Shown one piece after another: positions 1-58,442 of a stretch of 58,442 bases of DNA (position 1 is the stretch's first letter; every line of letters begins with the position of its first letter). The DNA is from an uncultured Verrucomicrobia subdivision 3 bacterium (lineage in GTDB: Bacteria; Verrucomicrobiota; Verrucomicrobiia; Limisphaerales; UBA11358). A program made the position numbers and the translations under genes. Under the pieces are notes generated by a model. The model worked only from the letters and a program-made list of their open reading frames with translations. It was not told the DNA's origin and did no database searches. The stretch spans positions 1 to 58,442 of the forward strand of contig CAIQWB010000017.1 in the NCBI GenBank assembly GCA_903875465.1. The letters run 5' to 3'.

Positions 1-13
1 AACTGCCCCGGGC

Positions 14-916
14 TTAAAACCGGACAATGACATCCGCCGTGATGCGGTTGTCGAAGATGCCCACGGGATCCACCACGCCCGCCTCATAGGCCACGCCCAC
101 ATCCACTTTGCTGCAAATGCGGGAGCGGAAGCCGCCGCCCACAGTGAATTGCGTGGTGCCGCGCGCGCCCGTACTGCCCGCGTTGATGAGGTCATATAAT
201 TCGGTGTTTAGCGGCACTCCACCGATGCGGTTGTCCGAACCATTGCTCAAAATGGTGTAGCCATTGGCCGCGAAGAACGGCACGAAGTATTGGTTCACGA
301 AATAATCCGCCTGCAGGCTGTAATGCAATTGAGCGGTTTCCTCAGCGAAGTTGTTCGGCAGCCGGAAGCCTGCGTTGCCCGTGAGATGGAATTTGTCAAA
401 ACCCTTTTCCGCCGAGACAAACAAATTCCATTCGCCAGCCCCATAACCTTGGAAGACATCCGAACTGCCGACCGGCAGGGATATGGTGAAACCCGGGGTG
501 AGAATGAACTGCCTCGCTTCATCATTTAACAGGGCGTATTTCAAGCCGGCGGAGGCATCGGCAAAGCCATAGTGATGCGGCAGGGTTTTTTCCGGCTGGA
601 ATTCAATGTATCCGTCCTTGGTGGCGATCAAGGCCAGTTTGTCGGTCAGCGCATAGCGGATTTGCACGGCAAACACCTGGACATCGCCGCCCAGAGGGGC
701 TTTGCCGCCATTAAAATAAAAGGTGTTCGGCAGGCTGTGATACATATAGACCGGCCGGATTTCGCTCGTGATACGCGGGTCTTCAAAGAAGATCGGGTTG
801 GAAACCGGGGAGATGGTGGTGTCGAGCCAGCTCGCACTGGCATCCGCGCCGTAAACTCCCGCAGTGGAGGCGGCCAGGGTGAGTGCCATTGAGGCGGCGG
901 TGCTGTTGATTTTCAT
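14..916 (-). CDS. Predicted outer-membrane beta-barrel protein
   Basis: A 300-residue exported protein with an N-terminal signal peptide (about residues 1-23, ending near VYGADA) and a body of alternating polar and aromatic strands. The last residues, VIVRF, end in Phe, as is typical for barrels recognised by the BAM complex. I see no catalytic motif; transport or a structural role is possible but not shown. The gene starts 17 bp after the stop of ccoS on the same strand and is probably co-transcribed with ccoI-ccoS. That raises the possibility of a link to copper handling, but no metal-binding cluster is visible. The family is not recognised beyond 'outer-membrane protein, transporter-like'. 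Confidence 0.7.
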   Translation of the reverse strand: MKINSTAASMALTLAASTAGVYGADASASWLDTTISPVSNPIFFEDPRITSEIRPVYMYHSLPNTFYFNGGKAPLGGDVQVFAVQIRYALTDKLALIATKDGYIEFQPEKTLPHHYGFADASAGLKYALLNDEARQFILTPGFTISLPVGSSDVFQGYGAGEWNLFVSAEKGFDKFHLTGNAGFRLPNNFAEETAQLHYSLQADYFVNQYFVPFFAANGYTILSNGSDNRIGGVPLNTELYDLINAGSTGARGTTQFTVGGGFRSRICSKVDVGVAYEAGVVDPVGIFDNRITADVIVRF

Positions 917-933
917 TTTTGTATGTTTGTGGT

Positions 934-1161
934 TTATGGTTGTTTACCGTTCCGTGTTTTTTTCTCCTGCACCGGAAGGGGTACGGCAGCGCTTCCGGCA
1001 TCGGGCAAAGGGCAGGGGACGGGGGCATCCTCCAGGAGCATGCGCATGGACGGGGTCAGGGTATCCTCATATTGACCACTGCGCACTGACCAGATGAAGG
1101 CTCCCAGAAAAATTAAACCCACGGCCAGGCTCACCAGGATGAGGACAATAATGACGCTCAT
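934..1161 (-). CDS. ccoS: cbb3-type cytochrome oxidase assembly protein CcoS
   Basis: A 75-residue single-span membrane protein needed for cofactor insertion into cbb3 oxidases in proteobacterial models. After a hydrophobic segment (residues 3-24) comes the CcoS signature FIWSVRSGQYEDTLTPSMR (about 23-41), followed by a short acidic and proline-rich tail. The ATG at 1161 overlaps the TGA of ccoI as ATGA, showing translational coupling and deciding this start over longer in-frame options that would overlap ccoI. Length and motif fit the family well. It lies far from the ccoN-like genes at 54-57 kb in this window. Confidence 0.88.
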   Translation of the reverse strand: MSVIIVLILVSLAVGLIFLGAFIWSVRSGQYEDTLTPSMRMLLEDAPVPCPLPDAGSAAVPLPVQEKKTRNGKQP

Positions 1162-3683
1162 GCGGCCTCCAGGGTGGTGGCAACGACGGGTAGATGCCGC
1201 TTGGTTGCCGTAGTTTTTTGGAACGGAGCCGCGGTGAGTTTGAGCGTCCGTGACCCCAGCCAGGCGGTCGTGCTGCAGACAAACACCACCACCGTCACGG
1301 AGCTGATGGGCATTAATATGGCGCACACAATCGGGGCCAGCAGCCCGGCGGCCGCGATACTCACGCCGGCCAGATTATATAGTGCGGAAATCCCAAACCC
1401 CAGCCGCACCACCCGGGCGGCTTGCCGGCTAAAGGTCAACACGCGCCCCAGTTGGGGGAGTTGGGCTGCGTCGAGAATTACATCGCTGGCCGGGGAGAAG
1501 CCGCCGATGTGCTCCACTACCGCCACCCCGACTTCCGCTTGTTTCAGCGCGCCGGCATCATTCAGGCCGTCCCCCACCATCATCACTTTCCTTCCTTGTT
1601 GCTGGAGTTCGCGAATAAAATTCAATTTGTCCGCGGGCCGTTGGTTGAACCGTAACGTGGCCCGGGGGCCAAATATTTTTTGGAAACGGGCAGCCTCCCG
1701 CTCGTTGTCCCCGCTTAACAGGGCTAGTGCGAACCGGTCGCCAAGTTGGGCAATTAAGGCCGCCACTTCCGGACGCAAGGCATTCTCCAGCCCAAAACTG
1801 CCGCGCCATTGGCCATCGACCGCCACTTGCACACCCTGCGTGGCGGTGGCAAGGCTCACGCCATGCTGAGCCAGCCATTCCATTGAACCCACCCAGACGA
1901 TGTGGCCGTCAATTTCACCGGCAATCCCAGCGCCCGGAGTTTCCACAAATCCCTTCACCGGCCGTGGTTCCACCGCCAGATACTGGCTGATGCGCACCGC
2001 GTTTGGATGGGTCGAATGCCGGGTCAGCGAGCCAATCCACTGCGCTTCCGGCGCGGTCAGACCGCCGGCGGCCGTCCCATTTGCCGGTTGAAATTGCACA
2101 CCGCGCCCATCGGTCGCCGTCAAGGTTCCGGTCTTGTCCAGCACCACCGTGTCCACCTCGGCCATGCGCTCAATGACCTGGCCGTTTTTCAGGAAAATAT
2201 TGAGCTGCGCGAGCCACCGTTGGGCGGTGCCCTGGGTGAGGGGGGCTGCCAGAGCGAGGGCGCAGGGACAGGCCACGATCAGCACCGAGGTGAAGGCTTT
2301 TTGGGCCCGCGAGGCATCCTGGCACAGCCAAAAAACGGCCGCCGCACAGGCCACGCCGATGACGATGCGTGTGAAGCGGCGGCTGTACCGGTTGGTAAGG
2401 GAATCCAGCTCATAATCGCGGGGTTTGCGAAACGCCTCATGATCCCACAAGGTGGCCAGATAGCTTTGGGCCACCGGTTTCAAGGTCACCACTGTGATGG
2501 CGCCGCCCACCTGCCGTCCGCCGGCATAAAGGTGATCGCCCGCAGAGCGTTTCACCGGCTCGGCTTCCCCGGTTACAAAGCTGTAATCCAGGCAGGCCTC
2601 TCCGCTCACCAATCGCGCATCCGCCGGCAGCAATTCGCCGTTCCGCAAAATGAGTTGATCCCCCGTTTGCAGCCGGGAAATGGCCACGCACTCCTCGCCC
2701 GCCGGGGTTTTGCGAATCACGGACAAGGGGAAAAAGCCCTGGTAATCCCGGTCAAATGTCAGCCGTTCGTGAGTTTTCTTCTGGAACATCCGGCCACACA
2801 AGAGAAAGAAAATCAAGCCGCACAAGGAATCGCAATAACCTGGGCCCTGATGCGTGACCACCTGATAAATACTGGTGCCATATAACGCCGCCAGCCCCAG
2901 GGCGATCGGCAGTTCCAAGGTGATGGTGCGCTGCCGGGCCCCCGCCCAGGCTGCCCGCCAGAAATCCACTGCGCTATACAGGACCACCGGCAAGGCCAGG
3001 CCCAGACTTAGCCAGCCCGCGATGGCCTTGAACCACGGACCATTAAACGTGTCCAGCCCAAGATACAAGGGCAGGGACATGAGCATGATGTTGCCAAAGC
3101 CAAAGCCGGCCAGTCCGATTTGGAGCCAGGCTTTTTTTCGCCAGGCCGCCAGTTTTACCGGCTGCGTGTCGCCCAGCATGAACTGCGGTTCGTAGCCGAT
3201 GTCCGTCAACAGCCCGGCGAGCTCGCTGAATTTGATTTTGCGGGGGTCAAAACTGATGGCGGCTTCGCGCCGGGGAAAATTCACCACCGTGCGGCCCACA
3301 CCGGCATGCAATTTGAAAAGGTTTTCCAGCAGCCACACGCACGCCACGCAATGGATGACCGGCAAATAAAGGGTCACGCGCACCTGGGTTGCATCTGCAA
3401 AATCGTAGAGCGCCTCCGCCACGGCGGGATCATCCAGAAACGCCCACTTGAAACTGCCTGCCGGTTTCATCCGGATGCCCGGGGTGGTTTCCAAGGAATA
3501 GTAAGTGCCCAAGCCGTTTTCCTGCAGCAGACTGAACACGGTCTGACAGCCCAGGCAGCAGAATCGCTGCTCGGCCAGCACAAACCGTGCGTCCAGACAA
3601 GGCTCGCCACAATGGCAGCAGCTTTCTGACTGGGTTCCCTTCCCGGTGCGGCTGGCTGGTGTTGTTAATTTTCTCGTCGACAT
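1158..3683 (-). CDS. ccoI: Copper-translocating P1B-type ATPase CcoI/FixI
   Basis: An 841-residue heavy-metal ATPase of the CcoI/FixI/CopA2 type, which exports Cu(I) for assembly of cbb3 oxidase. The N-terminus has Cys clusters CCHCGEPC (about 22-29) and CCLGC (about 43-47), then an HMA-like domain with HCVAC (about 110). Later come the membrane CPC motif in ACPCALALAAP (about 472), the phosphorylation site DKTGTLT (about 512), an HP motif (STHPNA, about 555) and the hinge GDGLND (about 700). The extra N-terminal Cys region upstream of the HMA domain is characteristic of CcoI. It is followed by ccoS with a 4-bp overlap and then by an outer-membrane protein gene. The 291 bp upstream are non-coding and should hold the promoter; I did not find a convincing FNR box there. 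Confidence 0.93.
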   Translation of the reverse strand: MSTRKLTTPASRTGKGTQSESCCHCGEPCLDARFVLAEQRFCCLGCQTVFSLLQENGLGTYYSLETTPGIRMKPAGSFKWAFLDDPAVAEALYDFADATQVRVTLYLPVIHCVACVWLLENLFKLHAGVGRTVVNFPRREAAISFDPRKIKFSELAGLLTDIGYEPQFMLGDTQPVKLAAWRKKAWLQIGLAGFGFGNIMLMSLPLYLGLDTFNGPWFKAIAGWLSLGLALPVVLYSAVDFWRAAWAGARQRTITLELPIALGLAALYGTSIYQVVTHQGPGYCDSLCGLIFFLLCGRMFQKKTHERLTFDRDYQGFFPLSVIRKTPAGEECVAISRLQTGDQLILRNGELLPADARLVSGEACLDYSFVTGEAEPVKRSAGDHLYAGGRQVGGAITVVTLKPVAQSYLATLWDHEAFRKPRDYELDSLTNRYSRRFTRIVIGVACAAAVFWLCQDASRAQKAFTSVLIVACPCALALAAPLTQGTAQRWLAQLNIFLKNGQVIERMAEVDTVVLDKTGTLTATDGRGVQFQPANGTAAGGLTAPEAQWIGSLTRHSTHPNAVRISQYLAVEPRPVKGFVETPGAGIAGEIDGHIVWVGSMEWLAQHGVSLATATQGVQVAVDGQWRGSFGLENALRPEVAALIAQLGDRFALALLSGDNEREAARFQKIFGPRATLRFNQRPADKLNFIRELQQQGRKVMMVGDGLNDAGALKQAEVGVAVVEHIGGFSPASDVILDAAQLPQLGRVLTFSRQAARVVRLGFGISALYNLAGVSIAAAGLLAPIVCAILMPISSVTVVVFVCSTTAWLGSRTLKLTAAPFQKTTATKRHLPVVATTLEAA

Positions 3684-3974
3684 TTATTGTCTGTGTTCCT
3701 CAATAAATATCAGGCGATGATTTTCCGGACTAACCGTCCTTTACCAAAGTATCCACGAAAATTGTCACACTACTCGATTCATGAAAGGTCAAACCTGGCA
3801 GAGGCCAAGCTTTCCGGCATAAACATTCATGCAGCCGCCAGGGGTTGGGAGAGGTTAGCGGGACACTTTGGTGCCAGAATGATTGCGGCAAACTATGGAT
3901 TGCCGGACGCAGGGGGAAGCTAATGGCGGGCGGATTAGCCTCGCGATGCAATGAATTGAAACGGTAAACCGTGG

Positions 3975-4781
3975 TTAATCAGCGACTTTAAAGTTTTTAC
4001 ACTGGCGCAAAAAGCATTGCGGATTTTGGTAGATTACTTGGTCCACGATGGTTGCGAGGTGGCCGCGACGTTGCATTGCGAGGGCGGTTTTGGGGACGGC
4101 GAGGGGGTCGCTACAGCCCCAGTCGCAGGCGCTGTTCAGCCAGAGCCGCTCACGGCCATAGGTTTCCAGCATATCGATGGCGCGGGCGGGAGTGCATTTG
4201 GTTTCGGGATAGAGGGTCATGCCAGCCCACATGCCGGTGTCCAAAACCATGGCGACAGTGTGCTCTTCCACATGGTCGATGATCACCCGGCCAGGTTCGA
4301 TGCGGGGGTCATTTTTCAACACGTCCAAAATGAGGCGGGTGCCTTTGAGCTTGTCCTCCAGGTGGGGGGTGTGCACCAGGATGAGTTGCTGATGACGGGC
4401 CGCCAGGTCCACCTGCATTTCCAGTACCCGCAATTCGTTACGGGAATTTTTGTTCAGACCAATTTCCCCAATTCCCAGCACATTGGACCGTCCTAGAAAT
4501 TGCGGGATGAGCGCCACCACTGCTTCGGCCAGTTTGACATCCTCGGCTTCCTTGGAATTCAGGCCCAGCCAGCTAAAGTGCTGGATACCGTGTTTGGCGG
4601 CGCGTTTGGGCTCGTACTCGGTGAGTTGGCTGAAATAATCGTAAAATCCGGCGACGGAACTGCGGTCAAAGCCGGCCCAGAAGGCCGGTTCACACACCAC
4701 GGCGCAGCCAGCCAGGGCCATCCGTTCATAATCATCCGTGACCCGGCTGACCATGTGGGCGTGAGGTTCGATGTAGCGCAT
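3975..4781 (-). CDS. TatD-like metal-dependent hydrolase
   Basis: A 268-residue amidohydrolase-fold protein of the TatD group. Metal-ligand motifs appear in the expected order: EPHAH at residues 5-9 (HxH), GIGEIGLN (about 103), the HTPH segment (about 137), DHVEEHT (about 168) and a C-terminal SACDWG Asp (about 217). No signal peptide is seen, so it should be cytoplasmic. TatD enzymes are usually 3'-5' exonucleases or phosphodiesterases, but this subgroup, resembling the TatD-like member of ebo clusters, has no firmly known substrate. It sits 27 bp downstream of a small conserved gene on the same strand. No other ebo-like genes are visible nearby, so an ebo role is only a possibility. Confidence 0.75.
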   Translation of the reverse strand: MRYIEPHAHMVSRVTDDYERMALAGCAVVCEPAFWAGFDRSSVAGFYDYFSQLTEYEPKRAAKHGIQHFSWLGLNSKEAEDVKLAEAVVALIPQFLGRSNVLGIGEIGLNKNSRNELRVLEMQVDLAARHQQLILVHTPHLEDKLKGTRLILDVLKNDPRIEPGRVIIDHVEEHTVAMVLDTGMWAGMTLYPETKCTPARAIDMLETYGRERLWLNSACDWGCSDPLAVPKTALAMQRRGHLATIVDQVIYQNPQCFLRQCKNFKVAD

Positions 4782-4808
4782 AAAGGGCTGGGCGGTGTTA
4801 AGTATTGG

Positions 4809-5063
4809 TCAGGCTGCCGGCCCCGACCAGGCACCACAGGCGGCCTTGGTGGTGGCGGCGGGAATGGGCTCCAGAGTGGGATCGCTAAAGGCCAGCAAGA
4901 CTGCCTGGGCCTTATTTTTCGCGGGACCACCGAGGATTTTCACGGCTTCCAGCAAGGCTTGGGCGCGAAAATCACCGGTTTCGCCGGCACGTTCCAGCCG
5001 GTCCAGCAAGGCCGCCAGCTCAATCACTTGGTGCCGGGCCTCCAGAAAATACAAATTAAGCAT
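4809..5063 (-). CDS. Small conserved hypothetical protein upstream of TatD-like gene
   Basis: An 84-residue protein from the ATG at 5063; an ATG at 5078 would add five residues and cannot be excluded. It is predicted helical and cytoplasmic. It begins MLNLYFLEARHQVIELAALL, continues with a charged helical stretch and ends with a Pro-rich tail (LLAFSDPTLEPIP, then ACGAWSGPAA). Sequence character, spacing (27 bp before the TatD-like ATG) and shared strand support a real gene. I cannot name a domain. Pairing with the downstream hydrolase suggests a partner or regulatory role, which is inference. Confidence 0.6.
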   Translation of the reverse strand: MLNLYFLEARHQVIELAALLDRLERAGETGDFRAQALLEAVKILGGPAKNKAQAVLLAFSDPTLEPIPAATTKAACGAWSGPAA

Positions 5064-5149
5064 GGGTGGCTGGTTCATAACCAGCGCGAATATAGGGCCC
5101 AGGGCCGGGACCGCCAAACTAAAAAGCCGACCCGGAAAATTTTGATTGT

Positions 5150-5398
5150 CGGTACACTGGCAAAGGTACGATTTGGTGCGATTCACATGAAACTCTGAGC
5201 GAACTCGCCACGGCCGCGTTTTTAAAACGGCCTGCAATGGGCCGGATGGAGCTTGAGGCCGAGGTGAAAACCACATCAACCGCCGTCAAAAAAGGCGTGT
5301 CGATAAGTCATAAAACTGCCGAGCGGAAAGTAACGGAATTGGTCAAACTTGGGATTGTTAAAAAGGGCTTTGTAGGTTTCTATACACCAACCGCTTAA
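5150..5398 (+). pseudogene. Relic of a winged-helix C-terminus from a mobile-element replication/primase-like protein
   Basis: An open frame ending in TAA at 5396-5398 encodes a C-terminal tail with a clear helix-turn-helix/winged look: TTSTAVKKGVSISHKTAERK, then VTELVKLGIVKKGFVGFY and a stop. This pattern (rtAeR..teLv..Gli.k...Gfy) is seen at the end of primase/helicase-type or regulatory proteins of integrated elements. No start codon gives a full-length gene and the upstream frame runs into the divergent small gene, so it is a truncated relic. The exact parent family is not recognised. Confidence 0.45.
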
Positions 5399-5405
5399 AA
5401 TGAAA

Positions 5406-5515
5406 CCGCCGTCAACCGACAAACCGCCGTCATACCACCGTCAAGACGGTTGTACCGGCACGCCGTCACCCGCCTATAAAAGGACGGGTACGGTGACGGT
5501 TGACGGTATTGTCGG
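5406..5515. repeat. Cluster of CCGTC/GACGG motifs with a small palindrome
   Basis: Within about 110 bp the motif CCGTCA recurs on the plus strand (from 5407) and its complement TGACGG recurs near 5495-5505. They include a compact inverted repeat, ACCGTC-AA-GACGGT, at 5437-5450 and an arm pair CCCG...CGGG around 5469-5487. The array directly follows the winged-helix relic and precedes the histidine kinase gene. It may be the remnant of an iteron or operator region of a lost mobile element. Confidence 0.45.
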
Positions 5516-5542
5516 TAATAAAATTAGCCGAGCGCTCCTCGA

Positions 5543-8500
5543 TTGACTTTAGATGAATTATCAACTAAGAAAGCAAGTCCTTGCGGGGATTTGGCAAGCC
5601 GAAGCAAACAGAATTCAGATCGCGGATTATCAAATTTGAATGGTTCCATCATAACTTTCAGGGGAAGGCTGCGTGGCTTGATTTTTCTGGCCCTGTGGCA
5701 CGCCGGGTGGCTGGCGATCAATGGCCACGCCCAAGAAGTTTTCGCCGCCGAAAATCACCCGGGAAATGGTCGTTTTGTCTGCCGCGCCTGGCGGGCGGAG
5801 GAGGGGTTGCCACAGGAGTCGGTTTGGGCCATCACCCAAACCCGCGATGGATACTTGTGGATTGGCACGGGCGGGGGATTGGCCCGGTTTGACGGGGTCA
5901 AGTTTGAGGTCTTTGGCATCCAGGATGGTTTGCCGAGCATGCAAATCCGGGCGTTGTTGGAAGACCGCAGCGGGGCGCTGTGGATTGGCACGGCGAGCGG
6001 GCTTTGCCGCTATGAAGCGGGAAAATTCACGAACTGGCCGCAGCCAGCGGGCCCAGCCAGTGAGGGAGTTTTGCATTTGGCAGAGGATGGCGCGGGTGGC
6101 ATCTGGATTGCCTCGAATCTTGGTTTAAGCCGCTGGGGTGGTGGCCGTCTGGAAAAAATTGGGCCGGAGCAATGGGTGAAGGATCCAGATGTGCGGTCCA
6201 TGACTGCGGACCGTCAGGGCCGCCTGTGGATTTCCACCGTGGGGCAAGGCTTGCTGCGGTTTGACGGTCATCGTTTTGCGCCTCCTTTTCCCGGGACGGA
6301 AGTGGAGGCACTGCGACCGTACCGTTTGATGTGTGATCATGAAGGACGGGTGTGGGCGGCGGCGGTGGGCAGCATCTATTGCCTGGCGGCGACGAACTGG
6401 TCAGTTTTCGGGCCGGCGTCCGGGCTGCCCGAGGTGCTGATTACCTGCCTGGCCGAGAGCCGGGATGGCACCATTCTGGCAGGAACGAGTGACCAGGGGT
6501 TATTGTATTTGGAGGGGGAGCGTTTCCAGCAAATTGGCCGGGCGAACGGGCTGTCAGACGATGCCGTGCGTTCCATCGCCCAGGATGCGGAGGGAAACAT
6601 CTGGGTCGGCACCCGCGGCGCGGGTTTGAACCGGTTGCAACCGCGGCACCTCAGCACGCTGGCGGTGTACGATGGAGCGACGGAGGCGCAGCCGGTCTCG
6701 CTGGCGGAGACCGAGGATGGCAGTTTGTGGGTGGGGACGATCGGACATGGGCTGTATCGATTCAAAGGCGATCATTATGAGGTTTTATTGCGACAGGAGA
6801 TGTTGCCGCGCAATTTGCAAGTGAGCGCGCTGGCGGCGTCCGGGGATGGCAGTCTCTGGGGGGTGGGCGGCACGAGCCTCTTCAACTGGCGAAACGCGGC
6901 CATTTATTTGGACGCGCCCGCGCGCGGGGTGCATTGCCTCTGCGAAGACCGCGAAGGGACGTTGTGGCTGGGTGATGAGCGGGGGGAGTTGCAACGCCGG
7001 GTGCTGGGGAAACTGGCAACGGTGCCCAATCCTCTTAGGGGTTCAGCCATCACTGCCATGATGCCCGCGCCGGACGGCGGGCTTTGGGTCGCTTCTTACA
7101 ACCATGGGTTGGGACGGCTGCAGCAGGACCAATGGCAGGTATATGACCGAAAGCAGGGCTTGCGGAGCGAATTATTGCGCGCCCTGTGCCTAGATGAGCA
7201 AAACACGCTGTGGATCGGGACCGAAGGCGGTGGTTTGAGCCGGCTACAGGCGGGGCGGATCGCCAGTTTTGGCCGGGCCGAGGGTGTTCCGGAGGATACC
7301 ATTCTGCAAATTCTGGCCGACGACCGGGGGATGCTCTGGCTGGGGACGCAGCATGGCATCGTCAGGGTTGCGCGCGGGGATTTGGCCAGGGTGGCGAATC
7401 ATGAAGTGGCCCGTGTGTATCCACGGATCTACGGGCGCTCGGATGGCTTGTTAACGGAGCAATGTTCGGGGGACCCGGGGACCTGCCTGAAAACGCGGGC
7501 GGGGCGGTTGTGTTTTGCGACCGGGCGGGGGGTGGTGATCATTGATCCCCATGATCCGGATCACCTGGTCGCACCACCAGCGGTCCGCTTGGAACGAGTG
7601 GTGGTGGACGGGCGGCCATTTTCGTTGACGAACTTTCCCGCCCGGCCGGGCGGGGGCAGGGAGCTGACGCTGCAAATTCCCCCGGGTAATCAGCGCGTTG
7701 AGTTTTATTTCACGGGGTTGTTTTTTTCCGCGCCCGAGCGGGTGGGCTTTCGCTACCGTTTGGAGGGGTTTGATGCCGAGTGGAGTGAGGTCGGCCCGCA
7801 GCGCAGCGCGGTATACACACATTTGCCACCGGATAACTACCGCTTTGTGGTGTCGGCGCAAAATGGCAACGGAGTATGGAGTCCGGCCGAGGTGGCGGTC
7901 AATCTGGCGGTCCAGCCCTTTTTCTGGCAGCGCCGGATGTTTTTGGCGGTGGTGGCGGGGCTGCTGGCGTTGATCATTGCTTGGTCGGTGCGGATTGTGG
8001 AAAACCGCAAGGCGCGGATCCGGCTCCGCCAATTGGAACTGGCGCATGCGATGGAGGCCGAGCGGGCGCGCATTGCCCGGGATATTCATGATGATATCGG
8101 GGCGGGCTTGACGGAAATCGGGCTGACCAGTGAACTGGTGGAGGACCCGGGGCTATCGGCCGCCGACGTGCGACAGTTTGCCCACGAAATCAGTGTGCGG
8201 TCCCGGGAGTTGGTGGCGGGGATGGACGAAATCGTGTGGGCCATTAATCCGCGCAACGACACTTTGCGCTCTTCACTGGCGTATTTCAGTCAGTTTGCGG
8301 ACCGGATGTTCAAGCCGACGGGAATTAGTTGCCGGATCGAGGTGCCGCCGAATCTGGCGGAATTTCCCCTGGGCTCCGAGCAGCGGCATAATTTCTTCCT
8401 TGGCTTCAAGGAGGCATTAAACAACATTCTCAAGCACGCCCAGGCCAGCGAGGTGCGCATTCGCGCCCAACTGGAGGCGGAGGAATTTGTTTTAATGGTG

Positions 8501-8680
8501 GCCGACAACGGGGTGGGATTTGCCGCCGTTCCGGCGGGCGAGGCCCAGGACGGGCTGGTTAATTTAAAGGACCGGGTGGCCAAAATTGGCGGCCGGTGTG
8601 AGATTCGCAGTGAACCCGGCCGGGGCACCACCTTGACTTTCCGGCTGCCCCTGAGTCGCAACGGTGTGAAACTAAAATAA
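5543..8680 (+). CDS. Periplasmic two-component propeller sensor histidine kinase
   Basis: A 1045-residue membrane sensor of the Reg_prop/Y_Y_Y type. After a hydrophobic N-terminus (about 45-58) come roughly a dozen propeller blades with the WIGT..GL.R pattern (about 90-620) forming two periplasmic beta-propellers. A Y_Y_Y-like immunoglobulin-type domain follows (about 700-790), then one membrane span (about 800-818), a HisKA_3 dimerisation helix with ARDIHDDIGAGLTE (phospho-acceptor His849) and an HATPase domain (Asn near 960, DNGVGF near 990). Such kinases in Bacteroidetes and Verrucomicrobia often sense glycan breakdown products. There is no ATG before about residue 130, so the start is TTG. 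The TTG at 5543 is the longest option; TTG codons near residues 31 and 46 would give a more normal signal anchor. The response-regulator gene begins 3 bp after the stop. Confidence 0.9.
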   Translation: MTLDELSTKKASPCGDLASRSKQNSDRGLSNLNGSIITFRGRLRGLIFLALWHAGWLAINGHAQEVFAAENHPGNGRFVCRAWRAEEGLPQESVWAITQTRDGYLWIGTGGGLARFDGVKFEVFGIQDGLPSMQIRALLEDRSGALWIGTASGLCRYEAGKFTNWPQPAGPASEGVLHLAEDGAGGIWIASNLGLSRWGGGRLEKIGPEQWVKDPDVRSMTADRQGRLWISTVGQGLLRFDGHRFAPPFPGTEVEALRPYRLMCDHEGRVWAAAVGSIYCLAATNWSVFGPASGLPEVLITCLAESRDGTILAGTSDQGLLYLEGERFQQIGRANGLSDDAVRSIAQDAEGNIWVGTRGAGLNRLQPRHLSTLAVYDGATEAQPVSLAETEDGSLWVGTIGHGLYRFKGDHYEVLLRQEMLPRNLQVSALAASGDGSLWGVGGTSLFNWRNAAIYLDAPARGVHCLCEDREGTLWLGDERGELQRRVLGKLATVPNPLRGSAITAMMPAPDGGLWVASYNHGLGRLQQDQWQVYDRKQGLRSELLRALCLDEQNTLWIGTEGGGLSRLQAGRIASFGRAEGVPEDTILQILADDRGMLWLGTQHGIVRVARGDLARVANHEVARVYPRIYGRSDGLLTEQCSGDPGTCLKTRAGRLCFATGRGVVIIDPHDPDHLVAPPAVRLERVVVDGRPFSLTNFPARPGGGRELTLQIPPGNQRVEFYFTGLFFSAPERVGFRYRLEGFDAEWSEVGPQRSAVYTHLPPDNYRFVVSAQNGNGVWSPAEVAVNLAVQPFFWQRRMFLAVVAGLLALIIAWSVRIVENRKARIRLRQLELAHAMEAERARIARDIHDDIGAGLTEIGLTSELVEDPGLSAADVRQFAHEISVRSRELVAGMDEIVWAINPRNDTLRSSLAYFSQFADRMFKPTGISCRIEVPPNLAEFPLGSEQRHNFFLGFKEALNNILKHAQASEVRIRAQLEAEEFVLMVADNGVGFAAVPAGEAQDGLVNLKDRVAKIGGRCEIRSEPGRGTTLTFRLPLSRNGVKLK

Positions 8681-8683
8681 ACG

Positions 8684-9421
8684 ATGAAAGATCTGAAAAA
8701 AATGCCGGGGGAAGCGGCGGTGGCGCTGTCCGGCGTGGCACCGGGGGTGCCCGGGCGGGTGGTGACGGTGGTGGTGATTGAGGATAATGCAGGCTTGCGG
8801 CGCAGCCTGCTGCGCATGGTGAGCCGTGCCGCCGATTTGCGGTGCGTGGGCGATTGGGCGAATGGTGAGGCGGCGCTAACCGAGATTGGCCGGCTGCGGC
8901 CGCACATTGTCCTCATGGACATCAACCTCCCGGGCATGTCCGGCATCGAGTGCACAGCGGCGCTGAAGAAAATTTGTCCGGAGTCGCAGGTTATCATGGT
9001 GACCGTGTATGAGGACACAGACAGCATTTTCCGCGCGCTGAAGGCCGGGGCTTGCGGGTACGTGTTAAAACGCGCCTATTCGGCGGAAATCCTGGAGGCG
9101 ATTGCCGAGGTCCGCGCCGGCGGGGCGCCGATGACCAGCGAGATTGCCCGCCGTTTGGTCGAGGCCTTCCGGGAGCCGACACCCGAGCCGGCCAGCCGGG
9201 CGGAATTGTCCGCGCGGGAAAAGGAGATTTTGAACCTGGTGGCCCAGGGTTTTGCCAACAAGGAAATCGGGGGGAAATTAAACATCTCCTACCAAACCGT
9301 GCGGGTGCACCTGCGCAGGATATATGAAAAGCTGCATGTGCGCTCGCGCACCGAGGCCTTGCTGAAATATCTGCAGGAGCATCAGAGGGCCATTCCCGGA
9401 TTGCCGGAAGGGAAACATTAA
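8684..9421 (+). CDS. NarL/FixJ-family DNA-binding response regulator
   Basis: A 245-residue regulator with an N-terminal receiver domain: acidic pocket VVIEDNAG (about 29-36), phospho-acceptor Asp79 in VLMDINLPGMSG, and the conserved Lys in YVLKRAYS (about 126). A C-terminal LuxR-type helix-turn-helix contains LSAREKEILNLVAQGFANKE and QTVRVHLRRIYEKL (about 180-225). The first 25 residues are an unusual non-conserved extension before the receiver domain. It lies 3 bp downstream of the propeller kinase, so the two form a cognate pair. A perfect 16-bp palindrome with NarL-like 7-2-7 spacing lies 69 bp after the stop codon and is a candidate target site. Confidence 0.93.
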   Translation: MKDLKKMPGEAAVALSGVAPGVPGRVVTVVVIEDNAGLRRSLLRMVSRAADLRCVGDWANGEAALTEIGRLRPHIVLMDINLPGMSGIECTAALKKICPESQVIMVTVYEDTDSIFRALKAGACGYVLKRAYSAEILEAIAEVRAGGAPMTSEIARRLVEAFREPTPEPASRAELSAREKEILNLVAQGFANKEIGGKLNISYQTVRVHLRRIYEKLHVRSRTEALLKYLQEHQRAIPGLPEGKH

Positions 9422-9804
9422 CCGGCGCAGTTCGCCGTGACGGTTCGGGATCGTCGCGGAGGGGGAGTTGGATGATTTGTTGGCGGCGTTACCTCAATTG
9501 AGGTATATATTTATTTTCCCCACCCTGTTAGTTTCTTCAGCGTCGGAATTGAAGGATAGCCGAACAACCATATAACAGACCGCCGGGAAGCCCGTTGGTA
9601 TTTTATGAACTTGCATTGGTTTATGTGTAATATCCAGCTATACATCAAAGGCTCGGCCCGGCCTTCCGGCGGGGCCCTTCCTCCCCGGCAAGGCCCAGCA
9701 CGCGATTTTTTCCACCAGATCCCTTGATATAAAACCCCCGGCAAACTCCAGACGATTCAGCCAAGAACCAAAACCGCCAACCCTGACCAATCATTGACCA
9801 ATCC
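9422..9804. other. 383-bp intergenic region before the beta-helix gene
   Basis: No coding signal is seen. The region holds the palindrome at 9490-9505, followed by an AT-rich tract (TATATATTTATTTT), and a GC-rich self-complementary stretch around 9650-9695. A long 5' leader of about 300 bases between the palindrome and the ATG at 9805 is implied if transcription starts near the AT-rich tract. Confidence 0.5.
9490..9505. promoter_or_regulatory. Perfect palindrome TACCTCAATTGAGGTA, candidate response-regulator operator
   Basis: The 16 bases read identically on both strands and can be written as two heptamers, TACCTCA and TGAGGTA, separated by AT. This 7-2-7 inverted arrangement is the one used by NarL-type regulators (consensus half-site TACYYMT). 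It is followed directly by an AT-rich tract and lies just downstream of a NarL-family regulator gene and upstream of a secreted beta-helix gene. Function as an operator is inferred. Confidence 0.5.
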
Positions 9805-12800
9805 ATGAACCATAAAATCCAAACAAAAATCCTGGCTGTCCTGGCCACCCTGCTGCTGATGCTGCAGGGCCTGCCCGCCGCCACCCTGCTGCTGACCAAC
9901 TCTGACATTGCCATGCCTGGCGCGGGGGGATTGTGGTCCAGCGGTGCCAACTGGCTGGGTGGCGTGGCTCCTGGGCCGGGCGACACGGTGGTTTTGTCCA
10001 ACTCTGTTCCCGCCCTCGCGGCGGTGACCTCTCCGAATGTTGGCGGTTACTACACCTATGTCAAAGGACTGGCGCCGGATTATGGCTGGACGAATCAATT
10101 TGATGGACCAATGCCGGCCACGTCGATGGTGGATTCCATGACTATTGGAGCGTTATGGGTAGCTCACACCAATTCCTATTTTGGCTGGGTGGTGGGTAAT
10201 CAGGCCACCAACGAGGGGGCACATGATATCTACATCACCAACCAGTTAAACATTGTGAGTTCGGTCCCGCGCGATTTGTTCCACATATATTCGAACACCG
10301 TGGCGGTCGGCACTGGCTTCGATTTCGCCAACATGCTGGCATATGCCACCATACAAGGACCAGGCAGCCTCAACGTCACCAATCCGGTGGGCTGTTTATG
10401 GGTGGGGCAAGGGTCGCAAACGGCAGGCACGGCCACCACCACCCATTCCGCCATTTTGGACATGACCGGGCTGAACACCTTTAATTGTGTACTTTCCAAT
10501 CTGTGCATTGCCGCGGATTTTAACACGGTCAATTCCGGCACCGATCCCAACCTCACCGGTTATGCCCGGCCGCAGGGCTGCCTGTTCCTGGCGCTGACGA
10601 ATTACATCACGCTGTTGGACACGAACATGCCGGCTTACATTGTGGGATTTGAGAATAATAATAACGGCAGTTCGTTCTGCATTTCCAACTGTCTGGGGCT
10701 GGTTAATTATATTAACTGCGACCAGATTCTGGTCGGTGGCCCCAAAACCTCGTTCTCGGCCGGCGGGATGTTTTTCATGCCGGGCTATAATACGGTGGCA
10801 CCGCTCACGAATTGCTATGCCAAGTTTCGTAATATTGATGGGGTAAGCCGCCAGACCGCTTGGGCTCTGGGGGATGACTCCCTGTCATTGGGCACCACCA
10901 CCACCACCTATGGCAAAATGGATTTTACCCGCGGCGGGGTTGACGCCTTGGTGGACACCATTTATCTCGGCCGGGGTGGCGTGCCGCTGGTGACCAGTGG
11001 TATTGGTGTTGGCAATTTGATTGTGGGAGCTGGTACTACCAATTTAACCGTTATTGATGTCAATCAAATGGAGGTTGGGGATATGCTTAACCCCACGGCG
11101 CCCTGCCAGGGTCAATTCACAGCGTACAGCAACGCCACGCTTAACGTGAATAATTACATCCGCCTGATCAATGTTCCACCAGGCGTAACTAATTCCTCCA
11201 CGACGCGCGGATTCATGTTTGTTTACGGCGGTACGGTGAACGTATCCGGTAACATCCTGAACAACGCCAGTCCGGGTGGGGGCTTCAGCTTGCTTTATGT
11301 TTCCTACGGCGGCACGCTTAACATGCAGCCTGCGGTGGCCAAACCGGCGGGTAATATCTCGGTTTGCACGCTCCAACTGGCCAAGGGTACGCTGACTAAT
11401 TTTGCCACCCTCAACGTCAGTAACTTGGTGGTACTCGCCCCGAATACGGATTTTGCTTTGGGCGCGGGCCAGGCACTCTCCCCGGCGGGACTGGGCATCG
11501 GAGCTTCGCTTTACATTGGGCAAACTAATCTGGTTTCAGGAATCACCTATCCCCAGCTTGACGGGACCATCCTCACCAACAATGGCAATGGTCTGGTTAG
11601 CCTCAGCTTGAGCAACAGCGCGCTGGTCATGGACATTGGTTCCAGCAGTGACGCCATCAACGTTTCCGGAGCGCTCAACCTGGCCGGGGTTAATCAAATT
11701 TACGTTAATCCGGTGGCCGGTTTCGGCGCTGGTACTTACACGATTCTGAACTATAATACAAACTCGACCTGGGTCGATTACAACGGCAACCCGAACTATG
11801 GGCTGAATGGCAGCGTGGCCACACAACTGGTGGCGGGGGGGCCGATCACCAACAGTGCCTACACGATTACGTTTGACGGCAGCACGCCGGGGGTGATCAA
11901 AATGATTGTGGGGTCCTCCGGATCGACCAGCTTGACTTGGGCTGGAGGCGGATCGGGCAGCATCTGGGATGTGGTGGGGGTGAACAATTGGAAAAATGGC
12001 GGCAGCCCGTCTGCTTTCTACCAATTTGACGCGGTGACATTCGATGATATTGGCTCGGCCACGCTGCCGGTGAATCTTTCCACCACGGTGTATCCTTCGG
12101 CGGTCAATTGCAATGCCTCCAAAAACTACATCATTACGGGGGCGGGCCAGATTGCGGGGACCGCTGCGCTGGTCAAGAACGGCACCGGCAGCCTGACCTT
12201 GGTGCAAAGCAACAGCTTTACGGGAGGCACCACCATTACGGCGGGCACGCTGCGACTGGGTGATGGGGTCACGGTGATGGGGGCGGTCGGTCCTGGGCCA
12301 GTTGCGGTCGGCGGCACCCTGGCGATCGCTGTTCCCACTAATCAAGTTCAGCGCTTTTACAATATACTGAGCGGTTCTGGCCAGGTGGCGGTGGAAGGGC
12401 CTGGGGCGGTGATGCTGTCGCTCACGAACACGGGTTTTACTGGCACTTTTAAAGTCTCCGGCGGGGTGCTGGCACCCAGCGCTCTGGCGGCCTTCATTGC
12501 CCCCACGCCGTCGTCCAGCAAACAGATTTATGTGACGAACAGCGGCACACTGGACATCAATGGGCTGGCGATGTCCAATTATGTTACCATTTCAGGGACC
12601 GGGTTTAATGGCAATGGGGCCTTGGTGAACACCGGGCCGGGCCAGGGAAACTCGCTCATGCAAGTCTTTCTCGGGGGGAATGCAGCGGTTGGCGGCCTTA
12701 CCCGCATGGATTTGAACAACGTCGGCGGGGTCATCCCCGGCGGAGTGACGGGCAATGGTTACACGCTGACCAAACTCGGCACTAATTGTGTGTCGCTTTT

Positions 12801-13989
12801 CAACTCGGCCACCAACAGCTGGACCAATGGCTTTGGAGCGGTGACAGTCAGCGCGGGGGTGTTGCGTTTGCAAAACGGGACGGTGCTGAGCAGCAATCCG
12901 GCCATGCCCCTCACAGTGGCGGGCGGGGCGACGTTTGAGCTGAACAACGTGTGGCAAAAAGCCCCAGTTAATGTGACGGCCACCTTGCTAGATGGCGCCT
13001 GTCTCTATGGCACGGGCGGCACGGGTACCAACATCAACGGCAGTGTGTTTACCAATGTGCAGGCCAATCTATTTACTGGTCCCATCTCTTTGAACGGAAC
13101 TGACGTTATGGATACGACGACTAATTCCCTGCTCCAAGTAAATGGGGTGATTGGCGGCGGCGGCAATCTGACCAAAGGCATCGGAAGTCATCCGAGCAGT
13201 GCGACGACGGCTTTCAGCACGGGAACGGGCACACTGGTACTGGGCGGGGCGAACACCTTTACCGGCAATTTGACGATCCAGACCGGCACGCTGGCGCTGA
13301 CGAATGGCGGTTCCATGGCCGCTGCGGCGAGCATCATCCTGGCGGGGGGCGTGCTGGATGCGGGGCGCCGGACAGATGGAACCCTCACGGTTGGCGCGGG
13401 GCAGACCCTGTCGGGAATTGGCAGCCTGCTAGGCACAGTGGTGGTTCCCACCAACGCCTTCCTGGTACCAGGCATTCTGCTCAGCAACCTTGGCAGCTCG
13501 GTGCTGGCGGGCACGACCACGATGGCGATCACCAAGACCAATGGGGTGACGGGATCCGCCTGGTACGCTGTTTCCGGGAGCCTAAAGCTGGGTGGCAAAC
13601 TCAAGGTTGGCTTCACCGGTTCGGGGCTGGCGGTGGGGGACAAGTTCCAGTTGTTCTCCGCGGGCACGATTTCCAGCAATTTCACCACGGTGACCCTGCC
13701 GGCCAACGTGGTCTGGACGGACAATACCAAGGTGGATGGCAGCATCACGGTGGCCAGCCTGGTGACCCAGCCGGCCACACCGCCGATCCTCGCGGCCGGC
13801 GTTACCAACGGCGTGATCACCTTGAGCTGGCCGGGCAACTACTCAAGTTATTTACTGCAGGGGCAAACCAACAGCACCGCCATCGGATTGAGCACCAACT
13901 GGGTAAACATTCCGACGACGGGCAACACGATCAACCTGCCGGTTAATCCGCGGAATCCCAGCGTGTTCTATCGTTTGCTAAGCAACTAA
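9805..13989 (+). CDS. Secreted beta-helix protein with autotransporter-associated strand repeats
   Basis: A 1394-residue protein with a signal peptide (residues 1-26, cleavage near LPAAT) and a long Gly/Asn/Thr-rich body. At least three autotransporter-associated beta-strand repeats are visible, with the pattern LVKNGTGSLTL...FTGGTTITAGTLRLG (near 790-820), a second near 1000-1035 and a third near 1145-1175 (GTGTLVLGGANTFTGNLTIQ). These repeats build extended right-handed beta-helices. I see no C-terminal autotransporter barrel. The protein ends with a short domain containing SWPGNYSSYLLQGQTN and a final VFYRLLSN, of a kind common at the ends of verrucomicrobial secreted proteins and possibly a sorting signal. 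The gene ends upstream of a strong hairpin and a pseudopilin gene. Role may be adhesion or substrate binding; this is inference. Confidence 0.85.
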   Translation: MNHKIQTKILAVLATLLLMLQGLPAATLLLTNSDIAMPGAGGLWSSGANWLGGVAPGPGDTVVLSNSVPALAAVTSPNVGGYYTYVKGLAPDYGWTNQFDGPMPATSMVDSMTIGALWVAHTNSYFGWVVGNQATNEGAHDIYITNQLNIVSSVPRDLFHIYSNTVAVGTGFDFANMLAYATIQGPGSLNVTNPVGCLWVGQGSQTAGTATTTHSAILDMTGLNTFNCVLSNLCIAADFNTVNSGTDPNLTGYARPQGCLFLALTNYITLLDTNMPAYIVGFENNNNGSSFCISNCLGLVNYINCDQILVGGPKTSFSAGGMFFMPGYNTVAPLTNCYAKFRNIDGVSRQTAWALGDDSLSLGTTTTTYGKMDFTRGGVDALVDTIYLGRGGVPLVTSGIGVGNLIVGAGTTNLTVIDVNQMEVGDMLNPTAPCQGQFTAYSNATLNVNNYIRLINVPPGVTNSSTTRGFMFVYGGTVNVSGNILNNASPGGGFSLLYVSYGGTLNMQPAVAKPAGNISVCTLQLAKGTLTNFATLNVSNLVVLAPNTDFALGAGQALSPAGLGIGASLYIGQTNLVSGITYPQLDGTILTNNGNGLVSLSLSNSALVMDIGSSSDAINVSGALNLAGVNQIYVNPVAGFGAGTYTILNYNTNSTWVDYNGNPNYGLNGSVATQLVAGGPITNSAYTITFDGSTPGVIKMIVGSSGSTSLTWAGGGSGSIWDVVGVNNWKNGGSPSAFYQFDAVTFDDIGSATLPVNLSTTVYPSAVNCNASKNYIITGAGQIAGTAALVKNGTGSLTLVQSNSFTGGTTITAGTLRLGDGVTVMGAVGPGPVAVGGTLAIAVPTNQVQRFYNILSGSGQVAVEGPGAVMLSLTNTGFTGTFKVSGGVLAPSALAAFIAPTPSSSKQIYVTNSGTLDINGLAMSNYVTISGTGFNGNGALVNTGPGQGNSLMQVFLGGNAAVGGLTRMDLNNVGGVIPGGVTGNGYTLTKLGTNCVSLFNSATNSWTNGFGAVTVSAGVLRLQNGTVLSSNPAMPLTVAGGATFELNNVWQKAPVNVTATLLDGACLYGTGGTGTNINGSVFTNVQANLFTGPISLNGTDVMDTTTNSLLQVNGVIGGGGNLTKGIGSHPSSATTAFSTGTGTLVLGGANTFTGNLTIQTGTLALTNGGSMAAAASIILAGGVLDAGRRTDGTLTVGAGQTLSGIGSLLGTVVVPTNAFLVPGILLSNLGSSVLAGTTTMAITKTNGVTGSAWYAVSGSLKLGGKLKVGFTGSGLAVGDKFQLFSAGTISSNFTTVTLPANVVWTDNTKVDGSITVASLVTQPATPPILAAGVTNGVITLSWPGNYSSYLLQGQTNSTAIGLSTNWVNIPTTGNTINLPVNPRNPSVFYRLLSN

Positions 13990-14009
13990 GTTCCGGGCGT
14001 CGCCAGTAC

Positions 14010-14048
14010 GCCGGGCAGGTTTCGAATCAGAAGCGAAGCCTGCCCGGC
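14010..14048. repeat. Strong inverted repeat between beta-helix and pseudopilin genes
   Basis: Arms GCCGGGCAGGTTTCG (14010-14024) and CGAAGCCTGCCCGGC (14034-14048) can pair over 15 positions with a single G-T type mismatch and a 9-base loop. No U-tract follows on the plus strand (the next bases are CTTAAAAAATC), so it is not a classical intrinsic terminator. It could attenuate, stabilise the upstream mRNA, or be a REP-like element. Confidence 0.6.
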
Positions 14049-14065
14049 CTTAAAAAATCTAAAAT

Positions 14066-14890
14066 ATGCATAAAAAAAGCGGTTTTACGTTGATCGAACT
14101 GTTGGTCGTTATCGCGATCATCGCCATTCTGGCTGCGATGCTGTTGCCAGCCTTGAGCAAGGCCAAGAACCGGGCTCAGGCCATCAAATGTGAGGCCAAT
14201 ATGAAAAATTGGGATCTTGCCTTGATGATGTACATGGGAGACAATCACGATGAACTGCCTTACTTTGCCGTCTGTGAATATCCCTCGGATATCAGCACCA
14301 AGAACGTGGTGTTTGATTTCTTATATGATTATTTGACGTCCAAAAAGACGGTGTTGGATTCCACTGGGGCATACATTTGGAGTGACGACCCGGTGCGCAC
14401 CTGCCCGGGCGGCGGCTATGGTGCCCCGGCGTTTTATGCGGTTTCGGGGCGGGGTGCCGTCTCCGCCTGGAGTCTGACAAACTGGAACTGCCACATTGGT
14501 GTCAATTTTGGGCTCTGGAATTTGACCAAGTATCCCAAACTTAATGCTCCGTTCTATTACGGGAAGATCAACGAAAGTGACCCGATGAACCCTTCGGTCA
14601 AGGCCAGCATGATCACCCACCCTTCCAATGCCTTGATGTTCATGGATGTGGAAATGTATTATGTCTATTCTCCGCTTTATAATCCATGGAACTCGGATGC
14701 CAATCACGACGGCGTGAATGACAGCAACTCGAATTACAGCCCGTTTAATAACGGGCGGCCCACCGTGCATGCCAACGGTGCCAACGTTGGCACTCTGGAT
14801 GGTCATGTGGAACGCATGAAATATGAAACCCTCTGGGCAGCGGATGGGAGCGGCAACCCGCAGTGTGACTACTGGACCATGCAGCAATAA
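14066..14890 (+). CDS. Type II secretion pseudopilin-like protein (H-X9-DG type)
   Basis: A 274-residue protein with a prepilin leader MHKKSG and cleavage before Phe7 in [20 protein letters not shown], the methylation/cleavage motif with Glu at +5. The hydrophobic helix (about 7-30) is followed by a soluble domain rich in Tyr, Asn and Trp. Near the C-terminus it carries [12 protein letters not shown], matching the H-X9-DG motif of the large pseudopilin families of Planctomycetes and Verrucomicrobia. A Ca-like DSDxN-type acidic segment ([13 protein letters not shown], about 210-222) is visible. Such proteins are processed by a prepilin peptidase, and the genes are often found next to secreted-protein genes, as here. 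Confidence 0.88.
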
Positions 14891-15065
14891 TTGCACTTGA
14901 GACTAAGTTCCGGCGCGCGTCCCCGGGCCAGTGGAAGCGTTCCAGTCTCCGCAGGGGACCAAGCCGGCCCGGGTAAAGGCCGCGAAATTAACCATAAAAC
15001 CCCAGTCCAGCCCGGGTATGCCTTAATGGCCGCTGATCGCAGGGTCGGGACCGCCAAATAACATT

Positions 15066-15824
15066 ATGAATATTAAGATTTTTTCCGATAGTGCCGCCAT
15101 GAGTCAGGCCGTGGCCCACGTTGCTGCGACCGCACTGCAATCGCAACTGGCGACCAGCGGCGCGGCGCGCATCATCGCCGCCACGGGGGCATCCCAGTTT
15201 GGTTTTCTGGCGGCCCTCGCCAAAGCCCCGGGCATCAAGTGGTCCAATGTCGAAATGTTTCATCTGGATGAATATGCTGGGCTGCCGATTACGCATCCGG
15301 CCAGCTTTCGCAAATATCTTCTGGAACGGTTCATCCAACCCACGGGGATTGCCAAGTTTCATTTGCTTAATGCGGAAAGTGACTTGGACACCTTGTGTGC
15401 GCAAGTGGGCGCCAAGCTGAACCTGGCCCCCATTGATGTGGCCTTTGTGGGTATTGGCGAAAACGGGCATCTGGCCTTTAATGATCCGCCGGCCGATTTT
15501 GAAACGGAGGAGCCTTACTTGGTGGTGGAGTTGGATCAGGCCTGCCGCCAGCAGCAGGTGGGTGAGGGGTGGTTTATGGACCTTGCCGAAGTGCCCCGGC
15601 AGGCGGTCTCAATGTCCATCCGGCAGATTTTGAAAGCCCGCAAAATTTTTTGCATCGTGCCGGACCTGCGCAAGGCCCAGGCCGTCCGCAACTGTCTGGA
15701 AGGCCCGGTATCCCCGCTGGCCCCGGCATCAATTTTGCAAACCCATCCGGATGTGACCATTTTTCTGGACCGCGCCTCGGCGTCGCTCCTAGCGAATCCG
15801 CCGGTTGAATCGAATGAGAATTGA
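15066..15824 (+). CDS. nagB: Glucosamine-6-phosphate deaminase/isomerase-like protein
   Basis: A 252-residue cytoplasmic sugar-phosphate isomerase of the NagB/6-phosphogluconolactonase fold. It shows the phosphate-binding [10 protein letters not shown] (about 38-47), the FHLDEYAGL motif (about 65-73) and the active-site loop [13 protein letters not shown] (about 136-148) with the catalytic His. NagB converts glucosamine-6-phosphate to fructose-6-phosphate and ammonia. Compared with E. coli NagB the loop has Asn where Asp141 lies (as in Bacillus NagB) and Asp instead of Glu148, so this is a divergent branch. A deacetylase gene follows with an 11-bp overlap, which strongly supports the nag role. 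Confidence 0.82.
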
Positions 15825-16800
15825 GCTGCCTGGTTTGTTTGATTTGCAGGTGAATGGTTTCGCCGGGGTGGATTTTAACAATCCGGCGGCAACCATTGAC
15901 CAGGTGTTTTCCGCTTTGGAGGCCATGATGGCCACCGGGGTGACTCGGTGCCTGCCCACGTTGATCAGTTCCTCGCTCGAACAGTTTGCCCAGTGTGCCA
16001 GCACGATACTTTCCGTGGATCACCCGACCTTTGCGGGGTTGCACATGGAAGGCCCCTACCTCTCCCCGCTGGATGGGCCGCGGGGGGTACATCCCCTAAG
16101 CCACTTGCGGGCGGCGAGTGTGGAGGATTTTGACCGGCGGCAGGAAGCGGCGGAGGGGAACATTCGCATGGTAACCCTGGCGCCGGAGGTGCCGGGAGCG
16201 CTAACATTGATTGAATATCTGGTCCGGCATGGCCTGCGCGTGGCCCTGGGGCACACGGCCGCCACGCCCCAGCAAATTCGGGATGCGGTGCGCGCGGGCG
16301 CGACCCTCTCCACCCATTTGGGCAACGGCTGTCAAATGAACATGCCGCGCCATCCCAATATTATTTGGGAACAACTCGCCCAGGATGAGCTCGAAGCCTC
16401 CCTGATTGTGGACGGCCACCATTTACCCCCCGCCACGGTCAGAGCCATGATCCGAGCCAAGCAGCCGAGCCGCATTATTTTGATAACAGACGCCATGGCG
16501 GCGGCTGGTTGTGGTCCCGGCAACTATGAACTCAATGGGGAACCGGTGGTGGTCAACGTCGATGGGCGCGTCACGCCCATTGGCAAGCCTTGGCTGGCCG
16601 GCTCGACCCTGACGCTTGACCGGGCGGTGGTCAACACCGTGAAACTGACGGGCCTGCCGCTGGAGCAGGTGTGGCAGATGGCGGCACATCATCCGGCGGA
16701 GTATCTGGGTTTGAGCCCGGCCGGCCGGGTGGTGGCGGACTGGGATGAAAACTATTACCGCCTGGACACCCTGGAAGTAACCCAAGGCCCCAACCCGTGA
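15814..16800 (+). CDS. nagA: N-acetylglucosamine-6-phosphate deacetylase
   Basis: A 328-residue amidohydrolase that removes the acetyl group from GlcNAc-6-phosphate. It has the N-terminal [16 protein letters not shown] (about 7-22), metal ligand Glu in HMEGPYLSP (about 74), His in ALGHTAAT (about 148), His in STHLGNG (about 168), and the catalytic Asp in [10 protein letters not shown] (about 228). I chose the ATG at 15814, which overlaps the end of nagB by 11 bp; the TTG at 15805 is a weaker option. The GTG of the following transporter overlaps its stop codon (GTGA). At 328 residues it is shorter than E. coli NagA (382), mostly through a reduced beta-sandwich region. Confidence 0.87.
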
Positions 16801-18071
16801 CCCAAGGCCCCATCAAACATTTACGGTGGTATATCGCCGGCTTGCTGTGCCTGGCCTCGGCCTTGAATTATCTCGACCGGCAGACCTTGTCGGTGCTGAT
16901 TGGCGGGATCAAGGAACAACTCTACCTGGACAACGCGGACTATGGCAGGATTAATGCCTGGTTTCTGGCCAGTTATGGCGTGATGTACGCGGTGAGCGGG
17001 CGGGTGATTGATCTGGTGGGCACACGGCTGGGTTTTATGATCTTTGTGACGGGCTGGTCGGTGGCCAACATGCTGCATATGTTTGCCACCACGGCGGGGC
17101 AATTCGGTACCTTTCGGTTTTTGCTGGGCATCTTTGAACCCGGCAGCTTCACCGGCGGCGTGCGCGCGGTGGTGGAATGGTTTCCCATGGCGGAACGCGC
17201 GCTGGCCATCGGTATTTTTAATGCCGGAACGGCGGTGGGCTCCATGATCTCGGCCCCGTTGGTGTCCTTGATTGCGGTCCAATTTGGCTGGCGCCCGGCC
17301 TTTTTGGTAACGGGGGCGCTGGGACTGGTTTGGGTGGGAGGCTGGTGGTTTTTTTACCAACTGCCGTCCCGGCATCCGCGCATCACGCCGTCCGAGCAGG
17401 CCCTGCTGGTGCCGGGCAAATCTGAGGCGCCCGCCCCGGAACGGGTCTCTCTGGGCCGGCTGCTGCGCATGCGGGAAACCTGGGGTTGTATCCTGGTGAG
17501 AGGGCTCACCGATCCCATCAGTTATTTTCTGTTGTTCTGGATTCCGCTTTATTTTGAGAAGCGGCATGGCTTTGCGCTGAAGCAAATCGGGCTGTTCGTC
17601 TGGATTCCGTTTGCGGCCGCCGCGCTCGGCAGTGTGGTGAGCGGGGCATTGCCGCGCTGGTTCATTGGCCGTGGCTGGACACTCGACCGGTCCCGCAAGA
17701 CCACGATGTCGTTGATGACCGTGCTGTTGTTTCTGGGCGCGGTGAGCACCCCGCTGGTGGCCAATGCCGGCCTGGCTTTGGGCTTGGTGGCCACCATGAC
17801 CTTTTGCCATGCTGGTTGGGGTAATATCATCCTGCCCGCTGAGGTTTTTCCAACGCACGTCGTGGCCACGGTCACCGGGTTGGGCGGCACCCTAGGCTCC
17901 TGGATGGGGGCGCTTTCGCAGATTTATATTGGACGGGTGGTGGATGCGCTCGGTTTCACCCCCATTTTTATGGCGTGCGCCTTGCTCTACCCCGTGGCCT
18001 TGCTACTGGTTTTCCAAATGGTTGGACAATTGGGCACCGTGCGTATCATTCCGGCCTCCCGGGAAATTTAA
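16797..18071 (+). CDS. MFS sugar transporter (ACS/ExuT-like)
   Basis: A 424-residue major-facilitator carrier with about 12 membrane spans. It opens with LNYLDRQTLSVL (about 22-33), typical of the anion:cation symporter family (hexuronate, galactonate and related carriers). It has the inter-helix motif GRVIDLVGTRLGF (about 62-74) and FRFLLGIFEPGSFTGG (about 103-118). The GTG start overlaps the TGA of nagA, so translation is coupled. Position in a nag operon suggests uptake of N-acetylglucosamine or a related sugar or acidic sugar; the true substrate cannot be read from the sequence. Confidence 0.87.
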   Translation: MTQGPIKHLRWYIAGLLCLASALNYLDRQTLSVLIGGIKEQLYLDNADYGRINAWFLASYGVMYAVSGRVIDLVGTRLGFMIFVTGWSVANMLHMFATTAGQFGTFRFLLGIFEPGSFTGGVRAVVEWFPMAERALAIGIFNAGTAVGSMISAPLVSLIAVQFGWRPAFLVTGALGLVWVGGWWFFYQLPSRHPRITPSEQALLVPGKSEAPAPERVSLGRLLRMRETWGCILVRGLTDPISYFLLFWIPLYFEKRHGFALKQIGLFVWIPFAAAALGSVVSGALPRWFIGRGWTLDRSRKTTMSLMTVLLFLGAVSTPLVANAGLALGLVATMTFCHAGWGNIILPAEVFPTHVVATVTGLGGTLGSWMGALSQIYIGRVVDALGFTPIFMACALLYPVALLLVFQMVGQLGTVRIIPASREI

Positions 18072-18072
18072 A

Positions 18073-19062
18073 ATGGATTGTTTTATGCTGAAAAAAATTC
18101 TACTGCTTGGGGCGGGTACGCTGGCGTTGCCGCTGTTCGCCGCGGATCTGCGCATTGGCATCGTGGGCTGCGACACCTCCCATGTGCCGGTCTTTGCGGA
18201 AACCTTCAACAACCCGGCCGGCAAAGGCTATGTTTCGGGCGGCCGGGTGGTGGCGGCCTTCAAGGGCGGGAGTCCGGATTTCGCGCTGAGTGCCAGCCGG
18301 GTGGATGGTTACGCCGCGACCTTGCATGACAAGTATGGCGTGGTGTTTTACGACAGCATACCTTCCCTGTGTTCCAATGTGGACGTGGTGCTGCTGGAGA
18401 GTGTGGACGGGCGGGCGCATCTGGAGCAGGCCCGGCAGGTGATTGCGGCGCACAAACCCTTGTTTATCGACAAGCCCATGGCCGCCTCGCTCAATGATGT
18501 CGTGGGAATTTTCCGCCTGGCCAAGGAGGCAATGGTGCCGGTCTGGAGTTCTTCGAGCCTGCGGTTTGGTCATGACTCGCAGATCGTGCATCAGGGGATG
18601 ATCGGGGTGGTCACCAACGCCGAAACCTACAGCCCCTGCGAAGTTCAGGAGCGTTTTCCGGAATTGTTCTGGTATGGCATTCACGGGGTGGAGTCGCTGT
18701 ACACCGTGATGGGAACCGGCTGCGAGAGTGTGCAGCGTTTGCAGACCACCAATGGGGCGATTGAAGTCATTGGCACCTGGCGGGGCGGGCGCACGGGGAT
18801 TTACCACCAGGATTTGAACAAGAAATATCATGGGCTGGCCGAGGGGGCCAAGGGCGAATTACCGGTGGGGTCTTACGACGGTTATATTGTTTTGGCTCAA
18901 CAAATCATGAATTTTTTTCAAACCGGCCAGCCCCCGGTGAAGTCCGAGGAAACGATCGAGTTATTTGCTTTCATGACGGCCGCGCAAGAGAGCAAGGACC
19001 GCGGCGGGGCACCGGTGCGCATTGAAGAGGTGATGGCGAGAATTCGTCTGGCGGCAAATTAA
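18073..19062 (+). CDS. Exported Gfo/Idh/MocA-family oxidoreductase
   Basis: A 329-residue protein from ATG 18073; ATG 18085 is equally likely and gives MLKKILLLGAGTLALPLF as signal peptide. The mature part begins with a Rossmann-like strand LRIGIVGCDTSHVPVF and includes the FIDKPMAAS motif (KP at about 134-135, where the family has its EKP) and a C-terminal alpha/beta domain. The nucleotide loop is unusual (GIVGCDTSH rather than GxGxxG), which together with the signal peptide questions whether it uses free NAD(P). It starts 1 bp after the MFS gene and is followed 2 bp later by a ceramidase-like gene. Oxidation of a sugar or cyclitol hydroxyl is expected from the family. Confidence 0.75.
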   Translation: MDCFMLKKILLLGAGTLALPLFAADLRIGIVGCDTSHVPVFAETFNNPAGKGYVSGGRVVAAFKGGSPDFALSASRVDGYAATLHDKYGVVFYDSIPSLCSNVDVVLLESVDGRAHLEQARQVIAAHKPLFIDKPMAASLNDVVGIFRLAKEAMVPVWSSSSLRFGHDSQIVHQGMIGVVTNAETYSPCEVQERFPELFWYGIHGVESLYTVMGTGCESVQRLQTTNGAIEVIGTWRGGRTGIYHQDLNKKYHGLAEGAKGELPVGSYDGYIVLAQQIMNFFQTGQPPVKSEETIELFAFMTAAQESKDRGGAPVRIEEVMARIRLAAN

Positions 19063-19064
19063 TC

Positions 19065-20510
19065 ATGGCGTTCCTCCCAAAATCTGCCGAACGCATCCGA
19101 CTGGCAATGGCGGTCGGTTTGCTGACCGTGTTCCTCGGGCTTGGGCTTGCGTCCTCCACGCATGCGGCTGAAGGGTGGCAGGCGGGCACGGCGCGCACGG
19201 TGATTACGCCGACCCAAAACCTCTGGCTGGCCGGATTTTCGAACCGCACCAACCCGGCCTCTGGCGGCAAGGTGATGGATCTCTGGGTGAAGGCGCTGGC
19301 CTTGCAGGATGCCAGCGGCCATCGCGCGGTGATTCTCACCGCCGATTTACTGGGCATTCCCCGGAATATTTATGAGCACACCCTCGCATTGGTGGCCCGA
19401 AAATATCAACTGCGGCCGGATCAGATCATGCTGGGCGCCTCCCACACACATTGTGGACCGGTGTTGCGCGATGCGCTTTATGATATTTATCCCCTCGATG
19501 AACGGCAGCGGGCTTTGATCGACCAGTATTCAAATTGGCTCGAATCCCAAATGGCGGACACCGTGGGCGCGGCCCTGGCGGATTTAGCCCCGGTCAGGAC
19601 CGCCTCCGGCCAGGGGACCACGGGTTTTGCCGTGAACCGCCGGAATAACTTGGAGAACGCCGTGCCGGAATTGCTCGCCGCCGGCAGTCTAAACGGACCC
19701 GTGGACCATGCGGTGCCGGTGCTGGCCGTTTACCGGCCGGATGGCGGCTTGAAAGCCGTGCTCTGCGGTTATGCATGTCACAACACCACCTTTGCCATCA
19801 ACGAATGGTGCGGCGATTATGCGGGCTATGCGCAGCTCGATTTGGAAAAATGCCACCCGGGTGCGCAGGCCATGTTTTTCATGGGCTGTGGCGGGGATCA
19901 AAATCCCTTGCCGCGTCACCAAACCTTTTTGGGTGAACGCTATGGTGGCATGCTGGCGGCGGCCGTGGAGGAAGTGCTGGTGGCTCCGCCGCATTATCTG
20001 GCACCCGATTTGGTGACCCGGATGAAAATGGTGACCCTGCCTTTTGGCGAACCGCTATCCATTTCCCAGTTGAAAATGATGACCAATGATCCTTCCCCGC
20101 CCACCCGGCGATGGGCGGGGCGCTGGCTGGCTTTTCTGGAGGCGGGAAATATACCGCCGCGCGAGTATAACTTCCCCATGCAAGCGTGGCGTTTGGGCGG
20201 ACAGCAATTGCTCATTACCCTGGGCGGCGAGCCGGTGGTGGATTACGCCATAAAATTTAAACAAGCCTATGGTTATCAAACGTGGGTCGCCGGTTATTGC
20301 AACGATGTGATGTGCTACCTACCCTCCCGCCGGGTCTTGCAGGAAGACCTGAACCCCAAACTGGGTGCGCACTGGGGTTATGAAGGCAGCTATGCCTTTG
20401 TCGTTTATGGACTGCCCGCTCTGCGCTGGGCGGATAGCGTGGAAAACTTAATCGCGGGTGGCGTGGGCGAGTTGGTGGCCAGCACTACTGCCGGAAATGA
20501 TACAAAGTGA
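19065..20510 (+). CDS. Secreted neutral/alkaline ceramidase-like hydrolase
   Basis: A 481-residue protein with a signal peptide (about 1-34, cleavage near THAAEG). It resembles the N-terminal catalytic domain of neutral/alkaline non-lysosomal ceramidases, a Zn-dependent amidase fold: ASHTHCGPVL (Zn-ligand His, about 125), CGYACHNTTF (His, about 240), GCGGDQNPLPR (about 277), LGGEPVVDY (about 386) and GYCNDVMCYLPS (about 406). It lacks the C-terminal Ig-like domain of true ceramidases (usually over 650 residues). In this setting the substrate is more likely an N-acyl amino sugar or aminocyclitol than ceramide, but that is inference. A second copy of the family lies at 32867. Confidence 0.82.
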   Translation: MAFLPKSAERIRLAMAVGLLTVFLGLGLASSTHAAEGWQAGTARTVITPTQNLWLAGFSNRTNPASGGKVMDLWVKALALQDASGHRAVILTADLLGIPRNIYEHTLALVARKYQLRPDQIMLGASHTHCGPVLRDALYDIYPLDERQRALIDQYSNWLESQMADTVGAALADLAPVRTASGQGTTGFAVNRRNNLENAVPELLAAGSLNGPVDHAVPVLAVYRPDGGLKAVLCGYACHNTTFAINEWCGDYAGYAQLDLEKCHPGAQAMFFMGCGGDQNPLPRHQTFLGERYGGMLAAAVEEVLVAPPHYLAPDLVTRMKMVTLPFGEPLSISQLKMMTNDPSPPTRRWAGRWLAFLEAGNIPPREYNFPMQAWRLGGQQLLITLGGEPVVDYAIKFKQAYGYQTWVAGYCNDVMCYLPSRRVLQEDLNPKLGAHWGYEGSYAFVVYGLPALRWADSVENLIAGGVGELVASTTAGNDTK

Positions 20511-21430
20511 TTAATACAAATACATATATCTCCGTCTTGGTTGTCGCTCGCCTGGTTCTGGCGCTGGTTGGCGCCGGTGCTTTCGCCGGTTGCGCCAGTA
20601 CGTCCGGCGGTCATTCCATGGTCGCCCCGGCGGCAGCCTTGCGGAGTATTTTCGGCACTTACGATGCCGAGCCAAGGAAGGCGGATAAACGGGTGGATGT
20701 CGACCGGTTGGTCACCGAACTTGTCAAGATTCGAGCCAACACTTATAATTTTCTTGTCCACCATCAGTCCAATGATTGGGAAGACCTGAAATTGTTCCTG
20801 CCCAAAGCCCGGGAAAACCACATCAAGGTCTGGATAACCCTGGTGCCTCCCAGCGAACCACCTTACTCGCAACCGTTCGGTCTGGATTTTGACGCTTGGG
20901 GCCGGGCGATTGCTCAATTAAGTCTGCAGGAAACCAATTTGGTCGCTTGGAGCATTGATGACTTCTCCTATGATGCCCCCATTTTTACCTCCGCCTACCT
21001 TAAAGCGATGGTGGATGATTCCCACGGCATCAATCCGCGCCTGGCCTTTGTTCCGTGCATGTACTACCACCAAATGAAACCGGCGCGCGTGGCGAAATAC
21101 CGTCCATTTGTGGATGGCATTCTCTTTCCCTACCGTCACGAAATGAGCCAATCCAATTTGAGTGAATGGGACACGCTGGATAAAGAAATTGCCGCCTTCC
21201 GGCAATGGTTCGGCCCGACCGTGCCAATTGTTGTGGATGTGTATGCCACCAAACATTCCAAGCTCAATGACAGTACTCCGGAATATGTGCGCCAAGTCAT
21301 GACCATCGCACACCAGCGTGCGGACGGGGTCATTATCTTTTGCCATCAGTACCAGGACCGCAGTCCGGATAAATATGCGGTTATCAAGACACTCTTTGAC
21401 CAATGGGCGGATTCAAAGCCAACACCATAA
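20507..21430 (+). CDS. Predicted lipoprotein with TIM-barrel-like fold
   Basis: A 307-residue protein starting at a GTG that overlaps the TGA of the previous gene. The N-terminal hydrophobic stretch ends in a lipobox, AGAFAGCAS, with Cys at about residue 24, so it should be a lipoprotein. The body has barrel-like strands and acidic residues: RANTYNFLVHH, then KVWITLVPPSEPP, then LVAWSIDDFSYD (DD about 150) and ADGVIIFCHQYQD. This layout resembles glycoside-hydrolase-like families of unknown specificity. No family can be assigned securely. It sits between the ceramidase-like gene and a DegT aminotransferase and likely acts in the periplasm. Confidence 0.65.
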   Translation: MINTNTYISVLVVARLVLALVGAGAFAGCASTSGGHSMVAPAAALRSIFGTYDAEPRKADKRVDVDRLVTELVKIRANTYNFLVHHQSNDWEDLKLFLPKARENHIKVWITLVPPSEPPYSQPFGLDFDAWGRAIAQLSLQETNLVAWSIDDFSYDAPIFTSAYLKAMVDDSHGINPRLAFVPCMYYHQMKPARVAKYRPFVDGILFPYRHEMSQSNLSEWDTLDKEIAAFRQWFGPTVPIVVDVYATKHSKLNDSTPEYVRQVMTIAHQRADGVIIFCHQYQDRSPDKYAVIKTLFDQWADSKPTP

Positions 21431-21477
21431 ATCAGCTTATTTAATTGCGAATCAACCGAACAAAACCCCACTCAACC

Positions 21478-22854
21478 ATGATAAAAGCATTTAATCGTCG
21501 GCAATTCCTGCAAACGGCCACCCAGGCGGGTGCCGGGGCCATGGCCGTTCGTTATGCCGCTTTGGCCGGAATTTTGAGTTCCGCCAGCGGCCCAAACTTG
21601 TTTGCCGCCGAGACTGGCAAACCGGCGAAACTAGGCGGCCAGCCGGTGCGGACGGCGGCTTTTCCCGTGTGGCCGGTGATTGACGAGCGGGAGGACAAGG
21701 CGATTTTTGACGTGCTGCACAGCCGGAAATGGTTCCGGGGCGACGGTCAGGTGGTGAATCATTTTGAGGATGCCTATCTGCAATTGACCGGCGCCAAGCA
21801 TTGCGTGGCCACGGCCAATGGGACGAGTGCGGTGATCGCGGCACTGGGTTCGCTGGATGTCGGGCCCGGGGATGAAGTGATTGTGCCGCCCTATACTTTC
21901 GTGGCCACCATCAATGCCGTGTTCATGCACCATGCCTTGCCCGTGTTTGTGGACACGGATCCGGATACGTTTCAAATGGATGCCCGCAAGGTCGAGGCGG
22001 CTATTTCCGACCGCACGGTGGCGGTACTGCCGGCGCATGTGGGCGGTGGGGTGGCGGATTTGGACACACTGGTGGAAATTTCGCAGCGGCGGAAAATTGC
22101 CCTTGTGGAAGATGCTTGTCAGGCGCACTTGGCCGAGTGGCGCGGACGCAAAGTGGGAACTTACGGTGCCATGGGCTGCTTTAGCTTCCAGGCCAGCAAA
22201 AACCTGACTTCGGGCGAGGGTGGGGCGGTGATCACCAACGATGACGACCTGGCAGAGCGGCTCTATTCCTTCCAGAACAACTGCCGCGCGCGCAAGACGG
22301 CGAGTTTTAATTTCACTTATCGGGGAACCCGCGGAGCCAATTTGCGGCTTACCGAATTTCAGGCGAGCTTGCTGCTCGTGCAGATGACCCGTCTGGAGGA
22401 GCAGTCCAAAATTCGCGATGTCAATGCCGCCTATCTCACAGAACAATTGCGGCAGATCCCCGGGGTTATCCCCGCTGGCCAGCATGCCGGGTGCACGCGG
22501 AGTTCGCATCACCTCTATATGTTTCGTTACCAGAAGGAACACTTTGCGGGGCTTTCGCGGTCTAAATTCCTCAGTGCGCTCTCAGCCGAGGGCATCCCTT
22601 GCTCAGGCGGCTATTCGCCGCTGAACACGGAAACCTTCATCCAGAACAATTTCAAAACCCGGGCGTTTCAGCGGGTGTATCCGCCGGAGGTGCTGGCGGG
22701 ATGGGGCGAGCGCACGGGCTGTCCGGTCAATGACCAACTTTGTTTGGAAGCGGTTTGGTTCACACAAAACATGTTGCTGGGACCGCGTTCCGACATGGAT
22801 GAAATCGTGGCCGCGATCAAAAAGATTCAGACCCATGCCGCGGAGCTGGCCTGA
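21478..22854 (+). CDS. DegT/DnrJ/EryC1/StrS aminotransferase with a Tat signal
   Basis: A 458-residue PLP-dependent sugar aminotransferase. It carries an N-terminal twin-arginine signal (NRRQFLQTATQAGAGA, about 5-20) ahead of the enzyme. Core motifs are the PLP phosphate site ATANGTSAVIAAL (about 110-122), VPPYTFVATINAV (about 138-150), the Asp contacting the pyridine nitrogen in LVEDACQAHLAEW (about 206) and the catalytic Lys in FQASKNLTSGEGGA (about 238-251). Family members transfer an amino group to keto sugars or keto-cyclitols. ATG 21478 was chosen because it starts directly before the Tat signal; a TTG at 21445 is less likely. Tat export of a PLP aminotransferase is odd, since an amino donor would have to exist outside the cytoplasm. 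Confidence 0.85.
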   Translation: MIKAFNRRQFLQTATQAGAGAMAVRYAALAGILSSASGPNLFAAETGKPAKLGGQPVRTAAFPVWPVIDEREDKAIFDVLHSRKWFRGDGQVVNHFEDAYLQLTGAKHCVATANGTSAVIAALGSLDVGPGDEVIVPPYTFVATINAVFMHHALPVFVDTDPDTFQMDARKVEAAISDRTVAVLPAHVGGGVADLDTLVEISQRRKIALVEDACQAHLAEWRGRKVGTYGAMGCFSFQASKNLTSGEGGAVITNDDDLAERLYSFQNNCRARKTASFNFTYRGTRGANLRLTEFQASLLLVQMTRLEEQSKIRDVNAAYLTEQLRQIPGVIPAGQHAGCTRSSHHLYMFRYQKEHFAGLSRSKFLSALSAEGIPCSGGYSPLNTETFIQNNFKTRAFQRVYPPEVLAGWGERTGCPVNDQLCLEAVWFTQNMLLGPRSDMDEIVAAIKKIQTHAAELA

Positions 22855-22875
22855 GGCGCAACCATTATTCCCCGA

Positions 22876-24267
22876 ATGCGCATGACCGATGTCACCAGCC
22901 TGGCGGTTTGCCTGCTCTTGGGCATGGAGTCGGGGCTGGTGATGGCGGCGGCGGAGACCAATCCGCCCTTGCGCTTGATGACGCTGGAGCCGGGCCACTT
23001 CCACGCGGCGTTAATGCAAAAACAAATGCAGCCGGATTTGTCCGCGCAGGTCGACGTCTACGCGCTTCCCGGTCCGGATTTGGGCGCGCATCTCGCCCGG
23101 ATCGACCAGTTCAATGCGCGCGCCCAAAATCCCACGTATTGGGACGAGATCGTGCATACTAATGGCGTGCCCCTGGATCGCCTCCTGGCCGAGCATCCCG
23201 GCAATGTGGTGGTGATGGCGGGAAACAATGCCGGCAAAATCGACCGAATCCAGGCCATCGTGGCGGCGGGCATCAGCGTGCTGGCGGACAAACCGTGGAT
23301 CATTACGACCGCGGACTTTCCCAAACTGGCCGCTACCCTGGCCACCGCCGATACCAACCGCGTGGTGGCCTATGATGCCATGACCCAGCGGTTTGAGATC
23401 ACCTGCCTCCTGCCCCGCGAACTGGTGAACACACCAGCCGTTTTCGGCCAGTTGGCGGACGGCACGGCGGAGGAACCGGCTGTGGACATGGCCAGCTTGC
23501 ATTATTTGCTCAAAGAGGTGGCCGGGTTGCCCCTTTTGCGTCCGCCTTGGTTTTTTGACATTCGCCAGCAAGGCGAGGCCCTTGCTGATGTCGGCACGCA
23601 CCTGGCTGACTTGGTGCCGTGGACCATTTTCCCCGATCAGGCGCTGAATTATCGAACGGATATTCAGTTATTGTCCGCGACGCGCTGGCCGACGATTATT
23701 TCGCTTCCGGAATTTCAGAAAGTGACGGGTGAGTCCGTGTTTCCGGCTTATCTGGCCGACGCGCTGCAAGATGGAAAATTGCAGTATTACGCGAATAATA
23801 CCGTTATCTATACGTTGCGGCACACGTTTGTCCGGCTAAAACTACAATGGGGATTTGCCGCCCCCGCCGGCAGCAAGGATGCGGAGCTCGCGATTTTTCG
23901 TGGCACCCAAGCGCGCGTGGAAGTCCGTCAGGGGGCGGCGGAAAATTATGTGGCCCAGGTTTATGTCATACCAAACCGTCCGGCGTTGCATGGCACGGTC
24001 GCCACGGCGCTGACCGCCAAAGTGGCGGAACTGCAGACGCTCCATCCCGGGCTGGCGGTGAAAGACCTTGGTGACCGTTTCCAAATTAAGATTCCTGATG
24101 CCCTGCGCATTGGGCACGAGGCGCATTTTGCCCTCCTGACCCGGCGCTTTTTGGATTATGTCCATCATCCGGAATCCCAGCCGGCGTGGGAACAACCCAA
24201 CCTGCTGGCCAAATATTTTCTGACCACGGCGGGCGTGGAACTCGCCCGGAAAAATACGCAACCTTAA
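22876..24267 (+). CDS. Exported oxidoreductase-like protein (Gfo/Idh N-domain, putative oxidoreductase C-terminal domain)
   Basis: A 463-residue protein with a signal peptide (about 1-26, cleavage near MAAAETN). The following part, LRLMTLEPGHFHAALMQKQM, resembles the start of large exported Gfo/Idh-like proteins carrying a 'putative oxidoreductase C-terminal' domain. The ADKPWIITTADF motif (about 138-149) corresponds to the EKP region of Gfo/Idh enzymes. The C-terminal half is beta-rich with a conserved-looking GEALADVGTHLADLVPWT (about 235-252). The N-terminal motif lacks a GxGxxG loop, so classical NAD binding is doubtful. It follows the DegT gene and completes an aminotransferase/oxidoreductase set. 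Confidence 0.72.
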   Translation: MRMTDVTSLAVCLLLGMESGLVMAAAETNPPLRLMTLEPGHFHAALMQKQMQPDLSAQVDVYALPGPDLGAHLARIDQFNARAQNPTYWDEIVHTNGVPLDRLLAEHPGNVVVMAGNNAGKIDRIQAIVAAGISVLADKPWIITTADFPKLAATLATADTNRVVAYDAMTQRFEITCLLPRELVNTPAVFGQLADGTAEEPAVDMASLHYLLKEVAGLPLLRPPWFFDIRQQGEALADVGTHLADLVPWTIFPDQALNYRTDIQLLSATRWPTIISLPEFQKVTGESVFPAYLADALQDGKLQYYANNTVIYTLRHTFVRLKLQWGFAAPAGSKDAELAIFRGTQARVEVRQGAAENYVAQVYVIPNRPALHGTVATALTAKVAELQTLHPGLAVKDLGDRFQIKIPDALRIGHEAHFALLTRRFLDYVHHPESQPAWEQPNLLAKYFLTTAGVELARKNTQP

Positions 24268-24292
24268 CTCCCGCCTCCCGGCTTAACTATTC

Positions 24293-25648
24293 ATGAAACC
24301 AAACCTGCCAATGCTGCTGGCCACCACGGCCTTAATGACCGCCCAGGTCTCCCAACCACTCCGCGCCTCGGCGGATCACTTTCAACCTGCGCACCGCCTG
24401 CTGGGGCTGCCGCATAACTCCGGCTTTCCGGATGGGCATGACCCCTACAACAGCATGGGGTGCGCCAGTAACGGCAAAATTTATTACGTGCTCAGCGCCG
24501 ACAAGTATGACGTCGGGGCGCGCATGTTTTGTTATGATCCGCAAACCGACGGCGTCACTTTTGTGGCTGACCTGACGGAGGCTTGCGGCGAAAAAGATCA
24601 TCATTCGATCGTGCAGGGAAAAAGCCATGTGAATTTTGTGGAAGCCAACGGCAAGCTCTTTTTCGCCACACATTTAGGTTTTTACAGCAGCCAGGCGGGG
24701 CGGGAAACCATGGGCATTCCCCCCGCCGGTTGGACGGCCTACCCGGGCGGACACTTATTGTCGTATGACCTGGCGTCGGGGCAGTTTGAAAATTTCGTCA
24801 TGGTCCCGGATCACGAGGGCATATTGGCGTTCAACATGGACACCCAGCATAAGCGGGGTTTTGGCATCACCTGGCCCAGCGGCACCTTTTTCCGATATAA
24901 TTACGCCACCCATGACCTGAAAATTCTGGGCAAAACCTGCGCCCGGGGCGAGGCCGGCCAGGGACCGGACTACCGGACCGTCTGTCGTTCCATCGCCGTG
25001 AATCCGGCGGATGGCTCCGCCTGGTATTCTACTTCCGAGGGGAATATCTTTCATTATTCCGCGGACTTGGACGCGGTGGAACTCGTTCGCGGGGAGACTC
25101 TGAAGAAAGACTACTTTGGGATTTACGATCCGCTTTCCCCGGGGCACATGGGGTATAACTGGCGCCAGACATTTTTCCGGCCGGCAGATCAGATGATTTA
25201 TGGTGTGCATGGCAACTCCGGCTATTTATTCCGCTTTGATCCCCGGCAGGAACAAATTGAAGTCATGGATCGCATCACCTCTGAACCCTCGAAAGCCAGC
25301 GGCATGTTCGACCAGTTCAGCTATGGCTACCTTGGTTTCGGGCTGGCGCATGACGGGCGGACCATTTACTACCTGACCGGCGGACCGGTTTATGAAAATG
25401 GTCGCCGGGTGGCGGGCAAAGCCACGACCGCCATGGGCGAGGCCAAGGGCTTGGAGGATCTGCATTTGATCACCTACGACATTCCCAACCGTCAATATTG
25501 CGATCATGGGGCCATTTATTATCCGAACGGCCAGCGTCCGCTCTACGTGAACTCCCTGGCAATCGGGTTGGATGGCACGGCTTATTTTCTGGCCCGCATC
25601 ACCGAGAATGGCCACACGCGTTCGGATTTGATCAGCGTCAAGCCTTGA
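24293..25648 (+). CDS. Secreted beta-propeller-like protein of unknown function
   Basis: A 451-residue protein with a signal peptide (about 1-26) and a mature part made of repeating strand units suited to a propeller: GKIYYVLSADKYDVGARMFC, HLLSYDLASGQFENF, GTFFRYNYATHDLKI, SAWYSTSEGNIFHYSADLD, GYLFRFDPRQEQIEVMDRI and GTAYFLARIT. Several blades end in a tyrosine/aspartate 'YD...' turn. No catalytic site is evident. Propellers with this look occur next to polysaccharide-degradation genes as possible lyases or sugar-binding proteins. It lies between an oxidoreductase and a six-hairpin glycosidase gene. Confidence 0.65.
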   Translation: MKPNLPMLLATTALMTAQVSQPLRASADHFQPAHRLLGLPHNSGFPDGHDPYNSMGCASNGKIYYVLSADKYDVGARMFCYDPQTDGVTFVADLTEACGEKDHHSIVQGKSHVNFVEANGKLFFATHLGFYSSQAGRETMGIPPAGWTAYPGGHLLSYDLASGQFENFVMVPDHEGILAFNMDTQHKRGFGITWPSGTFFRYNYATHDLKILGKTCARGEAGQGPDYRTVCRSIAVNPADGSAWYSTSEGNIFHYSADLDAVELVRGETLKKDYFGIYDPLSPGHMGYNWRQTFFRPADQMIYGVHGNSGYLFRFDPRQEQIEVMDRITSEPSKASGMFDQFSYGYLGFGLAHDGRTIYYLTGGPVYENGRRVAGKATTAMGEAKGLEDLHLITYDIPNRQYCDHGAIYYPNGQRPLYVNSLAIGLDGTAYFLARITENGHTRSDLISVKP

Positions 25649-25695
25649 GCCTTATGCGCCAAGTTCGCCCTGCCGCCAGCTAAGGCTTTTTGTCA

Positions 25696-28476
25696 ATGCC
25701 TTGCAACTTGTCCAAACCATTCCGCCGCTGGTTCGCTTATACGGCTCGATTGGTGTGCCTTGGCGGCGGGTTTTGGTTCGCGGCGGCAACCGCCGGCGGT
25801 AAGCCATCGGATGACTTTGCGGGTAATGCCCTGCCCCCGGAGTGGTCCGTCCACCTGGGTGGAGCAGCATCACTGGCGTTGACCAACCACACGCTGGTGA
25901 TGGCATCGTCTCCCCATACCCGAGCGTTTGTCGCCCATTCCTTTCCCCACGGTACCGCTCGGGTGGTTTGCGAACTCAAAACTAGCAATGAAACCGCCCC
26001 CGCCGGGCTGGTACTGCGCTGGGATGCTGCTAATTATGTGCAGTTCGGCTTGAACAATCCGAGTGCCGGGCGGCTGGAGTTGCGGGAGGTTTTGGGAACT
26101 TATCCCCACGATTTCGACCTCGGGGCTGCGGCGGCGGTTGGTGAATGGCAAACCCTTGCCGTTGAATTGGCGGGCGATTGCGTGCGTTACCTGGCCGCCA
26201 CCAATGGTGGTACGTTCGTTTGTCTGCATGTGAGTCCTCGACCAGCCCGCATGCATGGAGCACCCCAAGACCTCGAACTGGGCCAGCAGTTTGATGGCAA
26301 ACTATTTCCGCGACCCACGCCTTGGATTAACCCGCCGTCTGACCAAATCACCAACTTCGTGTGTTTTCGGGAGCTGCACGTATCGGAATTAGCCGGTACC
26401 GAGGTGACAGCTTCGGTCGGTGAGCAGGCTGAATTGTCGGCCGCGGGCCATGATGTGGCCGGCGAAACGGAACTGGCAGCACCGGGCGACCCGTCCTTTG
26501 CATCGGTCAGCGCCTATTATCCGGCCATGAAATGGCCTCGTGAAATCGTGGGGGTAAAAGACCATGACGGGGCCATCGGCCTGGCCTGTGATGGCTCATT
26601 GCAATTGACCGATAACATTGCCCGGTATGACAAACCCACGGCTTTTTTCCAACTGGGAGATTACCGGTTTGGCGGGCGGAACCAGACGTGTGGTAAAAAG
26701 CTGCTCCATGGCTGGATGCCCGTCGTGATGGCCACGGACCAGTTTGCGGGGCTGGCCATGGAAGAAACGGTTTACGGCTGGAGCCAGGATTTCGTCCCGG
26801 ATGCAGCGCTCTATGGCTATGTTCGATTGAGCATAACCAACACCGCGGACCAATTACGGTCGACCAGCCTCTCTTTTGCGATTACCGGGGTCAGTAATCA
26901 AAGCCCCGGATTGCAATGGTCCTTGAAACTTCCGCCCCATGCCGGTCAGACGGTGTTCGTGCGGCTGCCCTACGCCATCGAGCTATCCACCGCCATGGAG
27001 GTTTCGCAGGAAGAATATGGCCGCCACTTGGCGGCGGTCACCAATTATTGGAACCAGCTGATCGGACAGGGTAGCCGTTTTGAGATTCCCGAGGATCGCG
27101 TGGCCAACGCGTATCGAGCGTGGCTGGTTTATAATTTTCTCAACGCCGCCAAACGCGATGGGGTTTTCCAGGTCTGTGATGGTGCCGGGTTTTATGGCCG
27201 GGTTTATGGCTACAGCGCCGCGCTCTATTGTCACGGCATGGACCTCATGGGTTACCCTGATCAGGCCGCGACTTACGCAGATTCCCTCCTGACCTTTGTG
27301 CATACCAATGGCCTGCTAGCCGTTAATTTTGGCGATACCGACACCGGGACAACCTTGTGGATGCTGGCGGAACATTACCGGCTGACCCGCGACCGCTCCT
27401 GGTTGCAGCGCATTACCCCCAAAATGCACTTGATGTGCCAATGGATCGTGGATCACCGGCAGTTGGCGGTGGCGCGGGCGGCCAGCGAACCGGTCGTCAG
27501 CCGGGGATTGATCCGTTACCGTCCGTATGCCGACCTCCTGCATCCCGCGGCCGACTATTTTTCCAATGGCTACCTGTGGAAGGGGCTAGATGCCACGGCA
27601 AGAGTATTCGCCGAAGCGGGCTCGCCCGGTGAGGGTTCCGCCTTGCAGCGGGAGGCTGATGCCTATCGGCGCGACATTCAGGCGTCCATGCAAGCGGCGG
27701 TTTTTGTGGATCACGGTTTGCCCGTCCTGCCCATGATTCCCGACACCCATGAACTGTGGCAAGAATCCGACGGCAGCGCGGATGGATATTACGGGATCAT
27801 TGCTCCCTGTTTGTTGGAAATCGGCCTGCCCACGGGGCATGAGCCGCAGGCAAAACTCATTGTGGACGCTCTGGAGCAACGCGGCGGACTGGTGGCCGGG
27901 GTGAGTCAGTTCCACCGAATGGCGGACCACGCCTATACCTACGGTTATTGGTTGAACTGTCTGGAGCGCGATGACGTCAAACGCGCCATCCTTGGGCTTT
28001 ATGGCGCGCTGGCATATGGCATGTCCCGTGACACGTTTGCGGCGGTGGAATGTATGAACATTCGCACCGGTGAAAATTACTGGATGCTGCCTCACACGTA
28101 TTCAAACACCCAGCAACTACGCCTGCTGCGCAACCTGTTGGTGCGGGAGGAGGGGGACAACCTCTGGTTGGCCCAGGCCGTTCCCCGGCCCTGGCTCGCC
28201 GCGGGCCTGCAGGTGGGGGTCAATGCCGCGCCCACCACCTTTGGCCCAGTAAGTTACCGGATTGTACCACAAGCCGACGGTTCCATGCGGGTGCAAATCT
28301 CCCCGCCGGCGAGCAATCCGCCCGGCGAAATTATTTTGCGCTTACGGGATCCCCGCTCTCGGGTAATCGCCAGCGTACGCTCCGATGGACCGGGCGAGGT
28401 GACCTTTTCCGGCGAAACCGTTCGGCTGGCGGGCGTCCGGTCGCCGGTAAATTTGCAGGTGACCTTTTTATTATAA
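25696..28476 (+). CDS. Six-hairpin glycosidase-like protein with an N-terminal jelly-roll domain
   Basis: A 926-residue exported protein; ATG 25696 is preferred over the TTG two codons upstream. After a signal region (about 1-34) there is a concanavalin-like domain (DDFAGNALPPEWSVHLGG, about 37-180), a middle beta-sandwich (about 230-440), and an (alpha/alpha)6 catalytic-type domain (about 445-830) with RAWLVYNFLNAAKRDG, YGYSAALYCHGMDLMGYPDQ and TGENYWMLPHTYSN. Acidic candidates for catalysis include the Asp in HGMDLMG and the Glu of WQESDGSADG. The family is not one I can assign to a CAZy number. Likely role: periplasmic or extracellular glycan degradation. It precedes the symporter gene by 24 bp. 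Confidence 0.68.
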   Translation: MPCNLSKPFRRWFAYTARLVCLGGGFWFAAATAGGKPSDDFAGNALPPEWSVHLGGAASLALTNHTLVMASSPHTRAFVAHSFPHGTARVVCELKTSNETAPAGLVLRWDAANYVQFGLNNPSAGRLELREVLGTYPHDFDLGAAAAVGEWQTLAVELAGDCVRYLAATNGGTFVCLHVSPRPARMHGAPQDLELGQQFDGKLFPRPTPWINPPSDQITNFVCFRELHVSELAGTEVTASVGEQAELSAAGHDVAGETELAAPGDPSFASVSAYYPAMKWPREIVGVKDHDGAIGLACDGSLQLTDNIARYDKPTAFFQLGDYRFGGRNQTCGKKLLHGWMPVVMATDQFAGLAMEETVYGWSQDFVPDAALYGYVRLSITNTADQLRSTSLSFAITGVSNQSPGLQWSLKLPPHAGQTVFVRLPYAIELSTAMEVSQEEYGRHLAAVTNYWNQLIGQGSRFEIPEDRVANAYRAWLVYNFLNAAKRDGVFQVCDGAGFYGRVYGYSAALYCHGMDLMGYPDQAATYADSLLTFVHTNGLLAVNFGDTDTGTTLWMLAEHYRLTRDRSWLQRITPKMHLMCQWIVDHRQLAVARAASEPVVSRGLIRYRPYADLLHPAADYFSNGYLWKGLDATARVFAEAGSPGEGSALQREADAYRRDIQASMQAAVFVDHGLPVLPMIPDTHELWQESDGSADGYYGIIAPCLLEIGLPTGHEPQAKLIVDALEQRGGLVAGVSQFHRMADHAYTYGYWLNCLERDDVKRAILGLYGALAYGMSRDTFAAVECMNIRTGENYWMLPHTYSNTQQLRLLRNLLVREEGDNLWLAQAVPRPWLAAGLQVGVNAAPTTFGPVSYRIVPQADGSMRVQISPPASNPPGEIILRLRDPRSRVIASVRSDGPGEVTFSGETVRLAGVRSPVNLQVTFLL

Positions 28477-28500
28477 ATCCATTTTACCCTTCATCCTAAC

Positions 28501-30288
28501 ATGAATATAATTGACTGGCTGGTGGTCGCAGCCTCCTGTGGGCTGGTGTTCACCGTGGGGTTGCTTTTTGCACGTCGCTCCTCGGGCAAGGGTGCGGCCG
28601 GTTACTTTGCCGGGCACCGCGATCTGCCATGGTGGGCGATCGGTCTCTCCAACACGGCCACCTACAGTTCCGGCACGGGTGCGTTTGTCATGCTGGTGCT
28701 CGTGTTCGGCCTGTCCGGCAACTGGCTGTGGTGGGCCAGTTGGATTGTCTGGATGCCCTTGGTCGCCATCGTATGGGCCCGCTTGTGGAGGCGGATGCAA
28801 ATTGTCACCACCGCCGAGCTGATTTCGCTGCGCTATGGTGGCCGGCCGGCCTTGGTGGCCCGGAAGATTTATGCGGTAGTTTGCAGCTTTGGCTTTGCGG
28901 TGCTCATCATTGCCTATATCACCGGATTCTTTGCCAAAACCATCGCGCCCCTCTGTCCGCTGGCGACCTGGCAGGTGCTGCTGATTTTCGGCGGGATTAC
29001 GGTGGTATATACGATGTTTGGCGGTTTGCTGGGGGTTGTCTATGCTGATGTGGTTCAGTTTGGCATCATGATTACGGGTTGCACGGTTTTCCTGGTGCTG
29101 GCGGTCAGCCATCAAGGTGGGTGGCACAATATTTTGCAGCACGTCCAAACCATCCGGCCTTCAGGCTTGGTGCAAAACCCGCCCAGTCCCGCCATTGATG
29201 TGCTCACCCTGGTGACCCTGTTTGTGCAAGGCTGGTTTTTTGCCGGCTCGCCCACGGCGGGCGAAGGGATGACGGCCCAGCGTTTTATGGCCGCCCGTAA
29301 TGAGCGACATGCCATCGGCGGCCAGTTGTTTAACTCCTTTCTCGCCCTTTCATTTCGCACACTGCCCTTGATCGGCCTGGGGGTGGTTGCCATGGCTCTT
29401 TTTTGGACGACGGATTTGGCCAAGCATCTGGGCGCGGTCCCAACAGGTTCGGTCATGCTGGCGGATCCCGCATCCGCCTGGGGCGAACTGATCAAAACCT
29501 CGCATTTGCCCCATGGTTTTATCGGCCTGCTGGTCGCGGCTGAAGTTGCCGCCTTCATGGGGTCGTTGAGCTCTTTGATAAACTGGGGCGGTAGTTTTGT
29601 CGTCAATGATTTGCTACCAGCGCGGCTGACGCAGACGGACGGCAAAATCTGGGTGAGCCGGCTCACCTCGCTGGTGCTGTTTTTATTTGCGGCCGTGGTG
29701 ACTATTCTCTTCGTCGATAACATGGTGAGCTGGTTCCTGTTCATTAATTCCGCCATGGTCATTTTTCTTCTGCCGTTGTCCTGGTTGCGCTTTTTCTGGT
29801 GGCGGTTTAATGTCTGGGGCGAGTTGTCCGCCGTCATTCTGGGGCTGCCGCTATCCATCCTCATTTGGTTCGGCCTGGACTATCAAAGCAAACCCATGTG
29901 GCAGGGCCTTGGGCTGCTCTTTGGGCTGAGTCTGGTGGTGTTGATCACGGTGACCCTGCTCACCCCGCCGGAAACCCCGGAAACTTTGCGGCGCTTTTAC
30001 GCCCGTTGCCGTCCACCCGGATTTTGGGAGCCGGTTAGTGATACTTGTCCCCTGCCGCCGTCGGATGAGCCTTCGGCTGGAGTCATGTTGGTGGATTCTC
30101 TGCTGGGTATGGTCGCGTCCCTGGGGTTAGTGCTGGCTACCAATGCCATTTTCGTTGGCGATTGGCCCCGCCTTGGCCTGGCGCTGATGGTGAGTCTGGT
30201 CACGGCCATCTGGCTGCTGCGGCGAATGTTCTGGCAGGGGCACATTCACCAGCCAGCAGGAAAAGGGGGATTGGAGGTGACCCCATGA
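28501..30288 (+). CDS. Sodium:solute symporter (SSS family)
   Basis: A 595-residue membrane carrier with about 13-14 spans. The first span is followed by YFAGHRDLPWWAIGLSNTAT (about 38-57), the conserved SSS region around the sodium site, and VTTAELISLRYG (about 101-112). A later SSLINWGGSFVVNDLLP (about 356-372) matches the characteristic xWGGSxxxxDL region. The C-terminus carries a cytoplasmic linker (about 500-535) and an extra hairpin of two spans. SSS members import sugars, sialic acid, inositol or amino acids with sodium. The stop codon overlaps the ATG of a GH84-like gene (ATGA), so imported sugar and hexosaminidase are coupled. Confidence 0.87.
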   Translation: MNIIDWLVVAASCGLVFTVGLLFARRSSGKGAAGYFAGHRDLPWWAIGLSNTATYSSGTGAFVMLVLVFGLSGNWLWWASWIVWMPLVAIVWARLWRRMQIVTTAELISLRYGGRPALVARKIYAVVCSFGFAVLIIAYITGFFAKTIAPLCPLATWQVLLIFGGITVVYTMFGGLLGVVYADVVQFGIMITGCTVFLVLAVSHQGGWHNILQHVQTIRPSGLVQNPPSPAIDVLTLVTLFVQGWFFAGSPTAGEGMTAQRFMAARNERHAIGGQLFNSFLALSFRTLPLIGLGVVAMALFWTTDLAKHLGAVPTGSVMLADPASAWGELIKTSHLPHGFIGLLVAAEVAAFMGSLSSLINWGGSFVVNDLLPARLTQTDGKIWVSRLTSLVLFLFAAVVTILFVDNMVSWFLFINSAMVIFLLPLSWLRFFWWRFNVWGELSAVILGLPLSILIWFGLDYQSKPMWQGLGLLFGLSLVVLITVTLLTPPETPETLRRFYARCRPPGFWEPVSDTCPLPPSDEPSAGVMLVDSLLGMVASLGLVLATNAIFVGDWPRLGLALMVSLVTAIWLLRRMFWQGHIHQPAGKGGLEVTP

Positions 30289-31613
30289 AAAAATTTGCGA
30301 TTGTTTTGGTCTTTGGCTGGCTGTTGGTGGGACACCGCTGTCCCGCCGTGGAGTCAACCAACCGTCCGGCAACCTTCCAGATCGTCCTGCCCACGCAAGC
30401 CCGGGAATTCCCGGAACCGTTGCCCCCTGGAGCCGCCCCAGGATTTAAAATTCGCGGCACCAAAGGCTGGGCCTGGACCCCCGAGCAATATCTCGCGGAG
30501 ATCCCTTTCATCGCCCGGTGCCGGATGAATTTTCTGATGAACTGTTATCTCTCCATGTTTGACCTGGAACATCATTCATGGTCCGAACGCGGGGCGAATC
30601 GGTGGTGGGAAACTCTGCCCCCCGTCAAAAAAGCCGCCTATGAGGCCGTGGTTCGCTCGGCCCAGGCCCACGGGTTGCAATTCTGCTTCAGCATGAATCC
30701 CAATCTCTTCAGCGCGCGCACGGTCAATGACCATTCGCCGGAGAATGTTGACCTACTCTTCAAACACTATGCCTGGATGCAGGGGCTTGGGGTAAAATGG
30801 TTCAACCTCGCGCTCGATGATGCGACCAATGGCATTGATGCCGCTTCACAAGCCGAAGTCTGCAATGAGATTTATCACCGACTCAAGCAGCGCGATTCGG
30901 CCGCCCAGATGATATTCTGTCCCACCTATTACTGGGGGGATGGCTCACGCCCCCGGCAGCGTCCTTACCTTGAAACTCTGGCGAAAGCCCTAGACCCGGA
31001 AATTTATGTGTTCTGGACCGGGGATGCCGTGGTCGGGCCGATCACGCTGCCGGCGGCCAAAAAATTCCGCGCCCTTGTTCAGCACCGTGTCATCCTGTGG
31101 GATAATTACCCGGTCAACGATGGTCACCCGACCATGCATCTGGGCCCGGTCACCGGCCGCGACCCCAATCTGGGCAAGGTGCTGGATGGCTATGTCAGCA
31201 ATCCTTTGCGCGAGGAGAATGAAATCAACCGCATTCCGCTCGCGACCTGTGCCGACTATGCCTACAACCCGCAGGCTTACGACGCGGGGCGTTCCATTGG
31301 CCAGGCTATTCTATTGCAGGCGGATGATGCCGGGCAGCGCCAGTTGTTGTGCGAGTTGGTGGAGACTTATCCGGGCATGCTCCTGAGCCCCGCCTCCGGG
31401 CATAAAACCAGTTTCAATCCCGTGCGGGCGCGGATGCAACAGTTGGTGGCGGATCCGGCCGGCACGCCGGCCGCCACCGCCTATGTGGCTTCCATCCAGA
31501 ATTTGGAGGCCCGTTTCAAACAGGCTTTCCCCAACCAATACCGACCGGAAAAGGCCGCGTTGGACGCGGACATTGCCGCCTTAAAATCCCAACTGCCCGC
31601 ACCCTTGCCGTAA
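30285..31613 (+). CDS. GH84-type beta-N-acetylglucosaminidase, exported
   Basis: A 442-residue protein with a signal peptide (about 1-24). The catalytic barrel of the NAGidase/hyaluronidase family GH84 is recognisable: IRGTKGWAWTPEQYL (about 48-62), RCRMNFLMNCYLS (about 75-87), the catalytic Asp pair in LALDDATNG (Asp178-Asp179), FCPTYYWGDG (about 210), IYVFWTGDAVVG (about 240) and LWDNYPVNDG (about 268) followed by NPLREENEINRIPLAT. These match the substrate-assisted mechanism with two adjacent aspartates. It would release GlcNAc from O- or N-linked glycans. The C-terminal helical bundle of larger GH84 enzymes is largely absent. The start is fixed by the ATGA overlap with the symporter gene. 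Confidence 0.85.
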   Translation: MKKFAIVLVFGWLLVGHRCPAVESTNRPATFQIVLPTQAREFPEPLPPGAAPGFKIRGTKGWAWTPEQYLAEIPFIARCRMNFLMNCYLSMFDLEHHSWSERGANRWWETLPPVKKAAYEAVVRSAQAHGLQFCFSMNPNLFSARTVNDHSPENVDLLFKHYAWMQGLGVKWFNLALDDATNGIDAASQAEVCNEIYHRLKQRDSAAQMIFCPTYYWGDGSRPRQRPYLETLAKALDPEIYVFWTGDAVVGPITLPAAKKFRALVQHRVILWDNYPVNDGHPTMHLGPVTGRDPNLGKVLDGYVSNPLREENEINRIPLATCADYAYNPQAYDAGRSIGQAILLQADDAGQRQLLCELVETYPGMLLSPASGHKTSFNPVRARMQQLVADPAGTPAATAYVASIQNLEARFKQAFPNQYRPEKAALDADIAALKSQLPAPLP

Positions 31614-31625
31614 CCCCGAATTACT

Positions 31626-32870
31626 ATGCCTATTAATGACAAACTGGCCATGCACGGCGGTGCCCAAGTCCGCACCGCGCCCTTTACGCGTTGGCCCATC
31701 TATGGAGCGGAAGAAGAACGCCGCCTGCTAGCCACGCTGCACAGCGGTCAATGGGGCCGGCTTTCCGGTTCCCAGGTGGCGGAGTTTGAGCAGCGCTTTG
31801 CGGCCCTCCATGGCTGCCGGCATGGTATCGCGGTCGTGAATGGCACCGTCTCTTTGCGGGTCGCCCTGATGGCGGCGGGCATTCAAGCCAACGATGAAGT
31901 CATTGTGCCGCCCTACACGTTTCTGGCCACCGCCACGGCCGTGGTGGAAGCCAATGCCGTGCCGGTTTTTGCCGATATTGATTTGGCGACCTTCAACCTG
32001 GATCCGGTCGCGGTGGCCGCCGCCATCACGCCGCGCACCCGCGCCATCATCGTGGTACACATGGCCGGCCAGCCGGCGGAACTGGCGGCCATCCTGGCCA
32101 TCGCCAAGCAGCACCATCTGGTCGTGATTGAAGATGCGGCGCACGCACACGGAGCGATGTATGATGGCCGGGGCATGGGTTCCGTCGGCCATCTGGGTTC
32201 CTTTTCCTTTCAATCCAGCAAAAACCTCACGAGCGGCGAGGGGGGCATCGTGGCGACCAATGACGACGACCTCGCCGCTTCCTGCCGTTCCATCCAGAAT
32301 TGCGGACGCATCGCCGGCGGCTTGTGGTACGAACATCATGTAATGTCCGCCAATTATCGACTGGGTGAATTCCAAGGGGCGGTCCTGAATGCCCAGTTGG
32401 ATCGTTTGGAGGAACAAACCATCACGCGTGATCGCAATGGCCAGTACCTGGCGGCGCGGCTGCGGGAAATCCCCGGGATCCATCCGCAAGTTCGAACCGC
32501 CGCCACGACCCGCCATAGTTATCACCTGTTTCTTTTTCGTATTGATTCCGCGGCGTTTGGCGTGGCGCGTCCGGCCATCCTGCAGGCTTTGGCCGCCGAG
32601 GGGATTCCCGTTTCCGGCGGCTACGCCCTGCCTTTGTACCGCCAGCCTTTGTTTCTCAATCGCGCCTTTGGTCCTTACCTTCCCGAGATCCGCCAGTCCT
32701 TGGATTACGCCAGTGTCCGTTGTACCAACTGCGAAACCATTTGTGCCCACGAGGGTGCCTGGCTGGAGCAAAGTTTGTTCCTCGGCCCGCGGTCGGACAT
32801 GGATGACATCGCCCGCGCCTTTGAAAAAGTGTACTGCCAGCGCCACGCCCTCGCCGGAGGAACCGCATGA
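31626..32870 (+). CDS. DegT/DnrJ/EryC1/StrS aminotransferase (cytoplasmic)
   Basis: A 414-residue PLP aminotransferase without signal peptide. Motifs: VVNGTVSLRVALMAAG (about 67-82), VPPYTFLATATAVVE (about 95-109), IEDAAHAHGAMYDG (about 165-178) and the catalytic Lys in FQSSKNLTSGEGGI (about 196-209). It is clearly a paralogue of the enzyme at 21478; both share SKNLTSGEGG and the C-terminal LGPRSDMD. Members act on keto sugars or keto-cyclitols with glutamate or glutamine as donor. Its stop overlaps the start of a ceramidase-like gene (ATGA), the same partner type as next to the first DegT gene. Confidence 0.88.
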   Translation: MPINDKLAMHGGAQVRTAPFTRWPIYGAEEERRLLATLHSGQWGRLSGSQVAEFEQRFAALHGCRHGIAVVNGTVSLRVALMAAGIQANDEVIVPPYTFLATATAVVEANAVPVFADIDLATFNLDPVAVAAAITPRTRAIIVVHMAGQPAELAAILAIAKQHHLVVIEDAAHAHGAMYDGRGMGSVGHLGSFSFQSSKNLTSGEGGIVATNDDDLAASCRSIQNCGRIAGGLWYEHHVMSANYRLGEFQGAVLNAQLDRLEEQTITRDRNGQYLAARLREIPGIHPQVRTAATTRHSYHLFLFRIDSAAFGVARPAILQALAAEGIPVSGGYALPLYRQPLFLNRAFGPYLPEIRQSLDYASVRCTNCETICAHEGAWLEQSLFLGPRSDMDDIARAFEKVYCQRHALAGGTA

Positions 32871-34171
32871 TTCTGGGCACCGCGCAGATTGATATTACAC
32901 CGCCTTTGGGGTGTGAATTATCCGGGTTTGCCGCCCGGCAGCAGCCTTCCACGGGGTTGCTAGACCCGCTGTTTGCCAAAGTGCTCTATCTCGCCACCTC
33001 GGAGGCCCGGCTGCTGTGGATTCACTGCGACTTGATTGGCTTTGACCAGCAGATTGTGGCTGATTTCCGGCAATGGGCCCGGACCAATTTGGGTTTGCTG
33101 GCGGAGCAGGTAATTTTGTCCGCCACCCATAACCATTCCGGGCCCGCCACGATCCAATTGCGTGAAGCGGGCGAATATGACGCCGCTTATGTGGCTTTAT
33201 TGCACCATCGGTTGCGCCAGGGGGCGAGGATTGCCTTGCAACACACCGAGCCAGTTGGTTTGACCATCGTGGAGGGGCAATGCAACCTGGCCGTGGAGCG
33301 GCGCCAGACCGCCACGCCCCATACCGATCCCCGGGTGGCCGCCCTGGGGTTCCGGAGGCCTAATGGTGATTTCGCCGCCGTGGTGGTTAATTATGCCATG
33401 CATCCGGTGGCGCTGGGCGCGGGCAACCGCTGGATCAGCGCCGATATTTTTGGCGCCGCCGCTGTGGAACTGGCGCAGACCTTGCCCGGGGCTCCGGTGG
33501 TGCTCGTCACCAATGGTGCCTGTGGGAACCTCAATCCTCCGGCGGAAAATGTCTCCTTTGAACAGGTGAAGCTCTGGGGGCGACAGTTGGCTGCCGCCGT
33601 TGGTCCACAGCTCACGGCGGCCACCTTCGATCCCCAACCCCGTTTGCACCTCACACGTCGCTTGGTGCAGTTACCCCTGGACACCCTGAATGGAGACGGC
33701 ATCAATCAGTTTGCCAGTCAGGCCCGGCAAAACCCCGTGCCGCTATGCCAATGGGGGGATAAATATATCCGGGTGGTCGAGCACTGGCGGACCGCCCGGT
33801 TGCAGGGGCAGTCGTCCGGTTCCCCCCGGTTTCACGAAGCTGAACTATTCGCGGTAACTCTCAACGATGTATTGTTACTAGGCGCCAATGCCGAGGTTTT
33901 CTCCGAATTTACCGATTGGTTGCGGCGCGAGCGCCCCGCGCCGACTTATCTGGTCGGCTATGCCAATGGCGATTTGGGTTATCTGCCCACCCGCGCCGCT
34001 TATGCGGAAGGCGGCTACGAAGTTGATGTGGCCCATTTGTTTTACGGTGTCTTTCGGCCGCGCCCAGGGGGACTTGAATTGCTCGCCTCCGCGGCTGCGG
34101 AATTGATCCGCGAGTTTCCGGTTCCGGCTCCCCAAACACGGGGAATGACGCCATCCTTGGTGAGTCATTAA
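32867..34171 (+). CDS. Ceramidase-like hydrolase without signal peptide
   Basis: A 434-residue member of the neutral/alkaline ceramidase-like family: GTAQIDITPPLGCELSGF (4-21), LSATHNHSGPATI (about 83-95, His Zn ligand), VVNYAMHPVALG (His, about 180), TNGACGNLNPP (about 218) and LLLGANAEVFSEFT plus LVGYANGDLGYLPTR (about 340 and 362). It starts without a signal peptide and therefore is probably cytoplasmic, in contrast to the paralogue at 19065. Position directly after a cytoplasmic DegT enzyme suggests an intracellular amide-cleaving or lactonase step. The substrate is unknown. Confidence 0.8.
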   Translation: MILGTAQIDITPPLGCELSGFAARQQPSTGLLDPLFAKVLYLATSEARLLWIHCDLIGFDQQIVADFRQWARTNLGLLAEQVILSATHNHSGPATIQLREAGEYDAAYVALLHHRLRQGARIALQHTEPVGLTIVEGQCNLAVERRQTATPHTDPRVAALGFRRPNGDFAAVVVNYAMHPVALGAGNRWISADIFGAAAVELAQTLPGAPVVLVTNGACGNLNPPAENVSFEQVKLWGRQLAAAVGPQLTAATFDPQPRLHLTRRLVQLPLDTLNGDGINQFASQARQNPVPLCQWGDKYIRVVEHWRTARLQGQSSGSPRFHEAELFAVTLNDVLLLGANAEVFSEFTDWLRRERPAPTYLVGYANGDLGYLPTRAAYAEGGYEVDVAHLFYGVFRPRPGGLELLASAAAELIREFPVPAPQTRGMTPSLVSH

Positions 34172-34173
34172 TT

Positions 34174-36414
34174 ATGCATGAGCCACGCCAGAGTGTCGTG
34201 GTGGCTCAGCCTACCCTGGAAGGGAGTGGCTGGACGCGCCGGGCGTTTGTGCAGTCCCTTGGCGGCATCATGGCCGCCACCAGCCTCCTGCCCGGGGCTG
34301 CCTGGGCCGCTTCACCCGTGAGCGAGCGGGCCACGATCCGGCCGAAGACAGTCACGCCCCGCCCGCGTTATCGTGCCGTCAGTTGGTGGCTCACCCTGAA
34401 CGACCTCGCTTGGCCGAATCCGGAATTGATGGATAACATTCGTCGCCGGGCGGACACCTGCGCGGCCAACGGGGTTAACTGCTGCACCATCTTTGGCGCG
34501 CATATGCGCTGGGATTTTCTTCCCATTTGGGGCCGGCTGCATGACGAAATCCGTTTCATTGCGGACGAATTGCACCAACGCAAAATCTTGTTGTTCGACC
34601 ATCACTCCGCCGGCGTCGTTCAGCGCCCGCGCAATCCCGCCGAAGCCCTGAATGTCTGGCACCGTAACCGGCATCACCTGCCGTTTTATCCCAACTATGC
34701 CGAGGCCGCCACCTGGCAGTTTGCCGGTTCGCATCTGAATGACTGGCGCATGCTGGATCTGGCCACTGGGAAGCCGGCTTATTTACCGGCCTATAACGCC
34801 GAGCAATTTTGTCCCAATCACCCGGATTTCCAAGCGGCCTATCAGACCTATGTGCGCCGCTTGCTGGCCGATACTGGCATCGACGGCCTGATGAGTGACG
34901 ACGCTATTTTCTACGCGGACTGGCACGCTTGCGGCTGCCACTATTGCCGCGTCCGGTTCAAGCAGGATTACGGGCACACCTTGCCGCCGGTGAGTGATGC
35001 TGCATTTTGGGGTGACCGGCGTAATCCGGCGTTTCGTGATTGGATTACCCTGCGCTATCATTCCACCCGCGATTTTTTGGGCCTGGTCCGCGCGGCAGTG
35101 CCCGCCGGTTTTCCGCTGCTAACCTGCTGTTCCAGCAGCGATAATTACTACCTGCCCGGTTTTGGGATGAGTTACCAAGACTTCATCCAAAACTGCAATC
35201 ACGTCATGCTCGAAATGTGCGGTTCCACTCCCACGCTCAAGGGCACTTGGGATGATCGCGTGCCCAGTCAGTGGCTGCACCTCGATATTGCCCGGGCCCA
35301 CGCCGCGCCGTGCTTCGGCTTAGGCTACGGCTTTTTTCCTGACACCGCGTTTTTTATCTGGGCCGTGAATAAATTTCTCGGTTCGGATTGTTGGTTTAGT
35401 ACCTTGAAAGGCCGCCTTGATATCTCACCCGCCGAATTGAACGGCCTCGCGGATGACCCGGAACTGGTGGGCGAGGGCTATCTCTGGGAAATGGCGCATC
35501 CCGATTTGTTCCTCGGGGAAGTGGTGGCCCCGGTTGCAATTTTATTTTCCCGCGCCACCCGAGATTTCTACGGGGAAATGCCCGGGGACTACAGCAACGA
35601 TTACAATGCCACTTGCTTGGCTCTGATGCAGGCCAATTTGCCCGTGGAAGTCCGCACCGAAATTCCGCTCTTTGGGCAAACCAAGGCGCTGTGCCTCAGT
35701 GGTGTGATGTGCCTGGCCCGCGACCAGCGGGCAGCCTTGGAAAGTTTCATGACCGCTGGCGGCCTCGTGATCGCCACTGGGCCCACTGGATATTACGATG
35801 CCGCTGGAAATCGTTCTCCCCAATCCTGGTTTGACGCCTTGGGGCTGGCAGTTGAATTGGTTGAACCCGCTCGTCCGGGTAGTTTCCCGCCGTACCAAAA
35901 CTTCCCCAAGCCCGTACCCTTGGCGAAATGCCACTTGAGGGATGCCGTTGTCTCTCAAATGTCAGGTGGTTGGTTCAATCGTTCCGTGGGGCAGGGGTGG
36001 TTTTTCTGGCGCCCCGAACGAATGGCTGAGCCAGCGCTGTCACCTTCGGTAATCGCGGTATTGGCGGTTCATCAACCCGCCGCCTTCACCCTGGCTGGAC
36101 TGCCCGCCACTTGGCGGACGCGATCCTACCAGCATGGGAATCGGTTGCTCATCCATTGTCTGCCCGCCCAAGTGGAGACGGTGTTGCATCCCACCCTGCA
36201 AAACCATTTTAATCAGGAGCGGTTGGTGCAAAAGCTGCGTTATGAGCCGTTGAAGGGACGATTGGTGGTGTCACCCCCCACGCGCTGCACCGCCGTTTGG
36301 TTGCATAGTCCGGATTTGCCGGCGGCGCGCCCCGCCCAGCCGATTGACGGTGGTGGTTGGTCAGTGGATGCCACTCTAGTCTCGCGGTATTTTATTTTGG
36401 AATGCGTTGTCTGA
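34174..36414 (+). CDS. Tat-exported TIM-barrel glycoside-hydrolase-like protein
   Basis: A 746-residue protein with a twin-arginine signal (GWTRRAFVQSLGGIMAAT, about 18-36; cleavage near AWAAS). The next 350 residues resemble a hydrolase TIM barrel of the hypothetical glycosyl hydrolase group: YRAVSWWLTLNDLAWPN, CTIFGAHMRWDFLP, IDGLMSDDAIFYADWHACG, and a Cys pair in CGCHYC (about 249). A middle domain (about 440-560) looks like the glutamine-amidotransferase-like trimerisation domain of GH42 enzymes (GEMPGDYSND, then FMTAGGLVIATGPTGYYD). A C-terminal beta domain ends the protein. Beta-galactosidase-like or fucosidase-like activity is possible, not shown. Confidence 0.7.
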   Translation: MHEPRQSVVVAQPTLEGSGWTRRAFVQSLGGIMAATSLLPGAAWAASPVSERATIRPKTVTPRPRYRAVSWWLTLNDLAWPNPELMDNIRRRADTCAANGVNCCTIFGAHMRWDFLPIWGRLHDEIRFIADELHQRKILLFDHHSAGVVQRPRNPAEALNVWHRNRHHLPFYPNYAEAATWQFAGSHLNDWRMLDLATGKPAYLPAYNAEQFCPNHPDFQAAYQTYVRRLLADTGIDGLMSDDAIFYADWHACGCHYCRVRFKQDYGHTLPPVSDAAFWGDRRNPAFRDWITLRYHSTRDFLGLVRAAVPAGFPLLTCCSSSDNYYLPGFGMSYQDFIQNCNHVMLEMCGSTPTLKGTWDDRVPSQWLHLDIARAHAAPCFGLGYGFFPDTAFFIWAVNKFLGSDCWFSTLKGRLDISPAELNGLADDPELVGEGYLWEMAHPDLFLGEVVAPVAILFSRATRDFYGEMPGDYSNDYNATCLALMQANLPVEVRTEIPLFGQTKALCLSGVMCLARDQRAALESFMTAGGLVIATGPTGYYDAAGNRSPQSWFDALGLAVELVEPARPGSFPPYQNFPKPVPLAKCHLRDAVVSQMSGGWFNRSVGQGWFFWRPERMAEPALSPSVIAVLAVHQPAAFTLAGLPATWRTRSYQHGNRLLIHCLPAQVETVLHPTLQNHFNQERLVQKLRYEPLKGRLVVSPPTRCTAVWLHSPDLPAARPAQPIDGGGWSVDATLVSRYFILECVV

Positions 36415-36417
36415 ATC

Positions 36418-37467
36418 ATGAACCCCAATTTTGAAACCGCGGTAACTAAACCACCGGTCAAAGTGGCGGTAGTAGGCCTGGGTCTCATGGGTGTCACCTA
36501 CCTGAAAGCTCTGCAACAAATCTCCGGAGCCCGCATTGTGGCAGTGGCGGGCAAAAGTCGTGTCCCTGTCAATGGCAGCCTGTCCGGGGCCAGCGGAAAT
36601 ACCGGCGGGGCAGATGCCATTCATCTGGATCCTGACGTTAAAGTTTACCGGAATATTGAAGAATTGCTGGCTGACCCGTACATTGAGCTGGTATGCCTTT
36701 GTCTGCCGACCCAGTTCCACTTAGCCTACTCGGTCGCGGCCTTGCGGGCGGGCAGGCACGTCATTTGCGAAAAGCCCCTGGCGAGATCCCTGCCGGCAGC
36801 CAGGGAAATCATCACGGCCGCGCGCACCGCCAAGGGCTATTTCATGCCGGCCATGTGCATGCGATTCTGGCCGGGTTGGTCCGGTTTGCGCGAGCTGGTG
36901 GCTTGGGAAACCTATGGAAAATTATGGTCCGCCCGGTTCCGTCGTGTCTCGGCACCGCCAGCCTGGGGCCGGGAAAATTACTTTAACGGCGCGGAGTCGG
37001 GCGGCGCTCTGCTGGATTTGCACATCCATGACACCGATTTTGTGCAATACCTGTTTGGCCGCCCATCGGGGGTTTTTTCCACGGGCCGGAGTGTGTTCAG
37101 CGGGGCCATCGATCATGTGGTGACGCAGTATCAAGTGGCTGGCGGGGCCTTGGTTCACGCGGAGGGTAGCTGGCTTCAGGCCGCCGGATTTTCCATGGCC
37201 TACACCCTCAATTTCGAGTTCGCGACCTTGGATTATGACAGTCGCAGGGGTCCCGAGGCCCTTCTTCTAATCGAGGTGGGCGGCCAACCACGCGCGCTTC
37301 CTTTGGAACCCTCGGATGGTTATCTCGGTGAATTACGCCATATGATTGAATCCATTCAAGCCGGTTTGCCTCCTTCAATCGTGACGGCGGCGGATGGTGT
37401 GCAAGCTGTGGAAATTTGCGCAGCGGAGGAGGAATCCGTCCGCACTGGCCAGGTAGTGACCCTATGA
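36418..37467 (+). CDS. Gfo/Idh/MocA-family NAD(P)-dependent dehydrogenase
   Basis: A 349-residue cytoplasmic oxidoreductase. The Rossmann motif is intact, VKVAVVGLGLMGVTYLKAL (about 13-31), and the family motif CEKPLARS appears at about 118-125 with the catalytic-region Lys. The C-terminal sheet domain includes GGALLDLHIHDTDFVQYLFG (about 194-213) with the His typical of the family. It is the third Gfo/Idh-like gene in the island and the only one with both a canonical nucleotide loop and no signal peptide. It lies 3 bp after the Tat-exported hydrolase gene and closes the plus-strand run. Probable role: oxidation of a sugar or cyclitol in the pathway with the DegT enzyme. Confidence 0.88.
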   Translation: MNPNFETAVTKPPVKVAVVGLGLMGVTYLKALQQISGARIVAVAGKSRVPVNGSLSGASGNTGGADAIHLDPDVKVYRNIEELLADPYIELVCLCLPTQFHLAYSVAALRAGRHVICEKPLARSLPAAREIITAARTAKGYFMPAMCMRFWPGWSGLRELVAWETYGKLWSARFRRVSAPPAWGRENYFNGAESGGALLDLHIHDTDFVQYLFGRPSGVFSTGRSVFSGAIDHVVTQYQVAGGALVHAEGSWLQAAGFSMAYTLNFEFATLDYDSRRGPEALLLIEVGGQPRALPLEPSDGYLGELRHMIESIQAGLPPSIVTAADGVQAVEICAAEEESVRTGQVVTL

Positions 37468-37783
37468 AACGCGACCTTGGTTGCAATTTTCAAACATCCC
37501 ATCGACTGTTAGGGCAACTCAATCATCGATTTACCTAACGCACATGAAGCACACCGTGCCTATATCCTAAGTCCTTTTCGACGTATCTCCGGACGTATTA
37601 GGCGCTAAGCAGAATCGTAAAGTACTCTATTTTAGCCACTTTAATAATATGGCAATTGAGTGCGATTTACCTGGATTTTATTACCACAGCCGGTGCTGGG
37701 GTTCCCAGTGGGCGAGCGGGTTGGATTTTTTAAGCCGGATTCACCTGGGGGACTTATTGAGTCGCATGGCCGAAACCTGGCAA

Positions 37784-37813
37784 AGGCACGATTAGGCACG
37801 ATTAGGCACGATT
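37784..37813. repeat. Three tandem copies of AGGCACGATT
   Basis: Three perfect adjacent copies of a 10-base unit end at 37813. The frame of the surrounding decayed coding stretch is broken by a TAG formed inside the repeat (37793-37795), so the expansion may itself have contributed to gene loss. The related string CGATTTACCT occurs at the repeat end and twice upstream (about 37530 and 37665). Confidence 0.7.
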
Positions 37814-38245
37814 TACCTACGGACGCCCGGACCAGGGGCGCACGGTTGCGGGTCCGTTACCTGCGCCGCAGGGCAGCCCGCAACTGTTTGCAGAAAGCCC
37901 CACCGGGCAGGCGGGTTTGTTTATTAGCCGGATTTAGGCGGATTAGCCCAGGGGCGCATTTTCGGGATTTCTGTTTGGGATGTCAAAGAACTGGCTGCCG
38001 AGGCATGCGGCATGGCGGACCTATTGGCGCGGAACGGTCGGAATATCGCCCATGTCTAAATGCACTCGCATGATGAGTATAAGCGAGTGGGCAGATTTTG
38101 TCAAACGGAGCCAGTGTCCGGCACGCGGCCAAGGGTATAGTGTCTACTTAAGGAAATACCGGCCAAGGGGATTCCTGGGTTGGTTCATTTTTGGCACTGC
38201 CGGAGCTCGACAGCCCGGGACCGAACGTACAAGCTCTTTATCATT

Positions 38246-38440
38246 ATGCGTTTAACCCTTTTCATTCTCGCCGGCCCGCTGGCTTTTCAAGGGGGCATTT
38301 GGCGCAGGCAACGCCGCCGATGGCGGATTACCTGGCCAAGTTTCACGCGATCCCGGCGCCGGCACCGTCAGGAATGCTCCTGAAAAAGGGAGATCGGCTA
38401 TGCCCCGGTCACTTATACGATCAAGTTAACCCCGCAATGA
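38246..38440 (+). pseudogene. SGNH/GDSL hydrolase relic with frameshift and large internal deletion
   Basis: An ATG at 38246 starts a signal-peptide-like stretch MRLTLFILAGPLAFQ. After a frameshift near 38290 the text resumes in another frame as MADYLAKFHAIPAPAPSGM and LLKKGDRL, which matches the region just before the GDSIT block of verrucomicrobial and planctomycetal SGNH hydrolases. The GDS block and the whole catalytic core are missing. The original frame then gives APVTYTIKLTPQ and a TGA at 38438-38440, similar to the C-terminal strand of these enzymes. The gene is therefore dead, reduced from an expected 1.1-1.3 kb to under 200 bp. Confidence 0.6.
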
Positions 38441-38543
38441 ACCGCTGCCGGTACTCCGGGCCGGACACGCCGCGGCCCTATTATTCTGAGCGTTAAGAAG
38501 GCAGCGTTGGCGCGGGAGATGGTGGTGGGAGCATTAATTTCCA

Positions 38544-38571
38544 TTGACGGTCGATGGGAAAACACTTTACT
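38544..38571 (+). promoter_or_regulatory. Possible sigma70-like promoter for the sulfatase genes
   Basis: TTGACG at 38544-38549 and TTTACT at 38566-38571 are separated by 16 bp and lie about 70 bp upstream of the sulfatase ATG at 38639. The match is moderate and sigma70 consensus rules may differ in this phylum. Confidence 0.3.
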
Positions 38572-38638
38572 TGAGCCAGTACCGTTCTGACCGCAGGCAA
38601 ATAATCGCCGCCGACGGTCTGGCCGGACTTTTGGGGAA

Positions 38639-40090
38639 ATGAAAAAGCACTGTTGTCATCCTCACCGGGCAAGCGGCCGGCCAGTCTATAAACTCGTTTG
38701 GTTGGGGCTGCTGTCGGCGCTGCTCATGCTTGCCGCTCCCGCTTCCGCGACGCCCGCGCGACCCAACATGATTTTCATTTTGATCGATGACATGGGTTGG
38801 AAAGACGGCGGCTGTTTCGGTAGTAAATTTTACCAGACACCCCAGATCGATGCGCTGGCCGCCAGCGGCACCCGCTTCACGCAAGCCTATGCGGCCTGTG
38901 CCGTTTGCTCCCCTTCGCGGGCGGCCCTGATGACGGGAAAATATCCGGCGCGATTACATATCACGGATTATATACCCGGGGAAGGCGCGCCGCCCGGCAG
39001 CCGGTTCCGCCTGCCGGACTGGCAGCAGCAGTTGCCGACCACGGAAACCACCCTGGCCACGGCGTTGAAACGGTTGGGTTATGCCACCGGCCATATTGGC
39101 AAGTGGCATTTGGGCGCGGGCGAATGCCTGCCGGAACACCAGGGGTTTGACACGAATATTGCCGGGGGCGACACAGGCCACCCGGGGGCTTATTTCTGGC
39201 CTTATGGTGGTCCAAACAACCCGCATCGCGTACCCGGGTTGGCGGAACACGGCGGCCACCCGGGCGAATATCTCACTGACCGCCTCACCGACGAGGCGAT
39301 CCACTTCATTGAGGCGAACCGGGACCATCCGTTTTACCTGAACTTTTGCCACTATGCAGTTCACGCCCCGTTGGAGGGCAAACAGGAACTGATTGATGCG
39401 GCCGCCGACCGGCCGGGTGCGGATGGTCAAAGCAATGCGGTCTATTCTGCCATGTTGCGCAGTGTGGATGAGAGTGTAGGGCGCATCGTCAAGAAGCTTG
39501 CCGACTTAAGTTTAGCTGATCGCACGCTCATCGTTTTCACCTCGGACAACGGCGGGGCGGTGCATTTCGGCAAACCGCCGGCCACCGCCAACACGCCCCT
39601 TCGCAACGGCAAAGGCTCCGCGTATGAAGGTGGTCTCCGGGTGCCATTGATCGTTAAAATGCCCGGGGTCACGCCAGCGGGCAGTGTTTGTGACACGCCG
39701 GTGATGACCATGGATTTTTTTCCGACCCTGCTGGAACTGGCCGGAGCGGACCCTTCGGCCAGCCACACGGCCCTGGACGGGGTGAGCTTCGTGCCCCTTT
39801 TACGTGGTGAAACGACCCCGCCGCACACCGAGTTGTTCTGGCATTATCCGCACTATTGGAATGGCGGCAAGGTATCCCCTTACAGTGTGGCCCGCGTGGG
39901 GGATTGGAAATTAATCCGCTTTTATGAAACGGGTGCCGAGGAGCTTTATCATTTAAGCACCGATTTGTCCGAGCAAAAAAACCTGGCAGCGGCCCAACCA
40001 GAAAAACGGCGGCAATTGGCCGCACGACTCGACAACTGGCTCCAACAGGTCGGCGCGCAAATGCCCGTGCCCCGCCCACCTGCTCATTGA
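38639..40090 (+). CDS. Sulfatase (formylglycine-dependent), exported
   Basis: A 483-residue arylsulfatase-family enzyme with an N-terminal membrane/signal segment (about 20-40, cleavage near ASATPARP). Metal site IFILIDDMGW (about 46-55), sulfatase signature CSPSRAALMTGKYP with Cys90 as the residue to be converted to formylglycine, GHIGKWHLG (about 150) and TSDNGG (about 302) are all present. It would remove sulfate esters from glycans in the periplasm or outside the cell. The next gene, 6 bp downstream, is a second sulfatase. Maturation needs a formylglycine-generating enzyme, not found in this window. Confidence 0.92.
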   Translation: MKKHCCHPHRASGRPVYKLVWLGLLSALLMLAAPASATPARPNMIFILIDDMGWKDGGCFGSKFYQTPQIDALAASGTRFTQAYAACAVCSPSRAALMTGKYPARLHITDYIPGEGAPPGSRFRLPDWQQQLPTTETTLATALKRLGYATGHIGKWHLGAGECLPEHQGFDTNIAGGDTGHPGAYFWPYGGPNNPHRVPGLAEHGGHPGEYLTDRLTDEAIHFIEANRDHPFYLNFCHYAVHAPLEGKQELIDAAADRPGADGQSNAVYSAMLRSVDESVGRIVKKLADLSLADRTLIVFTSDNGGAVHFGKPPATANTPLRNGKGSAYEGGLRVPLIVKMPGVTPAGSVCDTPVMTMDFFPTLLELAGADPSASHTALDGVSFVPLLRGETTPPHTELFWHYPHYWNGGKVSPYSVARVGDWKLIRFYETGAEELYHLSTDLSEQKNLAAAQPEKRRQLAARLDNWLQQVGAQMPVPRPPAH

Positions 40091-40096
40091 ATCATC

Positions 40097-41629
40097 ATGC
40101 TTGTTTTTTCTAAAATAACATATGCCAAAACGGCCGGCTGGCTGGCCGGATTAGCCCTGGTGGTTTTACCCGCTGCATGCGGGGCAAGTGGGACCCCACC
40201 ATTGGCCACCCCCAACATTGTCCTGATTGTCGCCGATGATTTGGGCTTCGGCGACACCGGTTGTTACGGGGCGACCAAAATTCCTACTCCGAACATCGAC
40301 CGCTTGGGCCGGGAGGGGCTCCGTTTCACGGATGCGCACGCCACCTCGGCCACCTGTTCGCCCTCGCGCTATGCGCTGCTCACCGGCCAGTATCCCTGGC
40401 GTAAAAATGGCACCGGTGTTTTGCCGGGCAACGCGGCGCTGATCATTGATCCGCGGCATGCCACGCTGCCTTCCATTTTGAAAGGGGCAGGGTACCGCAC
40501 GGGCATTGTGGGCAAGTGGCATTTGGGTTTGGGCGGGGCGGCTGGACCGGATTGGAATGGGGAAATCAAGCCGGGTCCGCTCGAAGTAGGTTTTGATTAC
40601 GCGTTCATTCAACCGGCCACCGGGGACCGGGTCCCTTGCGTATATGTTGAAAATCATCGGGTGGCCGGTCTCGATCCCCTGGATCCAATTCAGGTCAGCT
40701 ACGGCCAGCCGATTGGGGATGAGCCCACAGGGCGCGCCCATCCGGAATTGCTCCGCCTGGGACTGACGCTGGGGCACGATGGCACGATTATCGACGGCAT
40801 TAGCCGCATTGGCTTCATGACCGGCGGGCATGCCGCCCGGTGGAAGGATGAGGACAAGGCGGATGTGCTCACGAAAAAGGCCGTGGATTTCATCACCCAA
40901 GATGCCCGGCGTCCATTCTTTCTGGAGTTTGCCACCCATGATCCGCATGTGCCCCGGGTGCCGAACCCGCGCTTTGTGGGCCAGAGTGGTTGCGGTGTGC
41001 GCGGCGATGTCATCGTCGAGTTTGATTGGTCGGTCGGCCAAATTCTGGCGGCGCTGGACCAAATGAAACTGGCATCGAATACGATCGTCATTCTTACCAG
41101 TGACAATGGCCCGGTGCTGGACGATGGTTACGATGACCGCTCGGTGGTGGACTTAAACGGCCACACCCCGGCCGGGCACTTGCGGGGCGGCAAATATTCG
41201 GTCTATGAGGGTGGCACCCGCGTGCCTTTTATTCTTGCCTGGCCGGGCCGGGTAACGCCCGGCGTGTCGGCGGCGATGGTGAGCCTGGTGGATTTTCCGG
41301 CCTCGTTTGCCGCACTTACCGGGCAGGTCATTCCACCCGGGGACGCGTCGGACAGTGTGAACGTCCTGCCCGCTCTACTCGGCAGCAGTCGCACGGCCCG
41401 CGACCAACTGGTGGAACATGATGGCGCCCGGATGCTGGCGTTGCGGGACGGTCTTTGGAAATTCATCGAGCCGGATTCCCGGGCCAACCGAACCTATTCA
41501 CTCGCCGGGGAACTCTACGACCTGGAGCAGGACCTGGGAGAAACAAACAATCTGAACTCAACGCAGCGCGAGCGCAGGTATCAATTATCCAGCACACTCG
41601 AGCAGACCCGCCAGCCTGGCAAGCGTTGA
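40097..41629 (+). CDS. Second sulfatase (formylglycine-dependent), exported
   Basis: A 510-residue arylsulfatase paralogue with a signal peptide (about 1-32). It shows NIVLIVADDLGFGDTGCYG (about 39-57), the signature CSPSRYALLTGQYPW with Cys87 as formylglycine site, GIVGKWHLGLGG (about 137-148), FATHDPHVPR (about 276) and LTSDNGPV (about 333). It differs enough from the preceding sulfatase to suggest a different sulfate position or glycan. Downstream of its stop lies an integrase relic on the other strand. The pair most likely acts on the same sulfated substrate as the neighbouring glycosidases. Confidence 0.92.
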   Translation: MLVFSKITYAKTAGWLAGLALVVLPAACGASGTPPLATPNIVLIVADDLGFGDTGCYGATKIPTPNIDRLGREGLRFTDAHATSATCSPSRYALLTGQYPWRKNGTGVLPGNAALIIDPRHATLPSILKGAGYRTGIVGKWHLGLGGAAGPDWNGEIKPGPLEVGFDYAFIQPATGDRVPCVYVENHRVAGLDPLDPIQVSYGQPIGDEPTGRAHPELLRLGLTLGHDGTIIDGISRIGFMTGGHAARWKDEDKADVLTKKAVDFITQDARRPFFLEFATHDPHVPRVPNPRFVGQSGCGVRGDVIVEFDWSVGQILAALDQMKLASNTIVILTSDNGPVLDDGYDDRSVVDLNGHTPAGHLRGGKYSVYEGGTRVPFILAWPGRVTPGVSAAMVSLVDFPASFAALTGQVIPPGDASDSVNVLPALLGSSRTARDQLVEHDGARMLALRDGLWKFIEPDSRANRTYSLAGELYDLEQDLGETNNLNSTQRERRYQLSSTLEQTRQPGKR

Positions 41630-41801
41630 GGCTGCGAGGAGCCTGCGGAATCCAACCGACTGGACCGCACATGGCACGGCCCAGATCATCCGCCACGGTG
41701 AGATTGGCGGAGAACTGGCGATTACGCTGCCACATTCCCCGGACGCGGCGCTTGCGTGAATCAAAGGCTTTCTGGTATTTATAAGAGGCCGATGGTTTTG
41801 G
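41630..41801 (-). pseudogene. Relic of a tyrosine recombinase (integrase) N-terminus
   Basis: On the minus strand the text SYKYQKAFDSRKRRVRGMWQ, followed by RNRQFSANLTVADDLGR, resembles the arm-binding N-terminal part of phage-integrase-type recombinases (pattern RKRRiRGLW.RNgrfyA.ltv...GR). The frame then degenerates and runs into the end of the sulfatase gene, and no catalytic domain follows. It lies about 100 bp on the 5' side of tRNA-Leu and points away from it. Confidence 0.45.
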
Positions 41802-41899
41802 TGCTGCTTGGGCTGCCCTTGTATGCTCCATAGCAACCACCGTGGCAGCGCCAATACGAACGTGCAAATGCTGCCTAAGTTGTTGATTGCCAACGGATG

Positions 41900-41987
41900 C
41901 CGGTGTGGCGAAATGGCAGACGCACAGGACTTAAAATCCTGGGACCATAAAAAGTCGTGTGGGTTCGAGTCCCACCACCGGCACCAA
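41900..41987 (+). tRNA. tRNA-Leu (anticodon TAA)
   Basis: Acceptor arms GCCGGTG (41900-41906) and CACCGGC (41977-41983) pair fully, followed by discriminator A and encoded CCA. The anticodon loop CTTAAAA gives anticodon TAA. A long variable arm (around GGACCATAAAAAGTC) fits a class II leucine tRNA, and the T-loop reads GGTTCGAGTCC. Confidence 0.93.
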
Positions 41988-42163
41988 TTACCTCGTTGGC
42001 TCAATTTCCATGCTCAGCGCCAGCAAACGCAGCCAGTGCTCTGATCAGCGGTGACTAAGGGCAATTACTTCTGGGCTCCGTTAGCGAAACGTAGTTTTTT
42101 CGTGGACTCCTCCAGCCATTGGGTTGAACTGGCTTCGGTTAGGCCTTGGTTCTCGATGGCAAT

Positions 42164-45049
42164 TTAGTTGCTGGGCACTCCTTGAACATTGAATTCACGG
42201 TAGACATTAAAGCCCAACGGGCCGTCCCGGAACTGAAAGCGGATGGCCACAACGTTGGTGGCATGCAACGGCAAACGCAGCGCGGTTCGGCCGCCAGTGG
42301 ACGATTTGAAGCCGGTTGCCACTTTCACGAATTGTTGGGGCGCGCCAGCCTGGGCGACAAACAGGTCATAATGCTGGCTTGACCGGGCATCGGCATGGTT
42401 CGCGAAGCTGCGCACTTCGGTGAGGTCCACTGGCTGTTTCAGCCGAAATTCCAGCCAATCCCCCGAGCCGTACCCGCGGAAGGTTTGGCCGTCGTCTTTG
42501 GTTTCGCTGCCACCCGCGCCATTGCGGGTGGTGCCATTGAAAACCGCGGCTGCATTCGAGCCGCCGCCGGAGTGGCTGGCATGGTCCGCAGCGCTGGCCA
42601 GCAGGTGATGCAACACGTCGTCCGGCACAATGTCCAGATCTTCGTCAGGGAGGCGGGCCGGGACGGATGGCGCGGCATCGGACACCACTGCGAGCGGCTT
42701 GAGTTTGCCGGCCAATTCAAAATGGTGTTTGCCGGGCCCCACAGGCAGTTGGGGGGCGGCGGGCTGGCCATCGCAGGTGGTCTGCGAATGCTCAAATCGT
42801 TCCACCGGCAGGGTCACCTCGGCGGCAGCCCCTTCCGGGACAACGACATCCAAGGCAAATTTATCAGGTTGCATTTGCCAGGCGACTTCCACATTGCCCT
42901 GCGGTGTGGGGACGGCGCCCCGGGCCCAATGTAAATCACATGGTTGCGGGCGGATGGCAACCACGCGGAAACCGGGTGCGGCCGGGGTGATACCCAGAAT
43001 TTTGGAGGTGAGCTGCACCAACGGGGTGGAGCACCAGCCGTGACTCAGGTCACCGTGGTTCCACATTTCGCGGAAAGACTGGGTTTCCGGCACGATTTGC
43101 CAGCGCTGCAGTTGTGCCATGGCATAGCGATCAAACAAGCCGGCATGGTCGATGGCGGGGAATACCCAGTGCATGAACCAGGGCTGGGTATTGAGGGGTT
43201 TTTCGGCGAGCACTTGCTCCACTATTTTTTGCTGCCGGTCTTGGGGCGCGAGGTCATACAAGACCGCGAGGAGGTTGACATGGGGGCTGAACGTTTCGAT
43301 GGCGGTATCGGCGGGCAGCCATTTGCCAGGCTTAACGGAGGTGCGAAATGGGTTGCCATCGCGATAAAGGCCTTGGGCGGGATTCCAGAGTTCCTGGTTG
43401 AACGCCCGGGCGGTTTCGTCGCGCAGGTGCTGGTATTTCTGGACGCGCGCGGCATCACCCGCCAGGGTGGCAATGCGCGCAGCCATTTCCAGACCGTGAT
43501 AATAAAAAGCGGTCAGATATCCCTGGCCGATCACGGCGGGAGGATGATGGCAGTTGATGCCGGCAATCTCCACCCAGTCCATAAACATATAATTTGGGGC
43601 TTCCGAGATGATGCCATTGGTTCCGCGCCAGGAGGTGTAGGTATCGAGCAGTTCGTGGACATAGGGAGACAGTTCCTGCACGAGGGAGGCATCGCCGGTG
43701 TAGTCGTAGTAATCCAGCAACATTTGCAACCAGCCAAGGGAGTAGCTGGTGTGGAAATTGTGGTAGTTCTCGTCCTTGAGCAGCCAGGCAAATTTCCGCA
43801 GATCCTGCCGCGCGAGCCAGGGTTGGGCGAAGGTCTGGAAGTTCACCATGGATTCAATCAGATAATCGCCGGGATCACTGATGGGCTCCTGGTGATTGGG
43901 CGAGTCAAGATGGTGCGTTTGCAGGCAAATCTGCACCGCCCAGCGGGAGACATCATAGAGGCGGTTTAACTGGTCATCGTTGCATTGAAAAGAACCGCGG
44001 TACGCCACCGGTTGCGAAGTGAAAATCGCCCCGACATCCGCGATGGTGACCGGTTCCCGGACGCCTTTCAAGGTGACAGTGAAGGCGGGCGCGATTTCGG
44101 TTAGGTGCGGGAATTCAAAATAATGTTCACCGCGGCCAAGGGTCATTTTGGCTTCGTTATTGGCTTTCACAATTAATTGCGCGCCCCGGCCGCCCGAAAC
44201 CTGCACGGTGGGATACCCACTCAGTACGCGATCAAATACCACGCGGAACGAGCAGTCATTGGTGATGACATGGGAGGGCAAGCCTTCGATGCGCAGCACG
44301 GGATAGTGCGCTTCCATCAAGGGGGGAATCTCGCTCGCGACGAGCGGGGGCCAGAGGTCTTTCACCGCGCTGCTGAATGACCAGGTAGAATCATCAAAGC
44401 CGGGTAAACGCCAGCCGGCGGGTTCCAGGGCAGGGGCGTAAATGGTCGGGCTGGGAAATTGCAGGGCAGGGGCGGAATGCCACGAACTATCGGAGGTGAC
44501 CCGGAGCGGCTGGCCAGCCGCCTGCGCGATTTCAGCTTCGAACAAAAATCCCGGCTGTCCGCGTGACACCGTCCAGCCGGTCCAATTCCGAAAAACTTCC
44601 GCAGCGATGACATTAGTGCCCGCCTGTAAATAAGTTTGCAACTCGCGAACGTCATAAAACCAGCGGTGGGTGTTGCCGCCGGCATAATCACGGCCCATAT
44701 CCACGGGCCCGCGCGAAACCAGGTGTCCATTGATGAACAGACGGTAGCGGGCATCGGCCGTCAGCCAGGCTTTGGCCGAACGCGGCGGTTCAGGCAGCAC
44801 GATTTCCTTCCGAAACATCGCGACCGGGGCGTTGCTTTCACCGCCAAGCCAGATCCATTTGGCCTGCCACGGGCCCGGTTTCTGGCATTCATTTAAAAAC
44901 TGATAGGAGGGCGCTTGCACGCCATTGGAAGTCACCAGCACTGGCATGCCGGGGTAGGCGATGGGCCCGTGAGCATCGGCCGCTGATCCCGGCCCGGCGG
45001 CAAGGAGGCACAATGCGGACAGAATGGGGGTGATTAGTTTTTGAAGCAT
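42164..45049 (-). CDS. Alpha-L-rhamnosidase-like (GH78-type) exported glycosidase
   Basis: A 961-residue protein from ATG 45049, chosen because it begins directly with a signal peptide (MLQKLITPILSALCLLAAG); an in-frame upstream start would add 23 residues. It has N-terminal beta domains (KWIWLGGESNAPVAMFRKEI, about 65-85; RYRLFINGHLVSRGP, about 103), an (alpha/alpha)6 region with HHLDSPNHQEPISDPGDYL (about 375-395) at the place where GH78 has its Asp/Glu catalytic block, and MWNHGDLSHGWCSTPL (about 690). The C-terminus (about 850-960) is a F5/8-type or CBM-like sandwich. Rhamnosidase is the best guess; other deoxy-sugar or galacturonide targets are possible. It is divergent to the ROK kinase gene. 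Confidence 0.78.
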   Translation of the reverse strand: MLQKLITPILSALCLLAAGPGSAADAHGPIAYPGMPVLVTSNGVQAPSYQFLNECQKPGPWQAKWIWLGGESNAPVAMFRKEIVLPEPPRSAKAWLTADARYRLFINGHLVSRGPVDMGRDYAGGNTHRWFYDVRELQTYLQAGTNVIAAEVFRNWTGWTVSRGQPGFLFEAEIAQAAGQPLRVTSDSSWHSAPALQFPSPTIYAPALEPAGWRLPGFDDSTWSFSSAVKDLWPPLVASEIPPLMEAHYPVLRIEGLPSHVITNDCSFRVVFDRVLSGYPTVQVSGGRGAQLIVKANNEAKMTLGRGEHYFEFPHLTEIAPAFTVTLKGVREPVTIADVGAIFTSQPVAYRGSFQCNDDQLNRLYDVSRWAVQICLQTHHLDSPNHQEPISDPGDYLIESMVNFQTFAQPWLARQDLRKFAWLLKDENYHNFHTSYSLGWLQMLLDYYDYTGDASLVQELSPYVHELLDTYTSWRGTNGIISEAPNYMFMDWVEIAGINCHHPPAVIGQGYLTAFYYHGLEMAARIATLAGDAARVQKYQHLRDETARAFNQELWNPAQGLYRDGNPFRTSVKPGKWLPADTAIETFSPHVNLLAVLYDLAPQDRQQKIVEQVLAEKPLNTQPWFMHWVFPAIDHAGLFDRYAMAQLQRWQIVPETQSFREMWNHGDLSHGWCSTPLVQLTSKILGITPAAPGFRVVAIRPQPCDLHWARGAVPTPQGNVEVAWQMQPDKFALDVVVPEGAAAEVTLPVERFEHSQTTCDGQPAAPQLPVGPGKHHFELAGKLKPLAVVSDAAPSVPARLPDEDLDIVPDDVLHHLLASAADHASHSGGGSNAAAVFNGTTRNGAGGSETKDDGQTFRGYGSGDWLEFRLKQPVDLTEVRSFANHADARSSQHYDLFVAQAGAPQQFVKVATGFKSSTGGRTALRLPLHATNVVAIRFQFRDGPLGFNVYREFNVQGVPSN

Positions 45050-45147
45050 CAATATTTTTAACTTCGCAAACACGTCGCGCGCCGTCGAGCCCAAACCGGG
45101 CGAAATCTTGGTTTGCACCGCATAAGTTTTTTTGAAACCATGCCAGC

Positions 45148-46032
45148 ATGAATCGGATGGGCATGGATCTCGGCGGAACCAAAATTGAAGGCATTGTGCT
45201 GGATGCGCAGGGCCAGGAACTCTTTCGCAAGCGCGTGGAAACGCAGCGGGACAAAGGGTATCAGCACATTCTCAACCGCATTAAGAGCCTGCACGATGAC
45301 CTGGCAGCGAGCACGGGCGGGGCGCCGCACACGCTGGGGATTGGCACGCCCGGGGTGGTGGCACCGCGGACGGGGTTGATGAAAAATTCCAACACGGTGT
45401 GCATGAATGGCCAGCCGGTGAAGGCGGATCTGGAACAGTTGCTGGGGCGGCCGGTGGAAATGCAAAACGATGCCAACTGCTTTGCCATGGCGGAGGCTTT
45501 GCTGGGGGCAGGGCGGGGGCATAAAATGGTCTTTGGAGTGATCATGGGAACGGGTTGTGGCGGGGGGCTGGTTTACAAGGGGGAAGTCATCACCGGACCG
45601 CAGGCCATTGCCGGGGAGTGGGGGCATATGTGCATCGATCCCGAAGGTCCGTTGTGCTATTGCGGGCAAAAGGGTTGTGTGGAGACCTTTATTAGCGGTG
45701 GCGGATTGCAACGACGCTATCAGGCCCAGTATGGCCTGCAAAAGAGCTTTTTTGAGATTGAACAGGATTATCGGCGGGGGGAACCGAATGCGGTGGCGCT
45801 CATCCAGGAGTTTTTCCGGCGCTTCGGCCGGGCGATGGCCAATTTGATCGATGTGCTGGATCCGGATGCCATTGTGCTGGGGGGCGGGGTTTCCAAATTT
45901 GAGGATGTTTACACGCTGGGGGTGGCCGAAGTGGCCAAATATGTGTTTAACGACCGTTTGGAGACGCCGATTTTAAAACATCAAATCGGCGATTCCGCCG
46001 GGGTAATCGGCGCGGCGCTGGTGGGAATTTGA
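45148..46032 (+). CDS. ROK-family sugar kinase (NagK/Mak-like)
   Basis: A 294-residue kinase with the ATP-binding MDLGGTKIEGIVLD (about 6-19), the substrate-site ENDANC-type motif as MQNDANCFAMAEALLG (about 109-124), VIMGTGCGGGLVYKG (about 131-145), catalytic-region GEWGHM (about 155), and the ROK zinc motif CYCGQKGCVETF (about 169-180). It is close in layout to E. coli fructokinase Mak and NagK. GlcNAc kinase activity would supply the GlcNAc-6-phosphate for nagA in this window, but a fructose or glucose preference cannot be excluded. It is transcribed divergently from the GH78-like gene through a 98-bp gap. Confidence 0.88.
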   Translation: MNRMGMDLGGTKIEGIVLDAQGQELFRKRVETQRDKGYQHILNRIKSLHDDLAASTGGAPHTLGIGTPGVVAPRTGLMKNSNTVCMNGQPVKADLEQLLGRPVEMQNDANCFAMAEALLGAGRGHKMVFGVIMGTGCGGGLVYKGEVITGPQAIAGEWGHMCIDPEGPLCYCGQKGCVETFISGGGLQRRYQAQYGLQKSFFEIEQDYRRGEPNAVALIQEFFRRFGRAMANLIDVLDPDAIVLGGGVSKFEDVYTLGVAEVAKYVFNDRLETPILKHQIGDSAGVIGAALVGI

Positions 46033-46159
46033 ATCATCGTGAAATTTTTCACAAACTTTCCTTGCGCGGGAAGCCGAAGTTCAATAATTATATTCTCAAT
46101 ATTTTGCGTGGCGTAAGACAATATCTGATTAAGGTACAATCAACGTTCGCGATCCCGTA

Positions 46160-46828
46160 ATGTCAGCAATTTTTCCGAAGTGGACAAACAGTTTGCCCTT
46201 GGCGCTAGGAGCCGTTGTGGCGGTTGTTGGTGGTGTGGTCACCGCCGGCGTTGCGCTCTATGCCACCCCCAAGCATACGCGGGTGGGCTACGAGCCCGTT
46301 CAGCCGGTGCCCTTTTCCCATAAGATTCATGCGGGCCAGATGGGGTTGGACTGTCGCTATTGTCATAATGGGGTGGAGAAGTCCTGGTTCGCCAACCTGC
46401 CCGGTGCTTCCACGTGCATGAATTGTCATAATCAGGTGATGAAGGACGATCCCTTGCTGGCCGTGGTGCGGGACAGTGCCGCCACCGGCAAGCCGATTCC
46501 CTGGGTGCAGGTCCACAAGGTGCCGGATTACGTTTATTTTAACCACTCGGTACACGTGACCCGCGGCGTTAGTTGCGTGGAATGTCACGGTCGTGTGGAC
46601 CAAATGGAGGAAGTTTACCATGCCAAGTCGTTTAGCATGAGTTTTTGCCTGGACTGCCATCGTGATCCGGCCGAGCACATTCGTCCGACCGCCCAGGTTA
46701 CCCATCTGGACTGGCAATGGAGTACGAACGAGGCGGTGGCGGCCGAAATGCAGGCCACGAACGGAACCAAATTTGTGCATGATTGGAAAGTGGAATCGCT
46801 CCAAAGCTGCTCGGCGTGTCACCGATGA
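46160..46828 (+). CDS. actA: Alternative complex III subunit ActA, pentaheme cytochrome c
   Basis: A 222-residue membrane-anchored cytochrome with one N-terminal span (about 12-35). It has exactly five CXXCH heme sites: CRYCH, CMNCH, CVECH, CLDCH and CSACH, the last at the extreme C-terminus. This is the pattern of ActA of alternative complex III, which passes electrons from menaquinol oxidation to periplasmic acceptors. The TGA overlaps the ATG of actB. It is the first gene of a ten-gene respiratory operon; the 127 bp before it are AT-rich, but I could not assign promoter boxes with confidence. Confidence 0.93.
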   Translation: MSAIFPKWTNSLPLALGAVVAVVGGVVTAGVALYATPKHTRVGYEPVQPVPFSHKIHAGQMGLDCRYCHNGVEKSWFANLPGASTCMNCHNQVMKDDPLLAVVRDSAATGKPIPWVQVHKVPDYVYFNHSVHVTRGVSCVECHGRVDQMEEVYHAKSFSMSFCLDCHRDPAEHIRPTAQVTHLDWQWSTNEAVAAEMQATNGTKFVHDWKVESLQSCSACHR

Positions 46829-49800
46829 AAAATAATTTGAACCAATCAGCCCCGAGTGTGACTGGCCGCCGTTACTGGCGGAGCTTGGATGAACTGGCCG
46901 ACACGGCGGAGTTCAAGGAATGGTTGCAACGCGAATTTCCCCAGGGAGCCAGTGAGCTGGAGGACGGGGTGTCCCGCCGTCATTTCGTGCGCATCATGTC
47001 GGCCTCGTTGATGCTGGCGGGCATTGGCGTGATGGGCGCGGGTTGCCGCCGTCCGGAGGAAAAGCTGGAGCCGTTTGGTCAGCAACAGGAGAATTACACT
47101 TTCGGCGAGGCGCAGTATTTTGCGACGGCCATGCCCACGCGCAACGGTGCCATTCCCTTGCTGGCGAAGTCCTACGAAGGCCGGCCGGTGAAACTGGAAG
47201 GCAACGCCGATTTTCCGGGTAGCAATGGTTCGACCGACCGTTATGCCCAAGCATCCATTCTGGACCTTTATGATCCAGACCGGACGAAGCGCTTTAAAAA
47301 TGCGGGCAAAATCGTAGCCGCGGAAGATGCCCTGGCCGCTCTCAGCCAACTTTCCCAAGCCGCCGCGACCACCGGCGGGCAGGGGTTGGCGTTCCTGACT
47401 GATCGCAGCACTTCGCCTTCGCGCCGGCGCTTGCAGGATTTGATTTCCCAGAAATTTCCGAATGCCAAATGGTTCGCTTATGAGCCGGTGGATTCGGACA
47501 TCCATCAGCGCGCGGCCACGCAGGCGTTTGGGCAGTCCGCTCGCCCGGTTTATCACTTTGAGAAAGCCAAAGTCATCGTGTCCTTGGGCAGCGATTTCTT
47601 GGGCTCGGAAGATGACACCCATAACCACATTCGTCGTTACGTGGCAGGGCGCAAGCCTGAGACCGGTTCGATGAGCCGGTTATACGTGATCGAATCGCTG
47701 TTTACCCTCACCGGGGCAGGGGCAGATCACCGCTTGCGAGTGGCGGCAAGCCAGATCGGTGCCATTGGGGCGGCGATCAGCGCGGCGGTGGCCGGCGCTC
47801 CCATTTCCGCTCCGGCGGGCGTGGATAAAAAGTGGATTGAAGAATGTGCCAAGGATTTGACGCAAAACCGGGGTAATGCGTTGGTGGTGGCCGGTCAAGC
47901 ACAGCCCTTGGAAGTGCATCTGCTGGCCTTTGCCATCAATTCGGCACTGGCGGCAGTTGGGAGCACACTGGCGCTGCATCCGGTGACGACGCCGGTAGGT
48001 GGCACTATTGGGGAACTGGCCCAACTTTTGAATGCGGGCTCGGTGTCGACGCTCGTCATTCTGGGTGGCAACCCGGTCTACAACGCCCCGGTGGATTTGA
48101 ACTGGGCAACCACCCAGCGCAAGGCCAAAACGGTGGTGCGCTTGGGCTATTACGAGGACGAAACTTTTGCCCAAACCGACTGGCATATCCCGGCCGCGCA
48201 TTATTTGGAGTCGTGGAGTGACGCGACCACCAGTGATGGGATTTTGGTGCCGGTGCAACCGCTCATTCAACCGCTGTTTGGCGGTTTGAGCGAGTTGGAA
48301 TTTCTGGCCCGCCTCGCAGGTGAGACCCAGACGAGCCCTTACGAAATCGTCAAAGCCACGTTTGGTGGTTCGGAGGAAGCTTGGAAGAAATTTTTGTTCA
48401 ACGGTTACCAAACTGAATCAGCAGCCGCAACGGTAACCGCCACCTTCGCTGGCACCCCGCCTGAAGTCAAATCCAGCACGCCTTCAGCAAGCAGTCTGGA
48501 AGTGGTTTTTTATCGGGATGCCAAAGTGGATGATGGGCGTTTTGGCAACAATGGCTGGATGCAGGAATTGCCCGAACCCATCACCAAAATCACCTGGGAT
48601 AATGCGGTGCTGGTAAGTCGCAAGACGGCCCGGGAAATGGGCGTCGAAAATGGCGACTTGGTTGAAATTACTTTGAATGGCCGCACGGTCAAAGGTCCGA
48701 TCTGGACCCAGCCGGGCATGGCAGACTATTCCTTGGGTTTGGCTCTTGGTTACGGCCGGCCGGCGGCGGGGCGGGTCGGCACAGGCGTGGGTTTCAATTC
48801 CTATGCCATCTTCGCCGGAAGCTATGTTGCGACCGGAGCAACGCTCAAGAAGACGGGCGAGACCTATGTGATTGCGACCACGCAACACCATTGGTCAATG
48901 GAAGGCCGTCCGGCGGTGCGCGAAGCCAATTGGGCTGAATACCAGAAACTTCCGAATTTTGCAGAGAAGATGCACGGTGAGGAGGCGCCCATTCAGCAAT
49001 CCCTCTACCCGAATCCACTGGATGAGGCGAAAAAAACGGCCCTGCACCAATGGGGCATGTCGATTGATTTAACCTCCTGTGTGGGCTGCGGCACCTGTGT
49101 GGTGGCTTGCCAGAGCGAAAACAACATTCCCATTGTCGGGAAGGACCAAGTTACGCGGGGGCGCGAAATGCATTGGATGCGGATTGACCGCTATTACACA
49201 GCGGATCCGGCCACCGAGAAACTTTCCGATACGTTCCAAAAAGACGAGGGCCAGCAATTTGCCGAATGGATTGACGACGTGCAGGCGGTGAATCAACCGA
49301 TGCTTTGCCAGCAGTGCGAAGCCGCTCCGTGCGAGAATGTTTGCCCGGTCAATGCCACGGTGCATGACCAGGAGGGCCTTAATGTCATGGCCTATAATCG
49401 ATGCATTGGCACCCGCTATTGCTCGAACAACTGCCCATACAAGGTGCGTCGATTTAATTATCTGGATTTCAACAAGCGTCCGCTAACCGCGCTGAAAGGC
49501 ACGCTGTATCCCACGGCCATGCTAGGCAGCAAGACGGGCGGAGAACTGGACATACTTCGTTGGTGGAAGGACCCGAACGCCGGAATGCGCGAAGAGGACG
49601 AATGGGATTTGATCAAGATGGTCAAGAATCCGGATGTGACCGTGCGCATGCGCGGGGTGATGGAAAAGTGCACTTATTGCACCCAGCGCATCGAACACGC
49701 CAAGATCAAGCAAAAAGCCAAGGCCGGCGGAACGGATCATGTGCGCCTGCGTGAATCGGAAGGCACGATTCCGAAGACCGCCTGCCAGCAGGCGTGTCCC

Positions 49801-50055
49801 GCCGGGGCGATTGTTTTCGGCGATGTCAGCGACCCCGAAAGTGCGGTCTCCAAATTGAAGGCGCAGGACCGGAATTATTCAGTGTTGGGTGAATTGCTCA
49901 CCAAGCCGCGCACTACTTATCTTTCGCGCGTGCGCAACCCCAATCCAGCCATGCCCGATTACCGCGAGTGGCCGCACAGCTTCGAGGAATACGAGAAGCA
50001 CAATGGCAATCCGTATGACAACCAGTCGGAAACCGTTCAGAAAGGAAACAGCTAA
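46825..50055 (+). CDS. actB: Alternative complex III subunit ActB (iron-sulfur, molybdopterin-oxidoreductase-like)
   Basis: A 1076-residue protein fused from a Mo-oxidoreductase-like domain (about 60-700) and a ferredoxin-like domain (about 740-1000). A Tat-type signal SRRHFVRIMSASLMLAG (about 51-67) ends in a lipobox, MGAGC. Iron-sulfur motifs are CVGCGTCVVAC (from Cys752), CQQCEAAPCENVC, CIGTRYCSNNCPY, and CTYC with a later CQQACPAGAI, consistent with three 4Fe-4S clusters and one 3Fe-4S cluster. In known ActB the molybdopterin site is empty; I see no clear Mo ligand here either. The start at 46825 overlaps the actA stop (ATGA). Confidence 0.93.
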   Translation: MKNNLNQSAPSVTGRRYWRSLDELADTAEFKEWLQREFPQGASELEDGVSRRHFVRIMSASLMLAGIGVMGAGCRRPEEKLEPFGQQQENYTFGEAQYFATAMPTRNGAIPLLAKSYEGRPVKLEGNADFPGSNGSTDRYAQASILDLYDPDRTKRFKNAGKIVAAEDALAALSQLSQAAATTGGQGLAFLTDRSTSPSRRRLQDLISQKFPNAKWFAYEPVDSDIHQRAATQAFGQSARPVYHFEKAKVIVSLGSDFLGSEDDTHNHIRRYVAGRKPETGSMSRLYVIESLFTLTGAGADHRLRVAASQIGAIGAAISAAVAGAPISAPAGVDKKWIEECAKDLTQNRGNALVVAGQAQPLEVHLLAFAINSALAAVGSTLALHPVTTPVGGTIGELAQLLNAGSVSTLVILGGNPVYNAPVDLNWATTQRKAKTVVRLGYYEDETFAQTDWHIPAAHYLESWSDATTSDGILVPVQPLIQPLFGGLSELEFLARLAGETQTSPYEIVKATFGGSEEAWKKFLFNGYQTESAAATVTATFAGTPPEVKSSTPSASSLEVVFYRDAKVDDGRFGNNGWMQELPEPITKITWDNAVLVSRKTAREMGVENGDLVEITLNGRTVKGPIWTQPGMADYSLGLALGYGRPAAGRVGTGVGFNSYAIFAGSYVATGATLKKTGETYVIATTQHHWSMEGRPAVREANWAEYQKLPNFAEKMHGEEAPIQQSLYPNPLDEAKKTALHQWGMSIDLTSCVGCGTCVVACQSENNIPIVGKDQVTRGREMHWMRIDRYYTADPATEKLSDTFQKDEGQQFAEWIDDVQAVNQPMLCQQCEAAPCENVCPVNATVHDQEGLNVMAYNRCIGTRYCSNNCPYKVRRFNYLDFNKRPLTALKGTLYPTAMLGSKTGGELDILRWWKDPNAGMREEDEWDLIKMVKNPDVTVRMRGVMEKCTYCTQRIEHAKIKQKAKAGGTDHVRLRESEGTIPKTACQQACPAGAIVFGDVSDPESAVSKLKAQDRNYSVLGELLTKPRTTYLSRVRNPNPAMPDYREWPHSFEEYEKHNGNPYDNQSETVQKGNS

Positions 50056-51479
50056 TGGCTGATGCCTCGACCAATTTGAAGTCCCTGCTCCCGCCAGTGG
50101 AATTGCGACGCCAGCCGGTGGTGGAAAACAACCAGGGGCTGGGATGGCTGACCGACAAGCTCTCGGCGTTTGCCGAGGGTAAAATACCGCTTTGGTGGTG
50201 GTTTTTCTTCCTGCCCTCGGCCTTTTGCGCCACGGTCATTTTGCCCTTCTGCCTGTTTTACCAAGTTACGACCGGGGTCGGGGTTTGGGGTAACAACCAT
50301 CCAGTGATGTGGGGTTTGGACATTGTCAATTTCATCTGGTGGGTCGGGGTGGCGCATGCCGGGACCCTCATTTCCGCGCTGCTTTTTCTGACCCGGCAGC
50401 ACTGGCGGACGACGATTGGTCGCATGGCAGAAGCCATGACGGTGTTTTCGGTGATGATGGCGGGGTTGTACCCGGCCATTCACGTTGGTCGTGCCTGGTT
50501 TGACTGGTTTATGTTTCCTGTGCCGAACTCGAATGGCCTGTGGCCGCAGTTCCGTTCGCCGCTGATGTGGGACGTCTTTGCGGTGAACACTTATGTGATG
50601 GTCTCCATGTTATTTTGGTTCATGGGCATGATTCCAGATTTTGCCGTGTTGCGGGATCGCGCCACCACTCGGGTGCGCAAAGCTATTTTTTCCGCTCTGG
50701 CCATGGGGTGGACCGGTTCGGCAAGCCAATGGCACCATTACGAAAAAGCTTATGTCGTGCTGTGCGGTTTGTGTACGTTGCTGGTGTTTACGGTCAGCTC
50801 CATTGTCGGTCTGGATTTTTGCACCGCTCAGCTGGCCGGCTGGCATGCGACGATTTTCCCCTTGTATTTCGTGATTGGAGCCGTGTTTTGCGGCTTTGGC
50901 ATGGTCCTGGTTATTTTGATTCCGTTACGCAAATGGTGCGGGTTGCAGGATATCATCACCATGAGCCACATCGACAAGGTCGCCAAGCTGGCTTTGGTTT
51001 CGGGATTGATCATCGATTATATCTACGCAATGGAATTCTTCATTGCCTGGTATAGCGGCGATCCGTATGAGCGATGGGTGTTTGGACATCGTTTGTTTGG
51101 TCATACTTACGGAGTCTTGGGCTGGATGCTAATTGGGCTCAATGTGGTGATGACCCAGTTCCTCTGGTTAAAGAAGGTTCGTAGCAGTTTGCTGGCGCTG
51201 TTCATCATTGGCGTGCTGATCAATATTGGTATGTGGACGGAACGGTTTGTGATCGTGGTTGGTTCGTTGTACCAGGATTTTCTGCCCGCTAACTGGGGAC
51301 ATTACAAGCCCACCATTTGGGACGTGGGGATTTATGTGGGTTCGCTGGGCACCTTCGCCATGTTGTATCTGTTATTTGTGAAGTTTCTGCCGATGATCGC
51401 GATTTCTGAAGTCAAGGGGGCCACCCCCCAGGGCAATCCGCACCATCCCTTGGGCGGTGCGAAGGGAGGCCGGCATTGA
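50055..51479 (+). CDS. actC: Alternative complex III subunit ActC (NrfD-like quinol-binding membrane protein)
   Basis: A 474-residue integral membrane protein with about ten spans of the NrfD/PsrC fold. It starts one base into the actB stop region. Family features include WGNNHPVMWGLDIVNFIWWV (about 76-95), HAGTLISALLFLTRQHWR (about 99-116) and YPAIHVGRAWFDWF (about 138-151), which hold residues proposed to bind menaquinol on the periplasmic side. ActC and ActF are the two quinone-type subunits of the complex and may move protons. Confidence 0.93.
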   Translation: MADASTNLKSLLPPVELRRQPVVENNQGLGWLTDKLSAFAEGKIPLWWWFFFLPSAFCATVILPFCLFYQVTTGVGVWGNNHPVMWGLDIVNFIWWVGVAHAGTLISALLFLTRQHWRTTIGRMAEAMTVFSVMMAGLYPAIHVGRAWFDWFMFPVPNSNGLWPQFRSPLMWDVFAVNTYVMVSMLFWFMGMIPDFAVLRDRATTRVRKAIFSALAMGWTGSASQWHHYEKAYVVLCGLCTLLVFTVSSIVGLDFCTAQLAGWHATIFPLYFVIGAVFCGFGMVLVILIPLRKWCGLQDIITMSHIDKVAKLALVSGLIIDYIYAMEFFIAWYSGDPYERWVFGHRLFGHTYGVLGWMLIGLNVVMTQFLWLKKVRSSLLALFIIGVLINIGMWTERFVIVVGSLYQDFLPANWGHYKPTIWDVGIYVGSLGTFAMLYLLFVKFLPMIAISEVKGATPQGNPHHPLGGAKGGRH

Positions 51480-52006
51480 AACCTTACGGGATTATGGCGG
51501 AATTTGACTCGCCTGCGGCCATTTTGGCGGCCGCTCAACAGGTGCGGGATGCCGGTTATCAGCGCTGGGATGTGTTCACCCCCTTCCCAATTCATGGCAT
51601 TGACAAAGTCATGGGCTTTAAGAATTCGCTGGTGGGCTGGTTTTCGCTGGCGATGGGCGGCGGGGCATTTCTCTCCGGCATGGGCCTCCTATGGTTTACC
51701 AACGCCTTTGATTATCCGCTGATCGTCGGTGGCAAGCCGATGTACAGCATTCCAATGTCCTTTGTGCCCTCTTATATTTTGATGGTCATGGGCGGGGCCA
51801 TTGGTGCCTTGGTGGGCATGCTGGCCTTGAACCAGTTACCGCGCTTGAATCATCCCTTGCTGAAAGGTGGACGATTTGAACTCGTGTCCCGCGATAAATT
51901 CATGCTCGTGATTGGTGCCAACGATACGCAATTCTCCCCGGTGGAAACCCGCAAGCTGCTCGAGTCGATCGGTGGCAAGCATATCGAAATCGTGGAGGAA
52001 GACTGA
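51476..52006 (+). CDS. actD: Alternative complex III subunit ActD (DUF3341)
   Basis: A 176-residue protein beginning KPYGIMAEFDSPAAILAAA after the start, with the DUF3341 segment WDVFTPFPIHGIDKVMG (about 32-48), then two membrane spans forming a hairpin (about 52-75 and 96-122) and a C-terminal cytoplasmic tail. Starts by a 4-bp overlap with actC and ends in a 1-bp overlap with actE. It is a structural, cofactor-free subunit in known complexes. Confidence 0.92.
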   Translation: MKPYGIMAEFDSPAAILAAAQQVRDAGYQRWDVFTPFPIHGIDKVMGFKNSLVGWFSLAMGGGAFLSGMGLLWFTNAFDYPLIVGGKPMYSIPMSFVPSYILMVMGGAIGALVGMLALNQLPRLNHPLLKGGRFELVSRDKFMLVIGANDTQFSPVETRKLLESIGGKHIEIVEED

Positions 52007-52662
52007 TGCGTTACATTCTTTCCATTGCGTTGGTTGTGCTGGCACTGCCTGTGCTGCTGTTTGGTCTGGCTGGAGTGCAAGGCCGGATTTCGCGGGTGCC
52101 GCCAATCGAGGTGTTTCCCGACATGGACCGGCAGGCCAAGTTGCGCCCGCAGGAACCTAATCACTTTTTTGCCAACGGCACCAGCTCGCAGCTGTCTCCC
52201 GCTGGCACTGTGGCCCGGAGTGAGGCCCTGCAAACAACGGCCGGTGCCGTTTATCGCTTTGAAGATGCCCCGGTGAATTCCGGTATGATTACTGGCACGA
52301 CCAATTTTGTCGCGCTAAATCCCTTGCCCGTGGATGAACACTTGTTGCTGCGGGGACGTGAGCGTTTTGACATTTATTGTGCGCCCTGCCATGGCCGCAT
52401 TGGAGATGGCAACGGGATTACCAAAAAACTGGGTGTCATGCCAGCCGTGGCCAATTTGCATGATCAACGGATCGTCGCAATGGCCGATGGCGAATTATTT
52501 TACACAATTACCCACGGTAAAGGCTTGATGGGCGCTTATGGCCCGCTGATGCCGGTGGAAGATCGCTGGGCCGTCGTGGCCTATCTACGCGCCTTGCAAT
52601 TAAGCTGGCTGGGGTCATCCGACGATCTGCCGGTGGATCAACAAGCCGCTTTTAAGAAATAA
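52006..52662 (+). CDS. actE: Alternative complex III subunit ActE, monoheme cytochrome c
   Basis: A 218-residue cytochrome with one N-terminal hydrophobic stretch (about 1-26) and a single heme motif CAPCHGRIGDGNG (about 126-138). Methionines in GLMGAYGPLMPVEDRW (about 172-187) provide the distal ligand. In characterised complexes ActE is often a lipoprotein; here no lipobox cysteine follows the hydrophobic segment (LAGVQGRIS), so it is probably anchored by an uncleaved helix or released. It follows actD without a gap. Confidence 0.92.
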   Translation: MRYILSIALVVLALPVLLFGLAGVQGRISRVPPIEVFPDMDRQAKLRPQEPNHFFANGTSSQLSPAGTVARSEALQTTAGAVYRFEDAPVNSGMITGTTNFVALNPLPVDEHLLLRGRERFDIYCAPCHGRIGDGNGITKKLGVMPAVANLHDQRIVAMADGELFYTITHGKGLMGAYGPLMPVEDRWAVVAYLRALQLSWLGSSDDLPVDQQAAFKK

Positions 52663-52664
52663 CC

Positions 52665-53903
52665 ATGAGTTCGCACAACGATTCAACTCATTTGCCGCCG
52701 CCACTGGATTTATCCGGCTGGGCCAAGTTGCCCACCCTGGCCATGGTCATCGGGGGAATACTTTCCGTGATTGGCCTGATCGCCAGTCCCTCAGTTGCGG
52801 AATTTGGCTTTTCCTGGCTCCTGGCATTCGTATTTTTCTTCACCATTGCCATGGGGGCGCTATTCTTGGTGCTGGTCCATCATTTGACGAGCGCAGGCTG
52901 GTCGGTGCCCATCCGCCGGGTTTGCGAGCATCTGGCCTCGTTGCTGTTTCCCTGGCTCGCCATTTTGTTCCTTCCCGTTGGTATTTTGGGGAATAGCATC
53001 TATTCATGGATGCGGGTGGCCCATCCGGAAACCAACAACCTGATTGTGGCCAAGGCCCCAATTTTTACCATTCCTGGCTTTTGGATCGCTTCGGCAGTTT
53101 TCTTTGGCATTTGGTGGTTGTTGACCTCGAGATTGTTGTATTGGTCTCTGCGTCAAGATGTGACGGGAACCGCCGAATGCACTCATAAACTAAGGTTTCA
53201 TTCGGGCTGGGGCATTGTGGCTTTTGCCATTACTCTCACCACCGCCGCTGTCTTGTGGGTTTCGGCCTTGCAATATCAATGGTACTCGGCCATGTACGGG
53301 GTCTACTTCTTTGCCAGTTCGACTTGGGTCACGCTGGCCACCATATACGTTTTGACGGTGATTTTGCAACGCCAGCGACTGTTGGATGGTTTGCTCAATT
53401 ACAATCAGTTTTACTTTTTGGGCGTTCTGTTCTTTGGCTTTACGGTTTTTCAGGCTTACATCGAATTTGCGCAATATTTTGTGGTTTGGAATGCCAACGT
53501 ACCCACCGAAACTTTTTACTATATCATCCGCGAGAATGGCAATTGGTGGGGCTTGAGCCTGATCCTGATATTCGGTCATTTTTTGGTGCCGTTTTTCATC
53601 ATGCTGCCGGTGAGTGTTAAGAGCAATTTTAAGGTGATACTACCAGTGTGCGTGGCCGCTTGGTTTACCCATGTGCTGGATTTGGCCTATAACATTTTTC
53701 CGGCCTTGCACCAGAATGGCTATCCCTTGCAGTGGATCTGGCTGCCAATTGGTTGCTTGCTCTTCCAAGGTGGTTTGCTGACCCGTGTGTTCTTGCGCAA
53801 ATTTCAAAGTCATCCGCCTTATCCCACGAAAGACCCATTCATTTTAGATGCCATGGGGCAGCCGTTTGCTGATGTGGAACCGGTAGAAGGAGTGAACCAA
53901 TGA
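52665..53903 (+). CDS. actF: Alternative complex III subunit ActF (second NrfD-like membrane protein)
   Basis: A 412-residue membrane protein with about ten spans, homologous in layout to ActC: HHLTSAGWSVPIRRVCEHLA (about 66-85), a pair of long helices with YNQFYFLGVLFFGFTVFQAY (about 245-264), and FGHFLVPFFIMLP (about 303-315). It is the 'quinol:cytochrome c oxidoreductase subunit 2' type. It begins 2 bp after actE and its TGA overlaps the ATG of the next small gene. Role: membrane part of the complex, possibly proton conduction. Confidence 0.92.
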   Translation: MSSHNDSTHLPPPLDLSGWAKLPTLAMVIGGILSVIGLIASPSVAEFGFSWLLAFVFFFTIAMGALFLVLVHHLTSAGWSVPIRRVCEHLASLLFPWLAILFLPVGILGNSIYSWMRVAHPETNNLIVAKAPIFTIPGFWIASAVFFGIWWLLTSRLLYWSLRQDVTGTAECTHKLRFHSGWGIVAFAITLTTAAVLWVSALQYQWYSAMYGVYFFASSTWVTLATIYVLTVILQRQRLLDGLLNYNQFYFLGVLFFGFTVFQAYIEFAQYFVVWNANVPTETFYYIIRENGNWWGLSLILIFGHFLVPFFIMLPVSVKSNFKVILPVCVAAWFTHVLDLAYNIFPALHQNGYPLQWIWLPIGCLLFQGGLLTRVFLRKFQSHPPYPTKDPFILDAMGQPFADVEPVEGVNQ

Positions 53904-54280
53904 GCAACGTCCTGCAACCGCCCTTTGTCAATCGTGCCTCGGGTGCGGCCCTGTCTTTTCTGACGGTCACCGTACTCTTGGTGTTCATCACCCTCGGAGC
54001 CAGATTTTTGGTGGAAACCCCGGCAATCGATACGGATCGTGCGACCGCCCGTTCCAAGGGCCTGTCCGAAATTCGGGCCAGCGAAGAAACCGCCTTACAC
54101 ACGGCTGCTTGGATTGATCAGGATCATGGGGTCGTGCGTTTGCCGGTGGACTTGGCCATTCAACTTACCGCTCAAAAATGGCAAAACCCGGAGCAAGCCC
54201 GCGCTGAATTAATCTCGCGCGGTGTGAAAGCCGCCGCACCACTGCCCAAGACGGCTCCCAAACCCAGTGCTTTTGAATGA
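53900..54280 (+). CDS. Small membrane-anchored protein linking ACIII and cbb3-like genes
   Basis: A 126-residue protein with one membrane span (about 17-36) and a periplasmic domain with RATARSKGLSEIRASEETAL (about 50-69) and HGVVRLPVDLAIQLTA (about 79-94). The segment 'W.D...GVVRlPvd.Ai.L' recurs in small proteins beside cytochrome and SCO genes in several phyla, so this is a real family although I cannot name it. Both ends overlap neighbouring genes by 4 bp, so it is translationally coupled to actF and the ccoN-like gene. It could be an assembly factor or a small subunit joining the two complexes. Confidence 0.75.
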   Translation: MSNVLQPPFVNRASGAALSFLTVTVLLVFITLGARFLVETPAIDTDRATARSKGLSEIRASEETALHTAAWIDQDHGVVRLPVDLAIQLTAQKWQNPEQARAELISRGVKAAAPLPKTAPKPSAFE

Positions 54281-55698
54281 CCGCGAACGAAACAATACAT
54301 CCGACCGCGACGGCGACAGAGATTGATGCCTCGTGCAAGCTGCCTTTGCTGGCACTGCTCGTGGGGGCATCGGTCTGGCTGGTGATCGGCTCGGTGATGG
54401 CGATGATTGCTGCCATCAAATTTCACGCCCCGGATTTTCTAGGAGCCTGTCCGTTACTCACCTATGGCCGCGTGGCCGCCGCGGCAAATGATGCCTTGGT
54501 GTATGGGTTCTGTCTGCCGGCTAGTCTGGCGGTGATTATCTGGGTTTTTGCCCGTTTGAGTCAGACGGTTTACGCGCTGCCCTTGGTGCCGGTGGTGGCC
54601 GCACACATTTGGCATTTAGGTGTGTTTGTCGGTATCGTCAGCATTTTGCTGGGCAACAGCACTGGTTTTGCCTGGTTGGAATTTCCCCGCGGTGGTTCCA
54701 TCCTAATCCTGGTGGCGTTTGTGTTGATTGCCATACCCACCGCCGCGACATTCGGTTTTCGCCGCGATCGCACCTTGTACCCGTCTCATTGGTTTTTGCT
54801 GGCCGCCCTGCTGTGGTTTCCCTGGAGCTATGCCTCAGCCAATATTTTCCTTGTTGCCATGCCAGTTCGCGGGGTGGCGCAGGGGGTGATTGATATTTGG
54901 TTTGGAAATAATTTGCTATTTGTCTGGTTCTCGCTGGTGGGGCTAGGGGTTGCTTTTTATTTTCTGCCCAAGCTGACTGGACGGCCACTTTATAGCTACT
55001 TCTATGCCCAGTATGTTTTTTGGACTCTGGTGCTGTTTGGAACTTGGTGTGGAATTCCGGCCGGTTCTCCGTTTCCCGCGTGGATACCCGCTTTAAGCAA
55101 CCTGGCTGGTTGGTTATTAATTGTTCCGGTTTTGGGCGTGCTTGTTATGACGGTCAAAACCCTGGGGGGAGCCCCAGTCACCACATCCTCGGCGGAGACC
55201 CTTCCTTACTTCAAAGTTGGTTTGGTTGCTTTTATTGTTTCCGGCATCGCTCTCCACTTGGTTGCTCATAATGAACAATTGGCACGCATCACCGAATTTA
55301 CCTGGTTCGGCCAGGCGCAAGTGCAATTGCAAATTTTTGGCTTCCTCGGAATGATTTTATTCGGGGCGCTTTATTATATCCTGCCCCGTGCGTTAGGCTT
55401 TGATTTTCTCTTTCCCAAATTCACCCGGGCGCACTTTTGGTTTAACTTGCTAGGTTCAGTTGGGTTGGTCATTCCCTTAGCCATTGCTGGTTATGCACAA
55501 GGCTCCCACGCCTATAATTTAGACGCCGCACTGCCTGCCTTGCGGTTTAGTTCAATGGGATTGCTTTTGATTCTTGTTGGCAATCTTTTTTTCGCCGTCA
55601 ATCTGCTCGCCATGTTTTTGAGTTGGAAAATTACTTTGGTGAAATCGATTTTTAGCGCGGTGACCTCGCCACTCACAGCAGTGGAGGTGAAATCATGA
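54277..55698 (+). CDS. cbb3 oxidase subunit I-like (CcoN-like) protein lacking all cofactor histidines
   Basis: A 473-residue, roughly 12-span membrane protein that aligns with CcoN: YGRVAAAANDALVYGF (63-78) with TFGRLRPLHTNAVIYGF-type text, IWFGNN (207-212) with WWYGHN, LPKLTGRPLYSYF with VPKQAGRPVYSYR, TWCGIPAG (256-263) with MWAGPHH, and AQVQLQIFGF (347-356) with GHVHAGALGW. At every cofactor position the histidine is gone: Ala70 and Gln350 (low-spin heme b), Asn211, Pro261 and Ala262 (CuB) and Gln348 (heme b3). The cross-linked Tyr is also absent (Gly255). The protein therefore should bind no heme or copper. No frameshift or stop is present and overlaps with both neighbours are intact, so it is a conserved gene rather than decay. 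Confidence 0.88.
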   Translation: MTANETIHPTATATEIDASCKLPLLALLVGASVWLVIGSVMAMIAAIKFHAPDFLGACPLLTYGRVAAAANDALVYGFCLPASLAVIIWVFARLSQTVYALPLVPVVAAHIWHLGVFVGIVSILLGNSTGFAWLEFPRGGSILILVAFVLIAIPTAATFGFRRDRTLYPSHWFLLAALLWFPWSYASANIFLVAMPVRGVAQGVIDIWFGNNLLFVWFSLVGLGVAFYFLPKLTGRPLYSYFYAQYVFWTLVLFGTWCGIPAGSPFPAWIPALSNLAGWLLIVPVLGVLVMTVKTLGGAPVTTSSAETLPYFKVGLVAFIVSGIALHLVAHNEQLARITEFTWFGQAQVQLQIFGFLGMILFGALYYILPRALGFDFLFPKFTRAHFWFNLLGSVGLVIPLAIAGYAQGSHAYNLDAALPALRFSSMGLLLILVGNLFFAVNLLAMFLSWKITLVKSIFSAVTSPLTAVEVKS

Positions 55699-56489
55699 AA
55701 ACCGGACTTCCTGTAATCTTTGCAGTAGTGCTGGGCCTGGGAGGCTCGACGGTTGGTTTTGTCCTGGCCCCGGCCGTGCAGTTGGGCAGTGTGAAACAAA
55801 CCACCGTATTGAATTCCACAGATCTGTATCCGCCCCAGCGAATTGGTGACGCGACCCTCGGTTTGCAAGTATACCGGGCCAACGGCTGTGCCGCCTGTCA
55901 TACCCAACAAGTGCGCCAGGAAGGTGTCGCCTGCGATGTCGGTTTGACGGGCCCCGGCAAAAATCCCCAGGCGTTGAGTAATTTGCTCAGCACTCTGACG
56001 TTGACCCATTTGACCAAGGAGGCCGCAGATACGGTGGCCGATCAACTCACCGCCGCCGGCGGCAAAGTCGAGACGCATATTGTGCCTGCAGGGGCTGATT
56101 TGGACCGGGGTTGGGGCGTTCGCCACAGCGTGGCGGAAGATTACCTGTATGATTATCCGGTGCAGTTGGGCAACTTGCGCGCCGGACCTGATCTGGCGAA
56201 TATTGGGGTGCGGTCGCCGGATGCCAATTGGCATTTATTACATCTTTATGCTCCCACAAGTGCAGTGAGTAACTCGAAGATGCCATCGTTTAAATATTTG
56301 TTTCATTTGCAAAAGGCTGGTTCCACTCCTTCGCCTGAAGCATTAAACGTTCCTTCCAGTTTTGCCGCGCCGGCAGGTTACGAAGTCGTGCCCTCGCCGG
56401 AGGCCCGGCAGCTCGTGGCCTATTTATTGAGCCTGCGCGCGAACCAACCCGTTTATGACGCGCCGTTCACCCCGCCCGCCAAACCATGA
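55695..56489 (+). CDS. CcoO-like membrane-anchored monoheme cytochrome c
   Basis: A 264-residue protein with an N-terminal anchor (about 5-27) and a CcoO-like domain: YRANGCAACHTQQVRQEG (heme c at about 71-75), then DYLYDYPVQLGNLRAGPDLA (about 152-171) and WHLLHLYAP (about 182), ending in the distal Met of SKMPSFKYLF (about 195). An insertion of about 60 residues lies between the heme motif and the YDYP block, longer than in proteobacterial CcoO. The start overlaps the stop of the ccoN-like gene. It keeps all features needed for electron transfer, unlike its partner subunit. Confidence 0.85.
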   Translation: MKTGLPVIFAVVLGLGGSTVGFVLAPAVQLGSVKQTTVLNSTDLYPPQRIGDATLGLQVYRANGCAACHTQQVRQEGVACDVGLTGPGKNPQALSNLLSTLTLTHLTKEAADTVADQLTAAGGKVETHIVPAGADLDRGWGVRHSVAEDYLYDYPVQLGNLRAGPDLANIGVRSPDANWHLLHLYAPTSAVSNSKMPSFKYLFHLQKAGSTPSPEALNVPSSFAAPAGYEVVPSPEARQLVAYLLSLRANQPVYDAPFTPPAKP

Positions 56490-57097
56490 GCGACGAAATT
56501 AAATCATCCCTGCCCACGCCACCTGCCGATCCCCAACCGGGAGCAGTGCAGTCAAACCTGCCCATTTGGATTGTGGTGTTGACCCTCATTTTGGTTTTTA
56601 TTGGGGGCTTGTATTTTGATCAGCACGGTGGCTGGTTCAAGGCTCAAGTTTATGGTCCTTACGCTTCGGCGGATCAGCTGGAATTGTATCAACCTAAGTC
56701 CGGCGCCGCAGCTGCCCTAGCCCATGGCAAGGTAGTTTACGAACAAGTCTGTGGCCTCTGTCATGGTGTTGATGGTTTGGGCAAACCCGGACAGGCTCCG
56801 CCGCTCGCCGGTTCTGAGTGGGTGACCAGTGCTGGCTTTAACCGTCTGGCGCACATTCCCTTGGTGGGTGTTAATGGCGGCATCAAAGTGCAAGGCAAGG
56901 ACTGGAACATGGCCATGGCAGCCATGGGCGCGGCTTTGCCGGATGCTGATTTGGCTTCAGTGCTGACCTACATTCGCAGTTCTTGGGGAAACAAGGCCAG
57001 TGAGGTGACCGGTGACGATATCCACAGGATTCGCGGAACGCTCGGCACCCATCCCGCGCCCATGAGTGGCGACCAGATGTCGGCCATGCCGGAGTAG
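56486..57097 (+). CDS. CcoP-like monoheme cytochrome c
   Basis: A 203-residue protein with one membrane span (about 25-43) and a single class I cytochrome domain, heme motif CGLCHGVDGLG at about 89-99 and a Met-rich stretch with WNMAMAAMG (about 138-146) providing the distal ligand. Typical CcoP has two c-type hemes and an N-terminal YDGI-type anchor; here one heme domain is lacking. Overlaps the preceding ccoO-like gene by 4 bp and ends the respiratory operon. A weak inverted repeat, TTGGC...GCCAA, follows the stop within the next 20 bp. Confidence 0.82.
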   Translation: MSDEIKSSLPTPPADPQPGAVQSNLPIWIVVLTLILVFIGGLYFDQHGGWFKAQVYGPYASADQLELYQPKSGAAAALAHGKVVYEQVCGLCHGVDGLGKPGQAPPLAGSEWVTSAGFNRLAHIPLVGVNGGIKVQGKDWNMAMAAMGAALPDADLASVLTYIRSSWGNKASEVTGDDIHRIRGTLGTHPAPMSGDQMSAMPE

Positions 57098-57182
57098 GTT
57101 TGGCTGGCCGCCAAGGCAAATTTGTTCCCTGTCGATCATTTGATGGTTTACTGCATCATTAGGACGACAGTAATTTTTCCTT

Positions 57183-57890
57183 ATGTGTGGACGCTATTCC
57201 GCCGCAGGCAAATTGTCTGAACTCGCCAAGTTTGTTGATTTTGTACTAAAAGCACCGACCCACATTCCTCGTTACAACATTGCCCCGCGTCAAACCGCTC
57301 CGGTGATCGTTTCGGCGGAAGGCCGTCCTGCCTTAAAATCCATGCGCTGGGGATTGATTCCAGCTTGGGCGGAGGATGAGACGTTTGGCGACAAACTGAT
57401 TAATACCCGCTCGGAAACTGTTTTTACGAAACCCAGTTTTCGCGGCGCAGTCAAGCAACGGCGGTGTTTGATTCCGGCGGATGGCTTTTATGAATGGCAG
57501 CGCCAAACCGGGGATGCGCAACCGTATCGGTTCACTCTTCAGGCCGGCGGCTGGCTTTGCTTCGCCGGGATTTGGGAAACCTGGCGGCGTCCGGCGGTTA
57601 CCGGTGAATTTGATTTTGGCTCCAGTTTTGACCAGCGTCCGGCGGAGTTGGAAACCTTCAGCATTCTCACCACCCAGGCCAATGACGTGGTGGGCCCGGT
57701 TCATGACCGGATGCCGGCGATTTTACCGGTTTGTCACCATGGTGACTGGTTGGACCACGGGCACTTTGATATGAACCTTTTAGCAACCTTGTTGCGGCCT
57801 TATCCTGCCGGAGCAATGCAGGCAGTGCAGGTCTCCAAATGGGTTAACCAGGCGCGTCATGAGGGGCCGGATTGCATTTTACCGGGCTGA
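57183..57890 (+). CDS. SOS response-associated peptidase-like protein (HMCES/YedK family)
   Basis: A 235-residue protein that covalently protects abasic sites in single-stranded DNA. The N-terminus MCGRYS exposes Cys2, the residue that forms the thiazolidine link after Met removal. Further conserved parts are RYNIAPRQTAPVI (about 30-42), MRWGLIPAW (about 54-62), LINTRSETV (about 72-80), CLIPADGFYEWQR (about 94-106, with Glu104) and the active-site His in HDRMPAIL (about 179). Length and all catalytic residues fit the family. It is separated from the respiratory operon by 85 bp and probably has its own promoter; no clear LexA-type box was seen. Confidence 0.93.
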   Translation: MCGRYSAAGKLSELAKFVDFVLKAPTHIPRYNIAPRQTAPVIVSAEGRPALKSMRWGLIPAWAEDETFGDKLINTRSETVFTKPSFRGAVKQRRCLIPADGFYEWQRQTGDAQPYRFTLQAGGWLCFAGIWETWRRPAVTGEFDFGSSFDQRPAELETFSILTTQANDVVGPVHDRMPAILPVCHHGDWLDHGHFDMNLLATLLRPYPAGAMQAVQVSKWVNQARHEGPDCILPG

Positions 57891-58366
57891 GCTTCGCGAG
57901 CGGGGCGGTTGTTTGGGGGGTGGAATTCCCTATTGGGTTATGTGGTCAAACCATGGAGGCGAGGAAGTTTGTTCCTTGGTGGGGGGATTGGCCAGGGCGA
58001 GCAGGGTGAAAAAGGACGGAGCAATTGAAGGTTGTTCTGGAAGGCGGGCGGTGAGGGGGGATTGTAGGGGGCGGGCGGGGCACAGCCTGATTTTTGACCG
58101 GCCGGCCGGCACATCGCAGTTTTTATTTGAAGATTACCACTTGCGAAATCATCCGGGGATCCTCGATATCCCCAGTCCATGTTCCAAACAAGGATACTGT
58201 ATTTCGAGCGGGTTAAACCGGAACGCGAAGGCGAAATTCTCGCAAAACTTTACTTGCATACAAGTGGCTGGTTCTGTTAGCTTAACCTTCCGTTGTCTGA
58301 GTCCAGTCCAGCTGTAATGACAGGGTGGGGCCGATTTAAGCGGCACTCATAGTTTTAATTTTGGTT
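57891..58366. other. 476-bp intergenic region without a supported gene
   Basis: GC-rich first half with runs of G, AT-richer second half. The only structured element seen is the small palindrome ACTTG-CATA-CAAGT at 58252-58265, which contains a TTGCAT that could serve as a -35 box for tRNA-Lys. Open frames crossing the region lack family resemblance and overlap the end of the previous gene. Confidence 0.5.
58252..58282 (+). promoter_or_regulatory. Possible promoter/operator upstream of tRNA-Lys
   Basis: The palindrome ACTTGCATACAAGT (58252-58265) contains TTGCAT as candidate -35, with TTAGCT about 17 bp downstream as a weak -10. It lies roughly 100 bp before the tRNA. The assignment is weak. 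Confidence 0.25.

Positions 58367-58442
<76 letters not shown>

Follow-up and report, generated by a model that had tools for sequence, protein, structure and literature searches.

The 58,442 nucleotides analysed here (the window) contain, at 38246-38440, what is very probably a pseudogene, derived from a secreted two-domain GDSL/SGNH hydrolase, that has lost 1163 bp to one internal deletion, a reading that draws on comparison with homologous sequences. The intact ancestor is one that we infer from homologues, since a syntenic intact gene was not found, and the lost hydrolase was probably a carbohydrate esterase. A first-pass annotation had described this stretch as an SGNH hydrolase reduced to its two ends and surviving in three fragments, and the description holds: the fragments, their coordinates and their text are as given there, the pieces occupy two reading frames, and the N- and C-terminal pieces match the ends of the same intact relatives.

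Layout and reading frames of the relic

38246-38319, + strand: signal-peptide-like start of the SGNH relic (MRLTLFILAGPLAFQ...), from sequence and hydrophobicity; the frame switches before 38320
38320-38399, + strand: N-terminal piece of a GDSL/SGNH hydrolase, from profile and DNA alignments; it stops just before the AICGDSITEQ or AIIGDSITEQ of intact relatives
38399-38400, + strand: deletion junction of the relic, with 1163 bp absent relative to L013 and L016, congeneric relatives with intact genes
38399-38440, + strand: C-terminal piece YAPVTYTIKLTPQ and stop codon; base 38399 is common to this and the N-terminal piece

Translation from the ATG at 38246 gives MRLTLFILAGPLAFQGG, a signal-peptide-like stretch that is one of 67 as hydrophobic among the window's 1432 stop-free ATG starts, and which, taken alone, is weak evidence for the relic. 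The N-terminal start of a secreted GDSL/SGNH hydrolase is read from 38320-38400 (MADYLAKFHAIPAPAPSGMLLKKGDRL), and 38402-38440 translates as APVTYTIKLTPQ followed by a stop, the last 12 residues of the same protein family. The first and third pieces (38246 and 38402) share a frame, the second (38320) lies in a different one, and the frame of the 38246 start meets a stop codon at 38381-38383. Because the start and the N-terminal piece occupy different frames, a second lesion exists, so that by comparison with intact relatives the relic carries more than one inactivating lesion, namely the 1163-bp deletion and this frame change. A frameshift near 38290 had been claimed earlier; the extra lesion is confirmed between 38246 and 38320, and within that interval it would possibly fall at the G run 38291-38295.

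Extent and ends of the deletion

The DNA of L013 aligns to the relic at 38348-38399 (76.9%) and 38399-38428 (87.1%), and that of L016 at 38356-38399 (77.3%) and 38399-38440 (78.6%), the latter match running to the last base of its gene. In both relatives one base of the relic aligns to places 1163 bp apart, which sets the missing length at 1163 bp and agrees with the earlier estimate that about 1 kb of catalytic core had been deleted. The relatives' copies compared with the relic were chosen by full-length similarity; nine of them have any DNA match to 38340-38440, of which these two match both pieces and the other seven show a single-piece match or one at chance level. Both fragments had been expected to resemble a single family of SGNH hydrolases, and L013 and L016 do fit both.

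Counted in residues, 364-391 are missing in 28 of the 31 rows of relatives' junction DNA, the counts of the remaining three (L012, L016 and L075), which are anchored at another motif, being excluded. The N-terminal piece corresponds to residues 26-52 of L010, in which the GDSL domain occupies residues 55-235, so that the entire domain has been lost; and 1163 does not divide evenly by three, in keeping with the placement of the N- and C-terminal pieces in different frames.

In L013 and L016 the sequences that bound the missing stretch have a single base in common, and the codons of some other relatives, e.g. L017, would permit two. Since the relatives suggest 1-2 bp in common at the junction, it appears that no repeat drove the deletion, and the short direct repeat that the first-pass annotation had anticipated there does not materialize. 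The relatives' DNA is the decisive test in this matter, rather than a scan of 37400-38700, which is blind to the lost end and in which no repeat found spans 38399.

Against 29 intact copies the relic agrees on average at 18.1 of its 33 kept residues, and intact copies agree among themselves at 19.1 (means 15.4-21.9). The kept ends are therefore no more decayed than intact genes, which, over these 33 residues, suggests that the loss of the gene was recent. Comparison with the relatives shows that the internal deletion fused the Leu codon in the GDRL stretch with the Tyr codon in YAPVTY, the C-terminal strand, and thereby removed the whole GDSL domain, the blocks of Ser, Asn and Asp/His included. 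The fusion probably came about by illegitimate joining of unrelated ends with 1-2 bp in common. The remnant would yield no working enzyme and may be drifting out of the genome.

Family identity of the two ends

The N-terminal piece is the best of 2182 six-frame window fragments against a family profile (E 1.8e-5, profile positions 18-49) that was built from 30 intact copies with L027 (internal stop), L081 (contig start) and L082 excluded. Against the same profile HMM the C-terminal piece gives E 2.1, fourth in the window, at the last positions of the profile; as it is short, it was therefore tested as a stop-anchored motif derived from the tails of 32 relatives. Scored in this way it reaches 22.4 bits, the runner-up among 12471 in the window reaching 4.7, and its score was attained by none of 261707 in 20 Markov-shuffled windows (best 18.0).

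Used as a 27-residue query, the N-terminal piece matches 32 of 59 genomes at E <= 1 (its own and relatives, its own counted), the weakest of these matches, to short frames, being possibly due to chance, and 11 of the 49 genomes of the genus at E <= 0.001 (its own counted). The stronger matches are starts of long open frames, the translations of which run on directly into AICGDSITEQ, AIIGDSITEQ or closely similar text, and the best identity of homologues over the piece is 74%. PF13472 (Lipase_GDSL_2) is found in the two intact relatives tested, L010 and L016 (E 4e-17 and 1.1e-15), and both ends of the relic have their homologues in a single family of intact GDSL proteins, in line with an SGNH/GDSL hydrolase of PF13472. 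The solved chain nearest to L010 is 7br2_A, 'Lipolytic enzyme, G-D-S-L family' (E 2.7e-20).

In SGNH/GDSL hydrolases we take the GDS serine to be block I, GxND to be block III and DxxH to be block V. The serine of block I is absent from the relic, the junction at 38399 preceding that block, and for blocks III and V the family profile found no core match above chance in the window (best other fragment E 0.66), hence no leftover catalytic core of the gene, and Pfam likewise showed none in the frame of the relic.

One relative's copy of the same SGNH family (L027, at G042:C82) has a stop codon inside its N-terminal part.

Paralogues and neighbours of intact copies

A full-length member of the family is present in the organism's own genome (G000:C93, 16370-17596; E 1.6e-104 to L010), where it was missed by the 27-residue query, and a distant match (29%), which has an open frame to itself, came up at C122 when the same genome was searched with an intact relative. 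In all, this genome has 18 PF13472 matches, 17 of them over the cut-off and C93 among them. Because the full-length member persists at C93, the function need not have been lost: the loss of an esterase, as claimed earlier, is right as to the relic gene, which is dead, and has to be read beside the family member that remains.

Neighbours were listed for seven intact copies, three of which (in G002, G006 and G027) were also scanned with Pfam. In G002, a congeneric genome, a glutaminase-A-type protein comes next after the intact gene, and GH92 after that; the G006 copy has a sulfatase on one side and GH92 plus GH38 on the other; and the G027 copy has a putative esterase on one side and GH38, then GH92, on the other. 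For L059, L062, L063 and L067 no such neighbours were evident from the gene listing, made without a Pfam scan. Given the glycan-gene neighbours of the intact copies, the lost gene probably had a glycan esterase role.

The glycan island and the synteny break

About 25.7-37.5 kb: glycan island, with a symporter, a NAGidase, a ceramidase-like protein, a 746-aa protein without Pfam match, and Gfo/Idh/MocA
Within the glycan island: aminotransferase-like protein, named from a reading of the sequence by eye, not from Pfam
37660-38130, + strand: core of a dispersed intergenic repeat upstream of the relic and separate from its gene, with ends set by eye from a 14-copy alignment

The island is collinear in the sister species G012, at 83-91% protein identity, and is also present in G069, G067, G007, G028 and G034. 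DNA similarity to G012, which is 87% over 36400-37661, ends at 37661, before the relic. Beyond it, 38130-46900 is spread over several G012 contigs, namely C134 (45129 onward), C113 (the rhamnosidase gene) and C55 (tRNA-Leu), along with a weak match on C36 (the second sulfatase) and two short tRNA matches, and this scatter puts a synteny break between the island and the relic. No SGNH gene of the relic's family was found in 17 island or sulfatase stretches of relatives, many of which are cut by contig ends, and blastn with 37460-38640 gave no match in the plasmid collection.

These comparisons bear on two further claims of the first-pass annotation. That an esterase was recently lost from the glycan island stands as to recency, over the 33 residues, and is doubtful as to origin in the island, shared G012 DNA ending near 37661. 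The idea of a deletion hot spot next to the sulfatases is without support beyond the general rearrangement of the segment; only SGNH-family fragments were sought in the window, and none was above chance.

Some other features of the region are recorded here. A 24-residue frame at 37464-37538 has an ATG that overlaps the Gfo/Idh/MocA stop (ATGA), and by eye 2 of its 75 bases differ from G012. Two sulfatase frames at 38639-41629 are only 6 bp apart in the window; the closest sulfatase homologues in G069, G008 and G071 (L107, L109 and L112) are several kb apart, with other sulfatase-like matches between them. A tRNA-Leu(taa) at 41899-41986, with these two sulfatase frames on one side and the rhamnosidase gene on the other, is identical in G012, where it sits on a different contig from its window neighbours.

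A dispersed repeat upstream of the relic

The dispersed repeat is a more unusual feature than the relic. Its core begins within ~10 bp of 37661, where G012 similarity stops, and its profile spans 37577-38235, flanks of the alignment included; conserved blocks are present, and a tandem AGGCACGATT array occupies 37784-37813. The profile finds copies, some of them partial or weak, at all 20 own-genome places (L119-L138), which had been chosen from earlier matches. Two module patterns each have 14 matches in the own genome at <=3 mismatches (the window copy counted) and none, at up to 3 mismatches, in 58 relatives including G012. The aligned copies are 53% alike on average, flanks included, with some blocks strongly conserved, and of the 18 copies for which a crude ORF call gives an outer gene to the left and to the right, 11 sit between divergent genes. 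Rfam matched nothing in 37300-38700 (E up to 1) and nothing in nine copies at gathering score. The consensus RNA structure is weak (-9 kcal/mol over 771 columns) and, as shuffled alignments mostly fold to zero, says nothing either way about the repeat.

The relic might mark a rearrangement seam, at which the multi-module repeat, itself perhaps a recombination-prone element, brought the relic, the two sulfatases, the tRNA-Leu and the rhamnosidase gene beside the island, the SGNH gene having decayed afterwards; we regard this as unlikely. Repeat flanks were compared with G012 for three copies, and at those on C37 and C5 (L129 and L128) the right flank matches G012 well and the left flank matches another contig over 76 and 88 bp, which is weak evidence for broken synteny. 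Since the left flanks of these two further copies match over 76-88 bp only, the probability of a seam is lowered. If the repeat does mark seams, it would offer a handle on the reshuffling of polysaccharide-utilisation loci in uncultured Verrucomicrobia-type bacteria.

Alternative explanations

It could be argued that the organism has an intact gene, whose two ends the assembler joined, the genome being in 153 contigs at 96% completeness. This is quite improbable, however, as the 1-2 bp in common at the ends of the missing stretch make collapse at a repeat unlikely, an independent frame change lies within the same gene, and no orphan core turned up in the own genome, where the search with an intact relative gave the relic, C93 and the distant C122. 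Recombination involving the dispersed repeat just upstream might also be invoked to account for the deletion, given that the repeat core ends ~115 bp before the relic and that G012 similarity stops at its left edge; but both ends of the deletion lie inside the gene, the relatives' DNA has no repeat at either end, and the repeats found near the relic leave 38399 uncovered, all of which makes this origin very improbable. What the repeat may account for is the synteny break rather than the SGNH deletion.

The view that the remnant serves as a new short gene, whose translation continues and yields a small peptide or a leader of importance to the downstream sulfatase, would draw on an uninterrupted 101-codon frame (38191-38496) that spans the N-terminal piece. 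Yet this frame takes in neither the signal-peptide-like start nor the C-terminal piece, which lie in another, stop-broken frame, and Pfam gives nothing for it at E up to 10, so that such a role is extremely improbable.

Comparison with known systems

Having weighed these alternatives, we conclude that the relic is an ordinary internal-deletion pseudogene and, as such, of little importance beyond correcting the number of genes counted in a glycan locus and showing how esterases are turned over in such loci. A literature search found no paper joining SGNH, pseudogene and Verrucomicrobia. The intact relatives L010 and L016 carry the domain of the SGNH hydrolases of PF13472, and GDSITEQ, GMND and DGVHP-like blocks are seen in the relatives' translations, whereas the relic is without these blocks and keeps the stretch that precedes the domain and the last strand. 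In bacterial internal-deletion pseudogenes the core is removed by one internal deletion and the ends stay. The relic is like them in its lost core, its kept ends, its extra frame lesion and its surviving paralogue, and by this comparison nothing in it is unusual.
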